From NCBI RefSeq assembly GCF_000238775.2, contig NZ_AFEJ02000001.1:310001-374000 (forward strand): a stretch of 64,000 bases of DNA, given 5' to 3'. The translations under genes and the position numbers were made by a program. Shown here in pieces: positions 1 to 64,000 of the stretch. Positions within the stretch are counted from its first letter, which is position 1; the number at the start of each line of letters is the position of its first letter. Source of the stretch: Acaryochloris sp. CCMEE 5410. Lineage in GTDB: Bacteria > Cyanobacteriota > Cyanobacteriia > Thermosynechococcales > Thermosynechococcaceae. The notes beneath the pieces are model-generated. The model was not told where the DNA came from. It worked only from the letters and a program-made list of their open reading frames with translations, and searched no databases.

Positions 1-1132
1 GGATGGTTCTACTGACCAACAGTAGAGAGACCGATGAGCCATCTAATCGATACTTTGAAGCAAGTCCCGGATTTCCGCAGTGCCCATGGCCGTATTCATC
101 CGTTATGGCTGCTGTTGCTATTGATGGTGATGGGCATGCTTGCTGGATATCAAGGGTACCGTCCGTTAGAAACCTTTGTGAGCGATTATCGCCAGCCTTT
201 AAGTGAGCTATTGGGGCTTGAGAGCCTCGAAGTTCCGTCTCACTGTACCTTTCGTCGAGTGATGAAGGGGCTTGACTTCCAAGCGTTGAGCCACCAATTT
301 GAAGCATGGATGCTCTCGAAAGCCCAGACTCACTCTCCCGATAATTATGCAGCCTCCATTGATGGCAAACGGATTCGTCAGGGGCTGACAGATGCCAAGG
401 GGAAGCAGCGTTTTGTAGGGTTGGTGAGTTTATTTGCGGTGGAAGCAGGCATCACCCTCAAGCTCGAAGCCCTCACTCAGGAGGATAATAGCGAAATCAA
501 AGTCGTCCAGGCACTGTTGGAAACCCTTCAACTCGATGGCTTGCTGATTACCATGGATGCCTTACACGCCCAAAAAACACTTGAGAAGATTGTGGCCTCG
601 GGTAACGACTATCTTGTGGCGGTCAAATCCAATCAGGGAAGACTTTACGACCACCTCCAGACTTACTTTGAGTGTCTTAAACCCATGGCTGAGCACATCC
701 ACTCCGCCCAAAGTAGAGGACGAGATGAACATCGGTGTATACAGGTTTATGAGCCTGTCGGCATAGCCCTACAAGAATGGGAGGCAATTCGCTCTGTGCT
801 TTGTGTCCAACGATGGGGCACTCGCAAAGGAAAGGAGTATCACAATACGGCCTATTACATCAGTTCAGCTGCCACCTCACCCCAGCATTGGCAATCTCTG
901 GTCCGAGAACATTGGGGCATTGAAAATCGGTTGCATTGGCCGAAGGATGTTGTTTTTGGCGAAGATGATTATCGACTCGAAGATGAACAAGCACTGCTCA
1001 ATTGGTCAGTGCTTAGAACTATTGGGATTAATATCCTGCGGCTAAACGACTATCAATCCCTCAAAACCGCGATGACTAAGCTTGCTAATCGGGTCGATAT
1101 TATTTTTTCGCTGCTAACTTAAAACAGCCCTG
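1..1132 (+). mobile_element. ISAs1-family insertion sequence, right part (left end outside window)
   Basis: The element contains the transposase at 34-1122. Its right terminus is visible at 1121-1132, where the stop codon runs into AAAACAGCCCTG; read from the outside this is CAGGGCTGTTTT, the kind of terminal repeat known for ISAs1 elements. The matching left repeat is not present, so the element starts before the window. No target duplication can be tested for that reason. Confidence 0.75.
34..1122 (+). CDS. ISAs1-family transposase
   Basis: 362-residue DDE transposase of the ISAs1 (H-repeat-associated) family, which cuts and pastes its own element. The N-terminal part (about residues 5-90) matches the DDE_Tnp_1-associated domain with RSAHGRIHPLWLLLLLMVMG-like sequence; the catalytic core starts near the Asp of ASIDGKRIRQ; the family hallmark HWGIENRLHW followed by DVVFGEDDYR lies near the C-terminus and provides the catalytic Glu. 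The length is normal for the family and the frame is intact, so it may still be active. The stop codon lies just before the right terminal repeat. The ATG at 34 gives the usual start of such proteins. Confidence 0.88.
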   Translation: MSHLIDTLKQVPDFRSAHGRIHPLWLLLLLMVMGMLAGYQGYRPLETFVSDYRQPLSELLGLESLEVPSHCTFRRVMKGLDFQALSHQFEAWMLSKAQTHSPDNYAASIDGKRIRQGLTDAKGKQRFVGLVSLFAVEAGITLKLEALTQEDNSEIKVVQALLETLQLDGLLITMDALHAQKTLEKIVASGNDYLVAVKSNQGRLYDHLQTYFECLKPMAEHIHSAQSRGRDEHRCIQVYEPVGIALQEWEAIRSVLCVQRWGTRKGKEYHNTAYYISSAATSPQHWQSLVREHWGIENRLHWPKDVVFGEDDYRLEDEQALLNWSVLRTIGINILRLNDYQSLKTAMTKLANRVDIIFSLLT

Positions 1133-1474
1133 GTGACAGGCCAATTAAAAAAATTAATTTATTGACCATGGAAAACTATCTGTAAGTAGAAAATTCTATA
1201 TTTTTTTGTCTCTCTATACTTCAAGCTTAACTCAGTTTTAAGTCAGCTATTCTCAGTTCTAAAGTCAGATACACATCTTCTTGAATATAGATAGATGCAG
1301 TTTAGATGGCTCTTATATGAGAGTTGCATGCTTCTTTGCACCCTAAAAGCACAGCTTTGAATTAGTCATTGCAAGATGCAAGTTATTTCTGATGTGGTTT
1401 TTCTTAGAAAAACCAGATAATGCTTTTTTCCTTTGACCATAGAGATAAAGTTTCTTCTAGTAACAGATGAAGTC
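1133..1474. other. intergenic, AT-rich, no gene seen
   Basis: Stretch between the end of the ISAs1 element and the sulfotransferase start. It is AT-rich with short T and A runs. No convincing reading frame, RNA gene or repeat was seen. A promoter for the downstream sulfotransferase must lie here but I could not pick clear -35 and -10 boxes. Confidence 0.5.
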
Positions 1475-2296
1475 ATGAGAATTACCCATATCCTGAATAA
1501 AGTTGATCGATTTCTCCACCCTTCTAATATCTATGCTCTTCAACCTGATCATGATCTTCTTAGGAAAAATCGATCACTTATAAAATTGAATGATATTGTT
1601 CTACTATCTTATCCAAGATCTGGAAATACTTGGTTGAGAAGACTCTTAGCAAACTCAATATTAGAGTCTCAGAAAAGTCTACTCTCAATACAGTCAGATA
1701 TTCCTTTTGAAACCGTAATCCCATCAATTTATACTCAAAGCTTAGAACCCAGTTGTTTACATAATTATCAAGACATCAGTCAACGTATCATTAAAAGTCA
1801 TGAGCATCGGGATGCCAAAGGACATCGAACCATTTATTTAATGCGTAACCCAGTTGATACTTTAGTATCTTGGTATCATTTTGTTTGTGGATCTCCAAAA
1901 CTTTTAAATCAATTTCCTTGGATACAAGATCTATCTATTGATGAGTTTTGCTTGAATGCTGTAGAAGGCTGGGTCAAACATATCCAACAGACCCGCAAGT
2001 ATGAAAATATCTTACTAGTTGAATATGAAAACTTATTTCAATACCCAAACCAAGTCCTTGGAGAAATCTTATCTTATTGCGGTATCCCCCAACACAATAT
2101 TGATCTAGATCGGGTAATTGAAAATCAGTCTATCCGTAAACTTAAGCCTGTCACACAATCACTAGAGTTAAGAAAAGGTGGGGTTGGACATGGCAATGTT
2201 GAGTTACAAGCAGATACTGTGGCAGAACTACAGAAATATCAGAACTTGATCGATACCAAATGGAAACCTGCAATTGAACTTATTACTCAGTCATAG
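1475..2296 (+). CDS. PAPS-dependent sulfotransferase domain protein
   Basis: Sulfotransferase of about 273 residues, expected to move a sulfuryl group from PAPS to an unknown acceptor. The 5'-phosphosulfate loop LSYPRSGNTWLR is near residue 45 and the 3'-phosphate-binding region is RNPVDTLVSWYHF near residue 130; both are hallmarks of this P-loop-like family. I start it at the ATG at 1475; a longer in-frame TTG start at 1433 is possible, and neither has a clear ribosome-binding site. The gene is clearly more AT-rich than the core genes and has no HIP1 site, which with the IS next door suggests lateral acquisition. The substrate (sugar, lipid or peptide) cannot be read from the sequence. Confidence 0.8.
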   Translation: MRITHILNKVDRFLHPSNIYALQPDHDLLRKNRSLIKLNDIVLLSYPRSGNTWLRRLLANSILESQKSLLSIQSDIPFETVIPSIYTQSLEPSCLHNYQDISQRIIKSHEHRDAKGHRTIYLMRNPVDTLVSWYHFVCGSPKLLNQFPWIQDLSIDEFCLNAVEGWVKHIQQTRKYENILLVEYENLFQYPNQVLGEILSYCGIPQHNIDLDRVIENQSIRKLKPVTQSLELRKGGVGHGNVELQADTVAELQKYQNLIDTKWKPAIELITQS

Positions 2297-2344
2297 TAAT
2301 TTCGACAGGCTAGATTGAGGATAGAGTCTGGTGAGTTTAGTGTG

Positions 2345-2401
2345 CAACTAATTACGGGTTTTATTTCGTGGGTAAGATTGACTAAAACCCGTAATTAGTT
2401 G
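2345..2401. terminator. 19-bp perfect inverted repeat between convergent genes
   Basis: CAACTAATTACGGGTTTTA at 2345-2363 is repeated exactly in inverted orientation at 2383-2401, with a 19-base spacer. It lies between the stops of the sulfotransferase (plus) and cydB (minus), so a two-way transcription terminator is the simplest reading. There is no long T tract after either arm and the stem is unusually long, so a miniature mobile repeat is an alternative. Confidence 0.5.
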
Positions 2402-2405
2402 GACC

Positions 2406-3422
2406 TTAATCGCTCTCATGAGCTTGGGTGATTTTCCCCCTAAAGACCACATAGTTATAAATGTTGTAGAACAACATAATCGGGATTAAGAAACCAATAA
2501 AGATGATCATAAAAACCAGGGCACTTGGCGAAGCAGCAGCCTGATAGATTGTAACTTGAGGGGGGATGATGTACGGAAAGATGATTAACCCCAGACCTAA
2601 AAAAGAGAGTAAGAAAATCAGCACTGTCCAAACAAAGGGCATCCGCTCTTGCTCCTTGCCGAGACTTTGCAATAACAGAGCTACAAATAAGCTGCCTAAT
2701 AGGGGAATAGCGGCAAAAAAATAAAATAGAGGTGGATCAAACATGCGATCGCGCATCTGTTCGTATAACACCGGCGTACTCACCGTAATAAATACTGCCC
2801 CCAGAAACGTCGTTACAGCCGCTAATTTAGCCGTTTTATAGTGGGTTTGTTGCAGCGCGCCCGTCGTCTTCATTACCAAATAGGTGGAACCAATCAGGAC
2901 ATACCCTTGAATCAGCGTTAGAGCGACCAGAACTGATTTCCAGCTCAACCAATCCCATACACCCCCCACAAAATGGCCAGCAGTATCTACCGTAATTCCC
3001 TCAAATACGGTTCCTACGGCAAAACCTTGACCTAAGGCTGCCATAAAACTCCCTGCGCCAAAGGCAATATTCCACAGCTGCTTGCTGCGAACCGAATTTT
3101 CCCGAAACTCAAATGCGATCGCCCGCAAGATCAGTCCGCCCACCATCAGACTGACGGGAATATACAGGGCGTGTAATACCGTGGCATAGGCTAACGGGAA
3201 AGCGCCAAACAATGTTCCCCCCACCAGCACCAGCCAGGTTTCATTGGCATCCCAAATATTGCCCAAACTGGTCATTAAAATGCTGCGACTTTCCTCATTT
3301 GAGGCTGTTAGGGACAAAATCCCCACCCCTAAATCAAATCCATCCAGGGTGACATAGAGGAAAAGAAACAACCCTAGAATCACAAACCAGACCTGGGGCA
3401 GAAAATGTTCTAATGCTTCCAT
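2406..3422 (-). CDS. cydB: cytochrome bd-type quinol oxidase subunit II
   Basis: Membrane subunit CydB (338 residues, about eight to nine hydrophobic segments) of the bd-type terminal oxidase, which passes electrons from the quinol pool to oxygen in the thylakoid or plasma membrane. The start MEALEHFLPQVWFVILGLFL and the motif DGFDLGVG near residue 28 are typical of CydB, as is the NIWDANETWLV segment near residue 55. Its start has AGAGG seven bases ahead, and this ribosome-binding site overlaps the end of cydA, so the two are translated together. Length and motifs are normal. Confidence 0.95.
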   Translation of the reverse strand: MEALEHFLPQVWFVILGLFLFLYVTLDGFDLGVGILSLTASNEESRSILMTSLGNIWDANETWLVLVGGTLFGAFPLAYATVLHALYIPVSLMVGGLILRAIAFEFRENSVRSKQLWNIAFGAGSFMAALGQGFAVGTVFEGITVDTAGHFVGGVWDWLSWKSVLVALTLIQGYVLIGSTYLVMKTTGALQQTHYKTAKLAAVTTFLGAVFITVSTPVLYEQMRDRMFDPPLFYFFAAIPLLGSLFVALLLQSLGKEQERMPFVWTVLIFLLSFLGLGLIIFPYIIPPQVTIYQAAASPSALVFMIIFIGFLIPIMLFYNIYNYVVFRGKITQAHESD

Positions 3423-3432
3423 AAACGAACCT

Positions 3433-4875
3433 CTACTGTTGGGTTTCTATGGGACGCTGATCCGGCTGATGCTGCATGGGTTCAACCTCAAGGCTGTCTT
3501 TACCAATCACCTGAGGTAGGGGCAGCTCCAAATTAGGACCCTTACGAATAATCCGGCTGCCAAAATACAGTGCTCCCACAAATAACAGACTGTACATACC
3601 CGCAAACCCCACCAGAGAGGTTAGAACTTCAGGAGCTGGCAGAGGCGTGGCCATATCTGCGGTGCGTAACTCACCATAAACCGTCCAGGGTTGGCGGCCA
3701 ACACAGCGGACAATCCAGCCACATTCCACTGCGACATAGCCCATGGGAGCTGCGAGCAGCCATCCCCACAGCATCAGTTTTTGATCAACGATCGTCTCCG
3801 CAGTCAGTTTGCCCCGGAGCCATCGCCATAAGCTAAAACCCATCAACCCTGCTAAGAAAACGCCAATCCCACTCATGATTCGAAAGGAATAGTAAATTAA
3901 TCCCACCATATGGGGCCGATCCTGGGGTTCCCACTCGTTTAAACCTTGTACGGGCTCCGATAGGGTGGGCTTCAACTCCAATAAATAGCTGAGCATTCCT
4001 GGGACTTTGACTTCCCATTCATTGCGCTCCTTCTGATCATTGGGCAAGGCGACCAAGCTCCAGGCCGGAGACGAGCCAGCAGGAATGGTGTCCCACTGGG
4101 CTTCCATGGCCGCCAATTTAGAAGGCTGGTAGTGATAGACCTGCTCAGCGCTGAGATGACCGATAAAAATCTGGAGTGGGGCAACGACGAAGGCAACAGC
4201 CAGAACCACCTTCAGAGATCGTCCAAAAAAGTCTGGATGACGGTGATTGAGGATATACCAGGCACTAATGCCCCCAATCACAAACAAAGACGTTTCTAGG
4301 GTGGCGAAAAACATATGCAGAAAGCTATTCAGCATAAAGGGGTTTAGAATCGCCTGGAAGTAATCGCTGACGATAAACTTACCCCCAATAAATTCTCCCC
4401 CCGCTGGCGTTTGTAACCAGGAATTCGCAGTCAAAATCCAGAAGGTGGAAAGGTTTGCACCAAAAGCAACCATGATCGTCGCTAGCCAGTGCACCAACGG
4501 GGGGACTCGGTCCCAACCAAACAGCATAATCCCCAAAAAGCCCGCTTCGAGCATAAAGGCCATTGCCCCTTCAAAGCCCAGAATACTGCCAAAAAAATCT
4601 CCGACAGCTTCCGAGAACGGTGCCCAGTTGGTACCGAACTGAAACTCCATGGGTAAGCCAGAAGCCACACCAATCCCAAAATTCAAGACATAGAGCTTGG
4701 CCCAGAATCGGGCATGGAGATAATAATCACGATTTCGGGTTTTTAGCCATAACCCTTCAACTACGACTAAATAAATGGCCATCCCAGTCGATAAGACGGG
4801 CCAAAGCATATGAAAAATAGCTGTCAAGGCAAACTGCATCCTTGACAGCACAACCGTATCAGACAAAAAATCCAT
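3433..4875 (-). CDS. cydA: cytochrome bd-type quinol oxidase subunit I
   Basis: CydA, 480 residues, the haem-bearing subunit that oxidises quinol and reduces oxygen. Visible hallmarks are the N-terminal haem ligand region ALTAIFHMLWP (His near 22), the LNSFLHMFFATLETS segment with another haem-ligand His, and the family signature GRQPW near residue 394. The protein is shorter than E. coli CydA and the quinol loop between helices is short, as in the cyanide-insensitive (CIO-type) oxidases that cyanobacteria usually have. cydB follows after ten bases, so they form an operon; the oxygenase gene 135 bases upstream on the same strand could belong to it. Confidence 0.95.
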   Translation of the reverse strand: MDFLSDTVVLSRMQFALTAIFHMLWPVLSTGMAIYLVVVEGLWLKTRNRDYYLHARFWAKLYVLNFGIGVASGLPMEFQFGTNWAPFSEAVGDFFGSILGFEGAMAFMLEAGFLGIMLFGWDRVPPLVHWLATIMVAFGANLSTFWILTANSWLQTPAGGEFIGGKFIVSDYFQAILNPFMLNSFLHMFFATLETSLFVIGGISAWYILNHRHPDFFGRSLKVVLAVAFVVAPLQIFIGHLSAEQVYHYQPSKLAAMEAQWDTIPAGSSPAWSLVALPNDQKERNEWEVKVPGMLSYLLELKPTLSEPVQGLNEWEPQDRPHMVGLIYYSFRIMSGIGVFLAGLMGFSLWRWLRGKLTAETIVDQKLMLWGWLLAAPMGYVAVECGWIVRCVGRQPWTVYGELRTADMATPLPAPEVLTSLVGFAGMYSLLFVGALYFGSRIIRKGPNLELPLPQVIGKDSLEVEPMQHQPDQRPIETQQ

Positions 4876-5010
4876 AGGGGCAACCTATTGACGGAGCGGA
4901 ATGAAAGATCCATAGTTCATCCCTCCCCCTTGTAACAAATCTGGCCAAAGCTTTGCCAAAGACGGTTTGTAGAACTTATCAGTTCATGAATGAAGTTGAT
5001 GACCCAGGAC

Positions 5011-5928
5011 TTATCCCGTCACCCACTCCCGCATTACATAGCGAATCAGTAAAATCAAACGATCCCCTGATGTGGGCTGTGCGCCTTTGTGAAAGACTTG
5101 GGGTTCTTCCGCAAAACCAAACCCCGCCTCTCCTTCTAGGCTGACTAAGGAGTCTTGGCCGTAATGGTTGATCAGATCTTCATCCGAACGAAAGCGCGAT
5201 AGGGTGATTTTATCTGTCAAACGTTTGTGATCGTGGGTGCCCCGCACAATCATATGAGGGCCACAGGCAGAATCCACTTTGGTGAGATAAAAGAAAAATC
5301 TTAAGGCCCCAAAATCATCCACATCATAGTGAAACCGCTGGCCTGCATGGTCGATATCATAGGGAGGAACATTGGCATAACTCCACCACAACCTTGAGCC
5401 GTTATGAATCGGCCGTACACCCAAATAGCCCTGAGCAATCTTCAATAGCTTGGGATCGTGGATAATGCGCTGAATTGCCGGGCAATCGAGAAAGGTTTCT
5501 GGATATCGCCCCCTAGAGTAGAGCTTATTGTACTGAGGTGCTGTGGAGTCATTATTTGCCTCAGTTTGGGGAGGGATATAAGCTGGCCCGTCATGGTCAG
5601 GGTAATAGTCAATGGTTTCTAGAAATTGAAAAATTTCCTGAACTGTAGCTGATGGGAGAGTTATGTCTGGGTAAAATCCATCTTTTTTGATGCCATTGAC
5701 AACGGTATTAACCTGTAAGTCTGAGAATAAAGAATCTCTATTTTCTATGCCAAAAAAGAGAGAATTATTCGTTTTATTGCTTTGAGTACTGCCATAAAGG
5801 CGAGTTATCAGCTTCCGCATTGTGCTAAAGCGACTTAAAGCATACATGAGAAACCAATCTGGTTTGCGTAGCTTGAACAAAACGTGTTGAAGTCGTCCAA
5901 GAACAGCAGTATTCATAAGCAGACTCAA
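5011..5928 (-). CDS. PhyH-type Fe(II)/2-oxoglutarate oxygenase
   Basis: Protein of 305 residues with the metal site expected of phytanoyl-CoA-dioxygenase-like enzymes: HYD (His200, Asp202), a distal His280 in VFHKGAQP and Arg290 in DRLILLIRY for 2-oxoglutarate. Such enzymes hydroxylate or otherwise oxidise small molecules in the cytoplasm; the substrate here is unknown. The first about 60 residues (basic, partly hydrophobic) are not part of the fold. A second Met at residue 5 could be the true start. It ends 135 bases before cydA on the same strand, so co-transcription with the oxidase is possible but not shown. Confidence 0.75.
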   Translation of the reverse strand: MSLLMNTAVLGRLQHVLFKLRKPDWFLMYALSRFSTMRKLITRLYGSTQSNKTNNSLFFGIENRDSLFSDLQVNTVVNGIKKDGFYPDITLPSATVQEIFQFLETIDYYPDHDGPAYIPPQTEANNDSTAPQYNKLYSRGRYPETFLDCPAIQRIIHDPKLLKIAQGYLGVRPIHNGSRLWWSYANVPPYDIDHAGQRFHYDVDDFGALRFFFYLTKVDSACGPHMIVRGTHDHKRLTDKITLSRFRSDEDLINHYGQDSLVSLEGEAGFGFAEEPQVFHKGAQPTSGDRLILLIRYVMREWVTG

Positions 5929-6099
5929 CTTAGTAGGTAACCCTAAAAACTCTCTCGTAAAAGTATTTTCAACCCACTGAGCTGAATTTTGCGGAAGCCC
6001 TAGTGTAACTTATATTAATTGTTTGTGATGTGATTTAAATCCCAATCCAAAATAATAGAAAAGAATTGAGTTAATGAACGGTTAACTATAGATGTCGCC

Positions 6100-6139
6100 A
6101 AAAAAAAAGGAAATCTTATTCTAGGTGAAGATTTCCTTT
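6100..6139 (-). terminator. intrinsic terminator after the Get3d-type gene
   Basis: On the minus strand GGAAATCTT, an 11-base loop including CACCTAGAATA, and AAGATTTCC form a nine-pair stem (extended by A-T pairs) directly followed by a run of eight T. This is a textbook Rho-independent terminator placed about 45 bases after the stop of the ATPase gene. Confidence 0.85.
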
Positions 6140-6182
6140 CTATAAAGTTCCGAGCGAACAAAAATATGATTTGGGAAAAAAT

Positions 6183-7283
6183 CTAAAAAGTGATCGTTAA
6201 GTACCCACCTTGAAATTTTGCAGCTTTCACAGGCTTGCCACGAAGCTCAGATGGGAGAAAAATATTTCTTCGTTGGTCTCCTGCTTCAATGGTCACTTCT
6301 GGACCATATTGGGTTAATTTAACCTGGGATTTTTCAAATTTGGGCAGAAATAACTTCACCTGACCCTGGATAATGTCAATTTCAATCGGTTTAGGAGCTT
6401 TTGCAGCTTGTTTTAAATCCGGTAGGGCTGCGATTAAGGGCTGCCAATCTCCGGTGTGCTCGGGCAGGGTGACTACAGAGAGTGGATCAAATGCAGTTTG
6501 CAAAGCTGAGGGATTGAGGGGCGTTCTAGCAGGATTGGCAATTACACCCCCTACGCTTAACCCCACTTGCTGGGCGCTGCCCCAATAGTACTGGGCAGTT
6601 GCGATCGCAACCTCGTCTCCCGTGGTAACCAAGTAAGCCGCCACCCGATTCGGATCGGAGATTGCCCGCTTGGCATCATCTAAAACAGCATTGGCGCGTT
6701 CCGTCGGTTCAGCGAAATTATCCCCAGCCAAATTAACCGTAAATACGGCTGCCGTAACGGGCTGAACAAAGGGAGATAGGGCTTTACCTAAATCGGAATC
6801 AGCAATGACTTGGCGAAATCGGCGGGCATACCAACTGAGAATTTCCGGTGTGCCTACCATCCGCAGGGTAGACAGATCGCCCGGCCCGTCGTAAATAATG
6901 ACGTCATAACTGCCGCTACCCTCATACTCCCGTAGAGCATTGAGGGCGAGGGCACTATCCATTCCGGGCAAAATGCCGAGTTCTTGACCAAAGACCGTCT
7001 TAAAAAAAGGCGTGCGAACATATTCTGCTTCGAGTTTCTTGAGGTCTTCCCAAGCTTTCTCTAGCAAAACCGTGCTGCGGAGCTGCACTGCTTTTAAGTT
7101 GACGCCGAGTTCTTGAGGTTCCGTGCCAATTGGGGCACCCATCATTAAATCAAAACCGGGACCCGGGTTCTGACTGGCTAATAAGACCCGATATCCCTGT
7201 TCAGCGAATTGTTTTGCCGCTGCGATCGCAACCGTCGTCCGCCCAGTACCACCTTTTCCTAAGAAGGTCAGAAGAAATGCCAT
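6183..7283 (-). CDS. Get3d-type ArsA/GET3-fold ATPase with C-terminal Hsp20-like domain
   Basis: 366-residue P-loop ATPase of the ArsA/Get3 group. The deviant Walker A is LGKGGTGRTT at residues 8-17: the signature Lys10 is kept while the usual P-loop Lys is Arg15. The switch region DGPGDLSTLRM follows near residue 131. The last about 60 residues (from KLFLPKFEKS) form a beta-rich alpha-crystallin-like domain ending in GGYLTITF. This architecture matches Get3d, a branch of Get3 described from photosynthetic organisms, whose client is not settled. It starts six bases after the stop of petP, so the two are probably one transcript, and a clear terminator follows it. Confidence 0.82.
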   Translation of the reverse strand: MAFLLTFLGKGGTGRTTVAIAAAKQFAEQGYRVLLASQNPGPGFDLMMGAPIGTEPQELGVNLKAVQLRSTVLLEKAWEDLKKLEAEYVRTPFFKTVFGQELGILPGMDSALALNALREYEGSGSYDVIIYDGPGDLSTLRMVGTPEILSWYARRFRQVIADSDLGKALSPFVQPVTAAVFTVNLAGDNFAEPTERANAVLDDAKRAISDPNRVAAYLVTTGDEVAIATAQYYWGSAQQVGLSVGGVIANPARTPLNPSALQTAFDPLSVVTLPEHTGDWQPLIAALPDLKQAAKAPKPIEIDIIQGQVKLFLPKFEKSQVKLTQYGPEVTIEAGDQRRNIFLPSELRGKPVKAAKFQGGYLTITF

Positions 7284-7289
7284 TCAGGA

Positions 7290-7487
7290 TTACCGTCGTC
7301 CAGTCTCTAGCTCTTCTTCGAAAAACCAGCTACTGGTTTTGTCACTAAAGGCAACAACGACGCCAATACCACTACCATCGGTCATTTTGAACTCTTGAAT
7401 CGTACCCATTTCACCAACTTTATCGTTGAGGGCACTCGAAAATCGATCGCGAATTTGGCAAACGCGAACTTTCTGACCTAACTTCAT
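7290..7487 (-). CDS. petP: cytochrome b6f-associated subunit PetP (DUF2862)
   Basis: Small protein (65 residues from MKLGQKVRVCQIRD) of the DUF2862/PetP family, an SH3-like peripheral subunit of cyanobacterial cytochrome b6f that tunes linear electron flow. The conserved MGTIQEFKMTDGSGIGVVV stretch and the WFFEEEL end are the recognisable parts. I choose the ATG at 7487 because AGAGG lies nine bases before it and family members start with this sequence; a longer reading from 7523 adds 12 residues but has no ribosome-binding site. It lies between a small unknown gene and the Get3d-type gene, all on the minus strand. Confidence 0.8.
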   Translation of the reverse strand: MKLGQKVRVCQIRDRFSSALNDKVGEMGTIQEFKMTDGSGIGVVVAFSDKTSSWFFEEELETGRR

Positions 7488-7588
7488 CACTTGATACCTC
7501 TGCAAGAAAACGGACCAATCCATAGTCTAGCAGGCTTGAGGTCTTTATACCGTAAGGATTTAAGCCTATTGTTAAGAAAAAATGTGGT

Positions 7589-7611
7589 AAACCCCTGTCA
7601 TTTTGGGGGTT
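7589..7611 (-). terminator. hairpin at the end of the 98-residue gene
   Basis: On the minus strand AACCCC, a ten-base loop and GGGGTT form a stem that overlaps the stop codon of the gene ending at 7610; a TTTTTTCTT stretch follows about ten bases later. It probably separates that gene from petP, though some read-through is likely because the tail is not directly attached. Confidence 0.45.
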
Positions 7612-7906
7612 ATTTTACGAGTCGTTGAACTTCGATCCAGTGAATTGCTTCGTTTAAGGTTTGAGCGTAAAAGGATTTCCCCGAACAGGGATCGGCAACC
7701 TGCCACCAGACTTCACCCTTGTAATTACTCTTTTTCTCAAGGCTCAATTGAGATCGATGAGACAGTTTTTGAGAAGCCTGCTGAAGCACACTCAACAAAC
7801 CCGAACTATGGTGTTGATGCGTAGATGCTGTGGTTGCACCCCTTGGTGCAGCAAGGGAAGATCGATATTGCTGATCCACCGATAGAGAAGGCAATTGACT
7901 AAACAT
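7610..7906 (-). CDS. small conserved-looking protein of unknown function
   Basis: 98-residue soluble protein. The first half is rich in Ser, His and Gln and probably disordered; the second half (from about residue 55) has a compact pattern, GEVWWQVADPCSGKSFYAQT followed by LNEAIHWIEVQRL, that looks like a real small fold. A GGGG and AGG stretch lies just before the ATG. I do not recognise a function. It is upstream of petP on the same strand. Confidence 0.6.
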   Translation of the reverse strand: MFSQLPSLSVDQQYRSSLAAPRGATTASTHQHHSSGLLSVLQQASQKLSHRSQLSLEKKSNYKGEVWWQVADPCSGKSFYAQTLNEAIHWIEVQRLVK

Positions 7907-8166
7907 CCTAAAAACCCCGCTGTCAAAAATGTATTCAATCTTACTCTTTATAAGACCTGTCAGCTCACGTCTAGAAAGATACGCAAGATACCAAAAACCA
8001 TATTCCGATCCCTCTCAACAAAACAGCATTTCAATCACCCTGCTCGATAGACTGAGATCACTGCAGTTTCTAGATTTCATCAGTAGCTCACTTTTCAACC
8101 TCCCATCACAGCTGAGCCGTTTCCACAAGGCATTTAAACCCTCAACCTTTGTCAGAGAGACCGTAT

Positions 8167-8583
8167 ATGGATAATCAACCCCTTAAGCAATCCGTCCAAA
8201 TGGCAGTCGTTATGGGCATTTTCCTACCCCTTGCCGAAACCGTCCGACGCTCCAACCATATTTTGGATATCTCGCGCTTTCTGAACTGGTTTGATGATTA
8301 CATTCTGGGAGGCGTGCTGTTGCTGGCAGCATACTTAGTCCTTCGCCAGGTCGCCAATGGCATTACCTATCTCGTCGCAGCTTGGTCTTTTGCCGCAGGA
8401 GCGCTCGCTCTGAGCTTTTTAGGACAACTCGATTACTTCAGGACCCACACAGCTGATCCAGGCATCTTTAACACAGCCTTTATCGTCTTTGCCAAGGGGA
8501 TGATCTTTATCTACCTGATGGTTGGCCTAGGGCTAGCCATCAAAGCCAACGCGATCCGAGAAAAACAACTACTGCAGAAATAG
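8167..8583 (+). CDS. small integral membrane protein, unknown function
   Basis: 138-residue protein from the ATG at 8167, which has AGAGAG seven bases upstream; a TTG at 8149 would add six residues. Three to four hydrophobic stretches are visible: about residues 12-27, 45-62, 66-86 and 108-128. The sequence LNWFDDYILGGVLLLAAYL is notable. No catalytic motif seen. It stands alone between the minus-strand petP cluster and the pRiA4b-like gene. Confidence 0.7.
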   Translation: MDNQPLKQSVQMAVVMGIFLPLAETVRRSNHILDISRFLNWFDDYILGGVLLLAAYLVLRQVANGITYLVAAWSFAAGALALSFLGQLDYFRTHTADPGIFNTAFIVFAKGMIFIYLMVGLGLAIKANAIREKQLLQK

Positions 8584-8722
8584 CCCCAACTACCAAAGAA
8601 TAGATCCAAGACAAACTGTTCGATTATTGAAGCGGGAAAGATCAACCGATTGAATTCTAACACCTTGATGGGAAGCGAACTAGTCGGTACCCTCATAGAT
8701 ATCTGCTCTGAGGATCTAGATC

Positions 8723-10813
8723 GTGACTTTTAATATTCGCCAGCTCGACGGCCTGGATTATGACGAAGCTGAACCCTTATTTGACGATTACATCAATGGT
8801 TTGATCCACGAATTCATCCAATCAGACGTGGGAATTGCCCATACCCAAACTTACCCAGAGGGGGGATTCTGGATCGGCACGTTTATTGAAATGGCCTTTA
8901 CCTACGGTGAATTTACCCTATCGAAGATGACCAAAGGGGACGCCCAGCTGGTGATGGAGAATATCCTGCCTCGCAAGCTCACTTTGCGTGATCGCAGTGA
9001 CGCAGAGGATGCGATTCCCGAATTGGTGGCCTTTTGGACCTTTCTAAAACAAGTGTATAAATTGCGCAGCGGGGGTGCGATCGCAAAATATCTCACCTCT
9101 ATCCAAGACAAATTTGCCGACTGGATGTTTGATGCATCTCGAGGCGGCATTGCCAAAAACTTTATGCTGCAGGGGATGCAGGCGGGCTTTGATATGTCGA
9201 GCCAAGCTGATATAGAGGCCTTCCAAGCTGAATACAATCAGCGCATCAAAGCTGATCCTCAAAATAATCCCCTTATCCCTGTTGAACCAACAGTTCCCAT
9301 GACAGCTCCTCCGCCAGATATCCAGAAGTTTCTGGATTTAATGGGAGTCGAATTACCGGAAGTGGGCGAACAGGTCAACCCGGTAGAGTTGCTCAACACA
9401 ATCATGAATGCGGCCGATCAGATGGCAGACATGCTAGATGCCGCTGCCCCAGACCCTAAAGAGGGACCAGGAGATGCTCTACGCTCCCTCAGAACCGAAT
9501 TGATGTCCGCGTCCTTAGAGAAAGACTTTTCCCTGACAGAGCAAGAGATTACGCAGCTTAAAGCACTTAACATTAGTGAAACTCAACCTGGTTCCATCCT
9601 TAAAGACTTCCAAACCCTATTGGCATTTATTGGTCCCGAAGGTCGAGCTGTCAGTGGCAAACGGCAGCAAATCTCCATGAAGGACCTCGCTGAACTGAAC
9701 CAGCAATTGAGCACTCCCATAGACATTGACCTAAAACGTCCAGCTCAAAAATCCTATCCGCCAATACATGGACTGTATCTGCTGTTGAGGGCAACAGGCA
9801 TTGCGACAACAGTGACTAAAGGGAAAAAGCAATTTCTGGTTCTGAATCCGCCAGTGTATGACCAATGGCAGCAGCTCAATTCAACAGAACGTTATTGCAC
9901 GCTACTGGAAGCGTGGCTGATTCGTGGTCATGCAGAAATGTTAGGTGAAGAGAGAATGGGGTCCCTCACAGAGGGAAATCGCTGCCTACAAAGCTGGGAA
10001 AGGATTGTTCACAAGAAAAAGCATACCTTTACCCAGAAAAGAACCGTTCAGGATTTTTTCAGATTCTATCCTGGCATCCATAATTTAGCGTTAATGGAGA
10101 TGTTTGGCTTACTGAAAATCACGACCGGCAAACCTACGGCCGGGAATGGATGGCGGATTAAGAGCTTGGAAGCACAACCTTTGGGAACGCCCCTCTTAAA
10201 CTTGGTTAAAAATGCTTTTTATGAAAATGATATGACTTGGCCTTCTGAGGTCGATCCATCTGTCCCCTACGATGAATTACAAGACACCTTACAACCCTAT
10301 TTCCCAAAATGGCAGAAAACGCTTGTATTGCCAAGTTCAGGCTTTCGCCCCGATCGCCATATCTTTAAGGTCAGTTTAGGAAAAATATGGCGACGGATTG
10401 CCATCTCAGGAGAGGCCACCTTAGAGAATCTCAGTGCTTATATTCTCTCCTCCGTAGAGTTTGACTCCGATCATCTGGATTCATTTACCTATACCAATGC
10501 AATGGGGCGAAAAGTGGAAGTACTACATCCCTATGCTGATGGTGGCTTCTTCTCTGCTGGAGAAACTATCCACACGGATGAAGTCAAAATTGGCAGCCTA
10601 CCCCTGTCAGAAGGCAGCGTGATGGAATATCTGTTTGATTTTGGAGATTGCTGGACTTTTGAAGTTCAACTCGAAACCATCGAGCCAGACCCCAATCAAA
10701 TTCCCAGTTCACAAACTAAAAAGGAAAAGAAGAAAAAAACACCTGTGGGTGAAATCTTGGAGGTACATGGGGAATCCCCTGAACAATACCCAGGTTATGA
10801 AGGGGATTGGTAG
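8723..10813 (+). CDS. large protein with C-terminal pRiA4b ORF3-like domain
   Basis: 696-residue soluble protein starting at GTG with GAGG nine bases upstream. The C-terminal about 150 residues (from HIFKVSLGKIWRRIAISGEA through VMEYLFDFGDCW) match the plasmid pRiA4b ORF3-like domain, a small fold found in many bacterial proteins whose role is unclear. The rest, about 530 residues, has no recognised catalytic motif; it contains a helical, acidic segment (NAADQMADMLDAAAP) and a winged-helix-like stretch near 380-450. The tail GESPEQYPGYEGDW is common at the end of this domain. It is HIP1-bearing (site at 9077), so it seems long resident. Confidence 0.75.
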   Translation: MTFNIRQLDGLDYDEAEPLFDDYINGLIHEFIQSDVGIAHTQTYPEGGFWIGTFIEMAFTYGEFTLSKMTKGDAQLVMENILPRKLTLRDRSDAEDAIPELVAFWTFLKQVYKLRSGGAIAKYLTSIQDKFADWMFDASRGGIAKNFMLQGMQAGFDMSSQADIEAFQAEYNQRIKADPQNNPLIPVEPTVPMTAPPPDIQKFLDLMGVELPEVGEQVNPVELLNTIMNAADQMADMLDAAAPDPKEGPGDALRSLRTELMSASLEKDFSLTEQEITQLKALNISETQPGSILKDFQTLLAFIGPEGRAVSGKRQQISMKDLAELNQQLSTPIDIDLKRPAQKSYPPIHGLYLLLRATGIATTVTKGKKQFLVLNPPVYDQWQQLNSTERYCTLLEAWLIRGHAEMLGEERMGSLTEGNRCLQSWERIVHKKKHTFTQKRTVQDFFRFYPGIHNLALMEMFGLLKITTGKPTAGNGWRIKSLEAQPLGTPLLNLVKNAFYENDMTWPSEVDPSVPYDELQDTLQPYFPKWQKTLVLPSSGFRPDRHIFKVSLGKIWRRIAISGEATLENLSAYILSSVEFDSDHLDSFTYTNAMGRKVEVLHPYADGGFFSAGETIHTDEVKIGSLPLSEGSVMEYLFDFGDCWTFEVQLETIEPDPNQIPSSQTKKEKKKKTPVGEILEVHGESPEQYPGYEGDW

Positions 10814-11023
10814 CTTCTGCTCAGTCCTTAGAGATTTATGACTCAAGGACTCTTCCTCAAACCTTTAAGTAAAAAAGGGGGACTATTAATCGTGATCTTT
10901 CTGTATCCATATCCATGGAACATTTTCAGCAGGGATCATCCTCACACTGCTTGAGTACCTGGATCACAAATTATTCTGCTCAGGATGATTAAGATCACCC
11001 TACGGAATGGTTTGAGATCAATT

Positions 11024-11977
11024 ATGTCCGCTGAAATAGCAGTACGCACCCAGGGATTGACGAAGCGATTTGGTCGTCACGTTGCCGTCAACGACTTAGA
11101 TTTAGAAATTAACTTAGGGGAAGTTTTTGGGCTTATTGGTCCTAATGGTGCCGGTAAGACCACCATGATTCGGATGTTGGCGACGGCAGAACAGCCCACC
11201 CTTGGCCATATCTATATTCGGGGCCAGTTGTTAGAGCGCAATCAAACCAATGCCCATCTCAAGCGCCTGATCGGTTATCTCCCCGATGATTTTCCCCTCT
11301 ACGAAGATCTGACGGTGTGGGAATATCTCAATTACTTTGCTCGTTTGTATGAGTTACGCCAGCCTCGCCGCCGTCAACGCCTATTTGATGTTTTGGAGCT
11401 GGTGCAGTTGACCCACAAGCGACGGAGTTCCGTTGCCAGTCTATCGCGGGGCATGAAGCAGCGACTGGGACTCGCTCGGACAATTATCCATGAACCTGTT
11501 TTGCTGCTGTTAGACGAACCCGTCTCTGGCTTAGATCCCCTTGCTAGAGTTCAGTTTCGGGAATTGATTAATGTGCTGCGAGAAGCAGGGATGACTATCA
11601 TTATTTCCTCCCATATCCTTAGCGACCTCGCCGAACTTTGCACCTCAGTTGGGATTATGGAATTGGGCTATCTGGTGGAAAAGACTTCACTCCAGCAGCT
11701 TTACCAAGCCTTAAGCCAAAAGCAAATTCAGATTGCTACCCTAGGTGACTTGCAGCCTGTGGAACAACTGTTGGGGCAATGCCCTCATATAGACAGTTGG
11801 CGTGTGGATTCAGCGACCCAACAAATCAAAGCCCAATTTCAAGGGAATCAAGCAGATGCTGCTGCCTTATTGCGATCGCTTCTGGCGGCCGATATTCCCA
11901 TCTATAACTTTCAGTGCATTCAAGAAGATTTAGAAACCATCTTTCTCGACAAACTAGACCATAAGCAGGTGTCATAA
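11024..11977 (+). CDS. ABC-2 type transporter ATP-binding subunit
   Basis: ATPase of an ABC exporter, about 317 residues from the ATG at 11024. Walker A GPNGAGKTT, signature LSRGMKQRL and Walker B LLLLDEPVSGLD followed by the switch His in SSHILSDL are all intact, so it should hydrolyse ATP. The long C-terminal domain after the ATPase core resembles ABC-2 ATPases of the GldA/YhaQ kind. A longer start at 10985 is possible, but its nearest ribosome-binding site is too close. The permease gene starts on the very next base after the TAA, so the two are translationally coupled. The cargo is unknown. Confidence 0.88.
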   Translation: MSAEIAVRTQGLTKRFGRHVAVNDLDLEINLGEVFGLIGPNGAGKTTMIRMLATAEQPTLGHIYIRGQLLERNQTNAHLKRLIGYLPDDFPLYEDLTVWEYLNYFARLYELRQPRRRQRLFDVLELVQLTHKRRSSVASLSRGMKQRLGLARTIIHEPVLLLLDEPVSGLDPLARVQFRELINVLREAGMTIIISSHILSDLAELCTSVGIMELGYLVEKTSLQQLYQALSQKQIQIATLGDLQPVEQLLGQCPHIDSWRVDSATQQIKAQFQGNQADAAALLRSLLAADIPIYNFQCIQEDLETIFLDKLDHKQVS

Positions 11978-13666
11978 ATGGGCAAGGCTCAATTTTCCCT
12001 TGTAAATAGAGGGATCGAAACCCTGGGCGACTGGAACCCTCAGTTGATGCGGGAGATCCAAGGCCGATTGAAATTACGCAGTGTGCTTTTGACAGTATTT
12101 TTGTCTTTGATTGCTCAAGGACTGTTTCTATTCTGGCAATATCGGACGTTAGATTATCGGTGGGGGAATTGCCAAACAGCTGAATATCGAAAAACAGGCT
12201 TGGACTGTTTCCAAGTCAGCAAAGAACAATATCTGTTAGTGAACTGGCAAGGGTGGTGGCTGCAGGTCTTTTCCTGGAGCTGTATATTTTTGATGTTTGG
12301 CCTGATTGTAGGCGGTACCTTTTTGCTAATTAGTGATCTTTCGAAAGAAGATCGCCAGGGAACCCTGACATTTATTAGTCTTAGCCCCCAAACGGCCCGC
12401 ACCATCCTGCTGGGTAAGATGTTGGGTGCTCCCTTCCTAATTTATTTGGCTGTTCTGCTTGCTTTACCGCTCCATTATCTGACGGGTTTAGCCGCAGAAA
12501 TTCCGGCTACCAGAATATTCGGTTTCGATGTTTTGCTGTTGGCTAGCTGTTGTTTCTACTACAGTCTGGCTTTATTGCTGGGGCTGGTTAGCAACTGGCT
12601 TAATGGCTTTCAAGCTTGGATCAGTAGTGCAGGGATTTTGTTGCTCCTACTTTTACTGACTCAAAACTCGATGACCTACAGTTCGGTTGACTGGCTATAT
12701 ACCCTATCGCCATCAGCACTTTTCCCTTTCATTTATGAGGATATCTTTCCCTCCTTAGTGGGTGCAGACATCCCTTTCAATTCCCGAGGAATATCAGGCT
12801 TTCAATGGTTTCACATGCCGATTGGTAATCACGGTACCTGGGTATGGTTATTTGGACTAACTCATTTTGGATTATGGACTTGGTGGTTATGGCGTCCTCT
12901 ACAGCGTCGCTTCCGCAACCCTACAATTTCCCTCCTTAGCAAAAAGCAAAGCTATTGGGCAACCGCCTGCTTCTTTGCCTGCTTTTTGGGATTTTCATTC
13001 ACGTCCAAAAGCACCTCTCCATCTAATATGACTTCAGTGGTTCTCCTCACCCATTTATTGTGGTTTCTGTTGATGATTGTATTGCTACTACCACACCACC
13101 AGGATCTAGAGGATTGGGCTCGGTTTCGGGGGAATTATCCTTCTACAAAGGGTAAAATACAGCGCTTTAGAGATTTATTGTGGGCCGATAACAGTCCGAC
13201 TTGGATTGCGATCACAATCAATCTAGGCATTGCCGATCTTCCGATTATGCTTTGGCTGCTGTTCTTACCGGAAGATGACTCTGGAGTTGGCCTTGCCGCA
13301 CTCTTGTTCAATTCCACCTTGATCTTGATTTTCACTCTATTCAATCAGGTTATGTTGTTGCGGCCTATTTCCAATCGCAACTTGTGGGTAATGGCAACGT
13401 TATTGGGACCCACCATTCTTCCAACTTTTATACTCGCTATATTGGGCGTTGAACATGGACAAGCCTGGGGCGGTTTGATTTTATTAACCCCTTTCGCCAT
13501 AGCTGGTATCGAAAAAATTCCAACCTTCAGTATTCTGCTAATGTTTGGAATTCACGTGGGTTTGGTCGCAGGTCTAAGCTGGTTGCAGAACCGCAAGCTG
13601 ACCCAACTGGGGGAGTCAACGTCCCATCAACTCCTTCGAGGCGATGCCTATGTTGAACAAGGCTAA
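11978..13666 (+). CDS. ABC-2 type transporter permease
   Basis: 562-residue membrane protein with about 12 hydrophobic segments, two sets separated by a loop near residues 300-315. The start (LMREIQGRLKLRSVLLTVFL) and the early motif SDLSKEDRQGTLTFISLSPQ, followed by ILLGKMLGAP, are what ABC-2 permeases of this type show just after the first helix. It begins directly after the ATPase stop. No solute-binding partner is nearby, which fits an exporter rather than an importer. Confidence 0.82.
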   Translation: MGKAQFSLVNRGIETLGDWNPQLMREIQGRLKLRSVLLTVFLSLIAQGLFLFWQYRTLDYRWGNCQTAEYRKTGLDCFQVSKEQYLLVNWQGWWLQVFSWSCIFLMFGLIVGGTFLLISDLSKEDRQGTLTFISLSPQTARTILLGKMLGAPFLIYLAVLLALPLHYLTGLAAEIPATRIFGFDVLLLASCCFYYSLALLLGLVSNWLNGFQAWISSAGILLLLLLLTQNSMTYSSVDWLYTLSPSALFPFIYEDIFPSLVGADIPFNSRGISGFQWFHMPIGNHGTWVWLFGLTHFGLWTWWLWRPLQRRFRNPTISLLSKKQSYWATACFFACFLGFSFTSKSTSPSNMTSVVLLTHLLWFLLMIVLLLPHHQDLEDWARFRGNYPSTKGKIQRFRDLLWADNSPTWIAITINLGIADLPIMLWLLFLPEDDSGVGLAALLFNSTLILIFTLFNQVMLLRPISNRNLWVMATLLGPTILPTFILAILGVEHGQAWGGLILLTPFAIAGIEKIPTFSILLMFGIHVGLVAGLSWLQNRKLTQLGESTSHQLLRGDAYVEQG

Positions 13667-13699
13667 TAGGTCAATGTTCATCTCTTACTGGCTTGGAAG

Positions 13700-14647
13700 T
13701 TAATTGCCCGTCTTAGTTTGTAAATCTTGTTGCTCGGCCAAAGCTAATAAGGTGACCTCCCACACTAATCGGGGTTGGGCATACTGACGCAGTTGATCCT
13801 TCGCTTTCTCAAACTGACGGAGCAAGACAGAATTGCCATAGGTGCGCCAATAGAGCTGCTGATAGTAGTCTAGGAGCCACAGCTGAGAAGGGAGATCCAG
13901 GGCTTGATCAATTTTTTGAGCCAACTCAAGACAGGCAAGGGGCGTATTTAGATCATCCAAATTGGCCTGCAAGAGATCAGGCGAAATGGAGTCTTGTTGC
14001 TGCCAATGTGCGATCGCACATCCAGGACTCCCCTGAGCCATCTCGATTAATTGAGGGTGCGCCAAAACTTCTCCATATCCCGCCTGTTCCAACACCTGAG
14101 CCATTTGAGCAGCGTTCAGTCGACTAAATGGGATACGCTGACATCGCGATACCAACGTCGGTATCAAAGCGTCAATATTGGGTGCCAGTAAAATTAACGT
14201 GGCATTTCCAGGCTCTTCTAAACTTTTGAGGAGCGCATTGGCGGCAGCTTCATTCATGGTTTCCGCCCCCTCGATCACCACAGCCAATCGGGATGCCTCC
14301 AAGGGGGATTGGCTGAGGAACTGGGTCATATCTCGAATTTGGGCCAAGCGGATTTGGGGATGGCTTCTCGGCAGAGCAATCTCCTGCTCCTGCATTTGAG
14401 CCACCGTCATCAGTTTGTTCTTATGTTTATAGGTCGGGGCAATCCATAGGCTATCGGGATGGTTTCTAAGACTACGCTGCTCAGTTTGCCCTAGATTTAG
14501 AAGCTGCGAGAGAAACTTTTCAGCAACCCGACTTCGCCCAATTCCTTCAGGGCCAGCAAAGAGATAGGCAGGAGCGATGCGTTGGGTTGAGATGGCCCGC
14601 TGCAAATACTCAATCGCTGCCGATTGACCAATAATCCCCTTAAACAT
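13700..14647 (-). CDS. holB: DNA polymerase III delta-prime subunit
   Basis: Clamp-loader subunit of about 315 residues: AAA+-like fold with GIIGQSAAIEYLQRAI at the start, PAYLFAGPEGIGRSRVAEKF in the P-loop position (the Lys-Thr of Walker A is replaced, as is usual for non-hydrolysing delta-prime), the sensor-like stretch NEAAANALLKSLEEPG and the SRC-like VSRCQRIPF. I start it at the ATG at 14647, whose A is the last base of the tmk stop codon; this one-base overlap indicates coupled translation. A start 12 bases further upstream is also open. Confidence 0.9.
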   Translation of the reverse strand: MFKGIIGQSAAIEYLQRAISTQRIAPAYLFAGPEGIGRSRVAEKFLSQLLNLGQTEQRSLRNHPDSLWIAPTYKHKNKLMTVAQMQEQEIALPRSHPQIRLAQIRDMTQFLSQSPLEASRLAVVIEGAETMNEAAANALLKSLEEPGNATLILLAPNIDALIPTLVSRCQRIPFSRLNAAQMAQVLEQAGYGEVLAHPQLIEMAQGSPGCAIAHWQQQDSISPDLLQANLDDLNTPLACLELAQKIDQALDLPSQLWLLDYYQQLYWRTYGNSVLLRQFEKAKDQLRQYAQPRLVWEVTLLALAEQQDLQTKTGN

Positions 14648-15342
14648 TAGGGATACCATTCCTGAAGTCGTGATTCTAGAATGCTTTGAATCTGCTGGGC
14701 TACTACATCATCCGATTGATAAGCATCTATGCGAACAATCCGCTCTGGATATTGACGAGCTAAATCTGCGAACCCTTGCCGTAACCTCTGATGAAAGGCA
14801 ATTTCGTTGGCCTCCATGCGATCGGTCTCAATCTCTGGATCCTGCTCCCGATCGTGGGTCCGGGCCAGGCCAAATTCAGGATCGATATCTAACCAGAAGG
14901 TGAGGTCACTGGCTAATCCTTGGGTCGCGATCTGATTGAGCTGATGGATTAAGGTTAGGTCTAACTCCCGACCATATCCCTGATAAGCGATAGTGGAATC
15001 CGTATAGCGATCGCATAAAACTAAAGACCCCTGCTGTAGATGTGGTAGCAGGCAACTCGAAACATGTTGAGCCCGATCGGCAGCAAACAGCAATAACTCC
15101 GCCCGTTCATCGATCGATTCATTCCCCGTTGCAGTCACATCCAACAACAACTTACGAATGCTTTTTCCTAAAGCCGTTCCACCGGGTTCTCGGGTTGTCA
15201 GGACTGAGGGATAATCACCCTGTATATATCCCTTAATTCGGCTTATCCAGCCGCTCCCTGTCAACCATTCAAATACCAAGTTGAGTTGAGTGGTTTTACC
15301 CGCTCCTTCGCCACCTTCAAAAACAATAAATTTGCCAAGCAT
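14647..15342 (-). CDS. tmk: thymidylate kinase
   Basis: 231-residue dTMP kinase that makes dTDP for DNA synthesis. P-loop FEGGEGAGKTTQ at residues 8-19, TREPGGT near 50 and the DR(Y/F) motif LCDRYTDSTIAYQGYGR near 110 are typical. It forms an operon with holB, with stop and start overlapping by one base; this tmk-holB pair is a common bacterial arrangement. Slightly longer than average owing to an insertion (SGWISRIKGYIQGDYPS) after the first helix. Confidence 0.95.
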   Translation of the reverse strand: MLGKFIVFEGGEGAGKTTQLNLVFEWLTGSGWISRIKGYIQGDYPSVLTTREPGGTALGKSIRKLLLDVTATGNESIDERAELLLFAADRAQHVSSCLLPHLQQGSLVLCDRYTDSTIAYQGYGRELDLTLIHQLNQIATQGLASDLTFWLDIDPEFGLARTHDREQDPEIETDRMEANEIAFHQRLRQGFADLARQYPERIVRIDAYQSDDVVAQQIQSILESRLQEWYP

Positions 15343-15391
15343 GAATCAGCCATGAAAGTCATGCTCTCTATCTTGCCCTGTAAGTAGACGT

Positions 15392-15637
15392 TTAATCATC
15401 CAATTCTGGGCGACGATGCTGAAAATAGAGCTGACGAGTTAGGTCTTGTCTCGCTTGATAATACTCTGGGGAACGAGCGATTCTGCTACCACTCTGTTCT
15501 CCGATACAGGCATCTAGCTCATCATTGAGTTTATCTATCAGACTTAAGGCCACTTCATCTTCTAAATAGGTTTGCAAATACAGCACAGCAATGATGTTGT
15601 TAATATCTCGATTGGTCAAATTGACCCTGCAATCCAT
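15392..15637 (-). CDS. small conserved-looking protein of unknown function
   Basis: 81-residue protein, mostly helical and acidic in the middle (INKL-type helices around NDELDACIGEQSGSRIA), with a YYQARQDLTRQLYF segment. The start is well supported by TAGGAGAGG ahead of the ATG. It lies upstream of tmk-holB on the same strand with a 49-base gap, so it may be the first gene of that transcript. No function recognised. Confidence 0.7.
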   Translation of the reverse strand: MDCRVNLTNRDINNIIAVLYLQTYLEDEVALSLIDKLNDELDACIGEQSGSRIARSPEYYQARQDLTRQLYFQHRRPELDD

Positions 15638-16275
15638 GTAGCCTCTCCTACGATGCGGTTAATTCCCCCCACACCATTAGGTCAACACTCAAATTTGAAA
15701 AGACATGGAAATCCCAGTCAATCCTCATTCCAGACTGAAAAACAATCAGAGAATGACCTATGTATCCGTTGAAGTTTGTATTGAGTGACAGCAGCCTACG
15801 CCTCTCTAAGGTTAGCTATGATTAATGGCTAAATATAGAGATAATTGACGATAAGATGCATTTCCCCGCGACAGCTCAAAACAATGGATAAATATATTCG
15901 TTCATCCAAGATAGCTCATTAAATCTCTACCGTCACTATTTAATAAATGGAAGATGCAGTGATGTCTCGTACCATCGCTAGCACAGTCTTCTTCCGTTCA
16001 TTGAAGGGTTAACCCTAGGAGATTGAGTGGGACAGTATGCACCCGCAGGTTATTACCGAATTCGGATAAACAACTCTTAGGGTGGACACTCGTTTAATAA
16101 TTTTTTAAATGGAATGTTTTAAAGACCGTTTTTAAAGAACGGTGTTGGGCATGGGACAAGGAATGGCATTTGATTGGCTCAATCTCCAGAAACCAAGGCT
16201 TCTCGATTTTGTCGGTTGCCTAGCTTGCTGAATGAAGAGCAAGAACATCGATCACATCTAAGAGTGTCACAATAA
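15638..16275. other. 638-bp intergenic region, no gene seen
   Basis: Lies between divergent genes. No reading frame with good support was found. A short hairpin ACCGTT / AACGGT is at about 16125-16143 (positions approximate), and there is an AT-rich patch at 16096-16130. It should hold promoters for both the gene ending at 15392 and the one starting at 16276, but no box pair stands out. Confidence 0.5.
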
Positions 16276-16584
16276 GTGAGTACACTCAACTCGAACGCCC
16301 CAATGGCCATCAATAAAGCCCAAATACGGCGGCTACATGCTCGAATTGCACCGATATGGTTTTTGCCGCTTATCCTGACCTCCCTTTCAGGCTCCCTTTA
16401 TCAAGTCGCCAGTCTTATGAAAGCCAATAGTGATTTCTTCTGGCTGCTTGACATCCATAAAGGTAACTTTGGTCCCCTCAAGCTAGAAGTCATTTATCCT
16501 TTTATCAATTCCTTTGCCCTGCTGATGCTGGCGATAACTGGCATTACGATGTGGCTGCAAACTCCTCGCAGAAAACGTTCATAG
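16276..16584 (+). CDS. small PepSY-type membrane protein
   Basis: 102 residues with two hydrophobic helices (about 27-47 and 77-94) separated by a loop ANSDFFWLLDIHKGNFGP. The pattern RRLHARIAPIWFLPLILTSL, then a DIHKG loop, then a helix ending in TGITMWLQTPRRK is that of the membrane part of PepSY-associated proteins, cut down to two helices. The reading starts at GTG 16276; an ATG at 16303 is an alternative. Its stop codon is followed immediately by the ATG of the hydrolase, so they form one unit. Confidence 0.68.
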   Translation: MSTLNSNAPMAINKAQIRRLHARIAPIWFLPLILTSLSGSLYQVASLMKANSDFFWLLDIHKGNFGPLKLEVIYPFINSFALLMLAITGITMWLQTPRRKRS

Positions 16585-17289
16585 ATGCTACCTACTGTCA
16601 TATTGCCGGGGTATCTGGCTCCGGCGAAAGACTATCTAGACCTCCAACAACAACTGAATGCCTTAGGCATAGAAACGACCATCGTTCCCCTCCAGCGTAA
16701 AGACTGGTTTGTCACCCTAGGGGGACGTCCCATTACCCCTATTCTCGAACAGCTCGATCACACCGTTCAGCAGGTTTTAGAACGCACCCAAGCCCCTCAA
16801 GTCAACATTGTCGGCCATTCTGCTGGTGGATGGATCTCCCGGATTTATATGGGGGCAGAGCCCTACTGTGATCAGATTTGGCAAGCTCAGCCCAAAATTC
16901 ACACGTTGGTTAGCCTAGGGACCCCCCACACCAGTAAAGAAGCATGGACCCAGCGCAATCTCAATTTCGTCAACGATAATTATCCCGGAGCGTTCCATCC
17001 TGAAGTCAAATATGTATGTGTTGCCGGGAAAGCCCTCTATGGACAGCGCAGTTGGCGATTGGGACAGTGGTTTACCTACAGCAGTTATAAGGTCACTTGT
17101 GGTGAAGGCGAATGCTGGGGCGATGGTGTTACTCCGGTAAAGTCTGCCCATCTGTCTGGTGCGCTCAATCTCACCATTGATCAGGTTTGGCATTCCCCCC
17201 ATCCCACCCAAGCCGTTCCTAAAAATACGGATTATCTGTGGTATGGCTCCCCAGCAGTGATTAAACAGTGGAGCACTTATTTGGCATAA
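16585..17289 (+). CDS. alpha/beta hydrolase, lipase-like
   Basis: 234-residue alpha/beta hydrolase. It opens with VILPGYLAPAKDY (oxyanion region), has the nucleophile elbow NIVGHSAGGW with Ser79, LVSLGTPHTSK as in triacylglycerol-lipase/PGAP1-like proteins, and candidate acid and His residues in WGDGVTPV (near 178) and QVWHSPH (near 206). It is likely an esterase or lipase acting on lipids; the substrate is not known. No signal peptide, so cytoplasmic. It starts on the base after the stop of the small membrane protein. Confidence 0.82.
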   Translation: MLPTVILPGYLAPAKDYLDLQQQLNALGIETTIVPLQRKDWFVTLGGRPITPILEQLDHTVQQVLERTQAPQVNIVGHSAGGWISRIYMGAEPYCDQIWQAQPKIHTLVSLGTPHTSKEAWTQRNLNFVNDNYPGAFHPEVKYVCVAGKALYGQRSWRLGQWFTYSSYKVTCGEGECWGDGVTPVKSAHLSGALNLTIDQVWHSPHPTQAVPKNTDYLWYGSPAVIKQWSTYLA

Positions 17290-17383
17290 CGGGTAGCTGA
17301 GGGATTCCTCCTGCCCAGGCTGTCATTAAGAAATCTGGGGTCTTCCCTCAGCCAATCTGTCAATATCCTAGATCTTCCAAAAG

Positions 17384-17416
17384 AAAAGAGGTAAGTTTTT
17401 ACGTCTTACCTCTTTT
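17384..17416 (-). terminator. intrinsic terminator after psbD
   Basis: On the minus strand AAAAGAGGTAAG, a nine-base loop, and CTTACCTCTTTT make a perfect 12-pair stem followed by CTTTTGG. It starts about 20 bases after the psbD stop codon and marks psbD as a single-gene transcript. Confidence 0.85.
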
Positions 17417-17437
17417 GTAGATAGCAGCTTTTTGCCG

Positions 17438-18493
17438 TTACAACGCATTTCCTCTAGGTAGCACCTCTTCAGGGAAGACAAAATTCTCGTGAATTTGATC
17501 CTGAGGAGCCATCCATGCTCTGAGTCCCTCATTGAGTAGGATGTTTTTGGTATAGAACGTTTCATATTCTGGATCTTCTGCTGCACGGATCTCTTGGCTG
17601 ACAAAATCATAGGCTCGCATGTTGAGGGCAATGCCGACTAGCCCAATCGCCGAAGCCCACAACCCAGTCACGGGAACAAATAACATAAAGAAGTGCAGCC
17701 AGCGCTTGTTCGAAAAGGCTATTCCAAAGATCTGAGACCAGAAGCGATTGGCTGTCACCATCGAATAAGTTTCTTCTGACTGGGTGGGGCTAAAACCACT
17801 AAAGGTGTTGGCATCTTTAGTGTCCTCAAATAAGGTGTTTTCTACCGTTGCTCCATGGATGGCACAGAGCAGTGCCCCACCTAAGATACCCGCCACCCCC
17901 ATCATATGAAAGGGATTGAGGGTCAGGTTATGAAACCCTTGAACAAATAGTAAAAAGCGGAAAATACTGGCTACCCCCCAACTGGGAGCAAAGAACCAAC
18001 TGGATTGCCCTAAGGGATACATTAAAAAAACAGAAACAAAAACAGCGATGGGACCACTAAAAGCAACTGCGTTATAAGGTCGCACATTTACTAGCCGAGC
18101 AATTTCAAATTGACGCAGCATAAAACCAATCAGACCAAAGGCACCATGTAAAGTCACAAAGTTCCACATGCCCCCAAGTTGGCACCATCGAGTAAAATCT
18201 CCTCTAGCCTCTGGCCCCCACAGCAAGAGTAAGGAATGTCCCATACTATCCGCAGGGGTAGAGACGGCTGCAGTTAGAAAATTGCACCCTTCGAGATAAG
18301 AACTCGCGAGGCCGTGGGTATACCACGAGGTGACAAAAGTCGTTCCCGTAAACCATCCGCCAATGGACAAGAACGCACAGGGAAAGAGTAATAACCCTGA
18401 CCAGCCTATAAAGACAAAGCGATCGCGTTTCAACCAATCGTCGAGGACATCGAACCAGCCTCGCTCTCGGACGCGTCCAAGTGCAATTGTCAT
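17438..18493 (-). CDS. psbD: photosystem II D2 protein
   Basis: 351-residue D2 of the photosystem II reaction centre in the thylakoid membrane. I start it at the ATG at 18493, preceded by TGGAGG seven bases away and giving the usual MTIALGR start. Cofactor residues are kept: His117 and Gln129 ([13 protein letters not shown]), Tyr160 (MYPLGQ), His189, His197 (NPFH), His214, Trp253 and His268 in canonical numbering. Two positions differ from D2 proteins I know: Trp191 of HNWTLNPFH is Leu here, and Phe173 of APSFGVA is Trp. psbC, which usually overlaps psbD, is absent, so this is a stand-alone copy with its own terminator. One residue is missing after MTIALGR relative to usual D2. Confidence 0.97.
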
Positions 18494-18782
18494 AGAATAA
18501 CCTCCAGACAAGTGTTAGTAATTCTGATTTGTAGATGTAGTTTTTAATTCAGTTCCTAACTGCATGAACAGCCCACAAGGAATCACCACGGATGAAGGTC
18601 CGGTGTTGTGCTGTGTCTCTCAGTGTGGCTGTAGGCGAATTCAGAACATTCCACCCATCTCTTACGGATTGCTGCTTCAGCAATCAGATAGGTTAACGGA
18701 ATGATCTGCCAGTGAAGCTATATCTGACAAAAAACAGAAGGCTGAGTACTTAAAATGCGTCCCTAAAATTTCGCAAAAAGAC

Positions 18783-19001
18783 TTAGCTAGTAAAACTCAA
18801 TCTTTTAGGGCTACGCAAATGGTGCTTTGACAACGTCACAGGCCGATAAAATATTCGTTGTTTAGGGTGCTTTTTGGATGCCTGATAAGTGTCTGATAGC
18901 TGAGAAGGGACTTCTATCCAGCAATGAGGACAAAACCAGCTCACTCTCTCAAAGCGGATTTGTCGTAGCAATGGATTCGAGCAGCAAGGACAGTCAGTCA
19001 T
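18783..19001 (-). CDS. small zinc-ribbon-like protein
   Basis: 72-residue basic protein with two CxxC pairs, CPCC near the N-terminus and CPHC 20 residues later, in the pattern of a small cyanobacterial family that reads CPCCSNPLLRQIRFERVSWF then CPHCW. Probably one zinc site. Function not known. Its stop is about 290 bases upstream of psbD, on the same strand. Confidence 0.6.
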   Translation of the reverse strand: MTDCPCCSNPLLRQIRFERVSWFCPHCWIEVPSQLSDTYQASKKHPKQRIFYRPVTLSKHHLRSPKRLSFTS

Positions 19002-19213
19002 AAGCTTTATAGAAACGATTGCCGGGGAAAATGATTCTGTTCGGTATTAACCTTAGTTTGCAATCATGAGGAAGTTGTGAGGATAGACTTAAAACTATCC
19101 AGTTGAGCCGAAAGGGAAGCGTCACTATCCCTCTCTTTGCAAAGGTTTTATACCTTATGGAAGATGGGCCAATAGGTATGTAATAATCATCGCAATCTGA
19201 AACCTTCAAGTCT

Positions 19214-21328
19214 ATGCGTCGCTGGCTAAAAAAACTATACGACCACCCATTTTTGCCTGCGGTAGCTTCTCTGGGAAATACCCCACAAGATCGGCAGGTT
19301 GCTGAGCAATGGTCAACCTGGATGAAACAGCAGTGGTATGACCATGGCCTCAAGGAGCTGAAGCAGCAGCGCAATTTAATGACTGAGGTACGACAGGCGT
19401 TGAAGAAGCAGTTGGGTGAGGAACATGTGGTCGTAGAGACCATGAATTTTTCACGGGATGAGTGGATTCAAGTTAATTTGTCGATTAATGATCGAGTCGC
19501 AGCCCGTAATGAACAGCAAGGGCTGATAGAGCAACCCGATGCCATTGTTGATCGCGCCAAGATGCTCCTGGATAGCCGAGACTGGTCAGAGGTTGCCGCT
19601 GGGTTAGCAGTGGTCACTGGACGTCGCTGTACAGAGCTATTGCAAACGGCTGAATTTATTTATTCCTCTCCCTATAGTGTCTGGTTTACTGGGGCCTTGA
19701 AGCGTCGGAAAGAAGCGATGGAGCTGCGCTTTGAAATTCCCACCCTTGCCCCAGCCAAACATGCGATCGCAGCCCTAGATCTGCTCAGACAACAAGTCAA
19801 TACCGTGGGATTGGATCTGGAAACCATTAATCGGAAATACAGTCCTCCCGTGGCTAAAGCATGCGATCTCTATTTTGCTGAACTAATTCCCCAGCGAGCT
19901 GGGCGTGGCAATCTCTATACTCATTTATTTCGGACGATCTATGCTCGGATCGCTACCCATTGGTATGCGCCACCCACCGTGGCGGATGTTGAATATATGG
20001 CAGCGATCCAAGGCCATTTTTTAATCCAGAATGAGCAAGATACGGCACTCCGCCGGTCCCTTGCCTCCACTCGACACTACAATGACTACAAAATTGGGGA
20101 CGGCCAGGGAAATATAGATGGTCGCCAAGGGATACGACTACGGGATCCAGGGGTGCAGGTCCTGCAAGTGTTCCAAAGTGCTGCCCCTCAACTTGAACCA
20201 GAAACCCTCACTGAATGGGAAGAACAACCAATGATCCGACCTGTTAAACGCCAACGCCAACGCCCCAAGCGGGAAATTTCAACCCTAAGACTTTACCAAG
20301 ATGAACGGGATCGTTGGATCCAGGTACTCGACCAGTTTGAACCTCGTGGCACCCAACAAGAAAAGATGTCCGTTCTGCTGGAATGGCTGGAGCAATCCTT
20401 AAAAGACGGTACCTCAAACAAGGAGTCTGCGGATGATTTAGAGCAGCTAGCTTACCTATTTATTGAGCCACTACAGCCCCTTAGAGACCCAGAAGCCATC
20501 CGAACCCTATGTCAGCAGGAAATTGCTGATTTGGAACAGGATTACTATCCAGAAGATTACTTGCCGCTGTATAAACAGGCGATCGCAGAAGCCATTCGCT
20601 CGGGACAGCTGCCTTTAATAGACGGAAAAACAGCAGAACGAACCAGCTATACCAAAGAAGGTGTCAACTACGAGCAACGCACCCATTATGCTCTGTTATT
20701 TCTAGATGATTTGGATCATGAACTGGAAGCTTCTCAATCGGATCCGTCGCAGCGAGTTACACCTATTAAATCGGACATTACACCTAAAATTGATTCAACG
20801 CTTGATCAAACAACCCCACCATCCGCAACCGATCAAAAGTTAGATACCCTGACCACGGTGCTGACCCAGCTTATCCAAGTGATGCAGGGGGAGCAGGCCG
20901 CTCCACACCCCACTCCAGAGCTGGAAACTGCCCAGAATGAAAACGCCCAAAATAATGGTCATGCCCATCCGGCTGAATCTCCTGAACTTTCTACTGCAGA
21001 TCCAGACCCTTCTTCTCCTAAAAAGAGAGGAAGGCGGGCAGGGAAGACGTCTGCCGCTGCAGAGGCCAAAATCTCCCAGGCCATTAATGCAATCATGGAC
21101 TACAACAATGTTCCCACCCGGACTTTTGATGAAAAATGGATGATTAGCTCATCGATTCTCAAACGGCTCACCAAGTCCTACCAAGGCGTGATTCAGCGGG
21201 TCCTAGATGCTCGCAAAGATGAAATTCAACTTCACCATCAGGCCCATGGATTGAAAGGTCGTCATAATACTCGTCACGGTCGAGCTGGGGTCACCATTGA
21301 TCAAGTGATTCAACTGGACTTTGATTAA
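19214..21328 (+). CDS. telomere resolvase (protelomerase)-like tyrosine-recombinase-fold protein
   Basis: 704-residue protein whose first about 300 residues look like the catalytic region of telomere resolvases (ResT/TelK/TelA), enzymes that cut and rejoin replicated telomeres into covalently closed hairpins. Matching active-site elements in order: VVTGRRCTELL (Arg137/138), WFTGALKRRKE (Lys163), LYTHLFRTIYARIATHWY (His237, Arg240), GHF (His268) and RHYNDYKI (Tyr289 or Tyr292 as nucleophile). Residues 320-600 hold a basic linker and helical segments; 600-640 is Pro/Glu/Asn-rich; a basic final domain (residues 640-704: KKRGRRAGKTSAAAEAK, then SSILKRLTKSYQGV) probably binds DNA. HIP1 sites inside suggest long residence. 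Which Tyr acts, and any target site, are not known. Confidence 0.75.
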   Translation: MRRWLKKLYDHPFLPAVASLGNTPQDRQVAEQWSTWMKQQWYDHGLKELKQQRNLMTEVRQALKKQLGEEHVVVETMNFSRDEWIQVNLSINDRVAARNEQQGLIEQPDAIVDRAKMLLDSRDWSEVAAGLAVVTGRRCTELLQTAEFIYSSPYSVWFTGALKRRKEAMELRFEIPTLAPAKHAIAALDLLRQQVNTVGLDLETINRKYSPPVAKACDLYFAELIPQRAGRGNLYTHLFRTIYARIATHWYAPPTVADVEYMAAIQGHFLIQNEQDTALRRSLASTRHYNDYKIGDGQGNIDGRQGIRLRDPGVQVLQVFQSAAPQLEPETLTEWEEQPMIRPVKRQRQRPKREISTLRLYQDERDRWIQVLDQFEPRGTQQEKMSVLLEWLEQSLKDGTSNKESADDLEQLAYLFIEPLQPLRDPEAIRTLCQQEIADLEQDYYPEDYLPLYKQAIAEAIRSGQLPLIDGKTAERTSYTKEGVNYEQRTHYALLFLDDLDHELEASQSDPSQRVTPIKSDITPKIDSTLDQTTPPSATDQKLDTLTTVLTQLIQVMQGEQAAPHPTPELETAQNENAQNNGHAHPAESPELSTADPDPSSPKKRGRRAGKTSAAAEAKISQAINAIMDYNNVPTRTFDEKWMISSSILKRLTKSYQGVIQRVLDARKDEIQLHHQAHGLKGRHNTRHGRAGVTIDQVIQLDFD

Positions 21329-21367
21329 GTGTTTGACAATGGCAGATGGAGAAATTCTACCCTTTGT

Positions 21368-23791
21368 TCAGGAATCCATATGTTTAGCCAAGAGTTTTTT
21401 CGCCATGGGTTTGTATAGCAGGTAGAAGATGGTCTCGATATACCGGAGCATATCTTCCCTTTTTTCCTTAGAAGTGTAGTTCCAAAAACCATATATTTTA
21501 GCGAGGGAAAGTAATCGACTGGTGTGAATTTTCCAAGTGTAGGTAGTGTAGACCCGCTCTATCGCTTGTTCTGAAATTTGTTGCCAATAGTCTGGATTGG
21601 TTGAGCATTCTTTGGCAAACTCTAGCAATTTAGTCGCAATTTCTTCATTATGGGTTGGGTTGATATAAAAGCCATCAATGCCATCTCGAATGATTTCTAG
21701 TGGTCCCCCAAACCGAGTTGCAAAGGTGGGAAGCCCAGAAATCATGGCTTCTAAAACCGTTAACCCAAAGGCTTCAAAGAGGGCGGGTTGAACAAAAATA
21801 CCTTTGTGATCGGCAACCACTCGATAGATTTCCCCCGAGTCTTGCTTGGGAAAACGAACCCCTAACCACCGGATTTTGCCGTGCAGGTTGTATTGATCAA
21901 TAATTCGGTATAGTCGCTCAATTTCGTTAATTTCTTCATGATCCACAGAATCACTGGTTCTCAGCTTGCCAGCTACCAGAATGAGATTGTAGTGGTCCTG
22001 GAGTTGGGGATGTTGGCCGAAGCATTCTGCCAAACCCGTTAAATTTTTAATCCGATCCAAACGAGCCATAGAAAACAGTGGCGGTTTTTCTGGATCCTCT
22101 AAATGGCCAAAGACGTGTTCAGGGTCTTCGAGGGTAAACAATAACTCTTCCAGTCGGTCTATATCCCCTGGTGTTCTCTCCTGGTGCCGGGTGAAGGGAA
22201 AATAGACACTTTCGTTGACGCCAGGTGGGACAACATTAAATTTAGGGCTGAACAATTCGGCTCCATAAACAACATGGTAAAGATCGGGCATTGTAAAGGA
22301 ACGATAGCTTTCATACTGACCAATGGTATCGGGGCGACCCGCGATTTCTTGATAGGTACTAGTGACAATAAAATTCGCCGCATTCATGGCAATTAAATCG
22401 GCGGTAAACTGCATGGAGAAGTGATACTGCTCCTCTAAATCCTGCCAATACAGATTACTGAACAGATACTTCGACTTTTCCAGAGCATGGGCAACGTTGC
22501 ACTGGGTTACTCCTAACCGACGGGAGAGGAGAAAGGCGACTAAGTTACCGTCTGTATAGTTGCCCACGATCAAATCCGGTAAGCCCCGAAACTCCGCCAG
22601 TAGTTCCCGCTCAGCATCGATGGCATAGGTTTCTAAGTAAGGCCAAATTTCAAACCGGGAAATCCAGTTTTGGGTGTATTTGGGATTCAGCTCTCGGAAG
22701 GGAACGCGCAAAATCCATACGTTGTCGGTGGCATGAACTTTTTCTAGCCGCTGATTGCAGAGGGTTCCTTCACTATTGGGAATCAATCGAGACAAAATAA
22801 TAAGCTTTGGCTGCACTTCTAAGGTATCTAGCCCTGCGAACTGAAGATCTTCTTGCAGCTGCTTCTCTAGGCTTTTTGCTTGATCAAGGACATAAACGAC
22901 CTGCCCGCCAGTATCGGGTCTGCCCAAAACCCCTTCTTGACCAAAGTAGCCATGAATCGAAACCAGCACGATCTTAAAGATCATGGGGATGCGAGAGATA
23001 AAGGCTTCCAATACCTGATCGTCAGGAGAATCGATTAGCTCATCCAGCATTTCTAAAGTTTCTAGAACTCTGGCAGCGGTATTCCCCCAACCTGGTTCAA
23101 AACCCAGCTCTTGGAAGTTAAACCTAAATTCAGGATAGGGCTGTTCTGGGGGGAGCCCCCCCACTAAGCTAATGGCTTGCTTCACGCACTCAGATAGCTG
23201 TTCAGGGTTTTGGATCCTTTGATTAATTAGGAGTTGAGTGCCGTTATAGGAATGAAGTTTGAGGAATGAAAAGAGAGAGAAGAGCCATTGTTGAGAGCCC
23301 TCAAACATCTTGCTCGATAAGTATCGGTTGAGATATTGAACGCCTCGACCAATATTCTTTGGATCTCGGATGACGGGAGAATAGTCGTAGAAAGGACGGA
23401 AATCAATTTCGAGGATGTCGCCCTCTTGAGGATGATAGTGTCCTACAAATCGATCGCGCAGGTCCAGTAGCTCATCAATCTGGATTCGCTCATAGACTAA
23501 TTCTCGAGGATCTAAGCGATAAGCTTCTTCAGATGCGATTTTGGGACGAATAATTAGATAGAGGTTCTCATCCTCGACAAGGATTTCTTGGGTGTAGTAA
23601 ATCAGCTTCTGCAAACGGGATGAGAGTTGAAATGCAGGAGTCTTCCCATATTTCTCGCAGAAGGTGTCAAATACGCTCAGAATGTCATTGCGGAGTAAAT
23701 AGCGCTCGGATTGATTGTGGACTTCACTAGCAAACTGTCGCAAATCCGTTTTTTCATCACTATTTAAGACCGATTGAATAAACTGAGACAT
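21368..23791 (-). CDS. susA: sucrose synthase
   Basis: 807 residues, the usual length of cyanobacterial and plant sucrose synthases (GT4), which reversibly convert sucrose and a nucleoside diphosphate into fructose and NDP-glucose. Recognised parts: GYFGQEGVLGRPDTGGQVVY starting the GT-B part near residue 280, the FSMARLDRIKNLTGL segment, and the EX7E motif in FEAFGLTVLEAMISG in the C-terminal half. A GGAG lies eight bases before the ATG. It points to sucrose use or storage (linked to glycogen and, in heterocystous species, to carbon supply). Single gene, no partner next to it. Confidence 0.95.
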   Translation of the reverse strand: MSQFIQSVLNSDEKTDLRQFASEVHNQSERYLLRNDILSVFDTFCEKYGKTPAFQLSSRLQKLIYYTQEILVEDENLYLIIRPKIASEEAYRLDPRELVYERIQIDELLDLRDRFVGHYHPQEGDILEIDFRPFYDYSPVIRDPKNIGRGVQYLNRYLSSKMFEGSQQWLFSLFSFLKLHSYNGTQLLINQRIQNPEQLSECVKQAISLVGGLPPEQPYPEFRFNFQELGFEPGWGNTAARVLETLEMLDELIDSPDDQVLEAFISRIPMIFKIVLVSIHGYFGQEGVLGRPDTGGQVVYVLDQAKSLEKQLQEDLQFAGLDTLEVQPKLIILSRLIPNSEGTLCNQRLEKVHATDNVWILRVPFRELNPKYTQNWISRFEIWPYLETYAIDAERELLAEFRGLPDLIVGNYTDGNLVAFLLSRRLGVTQCNVAHALEKSKYLFSNLYWQDLEEQYHFSMQFTADLIAMNAANFIVTSTYQEIAGRPDTIGQYESYRSFTMPDLYHVVYGAELFSPKFNVVPPGVNESVYFPFTRHQERTPGDIDRLEELLFTLEDPEHVFGHLEDPEKPPLFSMARLDRIKNLTGLAECFGQHPQLQDHYNLILVAGKLRTSDSVDHEEINEIERLYRIIDQYNLHGKIRWLGVRFPKQDSGEIYRVVADHKGIFVQPALFEAFGLTVLEAMISGLPTFATRFGGPLEIIRDGIDGFYINPTHNEEIATKLLEFAKECSTNPDYWQQISEQAIERVYTTYTWKIHTSRLLSLAKIYGFWNYTSKEKREDMLRYIETIFYLLYKPMAKKLLAKHMDS

Positions 23792-23892
23792 AAAAGTGCT
23801 CCGGACATGGGACCTAGGAATATATTAAGTCTGATAGCAACAGACGTATCAATAGTGCTGTGAGGGGTTACGAATGTTAAACATTCTAGGCA

Positions 23893-23917
23893 TAAAAAAA
23901 GCTGACCCTAAGGTCAG
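23893..23917 (-). terminator. intrinsic terminator after ycf35
   Basis: On the minus strand GCTGACC, a four-base loop and GGTCAGC are followed by seven T. The stem starts about 32 bases after the ycf35 stop codon and closes the ycf46-ycf35 cluster. Confidence 0.9.
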
Positions 23918-23948
23918 CCAATAGGATATTTGGGAACGCGCAGAGAAA

Positions 23949-24302
23949 TTAGCGATGGAGAACCAACTTGACGTTGGCATTTTGGAGTTCAGGTCGCTTA
24001 ATTTCTGACAATGTTTTGTTGACGGCGTACTTTTGATTAATGGAGTTAATGAGTTCAGTCTGATTATGCTTTTTGGCAACGCCCCATAGATCAGCAATCA
24101 GATCAAAGGAGCCATCAGTATTATGGGACCAACCCAAATCATATTCACCGTCTAAAACTGCAACGATATCTGCCCGAACACGCTGGCCGTTATAGCCCCG
24201 CACGTCGGCATTTGTCTTAACTTCAATACCGAGATCCTTCAGGGAAGACTTAAGAATTTCAGCTTCCGTGATCTTGGTGCGGAGAGTGCTAAAGTGTGAC
24301 AT
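23949..24302 (-). CDS. ycf35: Ycf35 family protein (DUF1257)
   Basis: 117-residue DUF1257 protein, conserved in cyanobacteria and some plastids; function unknown. The start at 24302 gives MSHFSTLRTKITEAEILKSS, with GGAGG eight bases ahead; an upstream ATG at 24332 would add ten residues but has no such site. The central VRGYNGQRVRADIVAVLDG and the DLGWS motif are typical. It follows ycf46 on the same strand after 126 bases. Confidence 0.92.
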   Translation of the reverse strand: MSHFSTLRTKITEAEILKSSLKDLGIEVKTNADVRGYNGQRVRADIVAVLDGEYDLGWSHNTDGSFDLIADLWGVAKKHNQTELINSINQKYAVNKTLSEIKRPELQNANVKLVLHR

Positions 24303-24428
24303 TGGATGTTCCTCCAGGAATTGAGATAACAACGTTTGGTTGGGATAAACCGCAACGCTGACGGAATTGCGGTTGGATGAACTAGCGTATAGCTAGCGGT
24401 TCCTCCTGCTGGGAACAGGAGAAAGCTT

Positions 24429-25931
24429 TTAGAACTCAAGTCGCTGATATTCTGCGACTGAGGCTGCTGCAGGGCGGGCTCTTTGGCGAGCCCAGTCCCG
24501 TAAGGCCATTACCTGCTCGGTCATTGTCTTGGAGAGGGGTAAGGTGGAGCGGCTGGCGGCAATAATATCGAGTTGCGTGAATTCACGATTTTGGGCAAAG
24601 GCTTCGTACATGGCGGCGATGACGACCTGTTCAATTTCAGCCCCCGAAAAGCCTTCGCAAACGTTTGCGAGTTCAGCGAGGTTAAATCGGGAAATATCTC
24701 GACGGCGCTGGGAGAGATGGATATTGAAAATTTGCTGACGCTCTTGGGGGTTGGGCAGATCGACAAAGAAAATTTCGTCAAATCGGCCTTTGCGTAGAAA
24801 TTCTCCAGGTAAGCGCTCAACCCGATTAGCGGTAGCCATAACAAAGACGGGAGAAGTCTTTTCCTGCATCCAGGTTAAGAAAGACCCGAAAATCCGACTG
24901 GAGGTGCCACCATCTGAATCTGCTGATCCGGCACCACCGGCAAATGCCTTGTCCATTTCATCAATAAATAAGATGGCTGGAGAAATAGACTCAGCGGTTT
25001 TAAGAGCGCTTCGTAAATTGGCTTCTGAACGTCCTACGGTGGAACCGTCATAGACACGTCCCATATCCAAACGGAGGAGAGGTAAACCCCATAACCGTGA
25101 AGTGGTTTTGGCGATCAGGGATTTCCCACATCCTGGAACCCCCAAAATTAACATGCCTTTGGGTTGGGGTAAGCCATATTCCCGTGCCCGTTCGGTAAAG
25201 GCTTCCGATCGCTGGGTTAGCCAATGCTTCAATTCTTCTAAACCACCAACAGCATCAATGGTGTGATCACTTTCGATGTAGTCTAAAATTCCATTGCGGC
25301 GAATAAGCTGCTTCTTCTCGGAAAGAACAACTTCAACTTCGGCTTCTGTGAGTTGACCCGCCGTTACTTTGGCTTTACGATAAACTTTTTCAGCTTCATC
25401 TTTGGTCAACCCGAGGGCGGCTTTAAGCAGTTTTTCCCGTGCTGGAGTGCCTAGGGACCGCCCAGTAAACTGCAACTGCTGATCTAGAACGTCTTGGAGT
25501 TCAGCAAGGTTAGGGAAGGGATAGTCGAGAACGACCATTTCCGTCTCCAGCTCATGGGGAACCTGATGGACGGGAGACATCAAGATGATGGTTTTGCGGG
25601 TGTTTTTAAAGCTTGCGATCGCATCTCGTAACCACCGCATCACTTCGGCATTATCCAGAAACGGATGCAGATCCTTAAAAATAAAGATGGCGTCTTGACG
25701 TTCCCCGATTGCTGATTGAATCGCCATCTGGGGAGAAACAGTACTATGTTGGGTGGAACTGCGGGGCTGTCCATGCTCAACGGTTCCCCGAGTCAACGTC
25801 CAAACAAAAACCTTTCGTTCCTGCCTTTGAGCAATGGCAGCAATCGCTTCCTCTGCCCGTTCTTCCTCGGGGGTAACGAGGTAGATCAAAGGATATTGAG
25901 CTTGAATAAGAATACTTAGCTCTTCTTTCAT
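24429..25931 (-). CDS. ycf46: Ycf46-type AAA ATPase
   Basis: 500-residue AAA ATPase of the Ycf46 family, conserved in cyanobacteria and algal plastids and thought to help regulate photosynthesis or carbon uptake. N-terminal non-ATPase region (1-230) starts with MKEELSILIQAQYPLIYLVT; the AAA core has Walker A GVPGCGKS, Walker B ILFIDEMDKAF, sensor-1 ATANRVERLP and an Arg-finger region RKGRFDEIFF. A GGGAGACAAAGG stretch precedes the ATG. ycf35 follows, and the RHH/Zn-ribbon gene lies just upstream. Confidence 0.95.
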   Translation of the reverse strand: MKEELSILIQAQYPLIYLVTPEEERAEEAIAAIAQRQERKVFVWTLTRGTVEHGQPRSSTQHSTVSPQMAIQSAIGERQDAIFIFKDLHPFLDNAEVMRWLRDAIASFKNTRKTIILMSPVHQVPHELETEMVVLDYPFPNLAELQDVLDQQLQFTGRSLGTPAREKLLKAALGLTKDEAEKVYRKAKVTAGQLTEAEVEVVLSEKKQLIRRNGILDYIESDHTIDAVGGLEELKHWLTQRSEAFTERAREYGLPQPKGMLILGVPGCGKSLIAKTTSRLWGLPLLRLDMGRVYDGSTVGRSEANLRSALKTAESISPAILFIDEMDKAFAGGAGSADSDGGTSSRIFGSFLTWMQEKTSPVFVMATANRVERLPGEFLRKGRFDEIFFVDLPNPQERQQIFNIHLSQRRRDISRFNLAELANVCEGFSGAEIEQVVIAAMYEAFAQNREFTQLDIIAASRSTLPLSKTMTEQVMALRDWARQRARPAAASVAEYQRLEF

Positions 25932-26009
25932 GACCTTTGTCTCCCAATGCAGGGTTGACTACAGAGGATGCATGAAGTTGGACAGACAGCTAAAGCATGG
26001 GCCGAAAAA

Positions 26010-26336
26010 TCAGACGCCCGCTCCCACGAGTTCTTCAGCTGCAGGTTGAACCTTCAGTCCATCATCACTTAACATGGCAGGCTGCTCTTTCATTGAAACC
26101 AACTCACCCGCACGCAAAACGACAGTCGTCGTACATTCGGGACAGGCATAAACTTGATGGGTCGCCCCATAAGCAGATGCTTCTGTTTGCTCCACCACCT
26201 CAGGATGACCCAGGTAGAAATCAATGGCCCGTTCAGCAATGGCTGACATGGGCTCTGCATCGACGGCAGCTCGAATTTTGAGTTGACGATGCAGGTCGGG
26301 TGGCAGGTAAAGAGTAACCTTTTGTTTATCTTGCAT
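26010..26336 (-). CDS. ribbon-helix-helix protein with a C-terminal Cys pair
   Basis: 108 residues. The start QKVTLYLPPDLHRQLKIRAA followed by AIAERAIDFYL is the pattern of a ribbon-helix-helix DNA-binding domain (one strand, two helices). A short CPEC pair follows near residue 70 with no second pair, so half of a zinc site or a dimer-bridged site. It probably regulates transcription, perhaps of ycf46, whose start is 78 bases downstream; that link is inferred from position only. It carries no toxin partner. Confidence 0.65.
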   Translation of the reverse strand: MQDKQKVTLYLPPDLHRQLKIRAAVDAEPMSAIAERAIDFYLGHPEVVEQTEASAYGATHQVYACPECTTTVVLRAGELVSMKEQPAMLSDDGLKVQPAAEELVGAGV

Positions 26337-26455
26337 ATGGCTTAGTAAATGGATACCCGGGTATTAAGGAACAGCTTAAAGATTAGACACATTGCTGTCA
26401 AGCTGTCAAACCGTTATGACGTCAATTTCTTAATATAAGTACATAAAAAATGAGA

Positions 26456-27154
26456 TCAGACTTGAATCTGAGTGACGGCAATATTGCCCTGAAAACAAAT
26501 GTCCACATCACTACCCGGTTCGCGATCGCGACCATGGTAATTGCCTTCATACACTAAACCTGCTTCCGCTTGGCGATAGGCAACGGGTAAAGGTTGTCTG
26601 GACAGTGGACATTGAATAATTTCAGGATCGGGGGCCTCTGGAGGTAGATGGGGGAAGTTTACATTCCAGAATGTTTGTGAAGGTAGGGGCTGGTCCTGTA
26701 AGTGCTGGATGACCCGTTTGGCCCAGCGAGTTGAGCGGGACCAGTCGATGGGGCGGTCTCGGCGATGATATTGAGAAAGGGCTATACCGGGAATGCGATG
26801 CAACGCAGCTTCTCGGACGGCGGCAACCGTTCCCGAAACATAGATATCAGAGCCTAAGTTACCGCCCATATTGATGCCGGAAAAAACCCAAGTCAGTGTG
26901 GGACAGAGATGCTGGAGGGCGACGCGCACGCAATCGACTGGCGTTCCGCCAATCCCATAGCTGGCGAGCAGGTTAGACTCCACCGGTAGGGTTCGCTGGT
27001 CAATGGTAATGGGGCCTGAAGTGGTCACTTGATGTCCACAGCCGGAATGGTGGGTTTGGGGGGCTATTAACAAAGCGGGCTGTTCAATCGCTTGTGCTAA
27101 TGCTGCAATGCCTGGGGCATCAATGCCGTCATCATTGGTAAGAATCCAAGTCAT
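26456..27154 (-). CDS. surE: 5'/3'-nucleotidase SurE
   Basis: About 232-residue metal-dependent nucleotidase/phosphatase of the SurE family. The family signature is intact: LTNDDGIDAPG at the N-terminus (the paired Asp bind the metal), HHSGCGHQVT (usually HSG.S), YGIGGTPVDCVRVAL and SGINMGGNLGSDIYVSGTVA. The ATG at 27154 gives the standard MTWILTNDDG start; a GTG four codons upstream is also open. The gene is followed by a short intergenic gap and the RHH gene. Confidence 0.93.
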   Translation of the reverse strand: MTWILTNDDGIDAPGIAALAQAIEQPALLIAPQTHHSGCGHQVTTSGPITIDQRTLPVESNLLASYGIGGTPVDCVRVALQHLCPTLTWVFSGINMGGNLGSDIYVSGTVAAVREAALHRIPGIALSQYHRRDRPIDWSRSTRWAKRVIQHLQDQPLPSQTFWNVNFPHLPPEAPDPEIIQCPLSRQPLPVAYRQAEAGLVYEGNYHGRDREPGSDVDICFQGNIAVTQIQV

Positions 27155-27214
27155 GCCAAAAGGCACATCATAGTATTTCCTCAGACGATGTGGGAAAGTC
27201 CGAGACGATAGAGA

Positions 27215-28099
27215 TTAAAGATTGGCGTGGTGGGTTGAGCAATTGCGGCCGGATTGTTTGGAATGGTATAAGGCCCGATCGGCTTCATTGATGAGTTCTT
27301 TTGCAGTTTTGTAGGTAGAGTCTTGATTTGCGATCGCAGTTGCAACTCCCACACTGATCGTAATTTCTTGAATGGGCCAGCCATAATTATCCACCGCCTG
27401 CCGTAACGACTCGGCTACAGTAAATGAACCCTGCTGGTCACTGTCTGGCAAACACACCACAAATTCTTCCCCACCATAGCGACCAGCCAAGTCACTTCTG
27501 CGTAAGTTGGTTTTGAGGATACCTGAAATTAAGACAAGGGCTTGGTCCCCAGCTGAGTGACCATAGGAATCATTAAAGGTTTTGAAGTAATCTACATCCA
27601 GCAATAGGATTGACAAAGGGCGTTGAGTGCGGGCCGCAAAAGACTGATATTGCTGGAGTTGAGTTAAAAACCCCCTCCGATTCATCAACTCCGTTAAAGA
27701 ATCGGTATAGGCCAGTTCGGTGAGTCGAAAATTCTCTTGCAGAATCCCCTCTTGAAATCGTTTGAGGGCCTCACTCTCTCGGGCAATACCCAAGATAGAG
27801 TTTGAGCTGGAGTCAAAGCTAAAGGACCAAGTTAAATAGGCCTGATTCCCGTCTGCTTTGCAGTGTAAGGTTTCAAAGTTAGGAATACTTTGGTTGATTG
27901 TCGATTGGAGCACCTGCTGAGTTTGCTGTATCCATTCAGCATGGACAAAATCAAGAAATGATCGCCCGTGGACTCGGCTCGTATCCCAGCCAAATAGCTG
28001 AGTAAATGAGGTGTTCACTCGGTGAATGGTGTAATTGGGCTTCAATATGCAGATAATCTCTGGGCAAATATTGAAGAGTTGGTCCAGATTCGGTTCCAA
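27215..28099 (-). CDS. PAS-GGDEF diguanylate cyclase
   Basis: 294 residues: an N-terminal PAS-like sensor (about 5-115, with VHGRSFLDFVHAEW) joined to a GGDEF domain (about 130-290). The active-site loop is RYGGEEF, an active form, and the preceding YTDSLTELMNRR and LDVDYFKTFND segments carry the metal and base contacts. It should make cyclic di-GMP. No RxxD inhibitory site directly upstream of GGEEF is seen. The first codon is TTG. No EAL domain and no two-component partner nearby. Confidence 0.88.
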   Translation of the reverse strand: MEPNLDQLFNICPEIICILKPNYTIHRVNTSFTQLFGWDTSRVHGRSFLDFVHAEWIQQTQQVLQSTINQSIPNFETLHCKADGNQAYLTWSFSFDSSSNSILGIARESEALKRFQEGILQENFRLTELAYTDSLTELMNRRGFLTQLQQYQSFAARTQRPLSILLLDVDYFKTFNDSYGHSAGDQALVLISGILKTNLRRSDLAGRYGGEEFVVCLPDSDQQGSFTVAESLRQAVDNYGWPIQEITISVGVATAIANQDSTYKTAKELINEADRALYHSKQSGRNCSTHHANL

Positions 28100-28372
28100 G
28101 GTAAGTTTCGACTGAAGAGGGACTTGTTGTTCGGCTAAGTGATTAATCTTGATATTCCTGAATAAACGGTTTTTTAGGGCCGAATTACGAGATCAATATA
28201 GTATCAGTGACTCTTTTGGCTAGCGACGGAAGTGACTTAAATAGAGAAATGCTATAGATTCTATTCTGTCTTAAGATACCCGAAAAGAACTGGCTCGATA
28301 CCTGAGAACTTTTGATGTGTTGAGAGTAAAATTGAGCCGTATTTGCATCTATTTTTTTAGACACTCGCTGAG

Positions 28373-30091
28373 TTAATACCCTAACGCAGTCCCTTCGCCT
28401 CGGGGGTCAGCTGCACCAAACAATTTATCTTGGGGCGTCACTTCAATTAAGTTGGCATTGCCCCATTGAGTTCTCATCTGAATGTCATGTCCGCGCTGTT
28501 TTAGTGCTTCCACAGTGGTTGGGGGAAATTTCACCCGTTCTTCAATGCGTAAGGGCAGGGGCCGCCACTGGTGGTGAACTTTAGGGGCATGAATGGCGGT
28601 GGCGACGTCCTGTTCAAACACCAACACATTCATCACTAACTGCAATACGGTGGTGATAATCGTGCTGCCCCCAGCGGCACCCACGACAAGTCTTAATTTT
28701 CCTGCCTCGGTGACAATGGTTGGCGTCATGCTGGAGAGGGGCTTTTTGGCGGGTGCGATCGCATTTTGAGTATTGCCAACTAATCCAAAGGCATTGGGAA
28801 TCCCCGGTGCAGTCGCAAAGTCATCCATCTCATTATTGAGAAGGATGCCAGTTCCGGGGACGACGACCCCGGCCCCAAAGCCTAAATTGAGGGTAAATGT
28901 GAGGCTAACGGCATTGCGATCGCGATCCACTACATTTAAGTGACTGGTATCATTCGATTCTTTTTGTAGCCACTTCAAGGTTCGAGCATCCATGGCCTTG
29001 ACCTGGTCTGCTGGACGAGCTTGATTGGGATCAATCTCCTGAAAGCGACGTTGGGCATATTGGGGACTGATCAGTTCCTGGACGGGAACCTCAACAAAAT
29101 CAGTATCCCCAAGATATTCGGCACGATCGGCGTAGGCAATTTTCATCGCCTCTACCAGGGCATGTAAATAGTCGGGATGATCGGACTTGGCTGGAAATGG
29201 CTGGCCGAGGGTAAGTAGATTGAGGATTTGGTTGAGATGAACTCCCCCCGAAGAAGGCGGAGGCATGGAGCAGACCTGCATTTGTTGGAACTCGCCACAT
29301 AGGGGCTCTCGCCAAGTAGGGGCATAGGTCCTTAAATCCCAAAGGGAAACAAGGCCATCGTTATTGCGCATATCCTTGGCAATGGCTAGGGCAATAGAGC
29401 CAGAGTAAAAGTCTTGCGGATCCTGAGCGAGGCGTTTTAGGGTTTTAGCTAAGTCGGTTTGGATCAGGCGACTGCCCACCGCCAAGGGTTGCCCCTTAGT
29501 CAGAAAAATCTCCCGAGCAGCGGGATTTGCTGCCAGGGCCTTTTGACGCAGGCGGATGATACGGTGGGTGCGATCGCTGACCACAAATCCCTCTTCAGCC
29601 AGTTTGATCGCAGGATTCAGTAACCTTTTCCAAGGCAATCGACCATGTTTTTGGTGAATAGCTTGCAACCCCGCAATAGTACCCGGTACGGCGACGGCTC
29701 GATGGCCGTCAATACTCGCTCGGGGAATCACCTGCCCCTCTGCATCAAGGTAGAGTCGAGAATCTGCTTTGAAGGGAGCCCGCTCGCGAAAATCCAGAGC
29801 GATCATCTGATCGGTCTCCTCCAGTCGCAGAAGCAAGAATCCCCCTCCTCCAATCCCTGCTGAGAAGGGTTCCGCTACTGAGATGGCCATCGCTGTGGCC
29901 ACGGCAGCATCCACCGCATTACCCCCTTGTTTGAGGATCTCTAAGCCAACCCTCGTTGCATCGGGATGAGTAGAGGTGACGAGGCCAGTTCGGCCTTGAA
30001 CGAGAGGTGGAGCGGCTATACCAGGTCCCACTAAGGTGCCGATTGTCAAACATATACTAGAGCAAGCAGCCCAAAATTTTAGTAGCACCAT
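28373..30091 (-). CDS. ggt: gamma-glutamyltranspeptidase
   Basis: 572-residue Ntn-hydrolase precursor that cleaves itself into two subunits and then hydrolyses or transfers the gamma-glutamyl group of glutathione. The cleavage and nucleophile Thr is Thr382 in NDTSHLNVVD; the Gly-rich GAAGGSTI and the substrate loop SMTPTI are present. A signal-type N-terminus (MVLLKFWAACSSICLTIGTL, then AAP) sends it to the periplasm. All residues look intact, so it is likely functional. Confidence 0.93.
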   Translation of the reverse strand: MVLLKFWAACSSICLTIGTLVGPGIAAPPLVQGRTGLVTSTHPDATRVGLEILKQGGNAVDAAVATAMAISVAEPFSAGIGGGGFLLLRLEETDQMIALDFRERAPFKADSRLYLDAEGQVIPRASIDGHRAVAVPGTIAGLQAIHQKHGRLPWKRLLNPAIKLAEEGFVVSDRTHRIIRLRQKALAANPAAREIFLTKGQPLAVGSRLIQTDLAKTLKRLAQDPQDFYSGSIALAIAKDMRNNDGLVSLWDLRTYAPTWREPLCGEFQQMQVCSMPPPSSGGVHLNQILNLLTLGQPFPAKSDHPDYLHALVEAMKIAYADRAEYLGDTDFVEVPVQELISPQYAQRRFQEIDPNQARPADQVKAMDARTLKWLQKESNDTSHLNVVDRDRNAVSLTFTLNLGFGAGVVVPGTGILLNNEMDDFATAPGIPNAFGLVGNTQNAIAPAKKPLSSMTPTIVTEAGKLRLVVGAAGGSTIITTVLQLVMNVLVFEQDVATAIHAPKVHHQWRPLPLRIEERVKFPPTTVEALKQRGHDIQMRTQWGNANLIEVTPQDKLFGAADPRGEGTALGY

Positions 30092-30216
30092 AGTTGTTTA
30101 TTGATAGCCGAACGAGGAGACTTTATAAATGCAAAATCCAATCAGCAATCAGCTTAGCGTGGAATAGGGGGACTAATTGGGCTCACTGCAATCAATTTTG
30201 AGCTTTCTACCCGCCC

Positions 30217-32844
30217 TTATGCATCAGCAACTAATATTTGGGATTCAATATTGTCCCAAACTGATTGTGAGTATGATAATGCAGACTTCTGACAGTGAAT
30301 GATAACAATCATGGCTTTGAGATAATGATTGAGGGAATCCAATTCTTCCAAGGAAAAGCTGACCAAATCGAACTTGACTTTAAACGCATTAATCCAGATC
30401 TGCTGGGCTCGCTTAGCGAACACTAAATTCTCCTCAAAAGGCGCTGAGCCACTGGGGATATCACCTTTTAGTGATTCAAGATCGTTCACTAATTTATTGA
30501 AGTCGACAGAGTTGAATATTTTCGCTTCTTTGAACTTTTTGGCGCTAATGATTGAAATTTTAATAGCACGTAAAAATGCATTTTTATGGGTGCTTTCTAT
30601 GCCGCAATACATCACTGTATCGGTTGTTCTATTGCGATCTAAAGCCAGAGTTAGTAGTCGTTTGTGTGTTAGGGTGCCTGTAAGCTCACGAGCTAAATCA
30701 TAGGTATAGTACAGTTTCTGTTTGAGATTGGCATCCTCTGGATTTGCGAAACGGGTAATAGCATAGAGAGGATGTACACCAGGGAAAAAGAGTCCAATCG
30801 CAGTCGCTCTTTTGGCTGCTACCTTGAAATCACCTTCCGTATTTTGAGTCATTAGATCCGCACATCGCAGTAACTTCTGGAGTGCTGAAGAATTTTCCAC
30901 ATAGCTACGGGCATGCTTTGCCATGATTTGTAAAATTCTGTCTGCCTTACTCATACCTGATAGCAATAAGAAAATTTCTTGCCACCGATCATCTGTTAGA
31001 TATTCTCCAATCAACTCCTGTAAAAGTGAGTCATCATGTTTAGACTGAGCAAAAATGTACTGAGCAGCTAGAAATTCTTGTATGGTTAAGTGTGAGAAGG
31101 AGTACACCGCCTCGACCCGCTCAACCAATAGTCCATGCTGTAATTCAATTGATTTCAAGACTTTTTTGCCATCAATTAACGCAACATCCGGCAGCATTTC
31201 ACTCAATAGATCTTCAAGCTGCTGGGTTAGAGTTCGTCTTGTGATAAATAGTTCATCTCTTTGAAAGGCATCAAACGCAATTTTTGAAAGAATAATCTCT
31301 TTGCGTTTGATGGCCAGTCCTTTATAAATACTTTCTCTGGGCACATCTTTTTCAGCATCCCACTCTTCTAAAAGCACCCACAGAGACTTTTCATACAAGG
31401 TTGCTCTATGTTTCGGGAACTGTCCTTCCTTTTGGAAAACAAGACAAAGCATGGTGAGCAGCAATGGTGTTCGAGTCAGCTCTTTGGCGGCCGTATTACT
31501 GTCAGTATTCAGTTGCTCCCAACATTTTCGACCCTGTTGGGGTTGCTGATGAAACCATTTTTCTATAAATTGCCTAATCTGATGGTCATCAAATTCAGCA
31601 ATGACAACATCTGTAAAGTTGCGGAGATTATATTTATAGGCCGCAGGTCTACAGGTAATGATGAACCGATTTTGGTGAAATCGATTGGCAAAATCTTGGA
31701 TTTTTGATATTGCCTCGCTCATTTGTTCTATCGGTACTTCATCTAGCCCATCTAGCAATAACAGCAAATTCCCTTGAACCAGAGCCTTCTCCAAAAAATG
31801 CTGAGGTTTAGGAAATCCACAAATTTTGAATTCTTCAATAATTGCGGATTCCAGATCAACTTCTGTAAAACTAAATTTTTTAAGCTCAATAAAGACGGGA
31901 ATGCAGTTATGCTGATAGCCACCTTGATCCCTATGATTTAGAGTTTCTAGGCCTATTTTCCGTAAGAAGGTGGATTTGCCTGTACCAGGACCGCCTAATA
32001 CCATTAGATATTGATATGTATTGGCTATCTCTAAGCCAGACTGTCGTTTAGCCCGCTTTTCTTCTCGCAAAAAAACTTTTCGCTGCCGGTAGTTCTCTTC
32101 CAGCCAATTAATGGACTCAGAGCTAAGGACGGAATCTTCGTTGAGTAAGTGCATCGTGGTATAGAGGGAGTCCAGCTGGGCTGGCCCTCTCATCCCCAAT
32201 ACCTTCAAAATGCCATGACGTTCCGAATACCGTTTTAAATACTCTTCCGTAGAAAAATAGCATTGCTGATGGCTATGGGGACCAGATTGATAGTTGAGTG
32301 AAGCGTTTAGTGTTCTATTTCTTTCGGCAACGCTATAAGTAACCCCTTGTAAAGTGGGAATTGATTGGCTTGTGTTATAACCATAGTCAGTGACTTGTTT
32401 AGATTTAGAGGGTCTAAGACGCTCCCATTCGTCGTGAAACTTTCCTAAATTCTCTGCAGTACTGTACCGATTAAACCAAAGCTTAATTGTAAAATTCCAC
32501 TTGTGCGATCCTCTTGGCTGAGACCGATTATCTACAAGGATATTTAGGAACTTTTCTAATAATTTGAGTGAATTTTTGACTTGATTGTTATTAAGGTGAC
32601 CATGATAGGTATCAGCTTGGGTTAGGGCCACTAAAGCCTGAACCGTTGTCTCGACCACTAGTTGATAGTCTGTCTGCCAATTGACCCTGATTTTTGATCG
32701 GAGTTGCTCACTAATTTCGAATTCATCATTGGCATAGGCAATTAATCCTTCAAGCAGACGCTTTGTCCTTCGTCTAGGGACTGGACCATAGGTTAAGTGA
32801 TTTCTCCCATTCTCATGATCGGGATATTGGCCAGAGTCAAACAT
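30217..32844 (-). CDS. NACHT-domain NTPase (STAND family)
   Basis: 875-residue signal-transduction ATPase of the NACHT class. N-terminal helical region (1-220, opening with RRRTKRLLEGLIAYANDE); NACHT core with Walker A GGPGTGKST near 284-292, Walker B LLLLLDGLDEVP near 360 and RFIITCRPAAYKYN; then winged-helix-like sequence and an all-helical C-terminus (from about 660, with TYDLARELTGTLTHKR) instead of leucine-rich or WD repeats. Proteins of this kind occur widely in cyanobacteria, and some bacterial NACHT proteins protect against phages; no phage function is shown here. No HIP1 sites; standing alone on this strand. Confidence 0.82.
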   Translation of the reverse strand: MFDSGQYPDHENGRNHLTYGPVPRRRTKRLLEGLIAYANDEFEISEQLRSKIRVNWQTDYQLVVETTVQALVALTQADTYHGHLNNNQVKNSLKLLEKFLNILVDNRSQPRGSHKWNFTIKLWFNRYSTAENLGKFHDEWERLRPSKSKQVTDYGYNTSQSIPTLQGVTYSVAERNRTLNASLNYQSGPHSHQQCYFSTEEYLKRYSERHGILKVLGMRGPAQLDSLYTTMHLLNEDSVLSSESINWLEENYRQRKVFLREEKRAKRQSGLEIANTYQYLMVLGGPGTGKSTFLRKIGLETLNHRDQGGYQHNCIPVFIELKKFSFTEVDLESAIIEEFKICGFPKPQHFLEKALVQGNLLLLLDGLDEVPIEQMSEAISKIQDFANRFHQNRFIITCRPAAYKYNLRNFTDVVIAEFDDHQIRQFIEKWFHQQPQQGRKCWEQLNTDSNTAAKELTRTPLLLTMLCLVFQKEGQFPKHRATLYEKSLWVLLEEWDAEKDVPRESIYKGLAIKRKEIILSKIAFDAFQRDELFITRRTLTQQLEDLLSEMLPDVALIDGKKVLKSIELQHGLLVERVEAVYSFSHLTIQEFLAAQYIFAQSKHDDSLLQELIGEYLTDDRWQEIFLLLSGMSKADRILQIMAKHARSYVENSSALQKLLRCADLMTQNTEGDFKVAAKRATAIGLFFPGVHPLYAITRFANPEDANLKQKLYYTYDLARELTGTLTHKRLLTLALDRNRTTDTVMYCGIESTHKNAFLRAIKISIISAKKFKEAKIFNSVDFNKLVNDLESLKGDIPSGSAPFEENLVFAKRAQQIWINAFKVKFDLVSFSLEELDSLNHYLKAMIVIIHCQKSALSYSQSVWDNIESQILVADA

Positions 32845-33252
32845 GGGCCGAGGTCGAATGTATTACAGGATATGTACAGTAGATACAACATGCAAACCTA
32901 ATCATAGATCTAGATGCTGTCGGTTCTGGTTATTACACCGAGAATAAAGTTAATAGCAATTGATAGGTTGGGCAACTGTTCTTAACTCTAGAATCTTTTA
33001 TTGGTATAGCTTCTTGCGATTATAAAGTACCTGTTGCTTGTTGTTACTAGCATCAAGTTATCAGTGGTTATATGGACTAGTCGCAACGTCGTTGTTTGGT
33101 CTGGTGAGACTTTGTTGTTGTTTGAGGGGTAAGTCTCCGCATTAGCTCAAAGGGTTTCAGTGTGTTTGACAAAGATGGATTTTTTACGGGGGATTAAGTT
33201 GTAAAAAACGAATGGTTTTCGACTTTGCTATTCTCTAGACGATGCAAGACAT
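32845..33252. other. 408-bp intergenic, no gene seen
   Basis: Divergent promoter space between the NACHT gene (minus) and the sigma-like gene (plus). It is moderately AT-rich with a T/G-rich patch at 33090-33130. No reading frame, hairpin with T tract, or repeat was identified. Confidence 0.5.
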
Positions 33253-33933
33253 ATGAATATCACTGATCGAGATTCAAATCCAATAGATGCAGAAGTTCTT
33301 CCATTATTGCTGGAGGCACGTCAATATCCCCCAGGTCATCACAAGCGGAAGCAATGTTTATCGAAAATAATTAGGATTATCCAAAAATCGAAAAAGCTTT
33401 GGTATGAACATACCCCATACTATGAAGATGCTCTACAGCTGACCTGGCTTTATTTTTGCCAGAATATTTGTGAAGAAGGTACCGGTAAGCAATTTGACCC
33501 AGATCGTAGTAGCATCATCACTTGGTTAAATCAGTATCTCAAATGGCGTTTGCGAGACTTCCAGATCAGCAAGGCTCAGTATCATGCCAGATTTTGTTTT
33601 CCTATCTCTTCAACTGGGGCAAATCAAGCTTGTGATGCCATGGCAAACCTTGCCGCTCCACCAGATATCCCTCCAATTTTAGAAGTGACCCGTCATTGGG
33701 TAGAAACAGATCCCACTGGAGAATTGCGTGGGTTGCATATCCTCAATCGTCCTGATGTTAATTGCCAAGTCTTGTTATTGAAGCGCATCTTCTCAGATAT
33801 GCAATGGGATCAAATTTCTCAGGAGTTCGATTTGCCTATTTCTACACTGAGTAGTTTTTTTCAGCGACGATGTATGCCGGTGGTCAAGAAGTTTGGCGAA
33901 CAGCAGGGCTTTCTTGATCATAAACACCCTTGA
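33253..33933 (+). CDS. sigma-70-like factor (cyanobacterial short type)
   Basis: 226 residues. The middle (about 50-125: PYYEDALQLTWLYFCQNI ... SIITWLNQYLKWRLRDFQ) resembles region 2 of sigma factors, and the end (about 170-215: VLLLKRIFSDMQWDQISQEF then LPISTLSSFFQRRCMP) resembles region 4, a helix-turn-helix that reads the -35 box. Typical sigma-70 regions 1 and 3 are missing. Cyanobacteria carry several such short sigma-like genes, often near STAND or CHASE2 genes; here a NACHT gene is divergent. Targets are unknown. Confidence 0.72.
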   Translation: MNITDRDSNPIDAEVLPLLLEARQYPPGHHKRKQCLSKIIRIIQKSKKLWYEHTPYYEDALQLTWLYFCQNICEEGTGKQFDPDRSSIITWLNQYLKWRLRDFQISKAQYHARFCFPISSTGANQACDAMANLAAPPDIPPILEVTRHWVETDPTGELRGLHILNRPDVNCQVLLLKRIFSDMQWDQISQEFDLPISTLSSFFQRRCMPVVKKFGEQQGFLDHKHP

Positions 33934-34325
33934 GACGTTATACCTGCATGGATTGGTAACAGTTCCTACACCCAAAAGGTAGGGCTTGATCAAAGTGTCT
34001 CTATCAAGGTGCTGATTCAATTCAGGGTAGCACTGGGATGTTATCTAGCTCTTCCAGCCGACGTCTAGCACCTCTGATGGGATGCAGAAGTAAACTGCTA
34101 GGGGGAGTGAGTGGCATGGTTACTGTGATTTGTGATGTCCTAAATTCACGATATACTGCCCCCTTTGCACGATTATTCCGTCGAGCTTAATAGGACTGGT
34201 GACTCGATCCAATCTAATAGGGGAAGGCTATATTTGGTGTATAACGCTCCCATGAATAGGGGTTAGGATCTGGGTTGACAATAAAGATCCTCGGTTCTGT
34301 GATGGGTGTTGAATGGGGAACATCT
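33934..34325. other. 392-bp intergenic, no gene seen
   Basis: Gap before the decarboxylase gene. It holds GGTGACTCGATCC and several short repeats of TAATAGG/AATAGGGG (34185-34262), but no reading frame or terminator. The most likely content is the promoter of the decarboxylase. Confidence 0.45.
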
Positions 34326-35990
34326 ATGAAATCACAATGGCTATCCAAGTATTCGTTATCCTCTGCAGATGCAGAGCGATTAGACCAATTTTTTGATGAT
34401 ATTCAGAAAGAATCGAAGCTGTTTTTAGGGTATCCCTGTAACGGCATTTTTGATTACTCCCCTCTGTATCGATTTCTGCAATATCCCTTCAACAATGTGG
34501 GGGATCCTTTTCTCGCCAGTAACTATCACCTCAATACCCACGTTTTTGAATGTGAACTACTGGAAATTTTTCAAGACCTAACCCAAGCTCCCCCGGGAAG
34601 TACTTGGGGCTATATTACTAATGGTGGAACTGAGGGGAACCATTATGGTTTATTTCTTGCGCGGGAGTTAATGCCAGGGGGCATCGTTTATTATTCTCAA
34701 GATGCCCATTACTCCATCGACAAAGTTTTGCGCTGTCTGAATTTAGATAGCATTATGATTCGGAGTCAGCCGGATGGCTCGATGGATTTAGACGATCTGC
34801 GAGAGACCTTACGGATTCACCGGGATGTGCCAGCGATTGTGTGTGCCGCGATTGGAACCACTATGAAAGGGGCCGTCGATGATATTGCTGGAATTCAAGG
34901 GATTTTTCAGGATCTGGCTTTGAAGCGTCATTATCTCCATGCCGATGCAGCTTTGGGGGGGATGGTTCTTCCGTTTATTGATACTGCGCCTCCATGGAAC
35001 TTTGAGGATGGCATTGATAGTATTGCCATTAGTGGCCATAAAATGATTGGTTCGCCGATTCCCTGTGGTGTGGTCTTGGCGAAAAAAGGTAATGTTGATC
35101 GAATTGCTCAAAGTGTGGAATATATCGGCACCTTGGATACCACTCTCAGTGGATCTCGGAATGGCTTTACGCCGTTGTTTCTTTGGTATGCCTTTCACAC
35201 GATTGGTGTGGATGGGTTTAAGCAGATCGTACCGAACTGTTTAAAGATGGCAGACTATGCCATTACCCAGCTGAATCAACTTGACCGCAATGCTTGGCGA
35301 CATCCCTATTCCAATATTGTGGTCTTTGATCGCCCTTCCCCTGTGGTGACTCAGCGATGGCAGTTGGCCTGTAATGGTTCTTTGACCCACCTGATTGCTA
35401 TGCCCCATGTGGTGAAAGAACAGGTTGATCAATTGGTGGCTGATATTCAATCCTTGGAATCACCACCAGAACCTTCTTTAACTGATCTACCGGTCTGTGA
35501 AACGACTTTAGGGGAAACCAACGAAGAAATTACCCTGGTCGGTTCATCTGAAGAATATTTGCTGACTCAGATATCTGTGGCTTTGGCGTCAGCGGGAATT
35601 TCCATTGAAGATATTACGGCGGTTCAGGCCGCAGGGGGAAGCATCATCCAGCTGAAGGTGAGTGACCGGGCTCGGGCATTACAGATTTTGAATGAGCATC
35701 TAGATATTGGTCGTTGTCATGGTCAGTATCGACCCTTTAATACAGAAGCTGCGACTCAAATGCTGACTCAGGCAGATTATCAGACCGTTAGTCAAGATGC
35801 CCTGCTCGTGAAGCTGAATGATAAGCCTGGGGCCTTAGCGGAGTTGATGAAGAAATGTCGAGAACATGCGATCGCAATCCGTAGTGTTCGTCTTGTATGG
35901 CGAGGCCAAGGCAGTGCCCTAGTCGAAATCGCCTCGGATCAACATCAAATCTTGCAGAGGCTACTCGAGGAACAGGTGGTTATGCAATAG
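34326..35990 (+). CDS. hdc: histidine decarboxylase fused to two ACT domains
   Basis: About 554 residues from the ATG at 34326, preceded by ATGGGGAAC as ribosome-binding site (a longer TTG start at 34275 is open). The first about 380 residues are a PLP-dependent group II decarboxylase; the PLP lysine sits in SGHKMIGSPIPCGVV (about Lys239), with the HADAALGG Asp before it. This wording is that of histidine decarboxylase rather than glutamate or tyrosine decarboxylase. The last about 150 residues hold two ACT-like domains (VGSSEEYLLTQISVALASAG and ALLVKLNDKPGALAEL). ACT domains usually bind amino acids, so feedback or substrate sensing is an inference. One HIP1 site (35868). Confidence 0.82.
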   Translation: MKSQWLSKYSLSSADAERLDQFFDDIQKESKLFLGYPCNGIFDYSPLYRFLQYPFNNVGDPFLASNYHLNTHVFECELLEIFQDLTQAPPGSTWGYITNGGTEGNHYGLFLARELMPGGIVYYSQDAHYSIDKVLRCLNLDSIMIRSQPDGSMDLDDLRETLRIHRDVPAIVCAAIGTTMKGAVDDIAGIQGIFQDLALKRHYLHADAALGGMVLPFIDTAPPWNFEDGIDSIAISGHKMIGSPIPCGVVLAKKGNVDRIAQSVEYIGTLDTTLSGSRNGFTPLFLWYAFHTIGVDGFKQIVPNCLKMADYAITQLNQLDRNAWRHPYSNIVVFDRPSPVVTQRWQLACNGSLTHLIAMPHVVKEQVDQLVADIQSLESPPEPSLTDLPVCETTLGETNEEITLVGSSEEYLLTQISVALASAGISIEDITAVQAAGGSIIQLKVSDRARALQILNEHLDIGRCHGQYRPFNTEAATQMLTQADYQTVSQDALLVKLNDKPGALAELMKKCREHAIAIRSVRLVWRGQGSALVEIASDQHQILQRLLEEQVVMQ

Positions 35991-36601
35991 CATTGGGCAA
36001 CACACAATCATCAATATCTCAGAGATGGGTATAAGCAATGGCACATTGACGGATCTTGTTAGCGGCCAAAAGGTCTGGGTTAAGGGGTTGTAGCGAGAGG
36101 CAGAATTTGCTGGTCAACCCAGTAGAGATCCCATGCCTGATTTAACATCACCGTCTTCATCGCAGCAAGAGCATCAGCAGTGGCTTCTGACCAATGCATC
36201 CCTCTGTTCTTCTGCCGTTTGGCAACAATCAAATCACACGCTTTCTCTGCATGAGCACTACCCATATATTGTCGTTGGAGGCGACGCTCATTGTAATTAA
36301 CGATATAGGGTTTTCGAGCCTTGAGATAGTCAATCAATTCTTGGAGTTTGTTCTCGTTCTTGGTCTTAGGCCGACAGACTTCTAAAGCTTGAATAGCAGG
36401 GCCTATTCTTCCTACCCATAGAGAAGAGTTTAGCTTCCTTTTAAGAGCTTTTTTCTCTTCACGAGTCGAGCAAATCATCCCCGCAAAATCGGCACATTTT
36501 CGACGAAGATGATGCCAGTCGAGGAGCAGCTCTTTGTGAGTAAACTGACTCAGATCGGTCTCGAAATAATTGCGTAGCCACTTAGCGCCATCTCCTAAAA
36601 G

Positions 36602-36838
36602 GGCTATGCCTTACCCACAAGTGGATTAAACGCATATGCAGAAGCATTTTTGGTGCTAAGACAAATGTTTCAATATCCCGTAGATTGGCCTTTTCCACAG
36701 CATCGTCAACGACAGAATAGGGGTTCAACCTCCTCGCCGTGCCCACTAGGCATTCTCTGGGGCAAAGAATAAGGGGGGTTAGCTCACCTCAAGTCTTTTG
36801 CTGGTAAGTACTTCAGGACTTGTGGGTAAGGCATAGCC
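36602..36838. mobile_element. 233-bp miniature inverted-repeat element
   Basis: Terminal repeats CTATGCCTTACCCACAAGT (36604-36622) and its inverse (36818-36836) flank a core of about 195 bases. The flanks both read CCTAAAAGGG (36594-36603 and 36837-36846), a candidate 6-10 bp target duplication whose exact size is unclear because the site is palindromic. The left half still encodes 36 sensible residues on the minus strand (VVDDAVEKANLRDIETF, ...LLHMRLIHLW), so it looks like a shrunken derivative of a full IS. It needs a transposase supplied from elsewhere. Confidence 0.75.
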
Positions 36839-37577
36839 TAAAAGGGTCACCCATCCATTCAATCCAGCACAGAAGAATAGCATCAGAGAAAGTTGTTTGA
36901 GCACCAGTGAGCCAGTTGCACTCAAATAGCGAAACCCCTTAGTCGTCGCAATCCGGGCTACCCGAATCGTCAACCACTTACTCGCTTCTGGCTGACGAAC
37001 TAAGATGTCATCCGTTGCTGCGATGGTCTGTTCGGGTTGAATTTCAGGACCCAAACGTCTTAGCTTTTCGGCTGGCCAGCAGGCAGCTTCATTGTTACGG
37101 GCTTGCAGAACCCGTTGCCAATCCTGATTTGTAACACCCTCAGGCGCTTTAGGATTGGGGGTGGCTAGAGCTTGCTCCACTGCAGCCGTCAGTTCGATTG
37201 GCCATGCGGCTCGATGACGAGGTGTTTTCGCCTCAATGAGATTGACCTGGAATTTGCTCAAGTCGCTTTGGTCCTCCCATTGCTCCACTTCCTTTGCTTC
37301 GGCAGCTCGGATCATGTCGCCATGCCGTTTCACTAGGACGCTCACTTCACTTCTAGAAATCACTTTGGGCTGTTGAGTTTGCCAGCTCAGTAACCGCTCG
37401 ACGGTTCGGAAAGGTAAATCTTGCGGAAATAAACAGGCCCACTCTTGCAGCGTTCGAGTAATAATCGTTCCATGGTGCTCGGGTAATAGGTCGTTTCCGG
37501 GCATGATGTGTTTGTCAGTCTGCTGGTTGAAACACACTTGCCGTTGTAAGTGCAAAATGCCCAAGCGACAGGCAATC

Positions 37578-39128
37578 GTTACTGCCCAGGCTTAAATCAT
37601 TGTGTTGAGAATGAAGGTATAACTCTATCTGAGACTATGTTTTAAGCACACCAGCAGTCAATCCGTACTCATTCGTTGAACAAGAAAGTCTCTGACCAGA
37701 AAATTAGTGAATCTGATATTCGAGCAATCTACCATCAAGGAGAGGATGCAGTTGTTGAGCTGGTCACCCTTCTTATTAAACGGATAGAGCGACTAGAAGA
37801 GCATCTTGGCAAAGATAGTCGGAACAGTAGTAAACCACCCTCAAGCGATGGCTTTGGGAAGCGGACCAAAAGTCTACGGGGTAAGAGTAAGCGTAAAAGT
37901 GGGGGTCAAAAAGGCCATCCCGGTAGTACCTTGGAATGGCGTGAAACCGTCGATGCCGTAGTGTTACATCCAGTCACTCAATGTCAAGGCTGTGGTGCCT
38001 CGTTAACAGAGGTCGCCGTCCTTGAGTATGAACTGCGCCAGGTTCATGAGCTGCCCTCCTTGTCATTACAGGTCATCGAGCATCAAGCAGAAGTCAAATA
38101 TTGTGAGCACTGTCAAACCTTGAACCGGGGTAAATTCCCCAGCGATGTCACCAATGTGGTTCAGTATGGCAGTAATCTCAAAGGCTTGATGGTGTATTTG
38201 ATGGAGGCTCAACTGTTGCCGTTTGAGCGCACCCGTGAACTGCTTAAAGACCTCTTGGGTTGTCAGGTTTCTGAAGGAACCCTGTGCAACACCCGTACAA
38301 CCTGTGCCCAGCAATTAGAACCGATTGAAGCCCAGATCAAAGACGCTATTGAGCAAGCAGCTGTGGGACATTTTGACGAGACGGGGTTGCGAGTCAACAG
38401 CAAGTTGTGGTGGCTGCATGTCGCTTGTACGAGTGGATTAACCTACTACTTTGTCCATGCCAAACGCGGCACAGCAGCGATGGACGAAATGGATATTCTG
38501 CCAAACTTTACGGGCACGAGTATTCATGATGGTTGGAAGAGCTATGCCCGCTATGGTTGTACGCATAGCTTATGCAATGCCCATCATTTGCGCGAACTCC
38601 GATTTATTGTTGAACGCTACAAACAACCTTGGGCTGAGGAGATGATCTCACTGCTGCTAGATATCAAAGCTGAGGTAGAGCGGGCAAAAGCTGAACACTT
38701 AAGCGTTCTCGATGCGAGACAAGTCGAGGCGTTTGAGCAGCGGTATCGCCAAGTGTTAGCCGATGGATTCAAGCATAATCCAATGCCAACCGTCGATGAA
38801 AATGCACCCAAGAAACGAGGCAAGCAGAAGCAGAGTACACCCAAAAACTTGCTCGACCGACTTCGAAAGCACCAAGCTGCTGTCTTGGCGTTTATGTATG
38901 ATTTTCAGGTGCCTTTTGATAACAATCAGGCTGAGCGCGATATCCGCATGATGAAGTTGAAGCAGAAGATATCGGGATGTTTTCGCTCCTTGGCAGGTGC
39001 CCAGCAGTTCTGCCGCATTCGCGGTTATATTTCAACTTTGAGAAAGCAAGATATCCCTGTACTGGATGCACTCAAAAGTATTTTTGCTGACAATCCTGTT
39101 AGACCAGTGCTTCAGCCTGGGCAGTAAC
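37578..39128 (+). mobile_element. IS66-family insertion sequence (1551 bp), complete
   Basis: Terminal repeats GTTACTGCCCAGGCT at 37578-37592 and the inverse at 39114-39128, flanked by the 8-bp target duplication AGGCAATC at 37570-37577 and 39129-39136. IS66 elements make 8-bp duplications. It carries a single transposase gene without the accessory tnpA and tnpB, as in the ISBst12 subgroup. It sits inside the transposase gene of the outer transposon. Confidence 0.93.
37676..39127 (+). CDS. IS66-family transposase
   Basis: 483 residues, full length for the TnpC-only subgroup. N-terminal coiled segment and SRNSSKPPSSDGFGKRTKS; zinc-binding pairs CQGCGASL and CEHCQTL near 103 and 141; catalytic residues in HFDETGLRV, HDGWKSYARYGC and DNNQAERDIRMMK with the C-terminal ISGCFRS. 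The stop overlaps the right terminal repeat. The frame is intact, so it may be active. Confidence 0.93.
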   Translation: MNKKVSDQKISESDIRAIYHQGEDAVVELVTLLIKRIERLEEHLGKDSRNSSKPPSSDGFGKRTKSLRGKSKRKSGGQKGHPGSTLEWRETVDAVVLHPVTQCQGCGASLTEVAVLEYELRQVHELPSLSLQVIEHQAEVKYCEHCQTLNRGKFPSDVTNVVQYGSNLKGLMVYLMEAQLLPFERTRELLKDLLGCQVSEGTLCNTRTTCAQQLEPIEAQIKDAIEQAAVGHFDETGLRVNSKLWWLHVACTSGLTYYFVHAKRGTAAMDEMDILPNFTGTSIHDGWKSYARYGCTHSLCNAHHLRELRFIVERYKQPWAEEMISLLLDIKAEVERAKAEHLSVLDARQVEAFEQRYRQVLADGFKHNPMPTVDENAPKKRGKQKQSTPKNLLDRLRKHQAAVLAFMYDFQVPFDNNQAERDIRMMKLKQKISGCFRSLAGAQQFCRIRGYISTLRKQDIPVLDALKSIFADNPVRPVLQPGQ

Positions 39129-39630
39129 AGGCAATCTTTTGACTAGCATAGCCATCAAGTTCCACAACATCTGGTCCAAATTGAGCACAGTACTCATCGA
39201 CCTGCTGTTGGTCGAGTAGATCCCAATGAAGACATAACAAATGACGCATCATCTGTTGACCAACCGTGATAGTCTGCTGCTCTAGAGCGTCTAATGTATG
39301 CCCCAGAGACGGCTCATCTACTTCCAAGGTAGGGACAGGAATCCGATTCAATTCACTTATGGAGGATGAGGGAGAATCGTCTTCAACCCAACCAATAGAA
39401 ATACACAAGTGACCCATCTGATGCCCTGCCAATAAGGATTAGAATGACTTTCTTCCTTACCCTATCAGTCTATTCCCAATGTATTTGATTGACCCAGACC
39501 TTTTGGCCGCTAACAGCCCAAGTCAGATCGCAGCATAAATTGAGTTAGTAGCACATCATGGAACGAATATTGCAAGAGGTCTACTGTAAAGGAATAGAAC
39601 AACCCGCAAAAATTTATAAGTGGCCTATTT

Positions 39631-40596
39631 TTAGGAAAGAATTTCATTGATGCGTTCAATAATATTTACAAGCATTTTTTGATACTTATATTTAATTCTG
39701 TCACGATTATCAGCCAAGTTATTGTAAACACTAATACATAGATTCAAGCGTTCAATATACTCATCTTCAGTCATATTTTCAACAAAATTAAATATATCCT
39801 CATGTGGATAAAAATCGGCAACATCTATAAAGCTATTCTTAGGAAAAGTCTCATAGATGCGGTTGTATTTACCAAAATAAATTGGAAGACAACTTCCTGC
39901 AATACTGTCCCAAATTTTTTCAGTACAATAATAGTCAAAATTAGTATTTTCAAGACACAAGTTAAAATCATATTTCTTCAGTATATCTTGCTTTGAATCT
40001 AGCCAATTATCATTTCTTGATTCTCCAACTGACATGCCATTAGGCCAATCTTTTCCATATATGTCAACAAGCCCTTTTCGATAACCAGCAATACCTAAAT
40101 TCTGGCGAATTTCTGTTAAATTAATATTGCGATTATCTTTAGTTAAGGTAAATTTTTCAGGCTGAGGAATATATGTGCTTAGAAAAGCAATACATCGCGT
40201 TTTATTCAAAAATGCTGAGTTATTAATCTTCTGTATTAATGGAACTTTTTCTCGAATTGCCCATGAGTAAATTGTATAATTACTAATATGAATATCGCCT
40301 GTATATACATTCATAATATAAAACTTTGGTAATATTGAATAAGACTTTAATTGAGCACAAAAATCAGTATTAAAGCGAGGCTCATGAGTCCAAAGGAGAA
40401 TTGGATGATCACCGTATTTAATCATCAAATTTATTCTTTTCCGAATTCCTGGGTTTCGGCGAGTGATAAATAGATCACAATCGCTAGCACTATCAGTAAA
40501 TTCAATATTGTGTTGTCTGAAGAAATTATTTGCTTTTGCATTATTAACTGCAAAAGGGGTATATTTCATTGAATCTAAACGATATAGTTTAATCAT
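39631..40596 (-). CDS. GT10-family glycosyltransferase (alpha-1,3-fucosyltransferase-like)
   Basis: 321 residues. The C-terminal half has the GT10 donor-binding stretch YDFNLCLENTNFDYYCTEKI followed by WDSIAGSCLPIYFG, which matches the alpha-1,3/1,4-fucosyltransferase pattern (F-x-L-x-F-E-N-S ... Y-x-T-E-K-L). HEPRFNTDF near residue 88 is also GT10-like. It would transfer fucose from GDP-fucose to a surface glycan; the acceptor is unknown. The gene is very AT-rich, with no HIP1 site, and lies between mobile elements, so recent acquisition is likely. No other sugar genes are next to it. Confidence 0.8.
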   Translation of the reverse strand: MIKLYRLDSMKYTPFAVNNAKANNFFRQHNIEFTDSASDCDLFITRRNPGIRKRINLMIKYGDHPILLWTHEPRFNTDFCAQLKSYSILPKFYIMNVYTGDIHISNYTIYSWAIREKVPLIQKINNSAFLNKTRCIAFLSTYIPQPEKFTLTKDNRNINLTEIRQNLGIAGYRKGLVDIYGKDWPNGMSVGESRNDNWLDSKQDILKKYDFNLCLENTNFDYYCTEKIWDSIAGSCLPIYFGKYNRIYETFPKNSFIDVADFYPHEDIFNFVENMTEDEYIERLNLCISVYNNLADNRDRIKYKYQKMLVNIIERINEILS

Positions 40597-40915
40597 TAAT
40601 AAACTTTTAATTACTTTAATTTAGTACTTTATAAATTAAATATCATTACATAACAATTCAGCATTGTTGTCATTCACTACATCGTAATGATAAGAAGACA
40701 TCTTGCAAGGTGACCAAATCCAAACATGTCAATTGATCTTGATTCATCGACTATATCGTTTATTCACTAACGCTAACACTTTTGGCGCGAGTGGTTTCAC
40801 GCCTGGTTGACTGACAAAAGTTAAATTACAAAACTTGAAACTTCTGCCAGATGTGGATTTAGAGCTGTCATTCAACTGCATATACAAACGTGTGAATCTG
40901 AAACTCAAGTTGATC
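40597..40915. other. 319-bp intergenic, no gene seen
   Basis: AT-rich upstream region of the GT10 gene (TAATTACTTTAATTTAG area) passing into sequence of unclear origin. A 61-residue minus-strand reading at 40744-40929 has no family pattern and overlaps the end of the decayed transposase; I do not count it. Confidence 0.45.
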
Positions 40916-41105
40916 TTAGCGTTTTCCATCTTGCTTGCGAGAAGCGATGGCCCGATCAGGATCCTTGTGAGTAATAAAACCCACAGAGCAAATTAACTGC
41001 CAGCACCTGGGTCCTGCGGCCTTGATCCACTCCCATCCAATGCGAAAATAACTATTGCAACGAAACCAATGGGTATCGATCGATTGTGCATCAACAAAGT
41101 GTGGG
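40916..41105 (-). pseudogene. C-terminal fragment of an IS4-like transposase
   Basis: The minus strand encodes about 60 residues that end in a stop: DTHWFRCNSYFRIGWEWIK, then GFITHKDPDRAIASRKQDG. The pattern NSYxRIGWxWIK with DPxxAIASRKQ is that of the C-terminus of cyanobacterial IS4-type transposases. The upstream part is missing, cut at or near the IS1-type remnant that overlaps it, so this is debris. Confidence 0.6.
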
Positions 41106-41885
41106 ATAGGTGGCTAAATCTTGCCATTCCCAAGGATGCTCCGTCAGTCCAGCCCGTTGGGCAGCCGTGTTCTTGAATCGAGAGTGGCACCAGATCCAAT
41201 TGAAATAAGTCAGCACCAGTCTTAATGTCACTGCACTCTGTTGCCAGACTTTACCAAACTTGTTCTGACGCCGATGCCAGCGCCCGGTCTGTTGGCGTAG
41301 TATGCCATTGGTCCGCTCTAAGCGCTGTGTCAGAGCTTTACTCACTTGATGGATCACCTCATCGGCTAATTGTCGTGAATACCCTTCCCAGCCATCGGTT
41401 TGCCAATGGTGACAGGCAGTTTTGCCTTCGGTATTCTCAATTAATTCTTGAGCGAGTTCGTCGGTATGTTTGCCAATACGGCCACTGAGCACCAAGCCAC
41501 TGTCTTTGGCGAGACTCAACGCTATCCAGCAATCACCGACGCTCAACTCTTCCGGGTCACAGGGCTTTTGCTTTTTTGACAAAGGACCACAACTCATCTG
41601 CATTGATGACGTCAGTCGAAACGGCCTGAACGTCTTGGTTGTGAATCATTTGGGCTTTATGGCTCGCTGAACGAATCACACTCACACAAGGGTTGTAAGC
41701 CACACCTGTGATGCGGGATAGGCCTCTGAGGTTACTGCCTTCAGCATGAGATTGAAGGATGGTCTGGATGGTTTCAGAAGAAATCTGACGGCGATAATAA
41801 AGGGTATCAAAGGTCTCACTGAAGGTTTGGTGACAGTGGGGGCAACGGTAACGTTGGCTGCCTTTACTGGTTTTACCGTCAGAAG
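41091..41885 (-). pseudogene. decayed IS1-family transposase
   Basis: On the minus strand a first segment reads GKTSKGSQRYRCPHCHQTF ... SRITGVAYNPCVSVIRSAS ... DELWSFVKKAKAL and stops; the second, in a shifted frame, continues KKQKPCDPEELSVGDCWIAL ... TDGWEGYSRQLADEVIHQ ... RLERTNGILRQQTGRWHRRQNKF. Together they are an IS1 transposase. The frame breaks in a run of six A, which would need one less or two more A to stay open. The N-terminal zinc-finger part is also missing, so it is inactive. Confidence 0.8.
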
Positions 41886-42228
41886 ATAGGATAACTCAAC
41901 TCCCTATAGGTTTAACAAACCCACACTTTTTTGATGCACGACCCAATTTTGAAAGCCTGTTTTTCAGACATTAATGGAGTCTCCTAGTTTGACATTTAGG
42001 CACAAGAATCCCGATTGCCTCGAAGAATCTTGGCGTAACGTCAGAAACGAACTAGGAACTCATATTGAAATTCCAAACAGAGTAATGTCTGCGTTCAATA
42101 TAATCTCATATCCCTTCTTTTTTGAAATAAGTAAATCTGCTCAAATCACTATAAGTAAATCAGTTTGCAGACCATCCCATACATGACTATCTCTTGTCAG
42201 CTTTGGATAGTTTTTAGTCCTGCCTATT
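41886..42228. other. 343-bp spacer between IS remnants, no gene seen
   Basis: Sequence between the decayed IS1 copy and the intact one. It includes the flank that originally followed the coiled-coil gene ending near 43304. A 70-residue plus-strand reading at 41974-42186 has no support. No repeat found. Confidence 0.4.
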
Positions 42229-42236
42229 GTCCAGTT

Positions 42237-43303
42237 GGCACTGGTCTGTTAGCAGGATCTAGCTATAATGCTTCCGACGCAACCTAATGTAGATCAATGG
42301 AATGCCCATATTGTCTAAGCGAGAAGATCCTAAAGCGCGGCTTTGATAGCCTGCAAGATGGGACATTAGTCCAGCGATATCAGTGTAAGGATTGCAATCG
42401 GCGTTTCAACGAACGCACGGGTACCCCAATGGCTCGCTTACGCACCGCTAGTTCAGTAGTGAGCTATGCCATCAAAGCTCGCACCGAAGGGATGGGTATT
42501 CGTGCTGCAGGTCGAACTTTCGGTAAATCTCATACCACCATTATGCGTTGGGAAAAACGCCTAGCAGACCAAGCACAGAACTGGTCACCTCCCGCACCAG
42601 CAGCCTCTGATGTGACGGTAGAAGGGGATGAAGTTTACACGCGTGTAGGCAAAAATCTTCCCCCCAGCCAATCCCAGGGCTGGACCATCCATTTCCTTGA
42701 ACGCGAAAGCCGCTATTGGTTGACAGCACAAGCTGGCCTCAAGGATGCACAACTTTTGCAAATGGCGTTTACTCAGCTTGGGAGTGGGTCAAAGCCTGTG
42801 ATGGGATTCGATGGTTTACCGATGGTGAGAGGCGTTATGGACAAGAACTTTGGAAGCTCGCCAATGTCTATCTCAATGGTGAGGAGTGTCATCCTGACTA
42901 TGGGCATCGCAAGGTTTGGCGAGAGGGGTTAGAAGTCGCGATGAAAGTTAAAGGGTCTCAGGGGAATCGGCGAGTAGAGTGGGTGAAAGCAGAGCATCCC
43001 TTTACCGCTATCAGTCTAGGGTCTGAGGTCCATGCCAATCATAATGAGGCTCACAATGCTGCCTTGAGGAGACGATGTAGTGCTTATCGAAGACGGCAGA
43101 ATCTCTACGCTAAGAAGCGGTCGGGGTTACAGCGAGTGCTAGATGTACAACGCCTGATTCATAACTGGGTTAGACCCCATTGGGGGCTCAGTAAGCAGAC
43201 CACACCAGCAATGGAGATGGGATTTTGTTCTCGTCCGTTGAGCACACTAGAACTCCTCACCAATAAAGGGTTTAGGTATGTGCCCTGTTAGTAGACCAGT
43301 GCC
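42237..43303 (+). mobile_element. IS1-type insertion sequence with 8-bp target duplication
   Basis: Terminal repeats share GGCACTGGTCT, then T/A-rich variation and CAGG: left end at 42237, right end (inverse) at 43303. The 8-bp direct repeat GTCCAGTT flanks it at 42229-42236 and 43304-43311. Intact ends and duplication mean the insertion is young. It landed in the 3' end of the coiled-coil gene to its right. Confidence 0.88.
42297..43291 (+). CDS. IS1-type transposase in two overlapping frames
   Basis: The first frame (42297-42932) gives CPYCLSEKILKRGFDS and CKDCNRRF zinc-finger pairs, then RAAGRTFGKSHTTIMRWEKR and VEGDEVYTRVG. The second frame (in use from about 42755 to 43291, -1 relative to the first) gives GIRWFTDGERRYG, then HANHNEAHNAALRRR and HNWVRPHWGLS. 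The switch must occur near the run TTTT at 42754-42757. It may be a programmed -1 frameshift, known in the IS1 family, or a one-base deletion; the element's intact ends do not decide this. Confidence 0.75.
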
Positions 43304-43843
43304 GTCCAGTTGATTGGAGTCTGGGGATGGTTGATTTGAGGGGGGTGTAACTTGCGGAGAAGAATTAGATTGAGATTTGATATTGTTAGAAGATGTCTCT
43401 AAATCCTTAATCTGAGTAGTAACTTGTTGTAATTGGGTTTGTAGTTGTGCCAACGTAGTTTGGTTGGACTGCAGGGTATCCGTTAAATTTCCGGGAACAG
43501 TCTTACGGAGGTCGGTCATTTGATGCTCTAGTTGCTCAACCTGATTAGCGAGACCTGGATCAATACCATTAGCCCTTTGCAATTCTTCTTGGTCTAATTT
43601 TTGCAAGTTAATTACTAACCAAGCAAATCCACCAACCGCCAATAGAATAAGTCCAATGATTAGCCCTATGAGGGATGTGGTACGGTTTCGTAGTTGTTGA
43701 ACATCGCCATTGAGCTTAGTATTCTCAACTCTAATGTTTTGAACCGTCCGATCTAGCTCCGCATACTTTGTCAAATACGATGATTCATGGGATGACTCAT
43801 AGAAACTAGGATCTGAACTAGATGGGTATGGTGGATTGCTCAT
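43247..43843 (-). CDS. single-pass membrane coiled-coil protein, C-terminus altered by IS1 insertion
   Basis: 198-residue reading with a Ser/Pro/Tyr-rich start, a membrane helix about 60-82 (TSLIGLIIGLILLAVGGFAW) and a long coiled coil (about 85-170: EQLEHQMTDLRKTV, LAQLQTQLQQVTTQIKDLE). The real gene once ended ...SPDSNQLD NRQD stop, which is restored if the IS1-type element and one target copy are removed. In the present sequence the last four residues are replaced by about 13 encoded by the IS end (TGLLTGHIPKPFIGEEF). The membrane and coiled-coil parts are intact. Function unknown. Confidence 0.68.
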   Translation of the reverse strand: MSNPPYPSSSDPSFYESSHESSYLTKYAELDRTVQNIRVENTKLNGDVQQLRNRTTSLIGLIIGLILLAVGGFAWLVINLQKLDQEELQRANGIDPGLANQVEQLEHQMTDLRKTVPGNLTDTLQSNQTTLAQLQTQLQQVTTQIKDLETSSNNIKSQSNSSPQVTPPSNQPSPDSNQLDGTGLLTGHIPKPFIGEEF

Positions 43844-43895
43844 AGGTTGTAGATGGTTTTTAGATGGACTTTTTATTATTTGGAAAGTACATGTG

Positions 43896-44501
43896 CTATT
43901 CAGTTCCCTCTGGGACTGGAACCACTGGCGGTGTCGTTGGTGCTCCTTGCGGATTGCTTGGGGGTGTGGGTTCCACCGGCATAGTATTTTCTGGTGTCAT
44001 GGTCTCTGGAGGAGTAGGGACTTCTTCTGGGGAGGTCATTGTTCCATCGGGTTGTTCAGCCCCTCCTTCCATCGATTCATCCATATCATCCGTCGTAGAA
44101 CTGTCTACTGGTGTTTCTTCTGACTCGGTATCAGAAGAATCCATCTCAGGAGCAGTGGAATCCTCAGGTTCTGAAATTTCGGGTTCGACACTTTCAGGCG
44201 TATCTGCAGCCCCTTCAACGTCAGATGAATTGTCAGATGAAGGAACAGTATCTGATTGACTAGTTCCTGAACAACGAGAGTTGAGAGGGAAGTTTTTACA
44301 GAGGATTTTCATTACCTCAGGAGAAAGTTCCTCTTCCTGGGTTTCACTCTCATCGACTTGTGCAACATGGGTATTCGTACTGGCTAAACCTTTAGTTGAA
44401 TCAGGTGTGTCAGCTAGTGCAGGTAAACTTGCCATAAGGCTAGACATACCAATAACTGTTGAAACCAGCTGAATGGGAAAAAGAGATTTAAAATATTTCA
44501 C
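43896..44501 (-). CDS. secreted acidic low-complexity protein
   Basis: 201 residues from the GTG at 44501, which has AAGGA seven bases upstream. N-terminal signal peptide (VKYFKSLFPIQLVSTVIGMS ... PALA, cleavage near ALA-D). The mature protein is a disordered, strongly acidic chain rich in Ser, Thr, Pro, Glu and Asp, with a single short motif MKILCKNFPLNSRCSG holding two Cys about 40 residues after the signal. The last 60 residues are Pro/Thr-rich (PTPPETMTPENTMPVEPTPP). An extracellular or periplasmic role is likely; function unknown. Confidence 0.7.
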   Translation of the reverse strand: MKYFKSLFPIQLVSTVIGMSSLMASLPALADTPDSTKGLASTNTHVAQVDESETQEEELSPEVMKILCKNFPLNSRCSGTSQSDTVPSSDNSSDVEGAADTPESVEPEISEPEDSTAPEMDSSDTESEETPVDSSTTDDMDESMEGGAEQPDGTMTSPEEVPTPPETMTPENTMPVEPTPPSNPQGAPTTPPVVPVPEGTE

Positions 44502-44761
44502 GAAAATTCCTTCGCCTTCGTAGGCAGAACAATAGTTGGGTCGCAGGATGCTGTCCTTTATCCGTAGGACGACTGAGGACAAATACGATCCAGGTTGTGA
44601 TGGATTATTTCTGGTAAATCAAATAGGAATATTGATTTGCACAGTATTCAATTACCAAAGTAGGTTGTGGGTTATGAATGATTTCTCCCACGATGGTTCA
44701 GCAAGCTAGGCTAGTCACCAGACTTATGCCATGTCAGTTTAAGACTGGCTAGTGAGGGTTC

Positions 44762-45019
44762 TTAAGGAGATGGTTCCTCAGAATTGTCAGGCGAGTTTTC
44801 TTCTTCATTAGGAGAAAGTGGTGCCTCAGAAGCAGGTGTTTCCTCTTGAACAGAGGGGGATGACTCTTCTTCTGATTGATTGAGTTCTGCCCCCCCTTGA
44901 GGAGACTCACCTTGGTTGACAGGCGGTGCAGGGATCTCTCGATTAGCCGTTTCACATGCACCCAAAATAGATGCCAATGCCATCATCAAAAAAAGAGGGA
45001 CAAATCTAAGTTTCATCAT
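44762..45019 (-). CDS. small acidic lipoprotein
   Basis: 85 residues with a lipobox, MALASILGAC, after a hydrophobic signal (RFVPLFLMMALASILG), so the Cys at about position 22 would be lipidated and anchor the protein. The rest is Glu/Ser/Pro-rich and disordered. AGGAGG lies six bases before the ATG. It resembles its neighbour (the secreted acidic protein) in style, though not in sequence. Function unknown. Confidence 0.75.
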   Translation of the reverse strand: MMKLRFVPLFLMMALASILGACETANREIPAPPVNQGESPQGGAELNQSEEESSPSVQEETPASEAPLSPNEEENSPDNSEEPSP

Positions 45020-45436
45020 GGATACCTCCTGACAAAACTACTGGATAGCAGTCTTGGTATATGGGCTATATTTCAGAGCCTACGAGGCAAAGGTGAATAA
45101 TGTGAGAATTTATTGAGAACTCTTCAATTTGTGCAACGGAACCCATACAAAACTAAAGGGGTTGTCGATATATAGAGTGGTACTTGATGATCTGGAAGCG
45201 GTTGTTATTGTACAAACGATTTGCGCCACCCAGGTTTCTACTGTTGACTCCTAAGACAGTCTCAGTCAGGTCCTGGTCCTTTTGATACTTCAGACTTAGG
45301 GAGATTACAGCCCACGCCAGCCCCCATTTGCCCCAAGGATGATCAATTATATAAATCCCATGAAGCTCTGTTGGCGATCATATTTTGTGTTCGTGGCTGA
45401 TGAACTTACCTGGCCTGCCATTTGGTTGATGGCTGA
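45020..45436. other. 417-bp intergenic, no gene seen
   Basis: Lies between the lipoprotein (minus) and the protease (minus). No supported reading frame. The region from 45020 to about 45090 must contain the lipoprotein promoter, and no hairpin terminator was seen after the protease stop (45437). Confidence 0.45.
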
Positions 45437-47530
45437 CTATAGTTTATTTGCCCGTTCTAGCCAGTCCTTGGCACTGGACGGATCTCCCTGCTGTTGGTAC
45501 AGCTTCGCCACCTGACGATAATCTGCCTTTGCCCCTGCACGCTGACCTGCTTTTTCTCTGGCGCTGCCGCGCATGATAAACCAAGACGTTTGAAAGGGCT
45601 GTAATTCAATCATCTTGGTATAGTCCGCGATGGCTTCAACGTAGCGTTTTTGCTTCTCGTACAGTTGCCCGCGACTCATATAAACCGATGTATCATTCGG
45701 TTTAAGGGTTTGCAGCTGACCATAGGCTGCAATTGCCCCCTCAATATCATTCTGATCTTCACTCAGGGAAGCAATCTGCTCATAGGCACGGGAATTGCGA
45801 GGATTAATCTTCGTGATCATCCGATAGTCCTGGAGTGCACCCTGGGGGTTGCCACTGTAACGGCGCACATGGGCACGACGATCGTAGGCTTCGACATTCT
45901 TTGGATTGAGCTTGATCAGCTGGTCATAATCTTTGAGAGCGCCCTGCTGGTCCCCTTGAATAAAGCGGGTACTGCCTCGTTGACTGAAAGCCAATACATT
46001 CTTTGGATCCAGCCGAATAATGGCGGAATAGTCTTGGATCGCGGATTGATAATCGGTCTGGGCCATATAAAGGGTGGCGCGCCACAGATAAGCCTGCAAC
46101 CGATTGGGGTTCAGTTCAATTACCCGACTAAAATCCGAAATTGCACCCGCTGCATCACGACTCGCATTCCGATAGGCTCCCCGGAGCCAATAGGCTTGTT
46201 CGGCCTTGGGATCGAATTCGATTACTCGATCTAAATCTTGCAGAGCAGCTTGGGTTTGACCACTTGCGATCGCATAATTCGCCCTTGCTAAATAAAGGCG
46301 AGCTTCACGGGGCGAAGTGCCAATAGCCTGAGATAAGACGGCCCGAGCGCCAGCGTAGTCGCCCGACTGGGCTTTAATCGCGGCGTTAATCAGTGCATCA
46401 TCAACGGGAGAGGGGGGCGGTGCATTGGCAGGTAGATGGGCCTTGAAGGTCATCCCTAAGGACTTGGCTTGTTTCAGAAATGATTCGATAGGAATCCCGA
46501 GATTAAACCCTGTTTTAATCCGAATATCGGTATTGATGGTTGAAGCTTCTAGGGCACTATCGACGTCTCCTCGCCCGTGAATGCCGATGAGTTCACCATT
46601 TCTATTGAAAACGCCACCGCCACTCATGCCCGGGAGGGTGCGGTTGGTGTAGATCATGGCATAGCCATCAGCAAAGCTGCGGCTGCTGCGGGCGGTAATT
46701 TTACCATCGGTAAAGTTATAGACGGGTTGAGTGATAGCCGCCGTTGTCATCGGAAATCCCGCTACGAAAACGGGTAACCCCTCGCTAGCGGTTTGCCCGT
46801 TGGCGAGGGAACAGACGCTGTAGGCGCGATCGCTTTGGAAGGTGACGACAGCAAGATCAATATCCTTTAATGGGCGCACCTGCAGTGCTGTATGTTGTTG
46901 CTGATCGTCGGTGGTAATACGGTAGGGGCTATCGGTTGCAGCCACAACGTGAGCAGCGGTTAGAAGAGTATAGGTGTTGCCTTGGCGCTCAATAATTACC
47001 CCCGAACCCTCGGTGATGCCATTCCCCAATCTAACGGTGACCTGCTTAGCTCGTTGGGCAATATTTCCAGTGGCCAGAGCAACGGGAGAAGTCCCCGTTG
47101 GTCGGTCGGTCTGGGGCAGGGCAATGGGCTGTGCTTTGGTTTTGCAAGTATCGGGATAAAGGGCGGCGATAGGCCCCGTGGATACGCCTTCTGGAACAGG
47201 AACCGCGGGACTACCTGGACCTTGGAGCGGTAGACCCGGTTTTTTGGTGACGACCTGACCTTCTACACGAACCCCATAGCCAATGCTGACATTATGACCA
47301 ATTCTGACGGTGGCAGGCTGCGGTTCAGGTGGATTCGTCCCTGGGAAGGGGGACAGAGCTGCGGGTAGGGGTGCTGTGCTGGTGTGATGGTCTCCGACTG
47401 GCCTCTGGCCATCGCAGTTCTTGGATACGGTCTGGGCTTGACTGGAGGTTGGGGCTAGGAGTACTGGCAGCCCCAGTAGGCCTAGATTGAACAGCAGTAA
47501 TCCCCACATTACCCCTCGATGTTGCTTCAT
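45437..47530 (-). CDS. trypsin-like serine protease with TPR repeats, exported
   Basis: About 697 residues from the ATG at 47530 (an earlier ATG at 47575 lacks a better site). N-terminal signal region (MKQHRGVMWGLLLFNLGLLG ... SSQAQ). Trypsin-like protease domain about 155-355 with His194 (LTAAHVV), Asp225 (DIDLAVV) and Ser303 (PGMSGGG), all catalytic residues present. The second half has about eight TPR repeats with the usual W-x-x-x-A and A-Y pattern (RGAYRNASRDAAGAISDFSR, RATLYMAQTDYQSAI). It likely acts in the periplasm on proteins recognised by the TPR part; targets unknown. Confidence 0.82.
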   Translation of the reverse strand: MKQHRGVMWGLLLFNLGLLGLPVLLAPTSSQAQTVSKNCDGQRPVGDHHTSTAPLPAALSPFPGTNPPEPQPATVRIGHNVSIGYGVRVEGQVVTKKPGLPLQGPGSPAVPVPEGVSTGPIAALYPDTCKTKAQPIALPQTDRPTGTSPVALATGNIAQRAKQVTVRLGNGITEGSGVIIERQGNTYTLLTAAHVVAATDSPYRITTDDQQQHTALQVRPLKDIDLAVVTFQSDRAYSVCSLANGQTASEGLPVFVAGFPMTTAAITQPVYNFTDGKITARSSRSFADGYAMIYTNRTLPGMSGGGVFNRNGELIGIHGRGDVDSALEASTINTDIRIKTGFNLGIPIESFLKQAKSLGMTFKAHLPANAPPPSPVDDALINAAIKAQSGDYAGARAVLSQAIGTSPREARLYLARANYAIASGQTQAALQDLDRVIEFDPKAEQAYWLRGAYRNASRDAAGAISDFSRVIELNPNRLQAYLWRATLYMAQTDYQSAIQDYSAIIRLDPKNVLAFSQRGSTRFIQGDQQGALKDYDQLIKLNPKNVEAYDRRAHVRRYSGNPQGALQDYRMITKINPRNSRAYEQIASLSEDQNDIEGAIAAYGQLQTLKPNDTSVYMSRGQLYEKQKRYVEAIADYTKMIELQPFQTSWFIMRGSAREKAGQRAGAKADYRQVAKLYQQQGDPSSAKDWLERANKL

Positions 47531-48124
47531 AACCCGCTTTTGCTTTTGTACATCACCATAAAAATCCAGCGACATCTCAGTGCAGCTTTATACCTGCCTT
47601 TTCGCTGGATCTACAAGGCCATGATAGCCTTCCCATTGATGAACGTCCTGCCGACTCACCTCGTTTGCGTGAATTTTCTCGATTGGGCTGAAAAACACCT
47701 ATCAAGTTTTTTGGTCTTCAGGAATTTTTTTCTGTAGCCCCTCGATACCTGGAGGATATGCCAGATTCTCGGCACCGTTGGTCCCCCCAAGTTAATGGGC
47801 ATAAGAACCATTCAAAGCTTGGGTTAGAAAGCTCTGCAACTTTGGCCTTCCCCTGGTTTGTGAGCGAAAAACGGTTTGTCCTAGAGCAGTAAACTCATCC
47901 AAAGATCAAAGAAGGGGCAGCACCAAGGCGTCCCCCCTTGATTAGGCAAACGGTTTACTGACCATAATGAATTGGGCAATACAAAGGGACATTGGAAAGA
48001 AAAAGCTCAGGATAGTAATGATGCTATTAGAATAGGCCAGTAATTATCTAACGCAGGAGTGTAAGTACACGATGTTGTAGATTTTGGCCAAGCCCCTATT
48101 GTTATGAAACAACCTCAGTAGGCG
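47531..48124. other. 594-bp intergenic, no gene seen
   Basis: Between the protease (starts at 47530, minus) and the histidine kinase (ends at 48125, minus). Only short unsupported frames occur. It contains two partial repeats of AAACGGTTT-type sequence at about 47869 and 47948, and no clear promoter. Confidence 0.45.
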
Positions 48125-48958
48125 CTAGCGGGGGATGGTAGGCAGTTCAACAGTAACGGTAGTTCCGGACTGTGGATCAGAGCTAATTCGCAAGTGTCCA
48201 CCATGTTCTTCAACGATGCGTTGCACTATGGGTAGCCCTAACCCATTTCCTGTGGACTTAGTGGAATAGAAGGGCTGAAAGACCTTGGCTAACTGATCGT
48301 CAGGAATCAGCTCGCCCCAGTTATGAACATTAATGCAGACCCGATGGTTTTGGCTCTGTAGTTGAATATCAATTTCATCTCCAATACTGGATGCTTCGCA
48401 GGCGTTTGTTACAAGATTAATCAATACCTGCTTAAGTTTGTCCGCATTTCCCTGAATGTTAACTGGGTTACGCTTGGGGTTATAAGCCAATTTCTTATTA
48501 ACCGCAGCAGGAATGGCTTGTAAGTTTTTGATACAGCTCGTGATTAGAGCGTTTAGATCTAGGGAGGTAGCGCTCAAGTTGTCAGGTCTGGTATAGAGCA
48601 AAATCTCATTGACGAGACGTTGTAACCGGTCCGCTTCATCTAGGGCGAAATCAAGCCGCAGTTGAAAAATCTCTGGCAAATTGAGATTTTTGAAAGACTG
48701 AAGGCTCATGAGTATTGTGGTCAATGGGTTCCGCACTTCATGGACAATCATGGTTGAGAACTTGCCTAGCTCTGCGAAGCGCGCATCCTCGGTTTGACGA
48801 TTGCTTAAAAATGGTTGCCCTTTAGGGATTAGAGCATCTAATTGGGTAAACGCCCTCAGCTCAGACTGTTGTGTTTGGATTTGAGACTGATAGTCTCGAC
48901 TGATGAACGGCTTACTCTGGGGTAAGGTCCGAGGTGAAAATGCCTGATATGTATTCAT
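48125..48958 (-). CDS. histidine kinase without obvious sensor
   Basis: About 277 residues from the ATG at 48958 (a start at 49018 would add 20). HisKA dimerisation domain with the phospho-acceptor His in MIVHEVRNPLTT, then HATPase_c with NLVTNACEAS (N box), GDEIDIQLQ region and GNGLGLPIV (G2). The first about 55 residues are Ser/Gln-rich with no PAS, GAF or membrane helix. No response regulator sits beside it on the same transcript; the nearest REC protein is encoded 1 kb away. Its signal and target are unknown. Confidence 0.8.
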   Translation of the reverse strand: MNTYQAFSPRTLPQSKPFISRDYQSQIQTQQSELRAFTQLDALIPKGQPFLSNRQTEDARFAELGKFSTMIVHEVRNPLTTILMSLQSFKNLNLPEIFQLRLDFALDEADRLQRLVNEILLYTRPDNLSATSLDLNALITSCIKNLQAIPAAVNKKLAYNPKRNPVNIQGNADKLKQVLINLVTNACEASSIGDEIDIQLQSQNHRVCINVHNWGELIPDDQLAKVFQPFYSTKSTGNGLGLPIVQRIVEEHGGHLRISSDPQSGTTVTVELPTIPR

Positions 48959-49325
48959 TGGAAAGATTAACCCACTGGAGAATAGAAGCATCGGACATAT
49001 TAATCGTGCGAAGCACATCGTGTCGCAGTGTCAATCTGTTGTGAAGTTTGTCCAAGAGTCACTTGATTTTGCAGTTGGCCCTGACGATTGAATAGCTACA
49101 CTGATGCTTTTACCTAGGTAAAAGCATGCCGATTGCTAGATTGATACACCTTTAGGATCCGCTGCTCCACCAGACAAAGGGGACTTCAATCTGTCTGAGA
49201 ATTGTGATGCTGATGCAAGCACTGATATCCCTGGGGTAAGGAGTCGTTGTACCACTGATGAACGATTGAGACATGACACAGAGCTGTTGAATCGAGAGCT
49301 GCCACAGCTCTGTGAAAGGCCCTGA
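48959..49325. other. intergenic, no gene seen
   Basis: Region between the kinase (start 48958) and the small secreted protein (stop 49326). An imperfect inverted repeat GCTTTTACCTAGGTAAAAGC is visible at about 49111-49130 and could be a binding site for a dimeric regulator. No reading frame supported. Confidence 0.45.
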
Positions 49326-49700
49326 CTAAGGGTCCGTCTTGGGTGTCTTGTCTGGAGACAGCATATTCAAGATCCGAGAAGAGAGATTGTCGCTACTTTC
49401 CATCATTTCATTGGCGAGTCCTTTGACTTCAGGATCATCAGATTTTAGGAATTCTGCTGCCATTTCAGAGATTTCCATCTGCATAACCAGCATTTCCATT
49501 AACTTCTTCCGCCTTTGGTAGGCTGGGCTGATTTCTTTCCGAAACGGAGAAGCAATCAAAAAGCTTGAATTGGGTTGGGTGGGTAAGTTGGACTGAGTTT
49601 TTTGTAAGGGGACTGCAGCAGCAGGAGCGGCCATACTTAATGCAATCAGTGAAGCAATGGAGCTAACTTTACCGGGGAGAGCCATTCTTTGAGATCTCAT
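49326..49700 (-). CDS. small secreted helical protein, unknown function
   Basis: 124 residues with an N-terminal signal (KVSSIASLIALSMAAPAAAV, cleavage after AAA). The mature part has a basic LRRKKL-type helix and a helical segment rich in Met and Glu (KKLMEMLVMQMEISEMAAEF), then EMMESSDNLSSRILNML. A second Met at 49685 is an alternative start. No family recognised. Confidence 0.62.
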   Translation of the reverse strand: MRSQRMALPGKVSSIASLIALSMAAPAAAVPLQKTQSNLPTQPNSSFLIASPFRKEISPAYQRRKKLMEMLVMQMEISEMAAEFLKSDDPEVKGLANEMMESSDNLSSRILNMLSPDKTPKTDP

Positions 49701-49953
49701 ATACGGTGAACTGCACCCAATCTTCTATCTGCCTTTTCATCGAATGGGAAGATATTCCCAGTTCAAGCTAAAGATCGGTTGATAGATTGGTTGCGTAATC
49801 ACCCTATCGGTTGCCCCTCCTAGGGAGTCTTTTAGTTTTTTGCAGGAGATAACAAAATCTTGCGGTTCGAAGGAAATGATCTGGTTAATGCAGAAATGTC
49901 AGAATTTTCTGTGTCTGACACTACCTTATTTGATGTTGTTTTGGCTGGGATGA

Positions 49954-50403
49954 CTAGCTCAAAAAGGCATCAAATAGGTTGAGGGTTCGAAGGCGGAGGG
50001 TCGCAGCTAGGGCATCATACTGAATTTTGATGCGTAGCATAGAACGAACCCTTGCTCGCAGTTCTAGGCTATTGATGGGTTTAGAGATAAAGTCGTCTGC
50101 TCCGGCATCTAAGGATCGGGCTAGATCTTCTTTGGAGGTAAGGGCCGTGACGATGATGATGGGAATATGCTTCCAGTTGGGGTTGGCTTTAATCAGGCGG
50201 CAGGCTTCAATACCATCCATTTGTGGCATCATGACATCGAGCAGAATGACATCAGGCTGCAGGGAATCTAGCTGCTGAATGGCCGCTGGGCCGCTGGCCG
50301 CATAGGTCAACTGATAGCCTTCCCGCAGGAGTAACCCCTCGATCACGTCGAAGACCCGCTCTTCGTCATCAATCACAAGGATGGAATGTTGTTTGCTATC
50401 CAT
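49954..50403 (-). CDS. single-domain response regulator
   Basis: 149 residues, a lone receiver domain plus a short C-terminal tail. Phospho-acceptor Asp56 in DVILLDVMMPQMDG; acid pair DDE near 12-14, Thr in VTALTSK and Lys in SKPINS are all present, so it should be phosphorylated. No output domain. It starts 19 bases after the hybrid kinase stop on the same strand, so it is the third gene of an operon and probably a phosphate acceptor or shuttle for that kinase. Confidence 0.85.
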   Translation of the reverse strand: MDSKQHSILVIDDEERVFDVIEGLLLREGYQLTYAASGPAAIQQLDSLQPDVILLDVMMPQMDGIEACRLIKANPNWKHIPIIIVTALTSKEDLARSLDAGADDFISKPINSLELRARVRSMLRIKIQYDALAATLRLRTLNLFDAFLS

Positions 50404-50422
50404 AATAATTCCTACAACATCG

Positions 50423-52078
50423 CTAAATCTGGAGGTGTTTAGTGAGCATCTGGGTGAGTTGCTCCATCTTTAAGGGTTTGGAGAGAGAGTCACTAAATCC
50501 AGCGGCGAGGAAGCGCTCTTGATCCTCAGGCATTAACAGGGCAGTCAGCGCAATGATAGGGGTATCAGGGAGATGGTTGCGAATTTGTCGAGTGGCTTCT
50601 AAGCCATCCATTTGGGGTAAGCGAATATCCATAAAGATTAAGTCTGGGATTTGAGTGGTGGCGAGGTCGATGGCGGTTTGGCCGTCGGTTGCGATCGCAA
50701 CCCGGTATCCCTGTTCTTCCAGATAATCCGTGAGCAACAGAACAATAGCTTCTCGATCTTCGGCCAGCAAGATCAACGGCTCAGAGATATTCTGAGGTTG
50801 ATGGGGCAAATCGGTAGGTTCTGCTTTTTCTGGGGGGAATTGAGAGCAGGGTAGCGTAACGGTAAAGGTGCTGCCTCTACCCACTTCACTCTCCACCTTA
50901 ACGGTACCGCCATGGAGGTTGACGAGGCGTTGCACTAGGGTTAATCCTAACCCAGTGCCTGAATAGGGGCGTGCCCAGGAGCTATCCAACTGCACAAAGG
51001 GTTCAAAGATGTTGGAGAGTTCCGCCGGAGTAATGCCAATCCCGGTATCGGTAACGCTGACTTGGACTTGCTCAGCGTCTGCTGTCGCCTGCACAGATAC
51101 TTCACCGTCCTGGGGCGTAAATTTGAGGGCATTGCTGATCAAATTCTGTAAGACTTGGCGAAGACGCAGCTCGTCTCCGGTGACCTCTGCTAAATCCGAG
51201 GGAATATGGTGGCTCAACGTAATATTCTGCTCCAGAGCCTGTGGCCGGACTATTGCTAGGCAGCTCTCAACCAAGGCACCCATTGAGACCCGCCCTCGCT
51301 CTAAGACCAAATTACCCGACTCAATTTTGGACAGATCAATTAAATCATTCAGCTGGGCTAGGAGGGTTTCACCACTCTCTTCAATGGTGCAAACGGACTT
51401 TAGTTGTTTGGGGTTGAGGGAACCGTAAACTTCCTCTCGCAGGACTTCTGCCAAGCCGATAATGGCCGTTAAAGGGGTGCGCAGCTCATGACTCATGGTG
51501 GATAGAAATTCATCCTTGAGCCCTGCTGCCCGCTTTAGGGCGGCATTGACAATCACTAACTGTTCACTCAGTTGCTGATACTGGGCATTGACTAATTGCT
51601 GACGTTGATAGAGCTGGTAGTTATCGATTGCGATCGCAGCCCGTTCTGCTAGGACCTCAGCGAACTGGACCTCTTCCTCTGTACAGCGATGGGGCTGTCG
51701 ATAAAACGAACAGACGGTGCCTAAGACTTTCCCCATTGGGGTTTTAATGGGAATCCCCAGGTAGGCTGCATAGCCTGCGGGCATCTGCCCGATTGGATCA
51801 TGAGCCGAATCCTCCACCATTAGTGTGGCCCCCTGTTCCACCACGCAATTGGTGATGGACCCATGCAAGTTCCAAACGGTTTCGGCATTGTCCATTTCCA
51901 CGCTACTGGCCAGGATTTGATATTGCTCTCCTTGGCAGAGGGTGACGATGGACCAGTCGGTGCCAATCAGTTGGCTAATTCCTGAGACAACGGTTGTCAG
52001 ATAAGCATTCAAGTCACTCTGGCGGTAACTCAGGGAGGTCAGGACTTCTAACAGGTGGAGAGTACGGTCGGGCGTCAT
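50423..52078 (-). CDS. GAF-containing hybrid histidine kinase
   Basis: 551 residues: GAF sensor (about 20-155), HisKA with His197 in STMSHELRTPLT, HATPase_c (NLISNALKFTPQDGE, GTGLGLTLVQR) and a C-terminal receiver domain with the phospho-acceptor Asp in DLIFMDIRLPQMDG. Its ATG overlaps the stop of the upstream WD40 gene by four bases (ATGA), so it is translationally coupled to it. A single-domain response regulator follows. The GAF ligand is not readable from sequence. Confidence 0.88.
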   Translation of the reverse strand: MTPDRTLHLLEVLTSLSYRQSDLNAYLTTVVSGISQLIGTDWSIVTLCQGEQYQILASSVEMDNAETVWNLHGSITNCVVEQGATLMVEDSAHDPIGQMPAGYAAYLGIPIKTPMGKVLGTVCSFYRQPHRCTEEEVQFAEVLAERAAIAIDNYQLYQRQQLVNAQYQQLSEQLVIVNAALKRAAGLKDEFLSTMSHELRTPLTAIIGLAEVLREEVYGSLNPKQLKSVCTIEESGETLLAQLNDLIDLSKIESGNLVLERGRVSMGALVESCLAIVRPQALEQNITLSHHIPSDLAEVTGDELRLRQVLQNLISNALKFTPQDGEVSVQATADAEQVQVSVTDTGIGITPAELSNIFEPFVQLDSSWARPYSGTGLGLTLVQRLVNLHGGTVKVESEVGRGSTFTVTLPCSQFPPEKAEPTDLPHQPQNISEPLILLAEDREAIVLLLTDYLEEQGYRVAIATDGQTAIDLATTQIPDLIFMDIRLPQMDGLEATRQIRNHLPDTPIIALTALLMPEDQERFLAAGFSDSLSKPLKMEQLTQMLTKHLQI

Positions 52079-55000
52079 GATTCAATCGCTCCCAAGCGGC
52101 GCAGCATCTGACGGCGCGATTCCGTGAGGCCCCGCGTTCCTGAAATATCTAGTCCTTCGTAGGGGCGCTCTAGGGACAGGGTGCCTAACGGTTGGCCAGA
52201 TGCTACGGACCATAGCCGTAAGGTGCCGTCTTGTCCCCCACTCACCAAATACTGACTATCGGGGGTGAAAGCCACGGACCAGACCGAGTGGGTATGCCCT
52301 GTGAGGATCTGGAGACATTCCCCCGTCAAGGCATCCCAGAGCCGAACGGTGTTGTCCGCACTACCACTGGCAATATATTGCCCATCTGGACTGATCTGGA
52401 CAGTCAAAGCAAGGCTATGATGACCTTTCAGGATTTGGTAACAGTCTACTGTGGAGAGATGCCAAAGTCGGATCGTCCGGTCTTCACTGGCCGTTGCCAG
52501 GATATCTCCAGCGGCACTGACAGACCAAACGGTGCCCGTATGTCCGGTCAAAGTGTGGCGACAGTCACCAGTGCCCATATCCCATACTTTAATGGTTTGA
52601 TCCGCACTACTACTGATCAGCAAATTGTCGGAGAAGGTAACGGATAAGACCCAACTGTCATGGCCAGTGAATGTCCTAAGGGTGTGGTGATTAACGACAT
52701 CCCACAGCCGAATCTGATGGTCAGCACTGCCGCTAGCGAGGGTCTGACCATCGGGGCTAAAGGCAATTGTCCAAACCGGGCCACTATGGCGAGGGGCCAT
52801 GGTCAACTGCCGCCCGGTTCCAGGCTCCCAGAGCTGGACGGAGCCATCTTCTCCACCGCTGGCAATCCGTTGACCATCGGGACTAAAAGTGACCTGGCGA
52901 GCTGAGGATTGTAGATGGCGCTGCCGACAATGCTGCTGATTTAGATCCCACAGCCTAACCACATGATCGGTACTGCCGCTAGCAACGGTTTGACCATCTG
53001 AACTGATCGCTACAGACCAAACCGCATTGGTATAGCCTTGAAGGGTGCAGAGTCGCTGTAGGTCCTGCTGTAGCTGCCAGACTCCTAGGGTTTGCTTATC
53101 ACAAGCTAGAAGCAGACCATTCTGACTAAAGTCGACGGCCCAGATTTGACGGTCGTATGTGGCCTGGAACTGCAGCAGTTCTCCGGTGGGAACCCGCCAA
53201 CATTTGAGGAATTGGCGATCGCCTGCCCCTAATATTTCTCCATCCGCACTAAAAGCCATTGACCATACAGACGTTAACGCCTCAATCACATGAATGCACT
53301 TTAGGGTTCTTACCTGCCAGAGACGAATTGTTTGGGCATCGCTGCTGGCTAAATATTGGCCATCGGGACTCACGGCAATACAGGTAATGGGTAGGGAATG
53401 CCCGGTAAAGGTGGCTAGGAGCCCAGAGGTTGGATGCCAAAGCCGAACTGTTTGATCGGCACTGCCGCTGGCTATCCATTCCCCCTCTGGATGGTAGGCA
53501 ACAGCAGTGACGCCATCGGTATGCCCAGAGAGGATGTGGATACAGTGTCCCGTCGTCACATCCCAAAGGCGAAGGGTGCAGTCATTACTGCCACTGACCA
53601 GGGTTTGACCATTGGGGTTAAAGGCAATGGACCAAATCCGATCCTGATGGCCGCTGAGGTTCTTTTGTCCCTGCCCCTGCTCCAGATCCCAGAGTGAAAT
53701 GGTTTGATCGAAGCTGCCGCTGGCGAGGGCTTGACCATTGGGGCTAAAGGCAATGGACCAGATGGGTTCTGGATGGGCCTGGTAGGAACATAACAGCTTG
53801 CCATCCTGAATTCGCCAAATTCTGGAAATGCCATCGGTATGGGCAGTGGCGACCCATTCGCCGTTGGGGCTAAACGTGGCGTCACAGATATCGCCAAAGG
53901 TCTGGGTGAAGACGCTTTTAGCGATATCAGCATTTTTAAAGCTCCCATGATGGAGATTAATCCCTTGGAGATAGGCTTGCCAAACGGTGAGTCGGGAAAA
54001 GTCATAGCCCGTGAGATCGATATTGAAGTACACCAGCAGATTAAGAAGATTGCCTGCAGCATAGCTGGGCTGGGACGAGAGTTGCGACAGTATCTGCTTA
54101 AAGTGAACTTCAATCTGGGCGGGGCTGCCCAGTCTCTTTAGAAGCCGTTCGGCTATCGGGGCCAACACCAAGCGAATTTGGCAGTCGCGCAGATAGTCTG
54201 GGTTGTTCGCTTTGATCAGGGCATGGGAGTAGAACAGAGACGTCTCAGGCAGGGGCAGATTAAGGAGTTCTGTACTGACGGTATCAATCAAGCGATCGCA
54301 AACATACTCCATAATCACGGGCTGTAGGGTCAGCTCAAATACGGTACTATCCCGTTCCAACAGTGAGCGACGGTCAATGGATTCGATGGCTTCTAGAAGA
54401 TGAGCTGAGGGAACGAGAATGTTAGCTTGGAGAGTTTCGAGCGAGAGGGGGGCACGTGCGATCGCAAGCCAATACAGAACCTGCTGTTCTAAGGAAGATA
54501 GCCTTGCAAACTGTTGATCCAGCAGGAGACGGATTTCACTAAAAGCAATTTGTTCTTGGTCGAGAAATCCTTGGATATCGCCCCCAAAGAGATCTTGGAT
54601 GGCGGTGGCGACAATTTTTAAGGCCAGGGGATTACCCTGATAGGTTTCAACTAGCTTACCAGCGGCGGAATTGAGATGGGTAAAGCCTTTTTGACTAAGA
54701 AGTTTCTGACCCGTCGATGCTTCTAAGCCCTGTAGCAGGTAAGTACGAACGGGTAGGGCTTCCCCTTCAAAGGCTGCGATTCCTTGGGGTTTTTCACGGC
54801 TGGTGAGAATTAAACAGCTCTGATGGTGGGTGCTGGCGATTTGGTGTAACAGCTCCCCATACCCTTGAAAGTCAGACTGATACCGACCAGCGGGACGACC
54901 GCGCTCCAGGATGGACTCTACATTATCGAGAATCAACAGACATCGAGACTGGCGCAAGTAGTTGATTAGTTCAGCGATTTGGCCATCCAAGTGCTGGGGT

Positions 55001-55584
55001 AGGTCAGCCTGCCGTTGCCCAGACATGACTTGCAGGTAGTCCAGTAACAGCATCTCGATGGGGGGAGCATTACGCAGGGACCGCCAGATCAGGGTTGTAA
55101 ATTGATCTTGGACTTGCTGGGCCAGTTTGACGGAGAGGGCCGTTTTTCCCATGCCCCCCATGCCCAGCAGGGTAACTAAACGACAGCGATCCGTGACGAT
55201 CCAGTGGCTGACGGTTTCTAAAGCCTGATGGCGGCCATAAAAGGGAGTGATATCGGGTGCTCCACCCCAATCCTGTTGGGCGGGGATGGTCTGGAGGGGT
55301 GAAGGTTGCTCACAATCCTCTTGCGACAGGTCGAGGTCTAAGCCATAAAATAGAACTTCCAGGGTGGTGAAGTCTACAGTTTCTTGGCGCAAAATCTTGC
55401 GGACAGTGGTAGGGTGCAAGCCCTTGGGATCAATCATTTGAATCTGCTGAGCAATGCGGGCGGCATTATGTTTTACGCCCGTTTGGGCTTCTAAGGTGAG
55501 TAACCGTTGCTGCAGTTTCTTCATCCCGATTGGCGTCAGAGAGAATCCGCGCTGACGCTGGGGTGCAGAAGATTGATCATCCAT
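52075..55584 (-). CDS. STAND protein: N-terminal helical, NB-ARC and 14 WD40 repeats
   Basis: 1169 residues. An N-terminal region (1-105) with helical ARIAQQIQMIDPKGLHPTTV, NB-ARC ATPase (about 112-400) with P-loop LLGMGGMGKTAL (141-149), Walker B CLLILDNVESIL and a T-S-R motif in LILTSREKP, then a helical linker, and from about 560 to 1150 a row of 14 WD40 repeats (typical ends RLWD, LRLWD, IRLWH), enough for two seven-bladed propellers. It ends with RRQMLRRLGA. Its stop overlaps the start of the hybrid kinase, so this sensor-like switch protein is co-translated with a two-component system. Confidence 0.85.
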   Translation of the reverse strand: MDDQSSAPQRQRGFSLTPIGMKKLQQRLLTLEAQTGVKHNAARIAQQIQMIDPKGLHPTTVRKILRQETVDFTTLEVLFYGLDLDLSQEDCEQPSPLQTIPAQQDWGGAPDITPFYGRHQALETVSHWIVTDRCRLVTLLGMGGMGKTALSVKLAQQVQDQFTTLIWRSLRNAPPIEMLLLDYLQVMSGQRQADLPQHLDGQIAELINYLRQSRCLLILDNVESILERGRPAGRYQSDFQGYGELLHQIASTHHQSCLILTSREKPQGIAAFEGEALPVRTYLLQGLEASTGQKLLSQKGFTHLNSAAGKLVETYQGNPLALKIVATAIQDLFGGDIQGFLDQEQIAFSEIRLLLDQQFARLSSLEQQVLYWLAIARAPLSLETLQANILVPSAHLLEAIESIDRRSLLERDSTVFELTLQPVIMEYVCDRLIDTVSTELLNLPLPETSLFYSHALIKANNPDYLRDCQIRLVLAPIAERLLKRLGSPAQIEVHFKQILSQLSSQPSYAAGNLLNLLVYFNIDLTGYDFSRLTVWQAYLQGINLHHGSFKNADIAKSVFTQTFGDICDATFSPNGEWVATAHTDGISRIWRIQDGKLLCSYQAHPEPIWSIAFSPNGQALASGSFDQTISLWDLEQGQGQKNLSGHQDRIWSIAFNPNGQTLVSGSNDCTLRLWDVTTGHCIHILSGHTDGVTAVAYHPEGEWIASGSADQTVRLWHPTSGLLATFTGHSLPITCIAVSPDGQYLASSDAQTIRLWQVRTLKCIHVIEALTSVWSMAFSADGEILGAGDRQFLKCWRVPTGELLQFQATYDRQIWAVDFSQNGLLLACDKQTLGVWQLQQDLQRLCTLQGYTNAVWSVAISSDGQTVASGSTDHVVRLWDLNQQHCRQRHLQSSARQVTFSPDGQRIASGGEDGSVQLWEPGTGRQLTMAPRHSGPVWTIAFSPDGQTLASGSADHQIRLWDVVNHHTLRTFTGHDSWVLSVTFSDNLLISSSADQTIKVWDMGTGDCRHTLTGHTGTVWSVSAAGDILATASEDRTIRLWHLSTVDCYQILKGHHSLALTVQISPDGQYIASGSADNTVRLWDALTGECLQILTGHTHSVWSVAFTPDSQYLVSGGQDGTLRLWSVASGQPLGTLSLERPYEGLDISGTRGLTESRRQMLRRLGAIES

Positions 55585-55785
55585 ACTGACTAGGGTACTG
55601 CTCTGGGGGCATTACAGACACTGCTAGTGACAAACAGTTTTTAGATTATCCACTCAGTCCTGAAACCAATCTGTGGCCAAGCACTAGAGCGATCGAGGAA
55701 GATTTTATCCGTATTCAACTGCATGTTACAGTGCGATCAAAGACCGAGGATTCCCTTGAAAACTCTCTAAAAGGACACGGCTAGG

Positions 55786-57021
55786 TTGGATTTTGATGCG
55801 CTGGTAATTGGAGCAGGCCCCGCTGGGATGATTATTGCGGCGGCCTTGGCCGAGCAAGGCGTAAACGTCGGCGGTCTGACGGCTATCCCACTGGAACAAG
55901 TCTGGCCGAATACCTATGGTATCTGGCGGGATGAACTCGAAGCGTTGGGATTAACGGACTTATTAGGCCATTGTTGGGACAATTGTGTTTCCTATTTTGG
56001 TAAAGGGGAAGTTAACCACGGTCGTGCCTACGGTTTATTCGATAAAGCCAAGCTGCAAAACCATTTGTTGGCCAAATGCGAAGTCGGGAGAGTGATATGG
56101 CAGCAAGGTGAGGCCACCCAGATAGAGCATAATCATAAGTACTCAATCGTCACGACTGCGGCGGGTGAAGCTATACGAGCCAGGGTAGTGATCGATGCCA
56201 GCGGCCACAATCCCATGTTTATCCAGCGGCCAGATCAAGGGGCGGTTGCCTTTCAAACGGCCTATGGTATCGTCGGACATTTTTCTGCACCTCCCGTTGA
56301 GCCGCAACAATTTGTGCTTCAGGATTTTCGCAGTGAGCATCTGTCAGCAACTGAACGGGCCACCGAGCCACTGACCTTCCTCTACGCGATGGATTTTGGG
56401 GATGATGTCTATTTTGTGGAAGAGACATCTCTGGCGATGGCCCCTCCTGTCAGTTTTGAACTCCTAGAGCGACGCTTGCACCAACGATTGGCAGCCCGAG
56501 GTGTTCAGGTGACCGCTGTCCACGAGGTGGAACGCTGCATCTTTCCGATGACGCTTCCCTTGCCCGATCTCAATCAGCCCGTGGTGGCTTTTGGTGGGGC
56601 GGCGAGTATGGTACATCCCGCTTCCGGTTATATGGTCGGGGCGCTACTGCGCCGTGGACCGGGTTTGGCCGCAGCGATTGCCATCGCTCTCCAGGATGCT
56701 CAAGCTGAGCCAGCCGAGATTGCCCGGAAGGCATGGCAGGAGCTATGGAATCGCGATCGCTTACGCAAGTACTATCTCTATCGGTTTGGCCTAGAGAAGT
56801 TAATGCGGTTTGATGAGGGGCTATTAAACCAGCATTTCGATACGTTCTTTAGTTTGCCTAAAAATCAATGGTCGGGATTTTTAGCTGATACCCTATCGAC
56901 ACCCGAATTGGTCGGAGTGATGATGCGCTTATTTGTCATCGCTCCCAATTCCCTGCGCTGGGGGTTGCTGCAAATGCCGGGTCAGGAAAGCAATCTGCTC
57001 TGGCAATCAGTCGCCTCCTAA
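55786..57021 (+). CDS. crtL: lycopene cyclase, CrtL type
   Basis: 411-residue FAD/NAD-dependent cyclase that closes the rings of lycopene. Dinucleotide-binding loop VIGAGPAGMIIAAALAEQG at 6-24; the family motifs PNTYGIWRDEL, VIDASGHNP, YAMDFGDDVYFVEETSL and the C-terminal MVHPASGYMVGALL are present. The start codon appears to be TTG at 55786, preceded by AAAAGGAC 16 bases upstream. Plant and Prochlorococcus cyclases include beta and epsilon forms; from sequence alone I cannot assign this one. The product is needed for carotene and zeaxanthin. Confidence 0.9.
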   Translation: MDFDALVIGAGPAGMIIAAALAEQGVNVGGLTAIPLEQVWPNTYGIWRDELEALGLTDLLGHCWDNCVSYFGKGEVNHGRAYGLFDKAKLQNHLLAKCEVGRVIWQQGEATQIEHNHKYSIVTTAAGEAIRARVVIDASGHNPMFIQRPDQGAVAFQTAYGIVGHFSAPPVEPQQFVLQDFRSEHLSATERATEPLTFLYAMDFGDDVYFVEETSLAMAPPVSFELLERRLHQRLAARGVQVTAVHEVERCIFPMTLPLPDLNQPVVAFGGAASMVHPASGYMVGALLRRGPGLAAAIAIALQDAQAEPAEIARKAWQELWNRDRLRKYYLYRFGLEKLMRFDEGLLNQHFDTFFSLPKNQWSGFLADTLSTPELVGVMMRLFVIAPNSLRWGLLQMPGQESNLLWQSVAS

Positions 57022-57312
57022 TCGCAAAATCGCCGCTGGCTGGGTTTTCCCAATAACGTCTGCCAAGCTTGCAATATTGGTTCGAAGGTTTCAGGCTGTT
57101 GGGGATAAAGAATGGCATCATTCGGGATTTGTACCCAAGGTTGAGCACTGGTTACCCAGAGATGGGTAACGGGCATGAACCATTTGGTGTTGTCGAGGGT
57201 TCCAGGCTTCACGTTAAAAATTTCTGGGTTGCGTTCTGGTGCATGATAAATCCGCGTTCCACAGCTAGGACAAAATGCACTGCAGAGATTGAATGAGTGC
57301 TCACTTAATTGG
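57018..57312 (-). pseudogene. 5'-truncated GFA-family (glutathione-dependent formaldehyde-activating-like) gene
   Basis: The minus strand encodes about 95 residues: CSAFCPSCGTRIYH (zinc ligands), NPEIFNVKPGTLDN and THLWVTSAQPWVQIP, the C-terminal two-thirds of a GFA/CENP-V-type protein. An in-frame stop lies about 35 residues upstream of the zinc site, and the first Cys pair of the fold is missing. The reading stops four bases beyond the end of crtL, on the opposite strand, so it is a leftover of a deleted gene. Confidence 0.65.
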
Positions 57313-57600
57313 CCCTTTGAAATCGGCTGGTGTGAAGTCTAGGTTCAACGAGGTTATTCTTTTTGTGAATCTTATTTTAGAGGGAATTGATATCACTTTT
57401 AAAAGTATTTCTCTGCCATTTTCTTGCAATCTATTTAACGAATTGAAGCCTGTTTTTAATGTTTTATATTCTCTTGAAAATTGCATTTATATCTCATTTT
57501 TTAAACATGTTTAGCTCATATATTACTCAGCTTGTTCTTATTTTTAAAAAATAGTCTGGGCCATGAACCTGACTCAATTGAGTCACTATGGAGATTTGAT
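57313..57600. other. AT-rich upstream region of the RTX-like gene
   Basis: Strongly AT-rich spacer of 288 bp between the truncated GFA gene and the RTX-like gene. It contains long T and A runs (TTTTTAAAAAATAG at 57541) typical of promoter regions of laterally acquired genes. No reading frame supported. Confidence 0.45.
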
Positions 57601-58836
57601 ATGTTCTCATTATTGCCAGGTAGCACCGACCCCTTATTTGTTAGCGAATTTGAGGGGGCTGAATTTTTCGGTAGCCCACAAGTTGGCGGTGGCGTTTTTG
57701 CGGTGGGCCAAGAAGATACCACCAATATTTTTGTGTTTGATGACACCAATGATGTGGCTGCAGGCGGCGATGAAGTTGATATCTTGATGGCCAATGGCGG
57801 TGACGACAATATTATGGGAGCCGAAGGAACGGACTTCTTATTTGGGGGATTTGGGGACGATATTGTTCGCGGCGGCGAAGGGGATGATGTTGTTGTTGGG
57901 AATGAAGGCTCTGATATCTTAATCAGCGGCAGCGGTAGTGATATTTACGAGTACTTTGCCGATCAAATCTTGCCGGGAGATCTGGATATCATCCTAGATT
58001 TTGAAGCAGGCGAAGATGCGGTGGTGATTGTTGGTAGTACGGATGTGACCTATGACAACACTACTGGTTTTCTAACGGTGGATGGAACGACAGCCGCTGT
58101 TCTTGATGCCGGGTTGGGGCTAGAGGTGTTGACGCGGGCGAATTCTGCGGTTGTCTTTGAGGCGGGGGCAGATGTGTCCAGTTTTGGCACTGCGCCCACA
58201 CCTGAAGACGCGGAGGATCAGCCGGACACTTTGGATAGTGAGGAAGGATCTGAGGCGCTATCGATTGTAGATACTGCCCCTAGTCTGGCCCCTGGGAGTA
58301 CCGATCCGCTGTTTATCAGCAATTTTGAAGGGGCGCAGTTTTTTGATGCTCCTCAAGAGGGCGGTGGCGTTTTTGCGGTGGGTCAAGAGGACACCACGAA
58401 TATTTTCGTATTTGAAGACAGCAACGATGTGGCTGCAGGTGGCGATGAGGTTGATATTTTTATGGCCAATGGTGGTGATGACAACATTATGGGGGCTGAA
58501 GGAACGGATTTTATGTTTGGGGGCACCGGAGACGATATCGTCCGGGGTGGCGCGGGCGATGATGTCGTCGTCGGGAATGAAGGATCAGATGTGCTGATTG
58601 GGGGAACCGGGGCGGATATTTTTGAGTTCTTTGCCGACCAATTTGGTGTGGGCGATCTGGATGTGGTGCTGGATTTTGAAGCAGGTAGCGATGCCCTCGT
58701 CATTGTCGGCAGTACAGATGCTAGCTACGACAATGTGACGGGTTTTGTATCTGTGGATGGCACTGAAGTGGCTACCTTGGATGCGGGGTTAGGTCTGGAT
58801 GTGTTGGTGCGGGGTAACTCTGCTGTGATTTCTTAG
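57601..58836 (+). CDS. acidic, RTX-like calcium-binding protein made of two repeats
   Basis: 411 residues from the ATG at 57601, with GGAG eight bases upstream. It is built of two copies of a about 200-residue unit (about 8-205 and 225-411), each with LPGSTDPLF-like start, EGAQFF/EGAEFF, TTNIFVFDDTNDVAAGGDEV and a glycine/aspartate nonapeptide row (GGDDNIMGAEGTD, GGFGDDIVRGG, GDDVVVGNEGSD) like calcium-binding RTX repeats. There is no signal peptide, as expected for type I secretion. The linker (about 206-224) is acidic. No secretion genes are in the window. Confidence 0.8.
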   Translation: MFSLLPGSTDPLFVSEFEGAEFFGSPQVGGGVFAVGQEDTTNIFVFDDTNDVAAGGDEVDILMANGGDDNIMGAEGTDFLFGGFGDDIVRGGEGDDVVVGNEGSDILISGSGSDIYEYFADQILPGDLDIILDFEAGEDAVVIVGSTDVTYDNTTGFLTVDGTTAAVLDAGLGLEVLTRANSAVVFEAGADVSSFGTAPTPEDAEDQPDTLDSEEGSEALSIVDTAPSLAPGSTDPLFISNFEGAQFFDAPQEGGGVFAVGQEDTTNIFVFEDSNDVAAGGDEVDIFMANGGDDNIMGAEGTDFMFGGTGDDIVRGGAGDDVVVGNEGSDVLIGGTGADIFEFFADQFGVGDLDVVLDFEAGSDALVIVGSTDASYDNVTGFVSVDGTEVATLDAGLGLDVLVRGNSAVIS

Positions 58837-59490
58837 GGCCTTGGCCTGATTATCTGAAATTGCTAGGTAAACCTGGGTCTGGGCCTTTTCGTTAGGGGCT
58901 GAACTCGGGTTTGCCCCTGGGGCGATCAAAACTGCCCTTTGAGATTCGCTGAATTCTGCGGTAGGCGCCCCCATTGGAATCTTACTCGGATGGGAATTGC
59001 CGAAGTTCCTTCTATGAAAGCATCATCGGGGTGTTGATGCACCCATCTCCACATGCACTCTGAGGAGGGTTCTCAGGCATATCAACATTGAGAATAAAGG
59101 AACTGAGAGCGAAACCCAAAACGGCAAGGCAAGTAAGCGGAATAAATGTCTGTCTGAGTTCTTGCATGGTGGTTGGGGAGAGCGACACTTCCAATCTAGG
59201 GTTCATTTCTGAGAGAACCCTGATGCAGGATTGAGGGATTCAAAAAGATATCTGAAGGATTTCCAGATTATTGATGAGAATGCTGAAGATTACAGCTCAG
59301 AGAACTCAGTACAGGACAAAAATTGAAGTCATCACTCACTGTCGTCATCATGAGTCGCGTTGAGAAGTTGATTTGGAAGCCCAATTAAACTCCGAGTGAT
59401 CCGATTCCATAACTCAGACGTTATGCACCACCTAGATCATGTACTTCAGCAAATCCGACAGGCAAGTGAGCAAAAGCATTGATGGACAAT

Positions 59491-59522
59491 CAAAGTCCCC
59501 CAGAATGGGGGATTTAGGGGGC
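59491..59522. repeat. palindromic GGGGGATTTAGGGGGC repeat, orientation 1
   Basis: AAGTCCCCCAGAATGGGGG followed by ATTTAGGGGGC. It contains its own short hairpin (CCCCC...GGGGG). The same sequence occurs, in the inverted orientation, near 59800. Repeats of this type are widespread in cyanobacterial genomes. Confidence 0.75.
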
Positions 59523-59737
59523 TAATGCAGCATAATTGAGGCTTTTGGATAGAAAAACATCGGATCTAGTTGTGAGGAGTCGTGCTCTCCTTAAAAACTA
59601 CCCCTCGCTAGCTTACAAAAGTTTGTCCTGTACTAAAGTCAGTGAATGGTTATTTCGTCATGTTGTACAAAAGTGGTGAAAGGTCTATCTCAGGACTGCA
59701 AATTGATTAATGCTGAGATTTCTGCCGTTTGTTTTAG

Positions 59738-59850
59738 CAACCACCAGGCCCCCTGAATCCCTTATCCTAGGGGACTTTAAGGCTATATCTAGAGCAACCG
59801 CCAGGCCCCCTAAATCCCCCATTCTGGGGGACTTTGAGGCTATATCTAGG
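59738..59850. repeat. two tandem direct repeats of the same family
   Basis: Unit 1 (59738-59792) and unit 2 (59796-59850) share CCAGGCCCCCT, a diverged hairpin (ATCCCTTATCCTAGGGGA in unit 1, ATCCCCCATTCTGGGGGA in unit 2) and the tail GGCTATATCTAG. Unit 2 is the inverse of the copy at 59491. Confidence 0.75.
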
Positions 59851-60100
59851 CTGATTATCAAGATTGAAGGCTCTATGGCTACGGAGGTTCAACTCTGTTG
59901 CTCTAATCAATTAAGACACAAGGGGCTATCAGTGATATTAGAGCTGTGTTCTACCATAATTTCTGGTGTTATTACGTCGGCTACCCTCAGGAGACGCACT
60001 CTGATGATTGATTGACCGCTATTCCTGATCGATGGACTAGGGGATTTTTTCGTGGATTACGGTAGCATTTGAGAATGCCAGTCAGAAGAGGTCAGTTGTG

Positions 60101-63100
60101 ATGACTACTGAAGTTCGAGCAGACGGGCATCAGAATTTGCTCAGATCTGATTTATCAAGGCAAGAGCGGCTGCTAGCGGGGGTCGCTGAGGCTACGAGGC
60201 GGTTATTGGCGATCGCAGATTTTGATACGGCGGTCAATGGTGCTCTGGAAGCGATCGCAACTGCAGCAGAAAGCGATCGCATCTTTGTCTATCAGAATCA
60301 TATAGAGCTGAATACCCATAGAGAGTTCGCAACCTGTCCCTATGAGTGGACAACTGCAGGTGTTGTCAAAGCAAGTAAGCTTCCCAATCAATTTCCAATG
60401 TTTTACGACGAAATTGAGGGGTATCGCGAATGGCTATCTGATTTAAAGACGGGCCAACCTGTACAAAAATTGGCCCGAGAAATGTCAGTGTTAGGGCAGG
60501 ATAAACAAGTCCAGGAACAGGCGCTGTCAGTGCTCACAGTACCCATTTTTTTAGAGGGTTATTACTGGGGGAACTTTGGCTTTGATGATTGCACCACAGA
60601 ACGGGTATGGAGCGAGGCGGAGATTGCCGTGCTGGAGACAGCAGCGGCGAGTTTCTCAGGAGCGCTGGAACGGCGCGATAATCTAGCGGAACTACAGCGG
60701 CGAGATGCATTACTAAAGAGTGTAAATGCAGCAGCGCAGTGCTTAGTTGCAACGAGTGAGCTAGAGCAGGCGATTCCAGAGGCGTTGCGAATTTTGGGGG
60801 AAGGAGCGCAGCAGGATCGGGTTTATGTGTTTGAGAATGTGGTGGAGGCTGAAACGGAAGAAATTCTGCTTGAGATGCCCTTTGAATGGGTAGCGCCAGG
60901 AATTATCTCTTCTCAGAAAGTCAGTAGGTTCCCGATTCGATTTCATGACTTTCCTGAAGTTGCAACTCAGCCGATTTTGGAAGGTCGAGTTGCTCAGTTT
61001 TTAACGAGAGATTTGGAAGGGGCTGCACCTAAACACAATGAAACTGAACAAACAAAGTCTTTAGTTGGCGTACCAATTGACATATCCGGTCATTGGTGGG
61101 GAGTGTTAGGTTTCGATGATTGTAAGGCCGAGCGGGTTTGGAGCGATGCGGAAATCGCTGTTCTAGAAACAGCGGCGGCTTGTATTGGCAGCGCCATTGA
61201 ACGCGATCGCACCCGTAAAGAACGCGAAGCAACGGCTCAGGCGCGTGCTGAAGAGCTATCTCAAGTCAACAGTATTTTACAAACCAGTCTCACGAATCTT
61301 GCAAGTCAAACGGATCTCAATGCTTTTTTAGGTCATGTTACCCACTTAATCAATCAGGCTGCTGGCGCTTTTTCCGGTTATGTATTCTTACATGACACGC
61401 CGACCAATACCTTAGAGTTGCGACTTTCGGTCAAACAAGGACAGGTTTGTATCGGTGCATCTGCAACGGACCCCGAGTTATTTCAACACCCCTTTCCAGC
61501 AGATATCACGCCAGCCTACCCGGATTTATGTAAAACCCGTGAGATTGGTTTATATGGTGGTTATTTGTATACCGATTCGGACCTGATGTGGCCTGGGAAT
61601 GCTGAATGGCATCGTCGGTCTGGGCATAAAGAAGCGGCGGCTGTGGCTTTATTTGCAGGCGATCAACCTATCGGAATGCTAGGACTCACCTTTGACCATG
61701 AGGTTGATCTTAGGGATGAAGATCGAGACCTGATTCGAGCCTTAGCAGACCAGGCTGCTTTAGCTATTCAGCTTGCGAACCTAGCTGAGGAAACAAAGCA
61801 AACAGCTTTATTACAGGAACGGGAACAGGCAGCTCAGACTCGTGGGGCCGAGTTGGCAAAGGTGAACCATGTCCTGAAAGAAACGATTGATACCCTTGTT
61901 GCTGAACCCGAACTGTCTCGCTTCTTGGGTTTGGTGCTGAAGGCAATCGCCCAACAATTTAATTCACCTTTTCTAGAGTTTTGGAGCAATTGGCGTACTG
62001 ACGAAGAAAACGTTGCGTATTTAGAGCAAGTTGTCATTAATGGTGAGGTTCTAACGGGAGAGCAGCTTGGTGGACATCACGGCATCAATGGTCTGTCCAT
62101 ACCACCTGAGTTGATTAAGGCAGATGATTTATCGAAGCGGACGCAATACGTTGAGATTGATATTTCACCCAATAATCCGTTCGTAGAGCCGTTGTACGAC
62201 AATCTCTATTCTTGGTGTCGAGATCGCGGCGTTGATCTACCAGATCATGCCATTAACTTTCCGATTATTCTGGGTCAGCAATCTTTAGGCGCGATCGCAA
62301 TTTTCTTACCTAAGGAACGAGAGTTATCTGAGGAGACTATTAAGCTAGGATATGCTCTTGCCAATCAAGTGGCGTTGGCTATGCAGCTGACGCAGCTAGC
62401 TGAAGAAACAAAACAAACCGCTTTATTGCAGGAACGGGAGACGGTCGCTAAAGCAAGAATTGCTGAGTTGGCAGAACGCGATCGCATCTTAGAAGCCACG
62501 GCAGCAGCAGCTAATATCATGCTCACTGACGAGAACTTTGATAGTGCTATTAATACAGCATTAGCGATTGTGGGGCATGGGCTAGAAGTGGATCGAATCT
62601 TGCTTGGGCAGCACATCGATGCGTCATCGACAGAAGAACCAATCTACATTCAGTTTTTAAATGAGTGGGTTTCTGCTGGGACGACCAGCCAAATAGAGCA
62701 TCCTGAACTGGTAAAAGTTAGCGATGAAGGCATTGAGTTTATCTATGAATCACTCCGTCAAGGCCAGATCTTTGGAGGAATCATTGATGAGTTACCCGAA
62801 CCGTTTCGTAGTGGTCAGATAGAGTTAGGAGTCAAATCTACCTACTCTATTCCAATTATGGTTGAGGGCGATTATTGGGGGGTAATCGCTTTTGATGATT
62901 GTCATCAGCTCACGCGGCGCAGTGAAGCTGAACTAGAAGCATTGAAAACATTAGCAAACTGTATAGGTAGCGCTATTGCGCGTGATCGAACCCGCAAGGA
63001 ACGAGAGGCTGCTGCTCAGGCTTATGCGGCTGAGCTAGAGACACATAACCTAGAATTGGCAAACCGCGATCGCATCCTCGAAGCCACTGCAGCAGCAGCC

Positions 63101-64000
63101 AATGTTTTGCTAACAGATAAGGACTTTGAAGGTGAAATTAAGCAAGCACTCCAACTCATTGGGGAAGCCGTAGGAACAGATCGAGTCGGCATTGCCCAAC
63201 ATCTTGAGGATCTCACCGAAACCAGCCCTGGGCACTGGCTAGTGATTCATGAGTGGTCCATTCCTGAGATGACCCCTGTCGCCGACCTTTGCTATCCAGA
63301 CCCCATGCAAGGAACCTATGGTGGTGCTGAACAGCTCTACAAGATACATCAACGAGGTGAAAGTTTTAGCATCAAAACGGAACAGATGATGGAGCCGTTT
63401 CGTAGTTCTATGGCGTTTATGAACATCCAAACGTTACATGCGGTCCCTATTATTTTGCGCGAGCAGTATTGGGGCACCGTGGTGTTTGGAGATTGTCGCC
63501 AGCAGCGGCAGCGTAGCGTAGCTGAACTTACGGCCCTACAAACGGTAGCGGATTGTATCGGCAATGCCATTGATCGCGATCGCATCCGCAAAGCCCGTGA
63601 AGCTGCCGAGCGCACTGCCCTAATCGAACGGGAAAGGGCGGCCCGTGCAGTAGAGCTAGAAGCGGCAAACCAAGTCCTGACCACCCGAGATCGTTGGCTA
63701 GAGACCACCGCTACCGCTGCCAACCAGCTCCTAACCGCCGATATCTCGACCAGTGTTAACACGGCTCTGCAGACGATTGGCACCAATCTAGAGAGCGATC
63801 GCCTGGGCGTGATGCGTCATGTTGCTGATGCGACTGAGCTAGGTCATTTCCAGATCCTTTATGAATGGGACTCAGCGGGTACTGCGGCTCAAATCGACGA
63901 CCTAGAACTTCACCAAATGCCTGCCAGTGACTTTGCTGAGTGGACCTGGCATTTGATGACAGGCCAACCCGTCGGTGGCCCCGTAGAAGAACAGCCCGAA
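60101..64000 (+). CDS. multi-GAF signalling protein, 3' end outside window
   Basis: Frame is open from the ATG at 60101 (AGAGG nine bases upstream) to the end of the window, at least 1300 residues. It holds seven GAF-like domains in a row: about 60140-60710, 60717-61210, 61285-61800, 61860-62420, 62480-62990, 63070-63590 and 63700 onwards. Five share the ending YWG...FDDC, then an E-x-x-x-L-E-T-A-A helix and (E/A/D)RDR-I/T; two (the third and fourth) have a different form. Each is followed by a coiled linker such as LAEETKQTALLQERE. The output domain (kinase, cyclase or phosphatase) lies beyond the window. Confidence 0.85.
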   Translation, partial: MTTEVRADGHQNLLRSDLSRQERLLAGVAEATRRLLAIADFDTAVNGALEAIATAAESDRIFVYQNHIELNTHREFATCPYEWTTAGVVKASKLPNQFPMFYDEIEGYREWLSDLKTGQPVQKLAREMSVLGQDKQVQEQALSVLTVPIFLEGYYWGNFGFDDCTTERVWSEAEIAVLETAAASFSGALERRDNLAELQRRDALLKSVNAAAQCLVATSELEQAIPEALRILGEGAQQDRVYVFENVVEAETEEILLEMPFEWVAPGIISSQKVSRFPIRFHDFPEVATQPILEGRVAQFLTRDLEGAAPKHNETEQTKSLVGVPIDISGHWWGVLGFDDCKAERVWSDAEIAVLETAAACIGSAIERDRTRKEREATAQARAEELSQVNSILQTSLTNLASQTDLNAFLGHVTHLINQAAGAFSGYVFLHDTPTNTLELRLSVKQGQVCIGASATDPELFQHPFPADITPAYPDLCKTREIGLYGGYLYTDSDLMWPGNAEWHRRSGHKEAAAVALFAGDQPIGMLGLTFDHEVDLRDEDRDLIRALADQAALAIQLANLAEETKQTALLQEREQAAQTRGAELAKVNHVLKETIDTLVAEPELSRFLGLVLKAIAQQFNSPFLEFWSNWRTDEENVAYLEQVVINGEVLTGEQLGGHHGINGLSIPPELIKADDLSKRTQYVEIDISPNNPFVEPLYDNLYSWCRDRGVDLPDHAINFPIILGQQSLGAIAIFLPKERELSEETIKLGYALANQVALAMQLTQLAEETKQTALLQERETVAKARIAELAERDRILEATAAAANIMLTDENFDSAINTALAIVGHGLEVDRILLGQHIDASSTEEPIYIQFLNEWVSAGTTSQIEHPELVKVSDEGIEFIYESLRQGQIFGGIIDELPEPFRSGQIELGVKSTYSIPIMVEGDYWGVIAFDDCHQLTRRSEAELEALKTLANCIGSAIARDRTRKEREAAAQAYAAELETHNLELANRDRILEATAAAANVLLTDKDFEGEIKQALQLIGEAVGTDRVGIAQHLEDLTETSPGHWLVIHEWSIPEMTPVADLCYPDPMQGTYGGAEQLYKIHQRGESFSIKTEQMMEPFRSSMAFMNIQTLHAVPIILREQYWGTVVFGDCRQQRQRSVAELTALQTVADCIGNAIDRDRIRKAREAAERTALIERERAARAVELEAANQVLTTRDRWLETTATAANQLLTADISTSVNTALQTIGTNLESDRLGVMRHVADATELGHFQILYEWDSAGTAAQIDDLELHQMPASDFAEWTWHLMTGQPVGGPVEEQPE

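Follow-up and report, generated by a model that had tools for sequence, protein, structure and literature searches.

A chromosomal gene of the telomere resolvase family with conserved predicted catalytic residues in Acaryochloris

Results

A telomere-resolvase-family gene among core genes

The window analyzed here is a 64,000-nt stretch of DNA from Acaryochloris, whose genome assembly (G000) comprises 8.09 Mb in 23 contigs. An open reading frame at 19214..21328 on the forward strand (coordinates include the stop codon) starts with ATG, contains no internal stop and encodes a protein of 704 residues assigned below to the telomere resolvase family. The gene sits on a 4.5-Mb contig amid core genes: psbD, encoding the photosystem II D2 protein (17438..18511, reverse strand), adjoins it here and also in the related genomes G001 and G004, sucrose synthase (21368..23791, reverse strand) is its other neighbor, and tmk, holB and surE lie nearby, with no phage or plasmid genes adjoining it. 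Of the 35 HIP1 sites (GCGATCGC) in the window, two fall inside the gene. The original prediction, made from the letters of the sequence, had described a protelomerase-like gene on a cyanobacterial chromosome, surrounded by core genes and HIP1 sites, with five ordered active-site motifs and a C-terminal extension of about 400 residues; the host and the setting are as described, all five motifs occur in the open reading frame in the order given, and the extension is real.

The known telomere resolvases (protelomerases) come from organisms and phages whose DNA is linear, and seal the ends of that DNA into hairpins; a literature search found no paper on such enzymes in Acaryochloris. The family profile PF16684 (ResT-TelK_cat) matched residues 108-292 (19535..20089, forward strand) across profile positions 7-181 of 181, with an E-value of 1.1e-28 and a score of 100.5 bits, the curated cut-off being 27. 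The TelA equivalog NF052462 gave 48.6 bits against a cut-off of 800 bits, so the protein is a relative of TelA and not TelA itself. A family profile built from 25 relatives matched TelA (8.7e-35), TelK (1.4e-26) and ResT (7.7e-9) in the PDB, a family match far beyond chance.

The comparison with resolvase structures that had been proposed as a check was carried out on an AlphaFold2 model (pLDDT 76.8), for which the input was an alignment of the window protein with genome-derived homologues and in which the N-terminal core and the catalytic domain are well predicted. Foldseek returned eight significant matches with this model, all of them to TelA, TelK or ResT, and VIA-align superposed model residues 2-301 on residues 127-417 of TelA with a Z score of 22.3 over 279 residues, followed by TelK (17.7) and ResT (14.6). 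The next matches were XerA (8.0) and then Cre and lambda integrase (about 6), so that no Xer/Cre-type tyrosine recombinase, at Z of 8.0 or less, rivals TelA as the best fold match. With the profile match and the predicted fold in agreement with the proposed family, we consider it nearly certain that the gene belongs to the telomere resolvase (protelomerase) family and that its predicted active site is intact.

Conservation of the predicted active site

Residues 1-107 (19214..19534, forward strand) form an N-terminal helical core domain and a linker helix, as delimited by alignment and by superposition of the model on TelA, and precede the catalytic domain. The catalytic residues of TelA are R255, K286, Y363, R366, H394 and Y405 (PMC3558466), and the six aligned positions are present in order and conserved in the Acaryochloris protein: R138 (19625..19627), K163 (19700..19702), H237 and R240 within His237-Leu-Phe-Arg240 (19922..19933), H268 (20015..20017) and the predicted nucleophile Y289 (20078..20080), all encoded on the forward strand. 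In an alignment of 34 sequences from the family, R138, R240 and Y289 never vary, and conservation is 90% or more at K163 and H268. The catalytic arginine of the GRR motif is the second one, R138, and the HLFR motif supplies the pair H237/R240, in which H237 replaces Tyr363 of TelA.

Two details left open or flagged in the original prediction were clarified by this alignment. Tyr289 and Tyr292 had both been put forward as the nucleophile, and only Y289 is invariant among the 34 sequences. The distance from His268 to the tyrosine had been judged longer than in known resolvases, which holds against TelA (21 versus 11) but not against the proteins encoded by the Chondrocystis linear plasmids, where it is also 21, and the spacing is therefore a trait of the clade and not a sign of decay.

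The linker helix offers a further point of comparison, since Tyr201 of TelA stacks on a flipped base, is required for hairpin formation and has been likened to Trp298 of Tn5 (PMC3558466). The aligned position is W84 here (19463-19465, forward strand) and Tyr or Trp in nearly the whole clade, and N88 aligns with TelA R205; the refolding residues Y201 and R205 are themselves poorly conserved between systems (PMC3558466). An aspartate four residues after H268, at the position of TelA D398 and ResT D328, is absent, with D276 falling in an insertion, and relatives on palindrome-ended replicons likewise lack it. Among the Acaryochloris orthologues the catalytic domain has a dN/dS of 0.024-0.063, with a looser linker, and is under strong purifying selection.

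Set against known enzymes, the protein resembles TelA of Agrobacterium tumefaciens (PDB 4dwp) in its predicted fold over residues 2-301, the six catalytic positions and the aromatic residue at the Tyr201 position, and differs in overall sequence (about 21% identity), in the His and Asn at the positions of Tyr363 and Arg205, in the longer His-Tyr spacing, in the added extension of about 400 residues and in a host genome that is not known as linear. It shares the catalytic domain fold and residues with TelK and TelN (phages phiKO2 and N15) and with ResT (Borrelia), although these are very distant in sequence, and ResT and TelK serve linear replicons.

A rearranged C-terminal extension

The extension contains two recognizable domains. 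A helical domain at residues 388-498 (20375..20707, forward strand) is homologous (HMM E-value 2.5e-22) to the N-terminal domain of a sister clade of cyanobacterial resolvases, the family-B PF16684 proteins (e.g., that of pGLO7428.02 in Gloeocapsa PCC 7428), which form a separate clade in the tree and carry the domain before PF16684, unlike Acaryochloris, where it follows. Within clade A, to which the Acaryochloris protein belongs, the domain occurs only in Acaryochloris, and it has therefore either been gained there or moved from one side of the catalytic domain to the other. The second of the two, at residues 600-703 (21011..21322, forward strand), is common by HMM matching to much of the family, including relatives on linear plasmids, and matches phrog_34828 (E-value 9.5e-6). 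The C-terminal half searched alone gave no confident fold, only winged-helix-like matches at Z 3-5, and the domain at 600-703 is probably DNA-binding and weakly winged-helix-like.

One selected chromosomal orthologue per Acaryochloris genome

Exactly one intact orthologue is present in each of seven Acaryochloris genomes (7/7). Its position differs by species (beside psbD in three, recA/Nif3 in one and after an AAA-ATPase gene in another), with core-gene surroundings on the Acaryochloris contigs that could be read for this comparison. The identity of the resolvase protein to its orthologues (G004 87%, G001 85%, G002 79%, G003 71%, G005 72%, G006 53%) parallels that of holB (85%, 79%, 80%, 75%, 71% and 62%, in the same order), which fits vertical descent.

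Additional copies occur in the host, intact at C1:9341, where the paralogue adjoins Tn7-like genes, and at C3:312348; the copies near the ends of C3 are broken, so that the extra copies on C3 are partly broken, in contrast to the selected chromosomal orthologue. An 11-kb segment found at three contig ends of G000 (the start of C1 and both ends of C3, inverted between the latter two) contains a resolvase paralogue, UvrD-like helicases and Tn7-like TniQ/TnsC/TnsB genes. These contig ends were considered as telomeres and rejected: the repeats adjoin transposition genes and helicases, and C1 and C3 stop at different points within them, so they look like ordinary assembly-breaking repeats. Searched for XerD-type recombinases, the chromosomal contigs C1 and C2 gave no match better than E = 1e-5, and the stronger matches all lie on plasmid contigs.

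Relatives on linear and palindrome-ended cyanobacterial replicons

In the tree, nine Acaryochloris sequences form one group (support 100/99) nested in a 17-member clade (100/99) that also holds the proteins of Chondrocystis linear plasmids 2 and 3, a group from the genomes G046, G053 and G034, and Leptolyngbya plasmid proteins. Wherever the context of a close relative is known, its gene lies on a plasmid or linear replicon. The Chondrocystis proteins (sp. NIES-4102; AP018283 and AP018284, annotated as linear) share the clade, the His-Tyr spacing and the C-terminal domain with the Acaryochloris protein and differ in being plasmid-borne and in lacking the 388-498 domain. Plasmid 3 (AP018284.1) ends in a perfect 93-nt palindrome (L081 3909-4001) with a one-base center, ...AGTATTATATC-T-GATATAATACT... 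Perfect terminal inverted repeats of 1099 bp were also seen on plasmid 5 of this strain (AP018286.1).

A comparable structure was found in G046, a 4.68-Mb genome in a single contig, which contains a perfect palindrome of 6159 bp (C1 about 2110111-2116269; L052 7111-13269) with a 1-nt center, ...TTATTATC-A-GATAATAA..., and a resolvase gene in each arm that starts about 0.3 kb from the center. Such an internal palindrome is expected if a hairpin end was read through or two ends were joined, and G046 may possibly be a linear chromosome with hairpin ends that was circularized by the assembler. The tip TATC-W-GATA is common to the palindromes of plasmid 3 and G046, and the 5.46-Mb single contig of G053 ends in ...AAAGTATTATC with the same tip motif (TATTATC), carries a resolvase gene 8.3 kb inside its end and has inverted repeats linking its two ends (C1 5438500-5458034 and 1-15000), so that it, too, is possibly a linear cyanobacterial chromosome.

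On a more distant branch, an 18.2-kb contig with a PF16684 gene (G129:C59) has perfect terminal inverted repeats of 864 bp ending in a perfect 38-bp palindrome (L063 1-38 and 18114-18151) centered on TCATGA, the six-base center of a TelA substrate (PMC3558466), and is a probable hairpin-ended linear plasmid. Contig G174:C6 (18309 bp), with terminal inverted repeats of about 264 bp and a PF16684 gene, is likely a linear plasmid as well. The palindromic or inverted-repeat ends that accompany resolvase genes in these relatives suggest that cyanobacterial members of the family act on replicons with hairpin ends. Judged by sequence, the Acaryochloris gene is descended from a clade residing on linear, apparently hairpin-ended cyanobacterial replicons.

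The label "linear" in a database record was not accepted as proof, as Leptolyngbya boryana pLBX (504,942 bp, linear) shares the gene with a 553,597-bp plasmid labeled circular in another strain. No terminal repeats were seen at the ends of pLBX, Cy782202 or pC052_H. No relative was found among viral contigs, and a search of a phage collection returned distant telomere phages only.

Search for a telomere site in the host

The original prediction held that an active enzyme should have a palindromic telomere site somewhere in the organism and that otherwise the gene might have been adopted for another purpose, DNA resolution or repair. A scan of about a quarter of the host genome, covering 1.57 Mb of non-chromosomal contigs (almost all of them, overlaps included) and 0.48 Mb of the 6.55-Mb chromosome (about 7%), turned up no palindrome resembling a telomere. 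In phage N15 the telomere site adjoins telN, whereas no palindrome of note lies beside the Acaryochloris gene (18400-19400 and 21200-21600) or elsewhere in the window, and an N15-type prophage arrangement, with a telomere palindrome next to the gene, is absent. Two variants of the TATC-W-GATA tip, TTATCWGATAA and ATATCWGATAT, occur once each in G000, neither inside a palindrome.

One perfect palindrome of 48 bp, present in five copies (L142 4215-4262, L218 14905-14952, L203 19893-19940 and L225 16676-16723 among them), of which one lies 22.5 kb upstream of the gene, was examined and set aside as part of an IS21-like element; the copies show compensating changes and are attached to istA/istB, the element being recognized by eye.

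Discussion

The presence of this enzyme on the chromosome of a genus with circular published genomes implies either a new job or linear DNA that has gone unseen. The closed nanopore genomes of Acaryochloris MBIC10699 (PMC9324425) and Moss Beach (PMC9029297) are reported to consist only of a circular chromosome and circular plasmids, their chromosomes lying outside the collections surveyed for the orthologue. Given these circular genomes and the single-copy, vertical and strongly selected inheritance of the gene, the second branch of the original prediction, use for another purpose, fits better than service to a telomere site. We therefore favor, at a probability of roughly 60%, a catalytically intact linear-plasmid telomere resolvase that became fixed on the chromosome and was probably domesticated. 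A domesticated role, as opposed to telomere service to a resident linear replicon, is in itself only slightly favored. The likeliest history is that a linear-plasmid resolvase settled on the chromosome of an Acaryochloris ancestor and was kept by selection; the more specific version, permanent domestication on a circular chromosome for general chromosome maintenance with a rearranged domain architecture, is put forward tentatively. Neither a site on which a domesticated enzyme would act nor a partner for it came to light. To our knowledge, domestication on a circular bacterial chromosome has not been described in the telomere resolvase family.

The most serious competitor is that the enzyme acts in trans on a linear hairpin-ended plasmid that is resident or regularly received, or on a linear chromosome, which assemblies have missed or circularized. 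G046, where a hairpin-type end appears as an internal perfect palindrome, illustrates that assemblies can hide such ends, and this palindrome together with the end of Chondrocystis plasmid 3 places perfect palindromic ends in the same clade; the exclusively plasmid or linear-replicon setting of those close relatives for which it is known and the paralogues of plasmid type that the host carries on C3 and at C1:9341 point the same way. Almost all non-chromosomal contigs of G000 yielded only IS- or terminator-like hairpins, however, and the solitary tip motifs outside palindromes and the two fully circular nanopore assemblies also argue against an action in trans, which we hold to be unlikely, if by no means far-fetched. 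Conversion into a recombinase that works in a Cre/Xer-like manner between inverted-repeat sites, for example in chromosome dimer resolution, is improbable. A few changes, D398A among them, make TelA Cre-like (PMC13221069), the aspartate at the D398 spacing after H268 is missing here, and the strong XerD-type matches of the host are confined to plasmid contigs; yet the same aspartate is equally missing in relatives on palindrome-ended replicons, so its absence does not single out Acaryochloris, and XerCD is reported to be present in the cyanobacteria of one earlier study (PMC3025954).

Two further readings dispense with catalysis or with function altogether. ResT and TelA share an ability to anneal single-stranded DNA (PMC7861564), which would allow a non-catalytic use in annealing or DNA binding, but conservation of the protein is highest in the catalytic domain and the catalytic residues are all kept, making this very improbable. 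That the gene is a functionless remnant of a prophage or plasmid that once integrated might be suggested by its varying position among species and by the decaying plasmid paralogues of G000; the intact gene in all seven genomes, a catalytic dN/dS well below 0.1 and the lack of adjoining phage or plasmid genes leave it scarcely credible, and the selection evidence largely refutes it.

For the favored reading of a domesticated resolvase, we infer that the Acaryochloris enzyme cleaves DNA, and the TelA reaction suggests how it might do so. Bound as a dimer to an inverted-repeat site, the enzyme would use Tyr289 to attack the DNA backbone, yielding a phosphotyrosine; W84 and the linker helix would then help the broken strands to refold before they are sealed again, normally as hairpins. 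After its move onto the circular Acaryochloris chromosome, the gene would have been retained for host DNA maintenance, where its job may be the processing of inverted-repeat junctions, dimers, end structures or incoming linear replicons.

A selected chromosomal copy across a genus of circular-genome bacteria would mean that hairpin-forming chemistry has been reused or that linear DNA has been overlooked in Acaryochloris, and as strains of this far-red-light cyanobacterium are culturable, the question is readily testable. The relatives, moreover, offer candidate new cyanobacterial telomere sequences ready for use as substrates in biochemistry, and such plasmid proteins already carry the NCBI label "protelomerase family protein."
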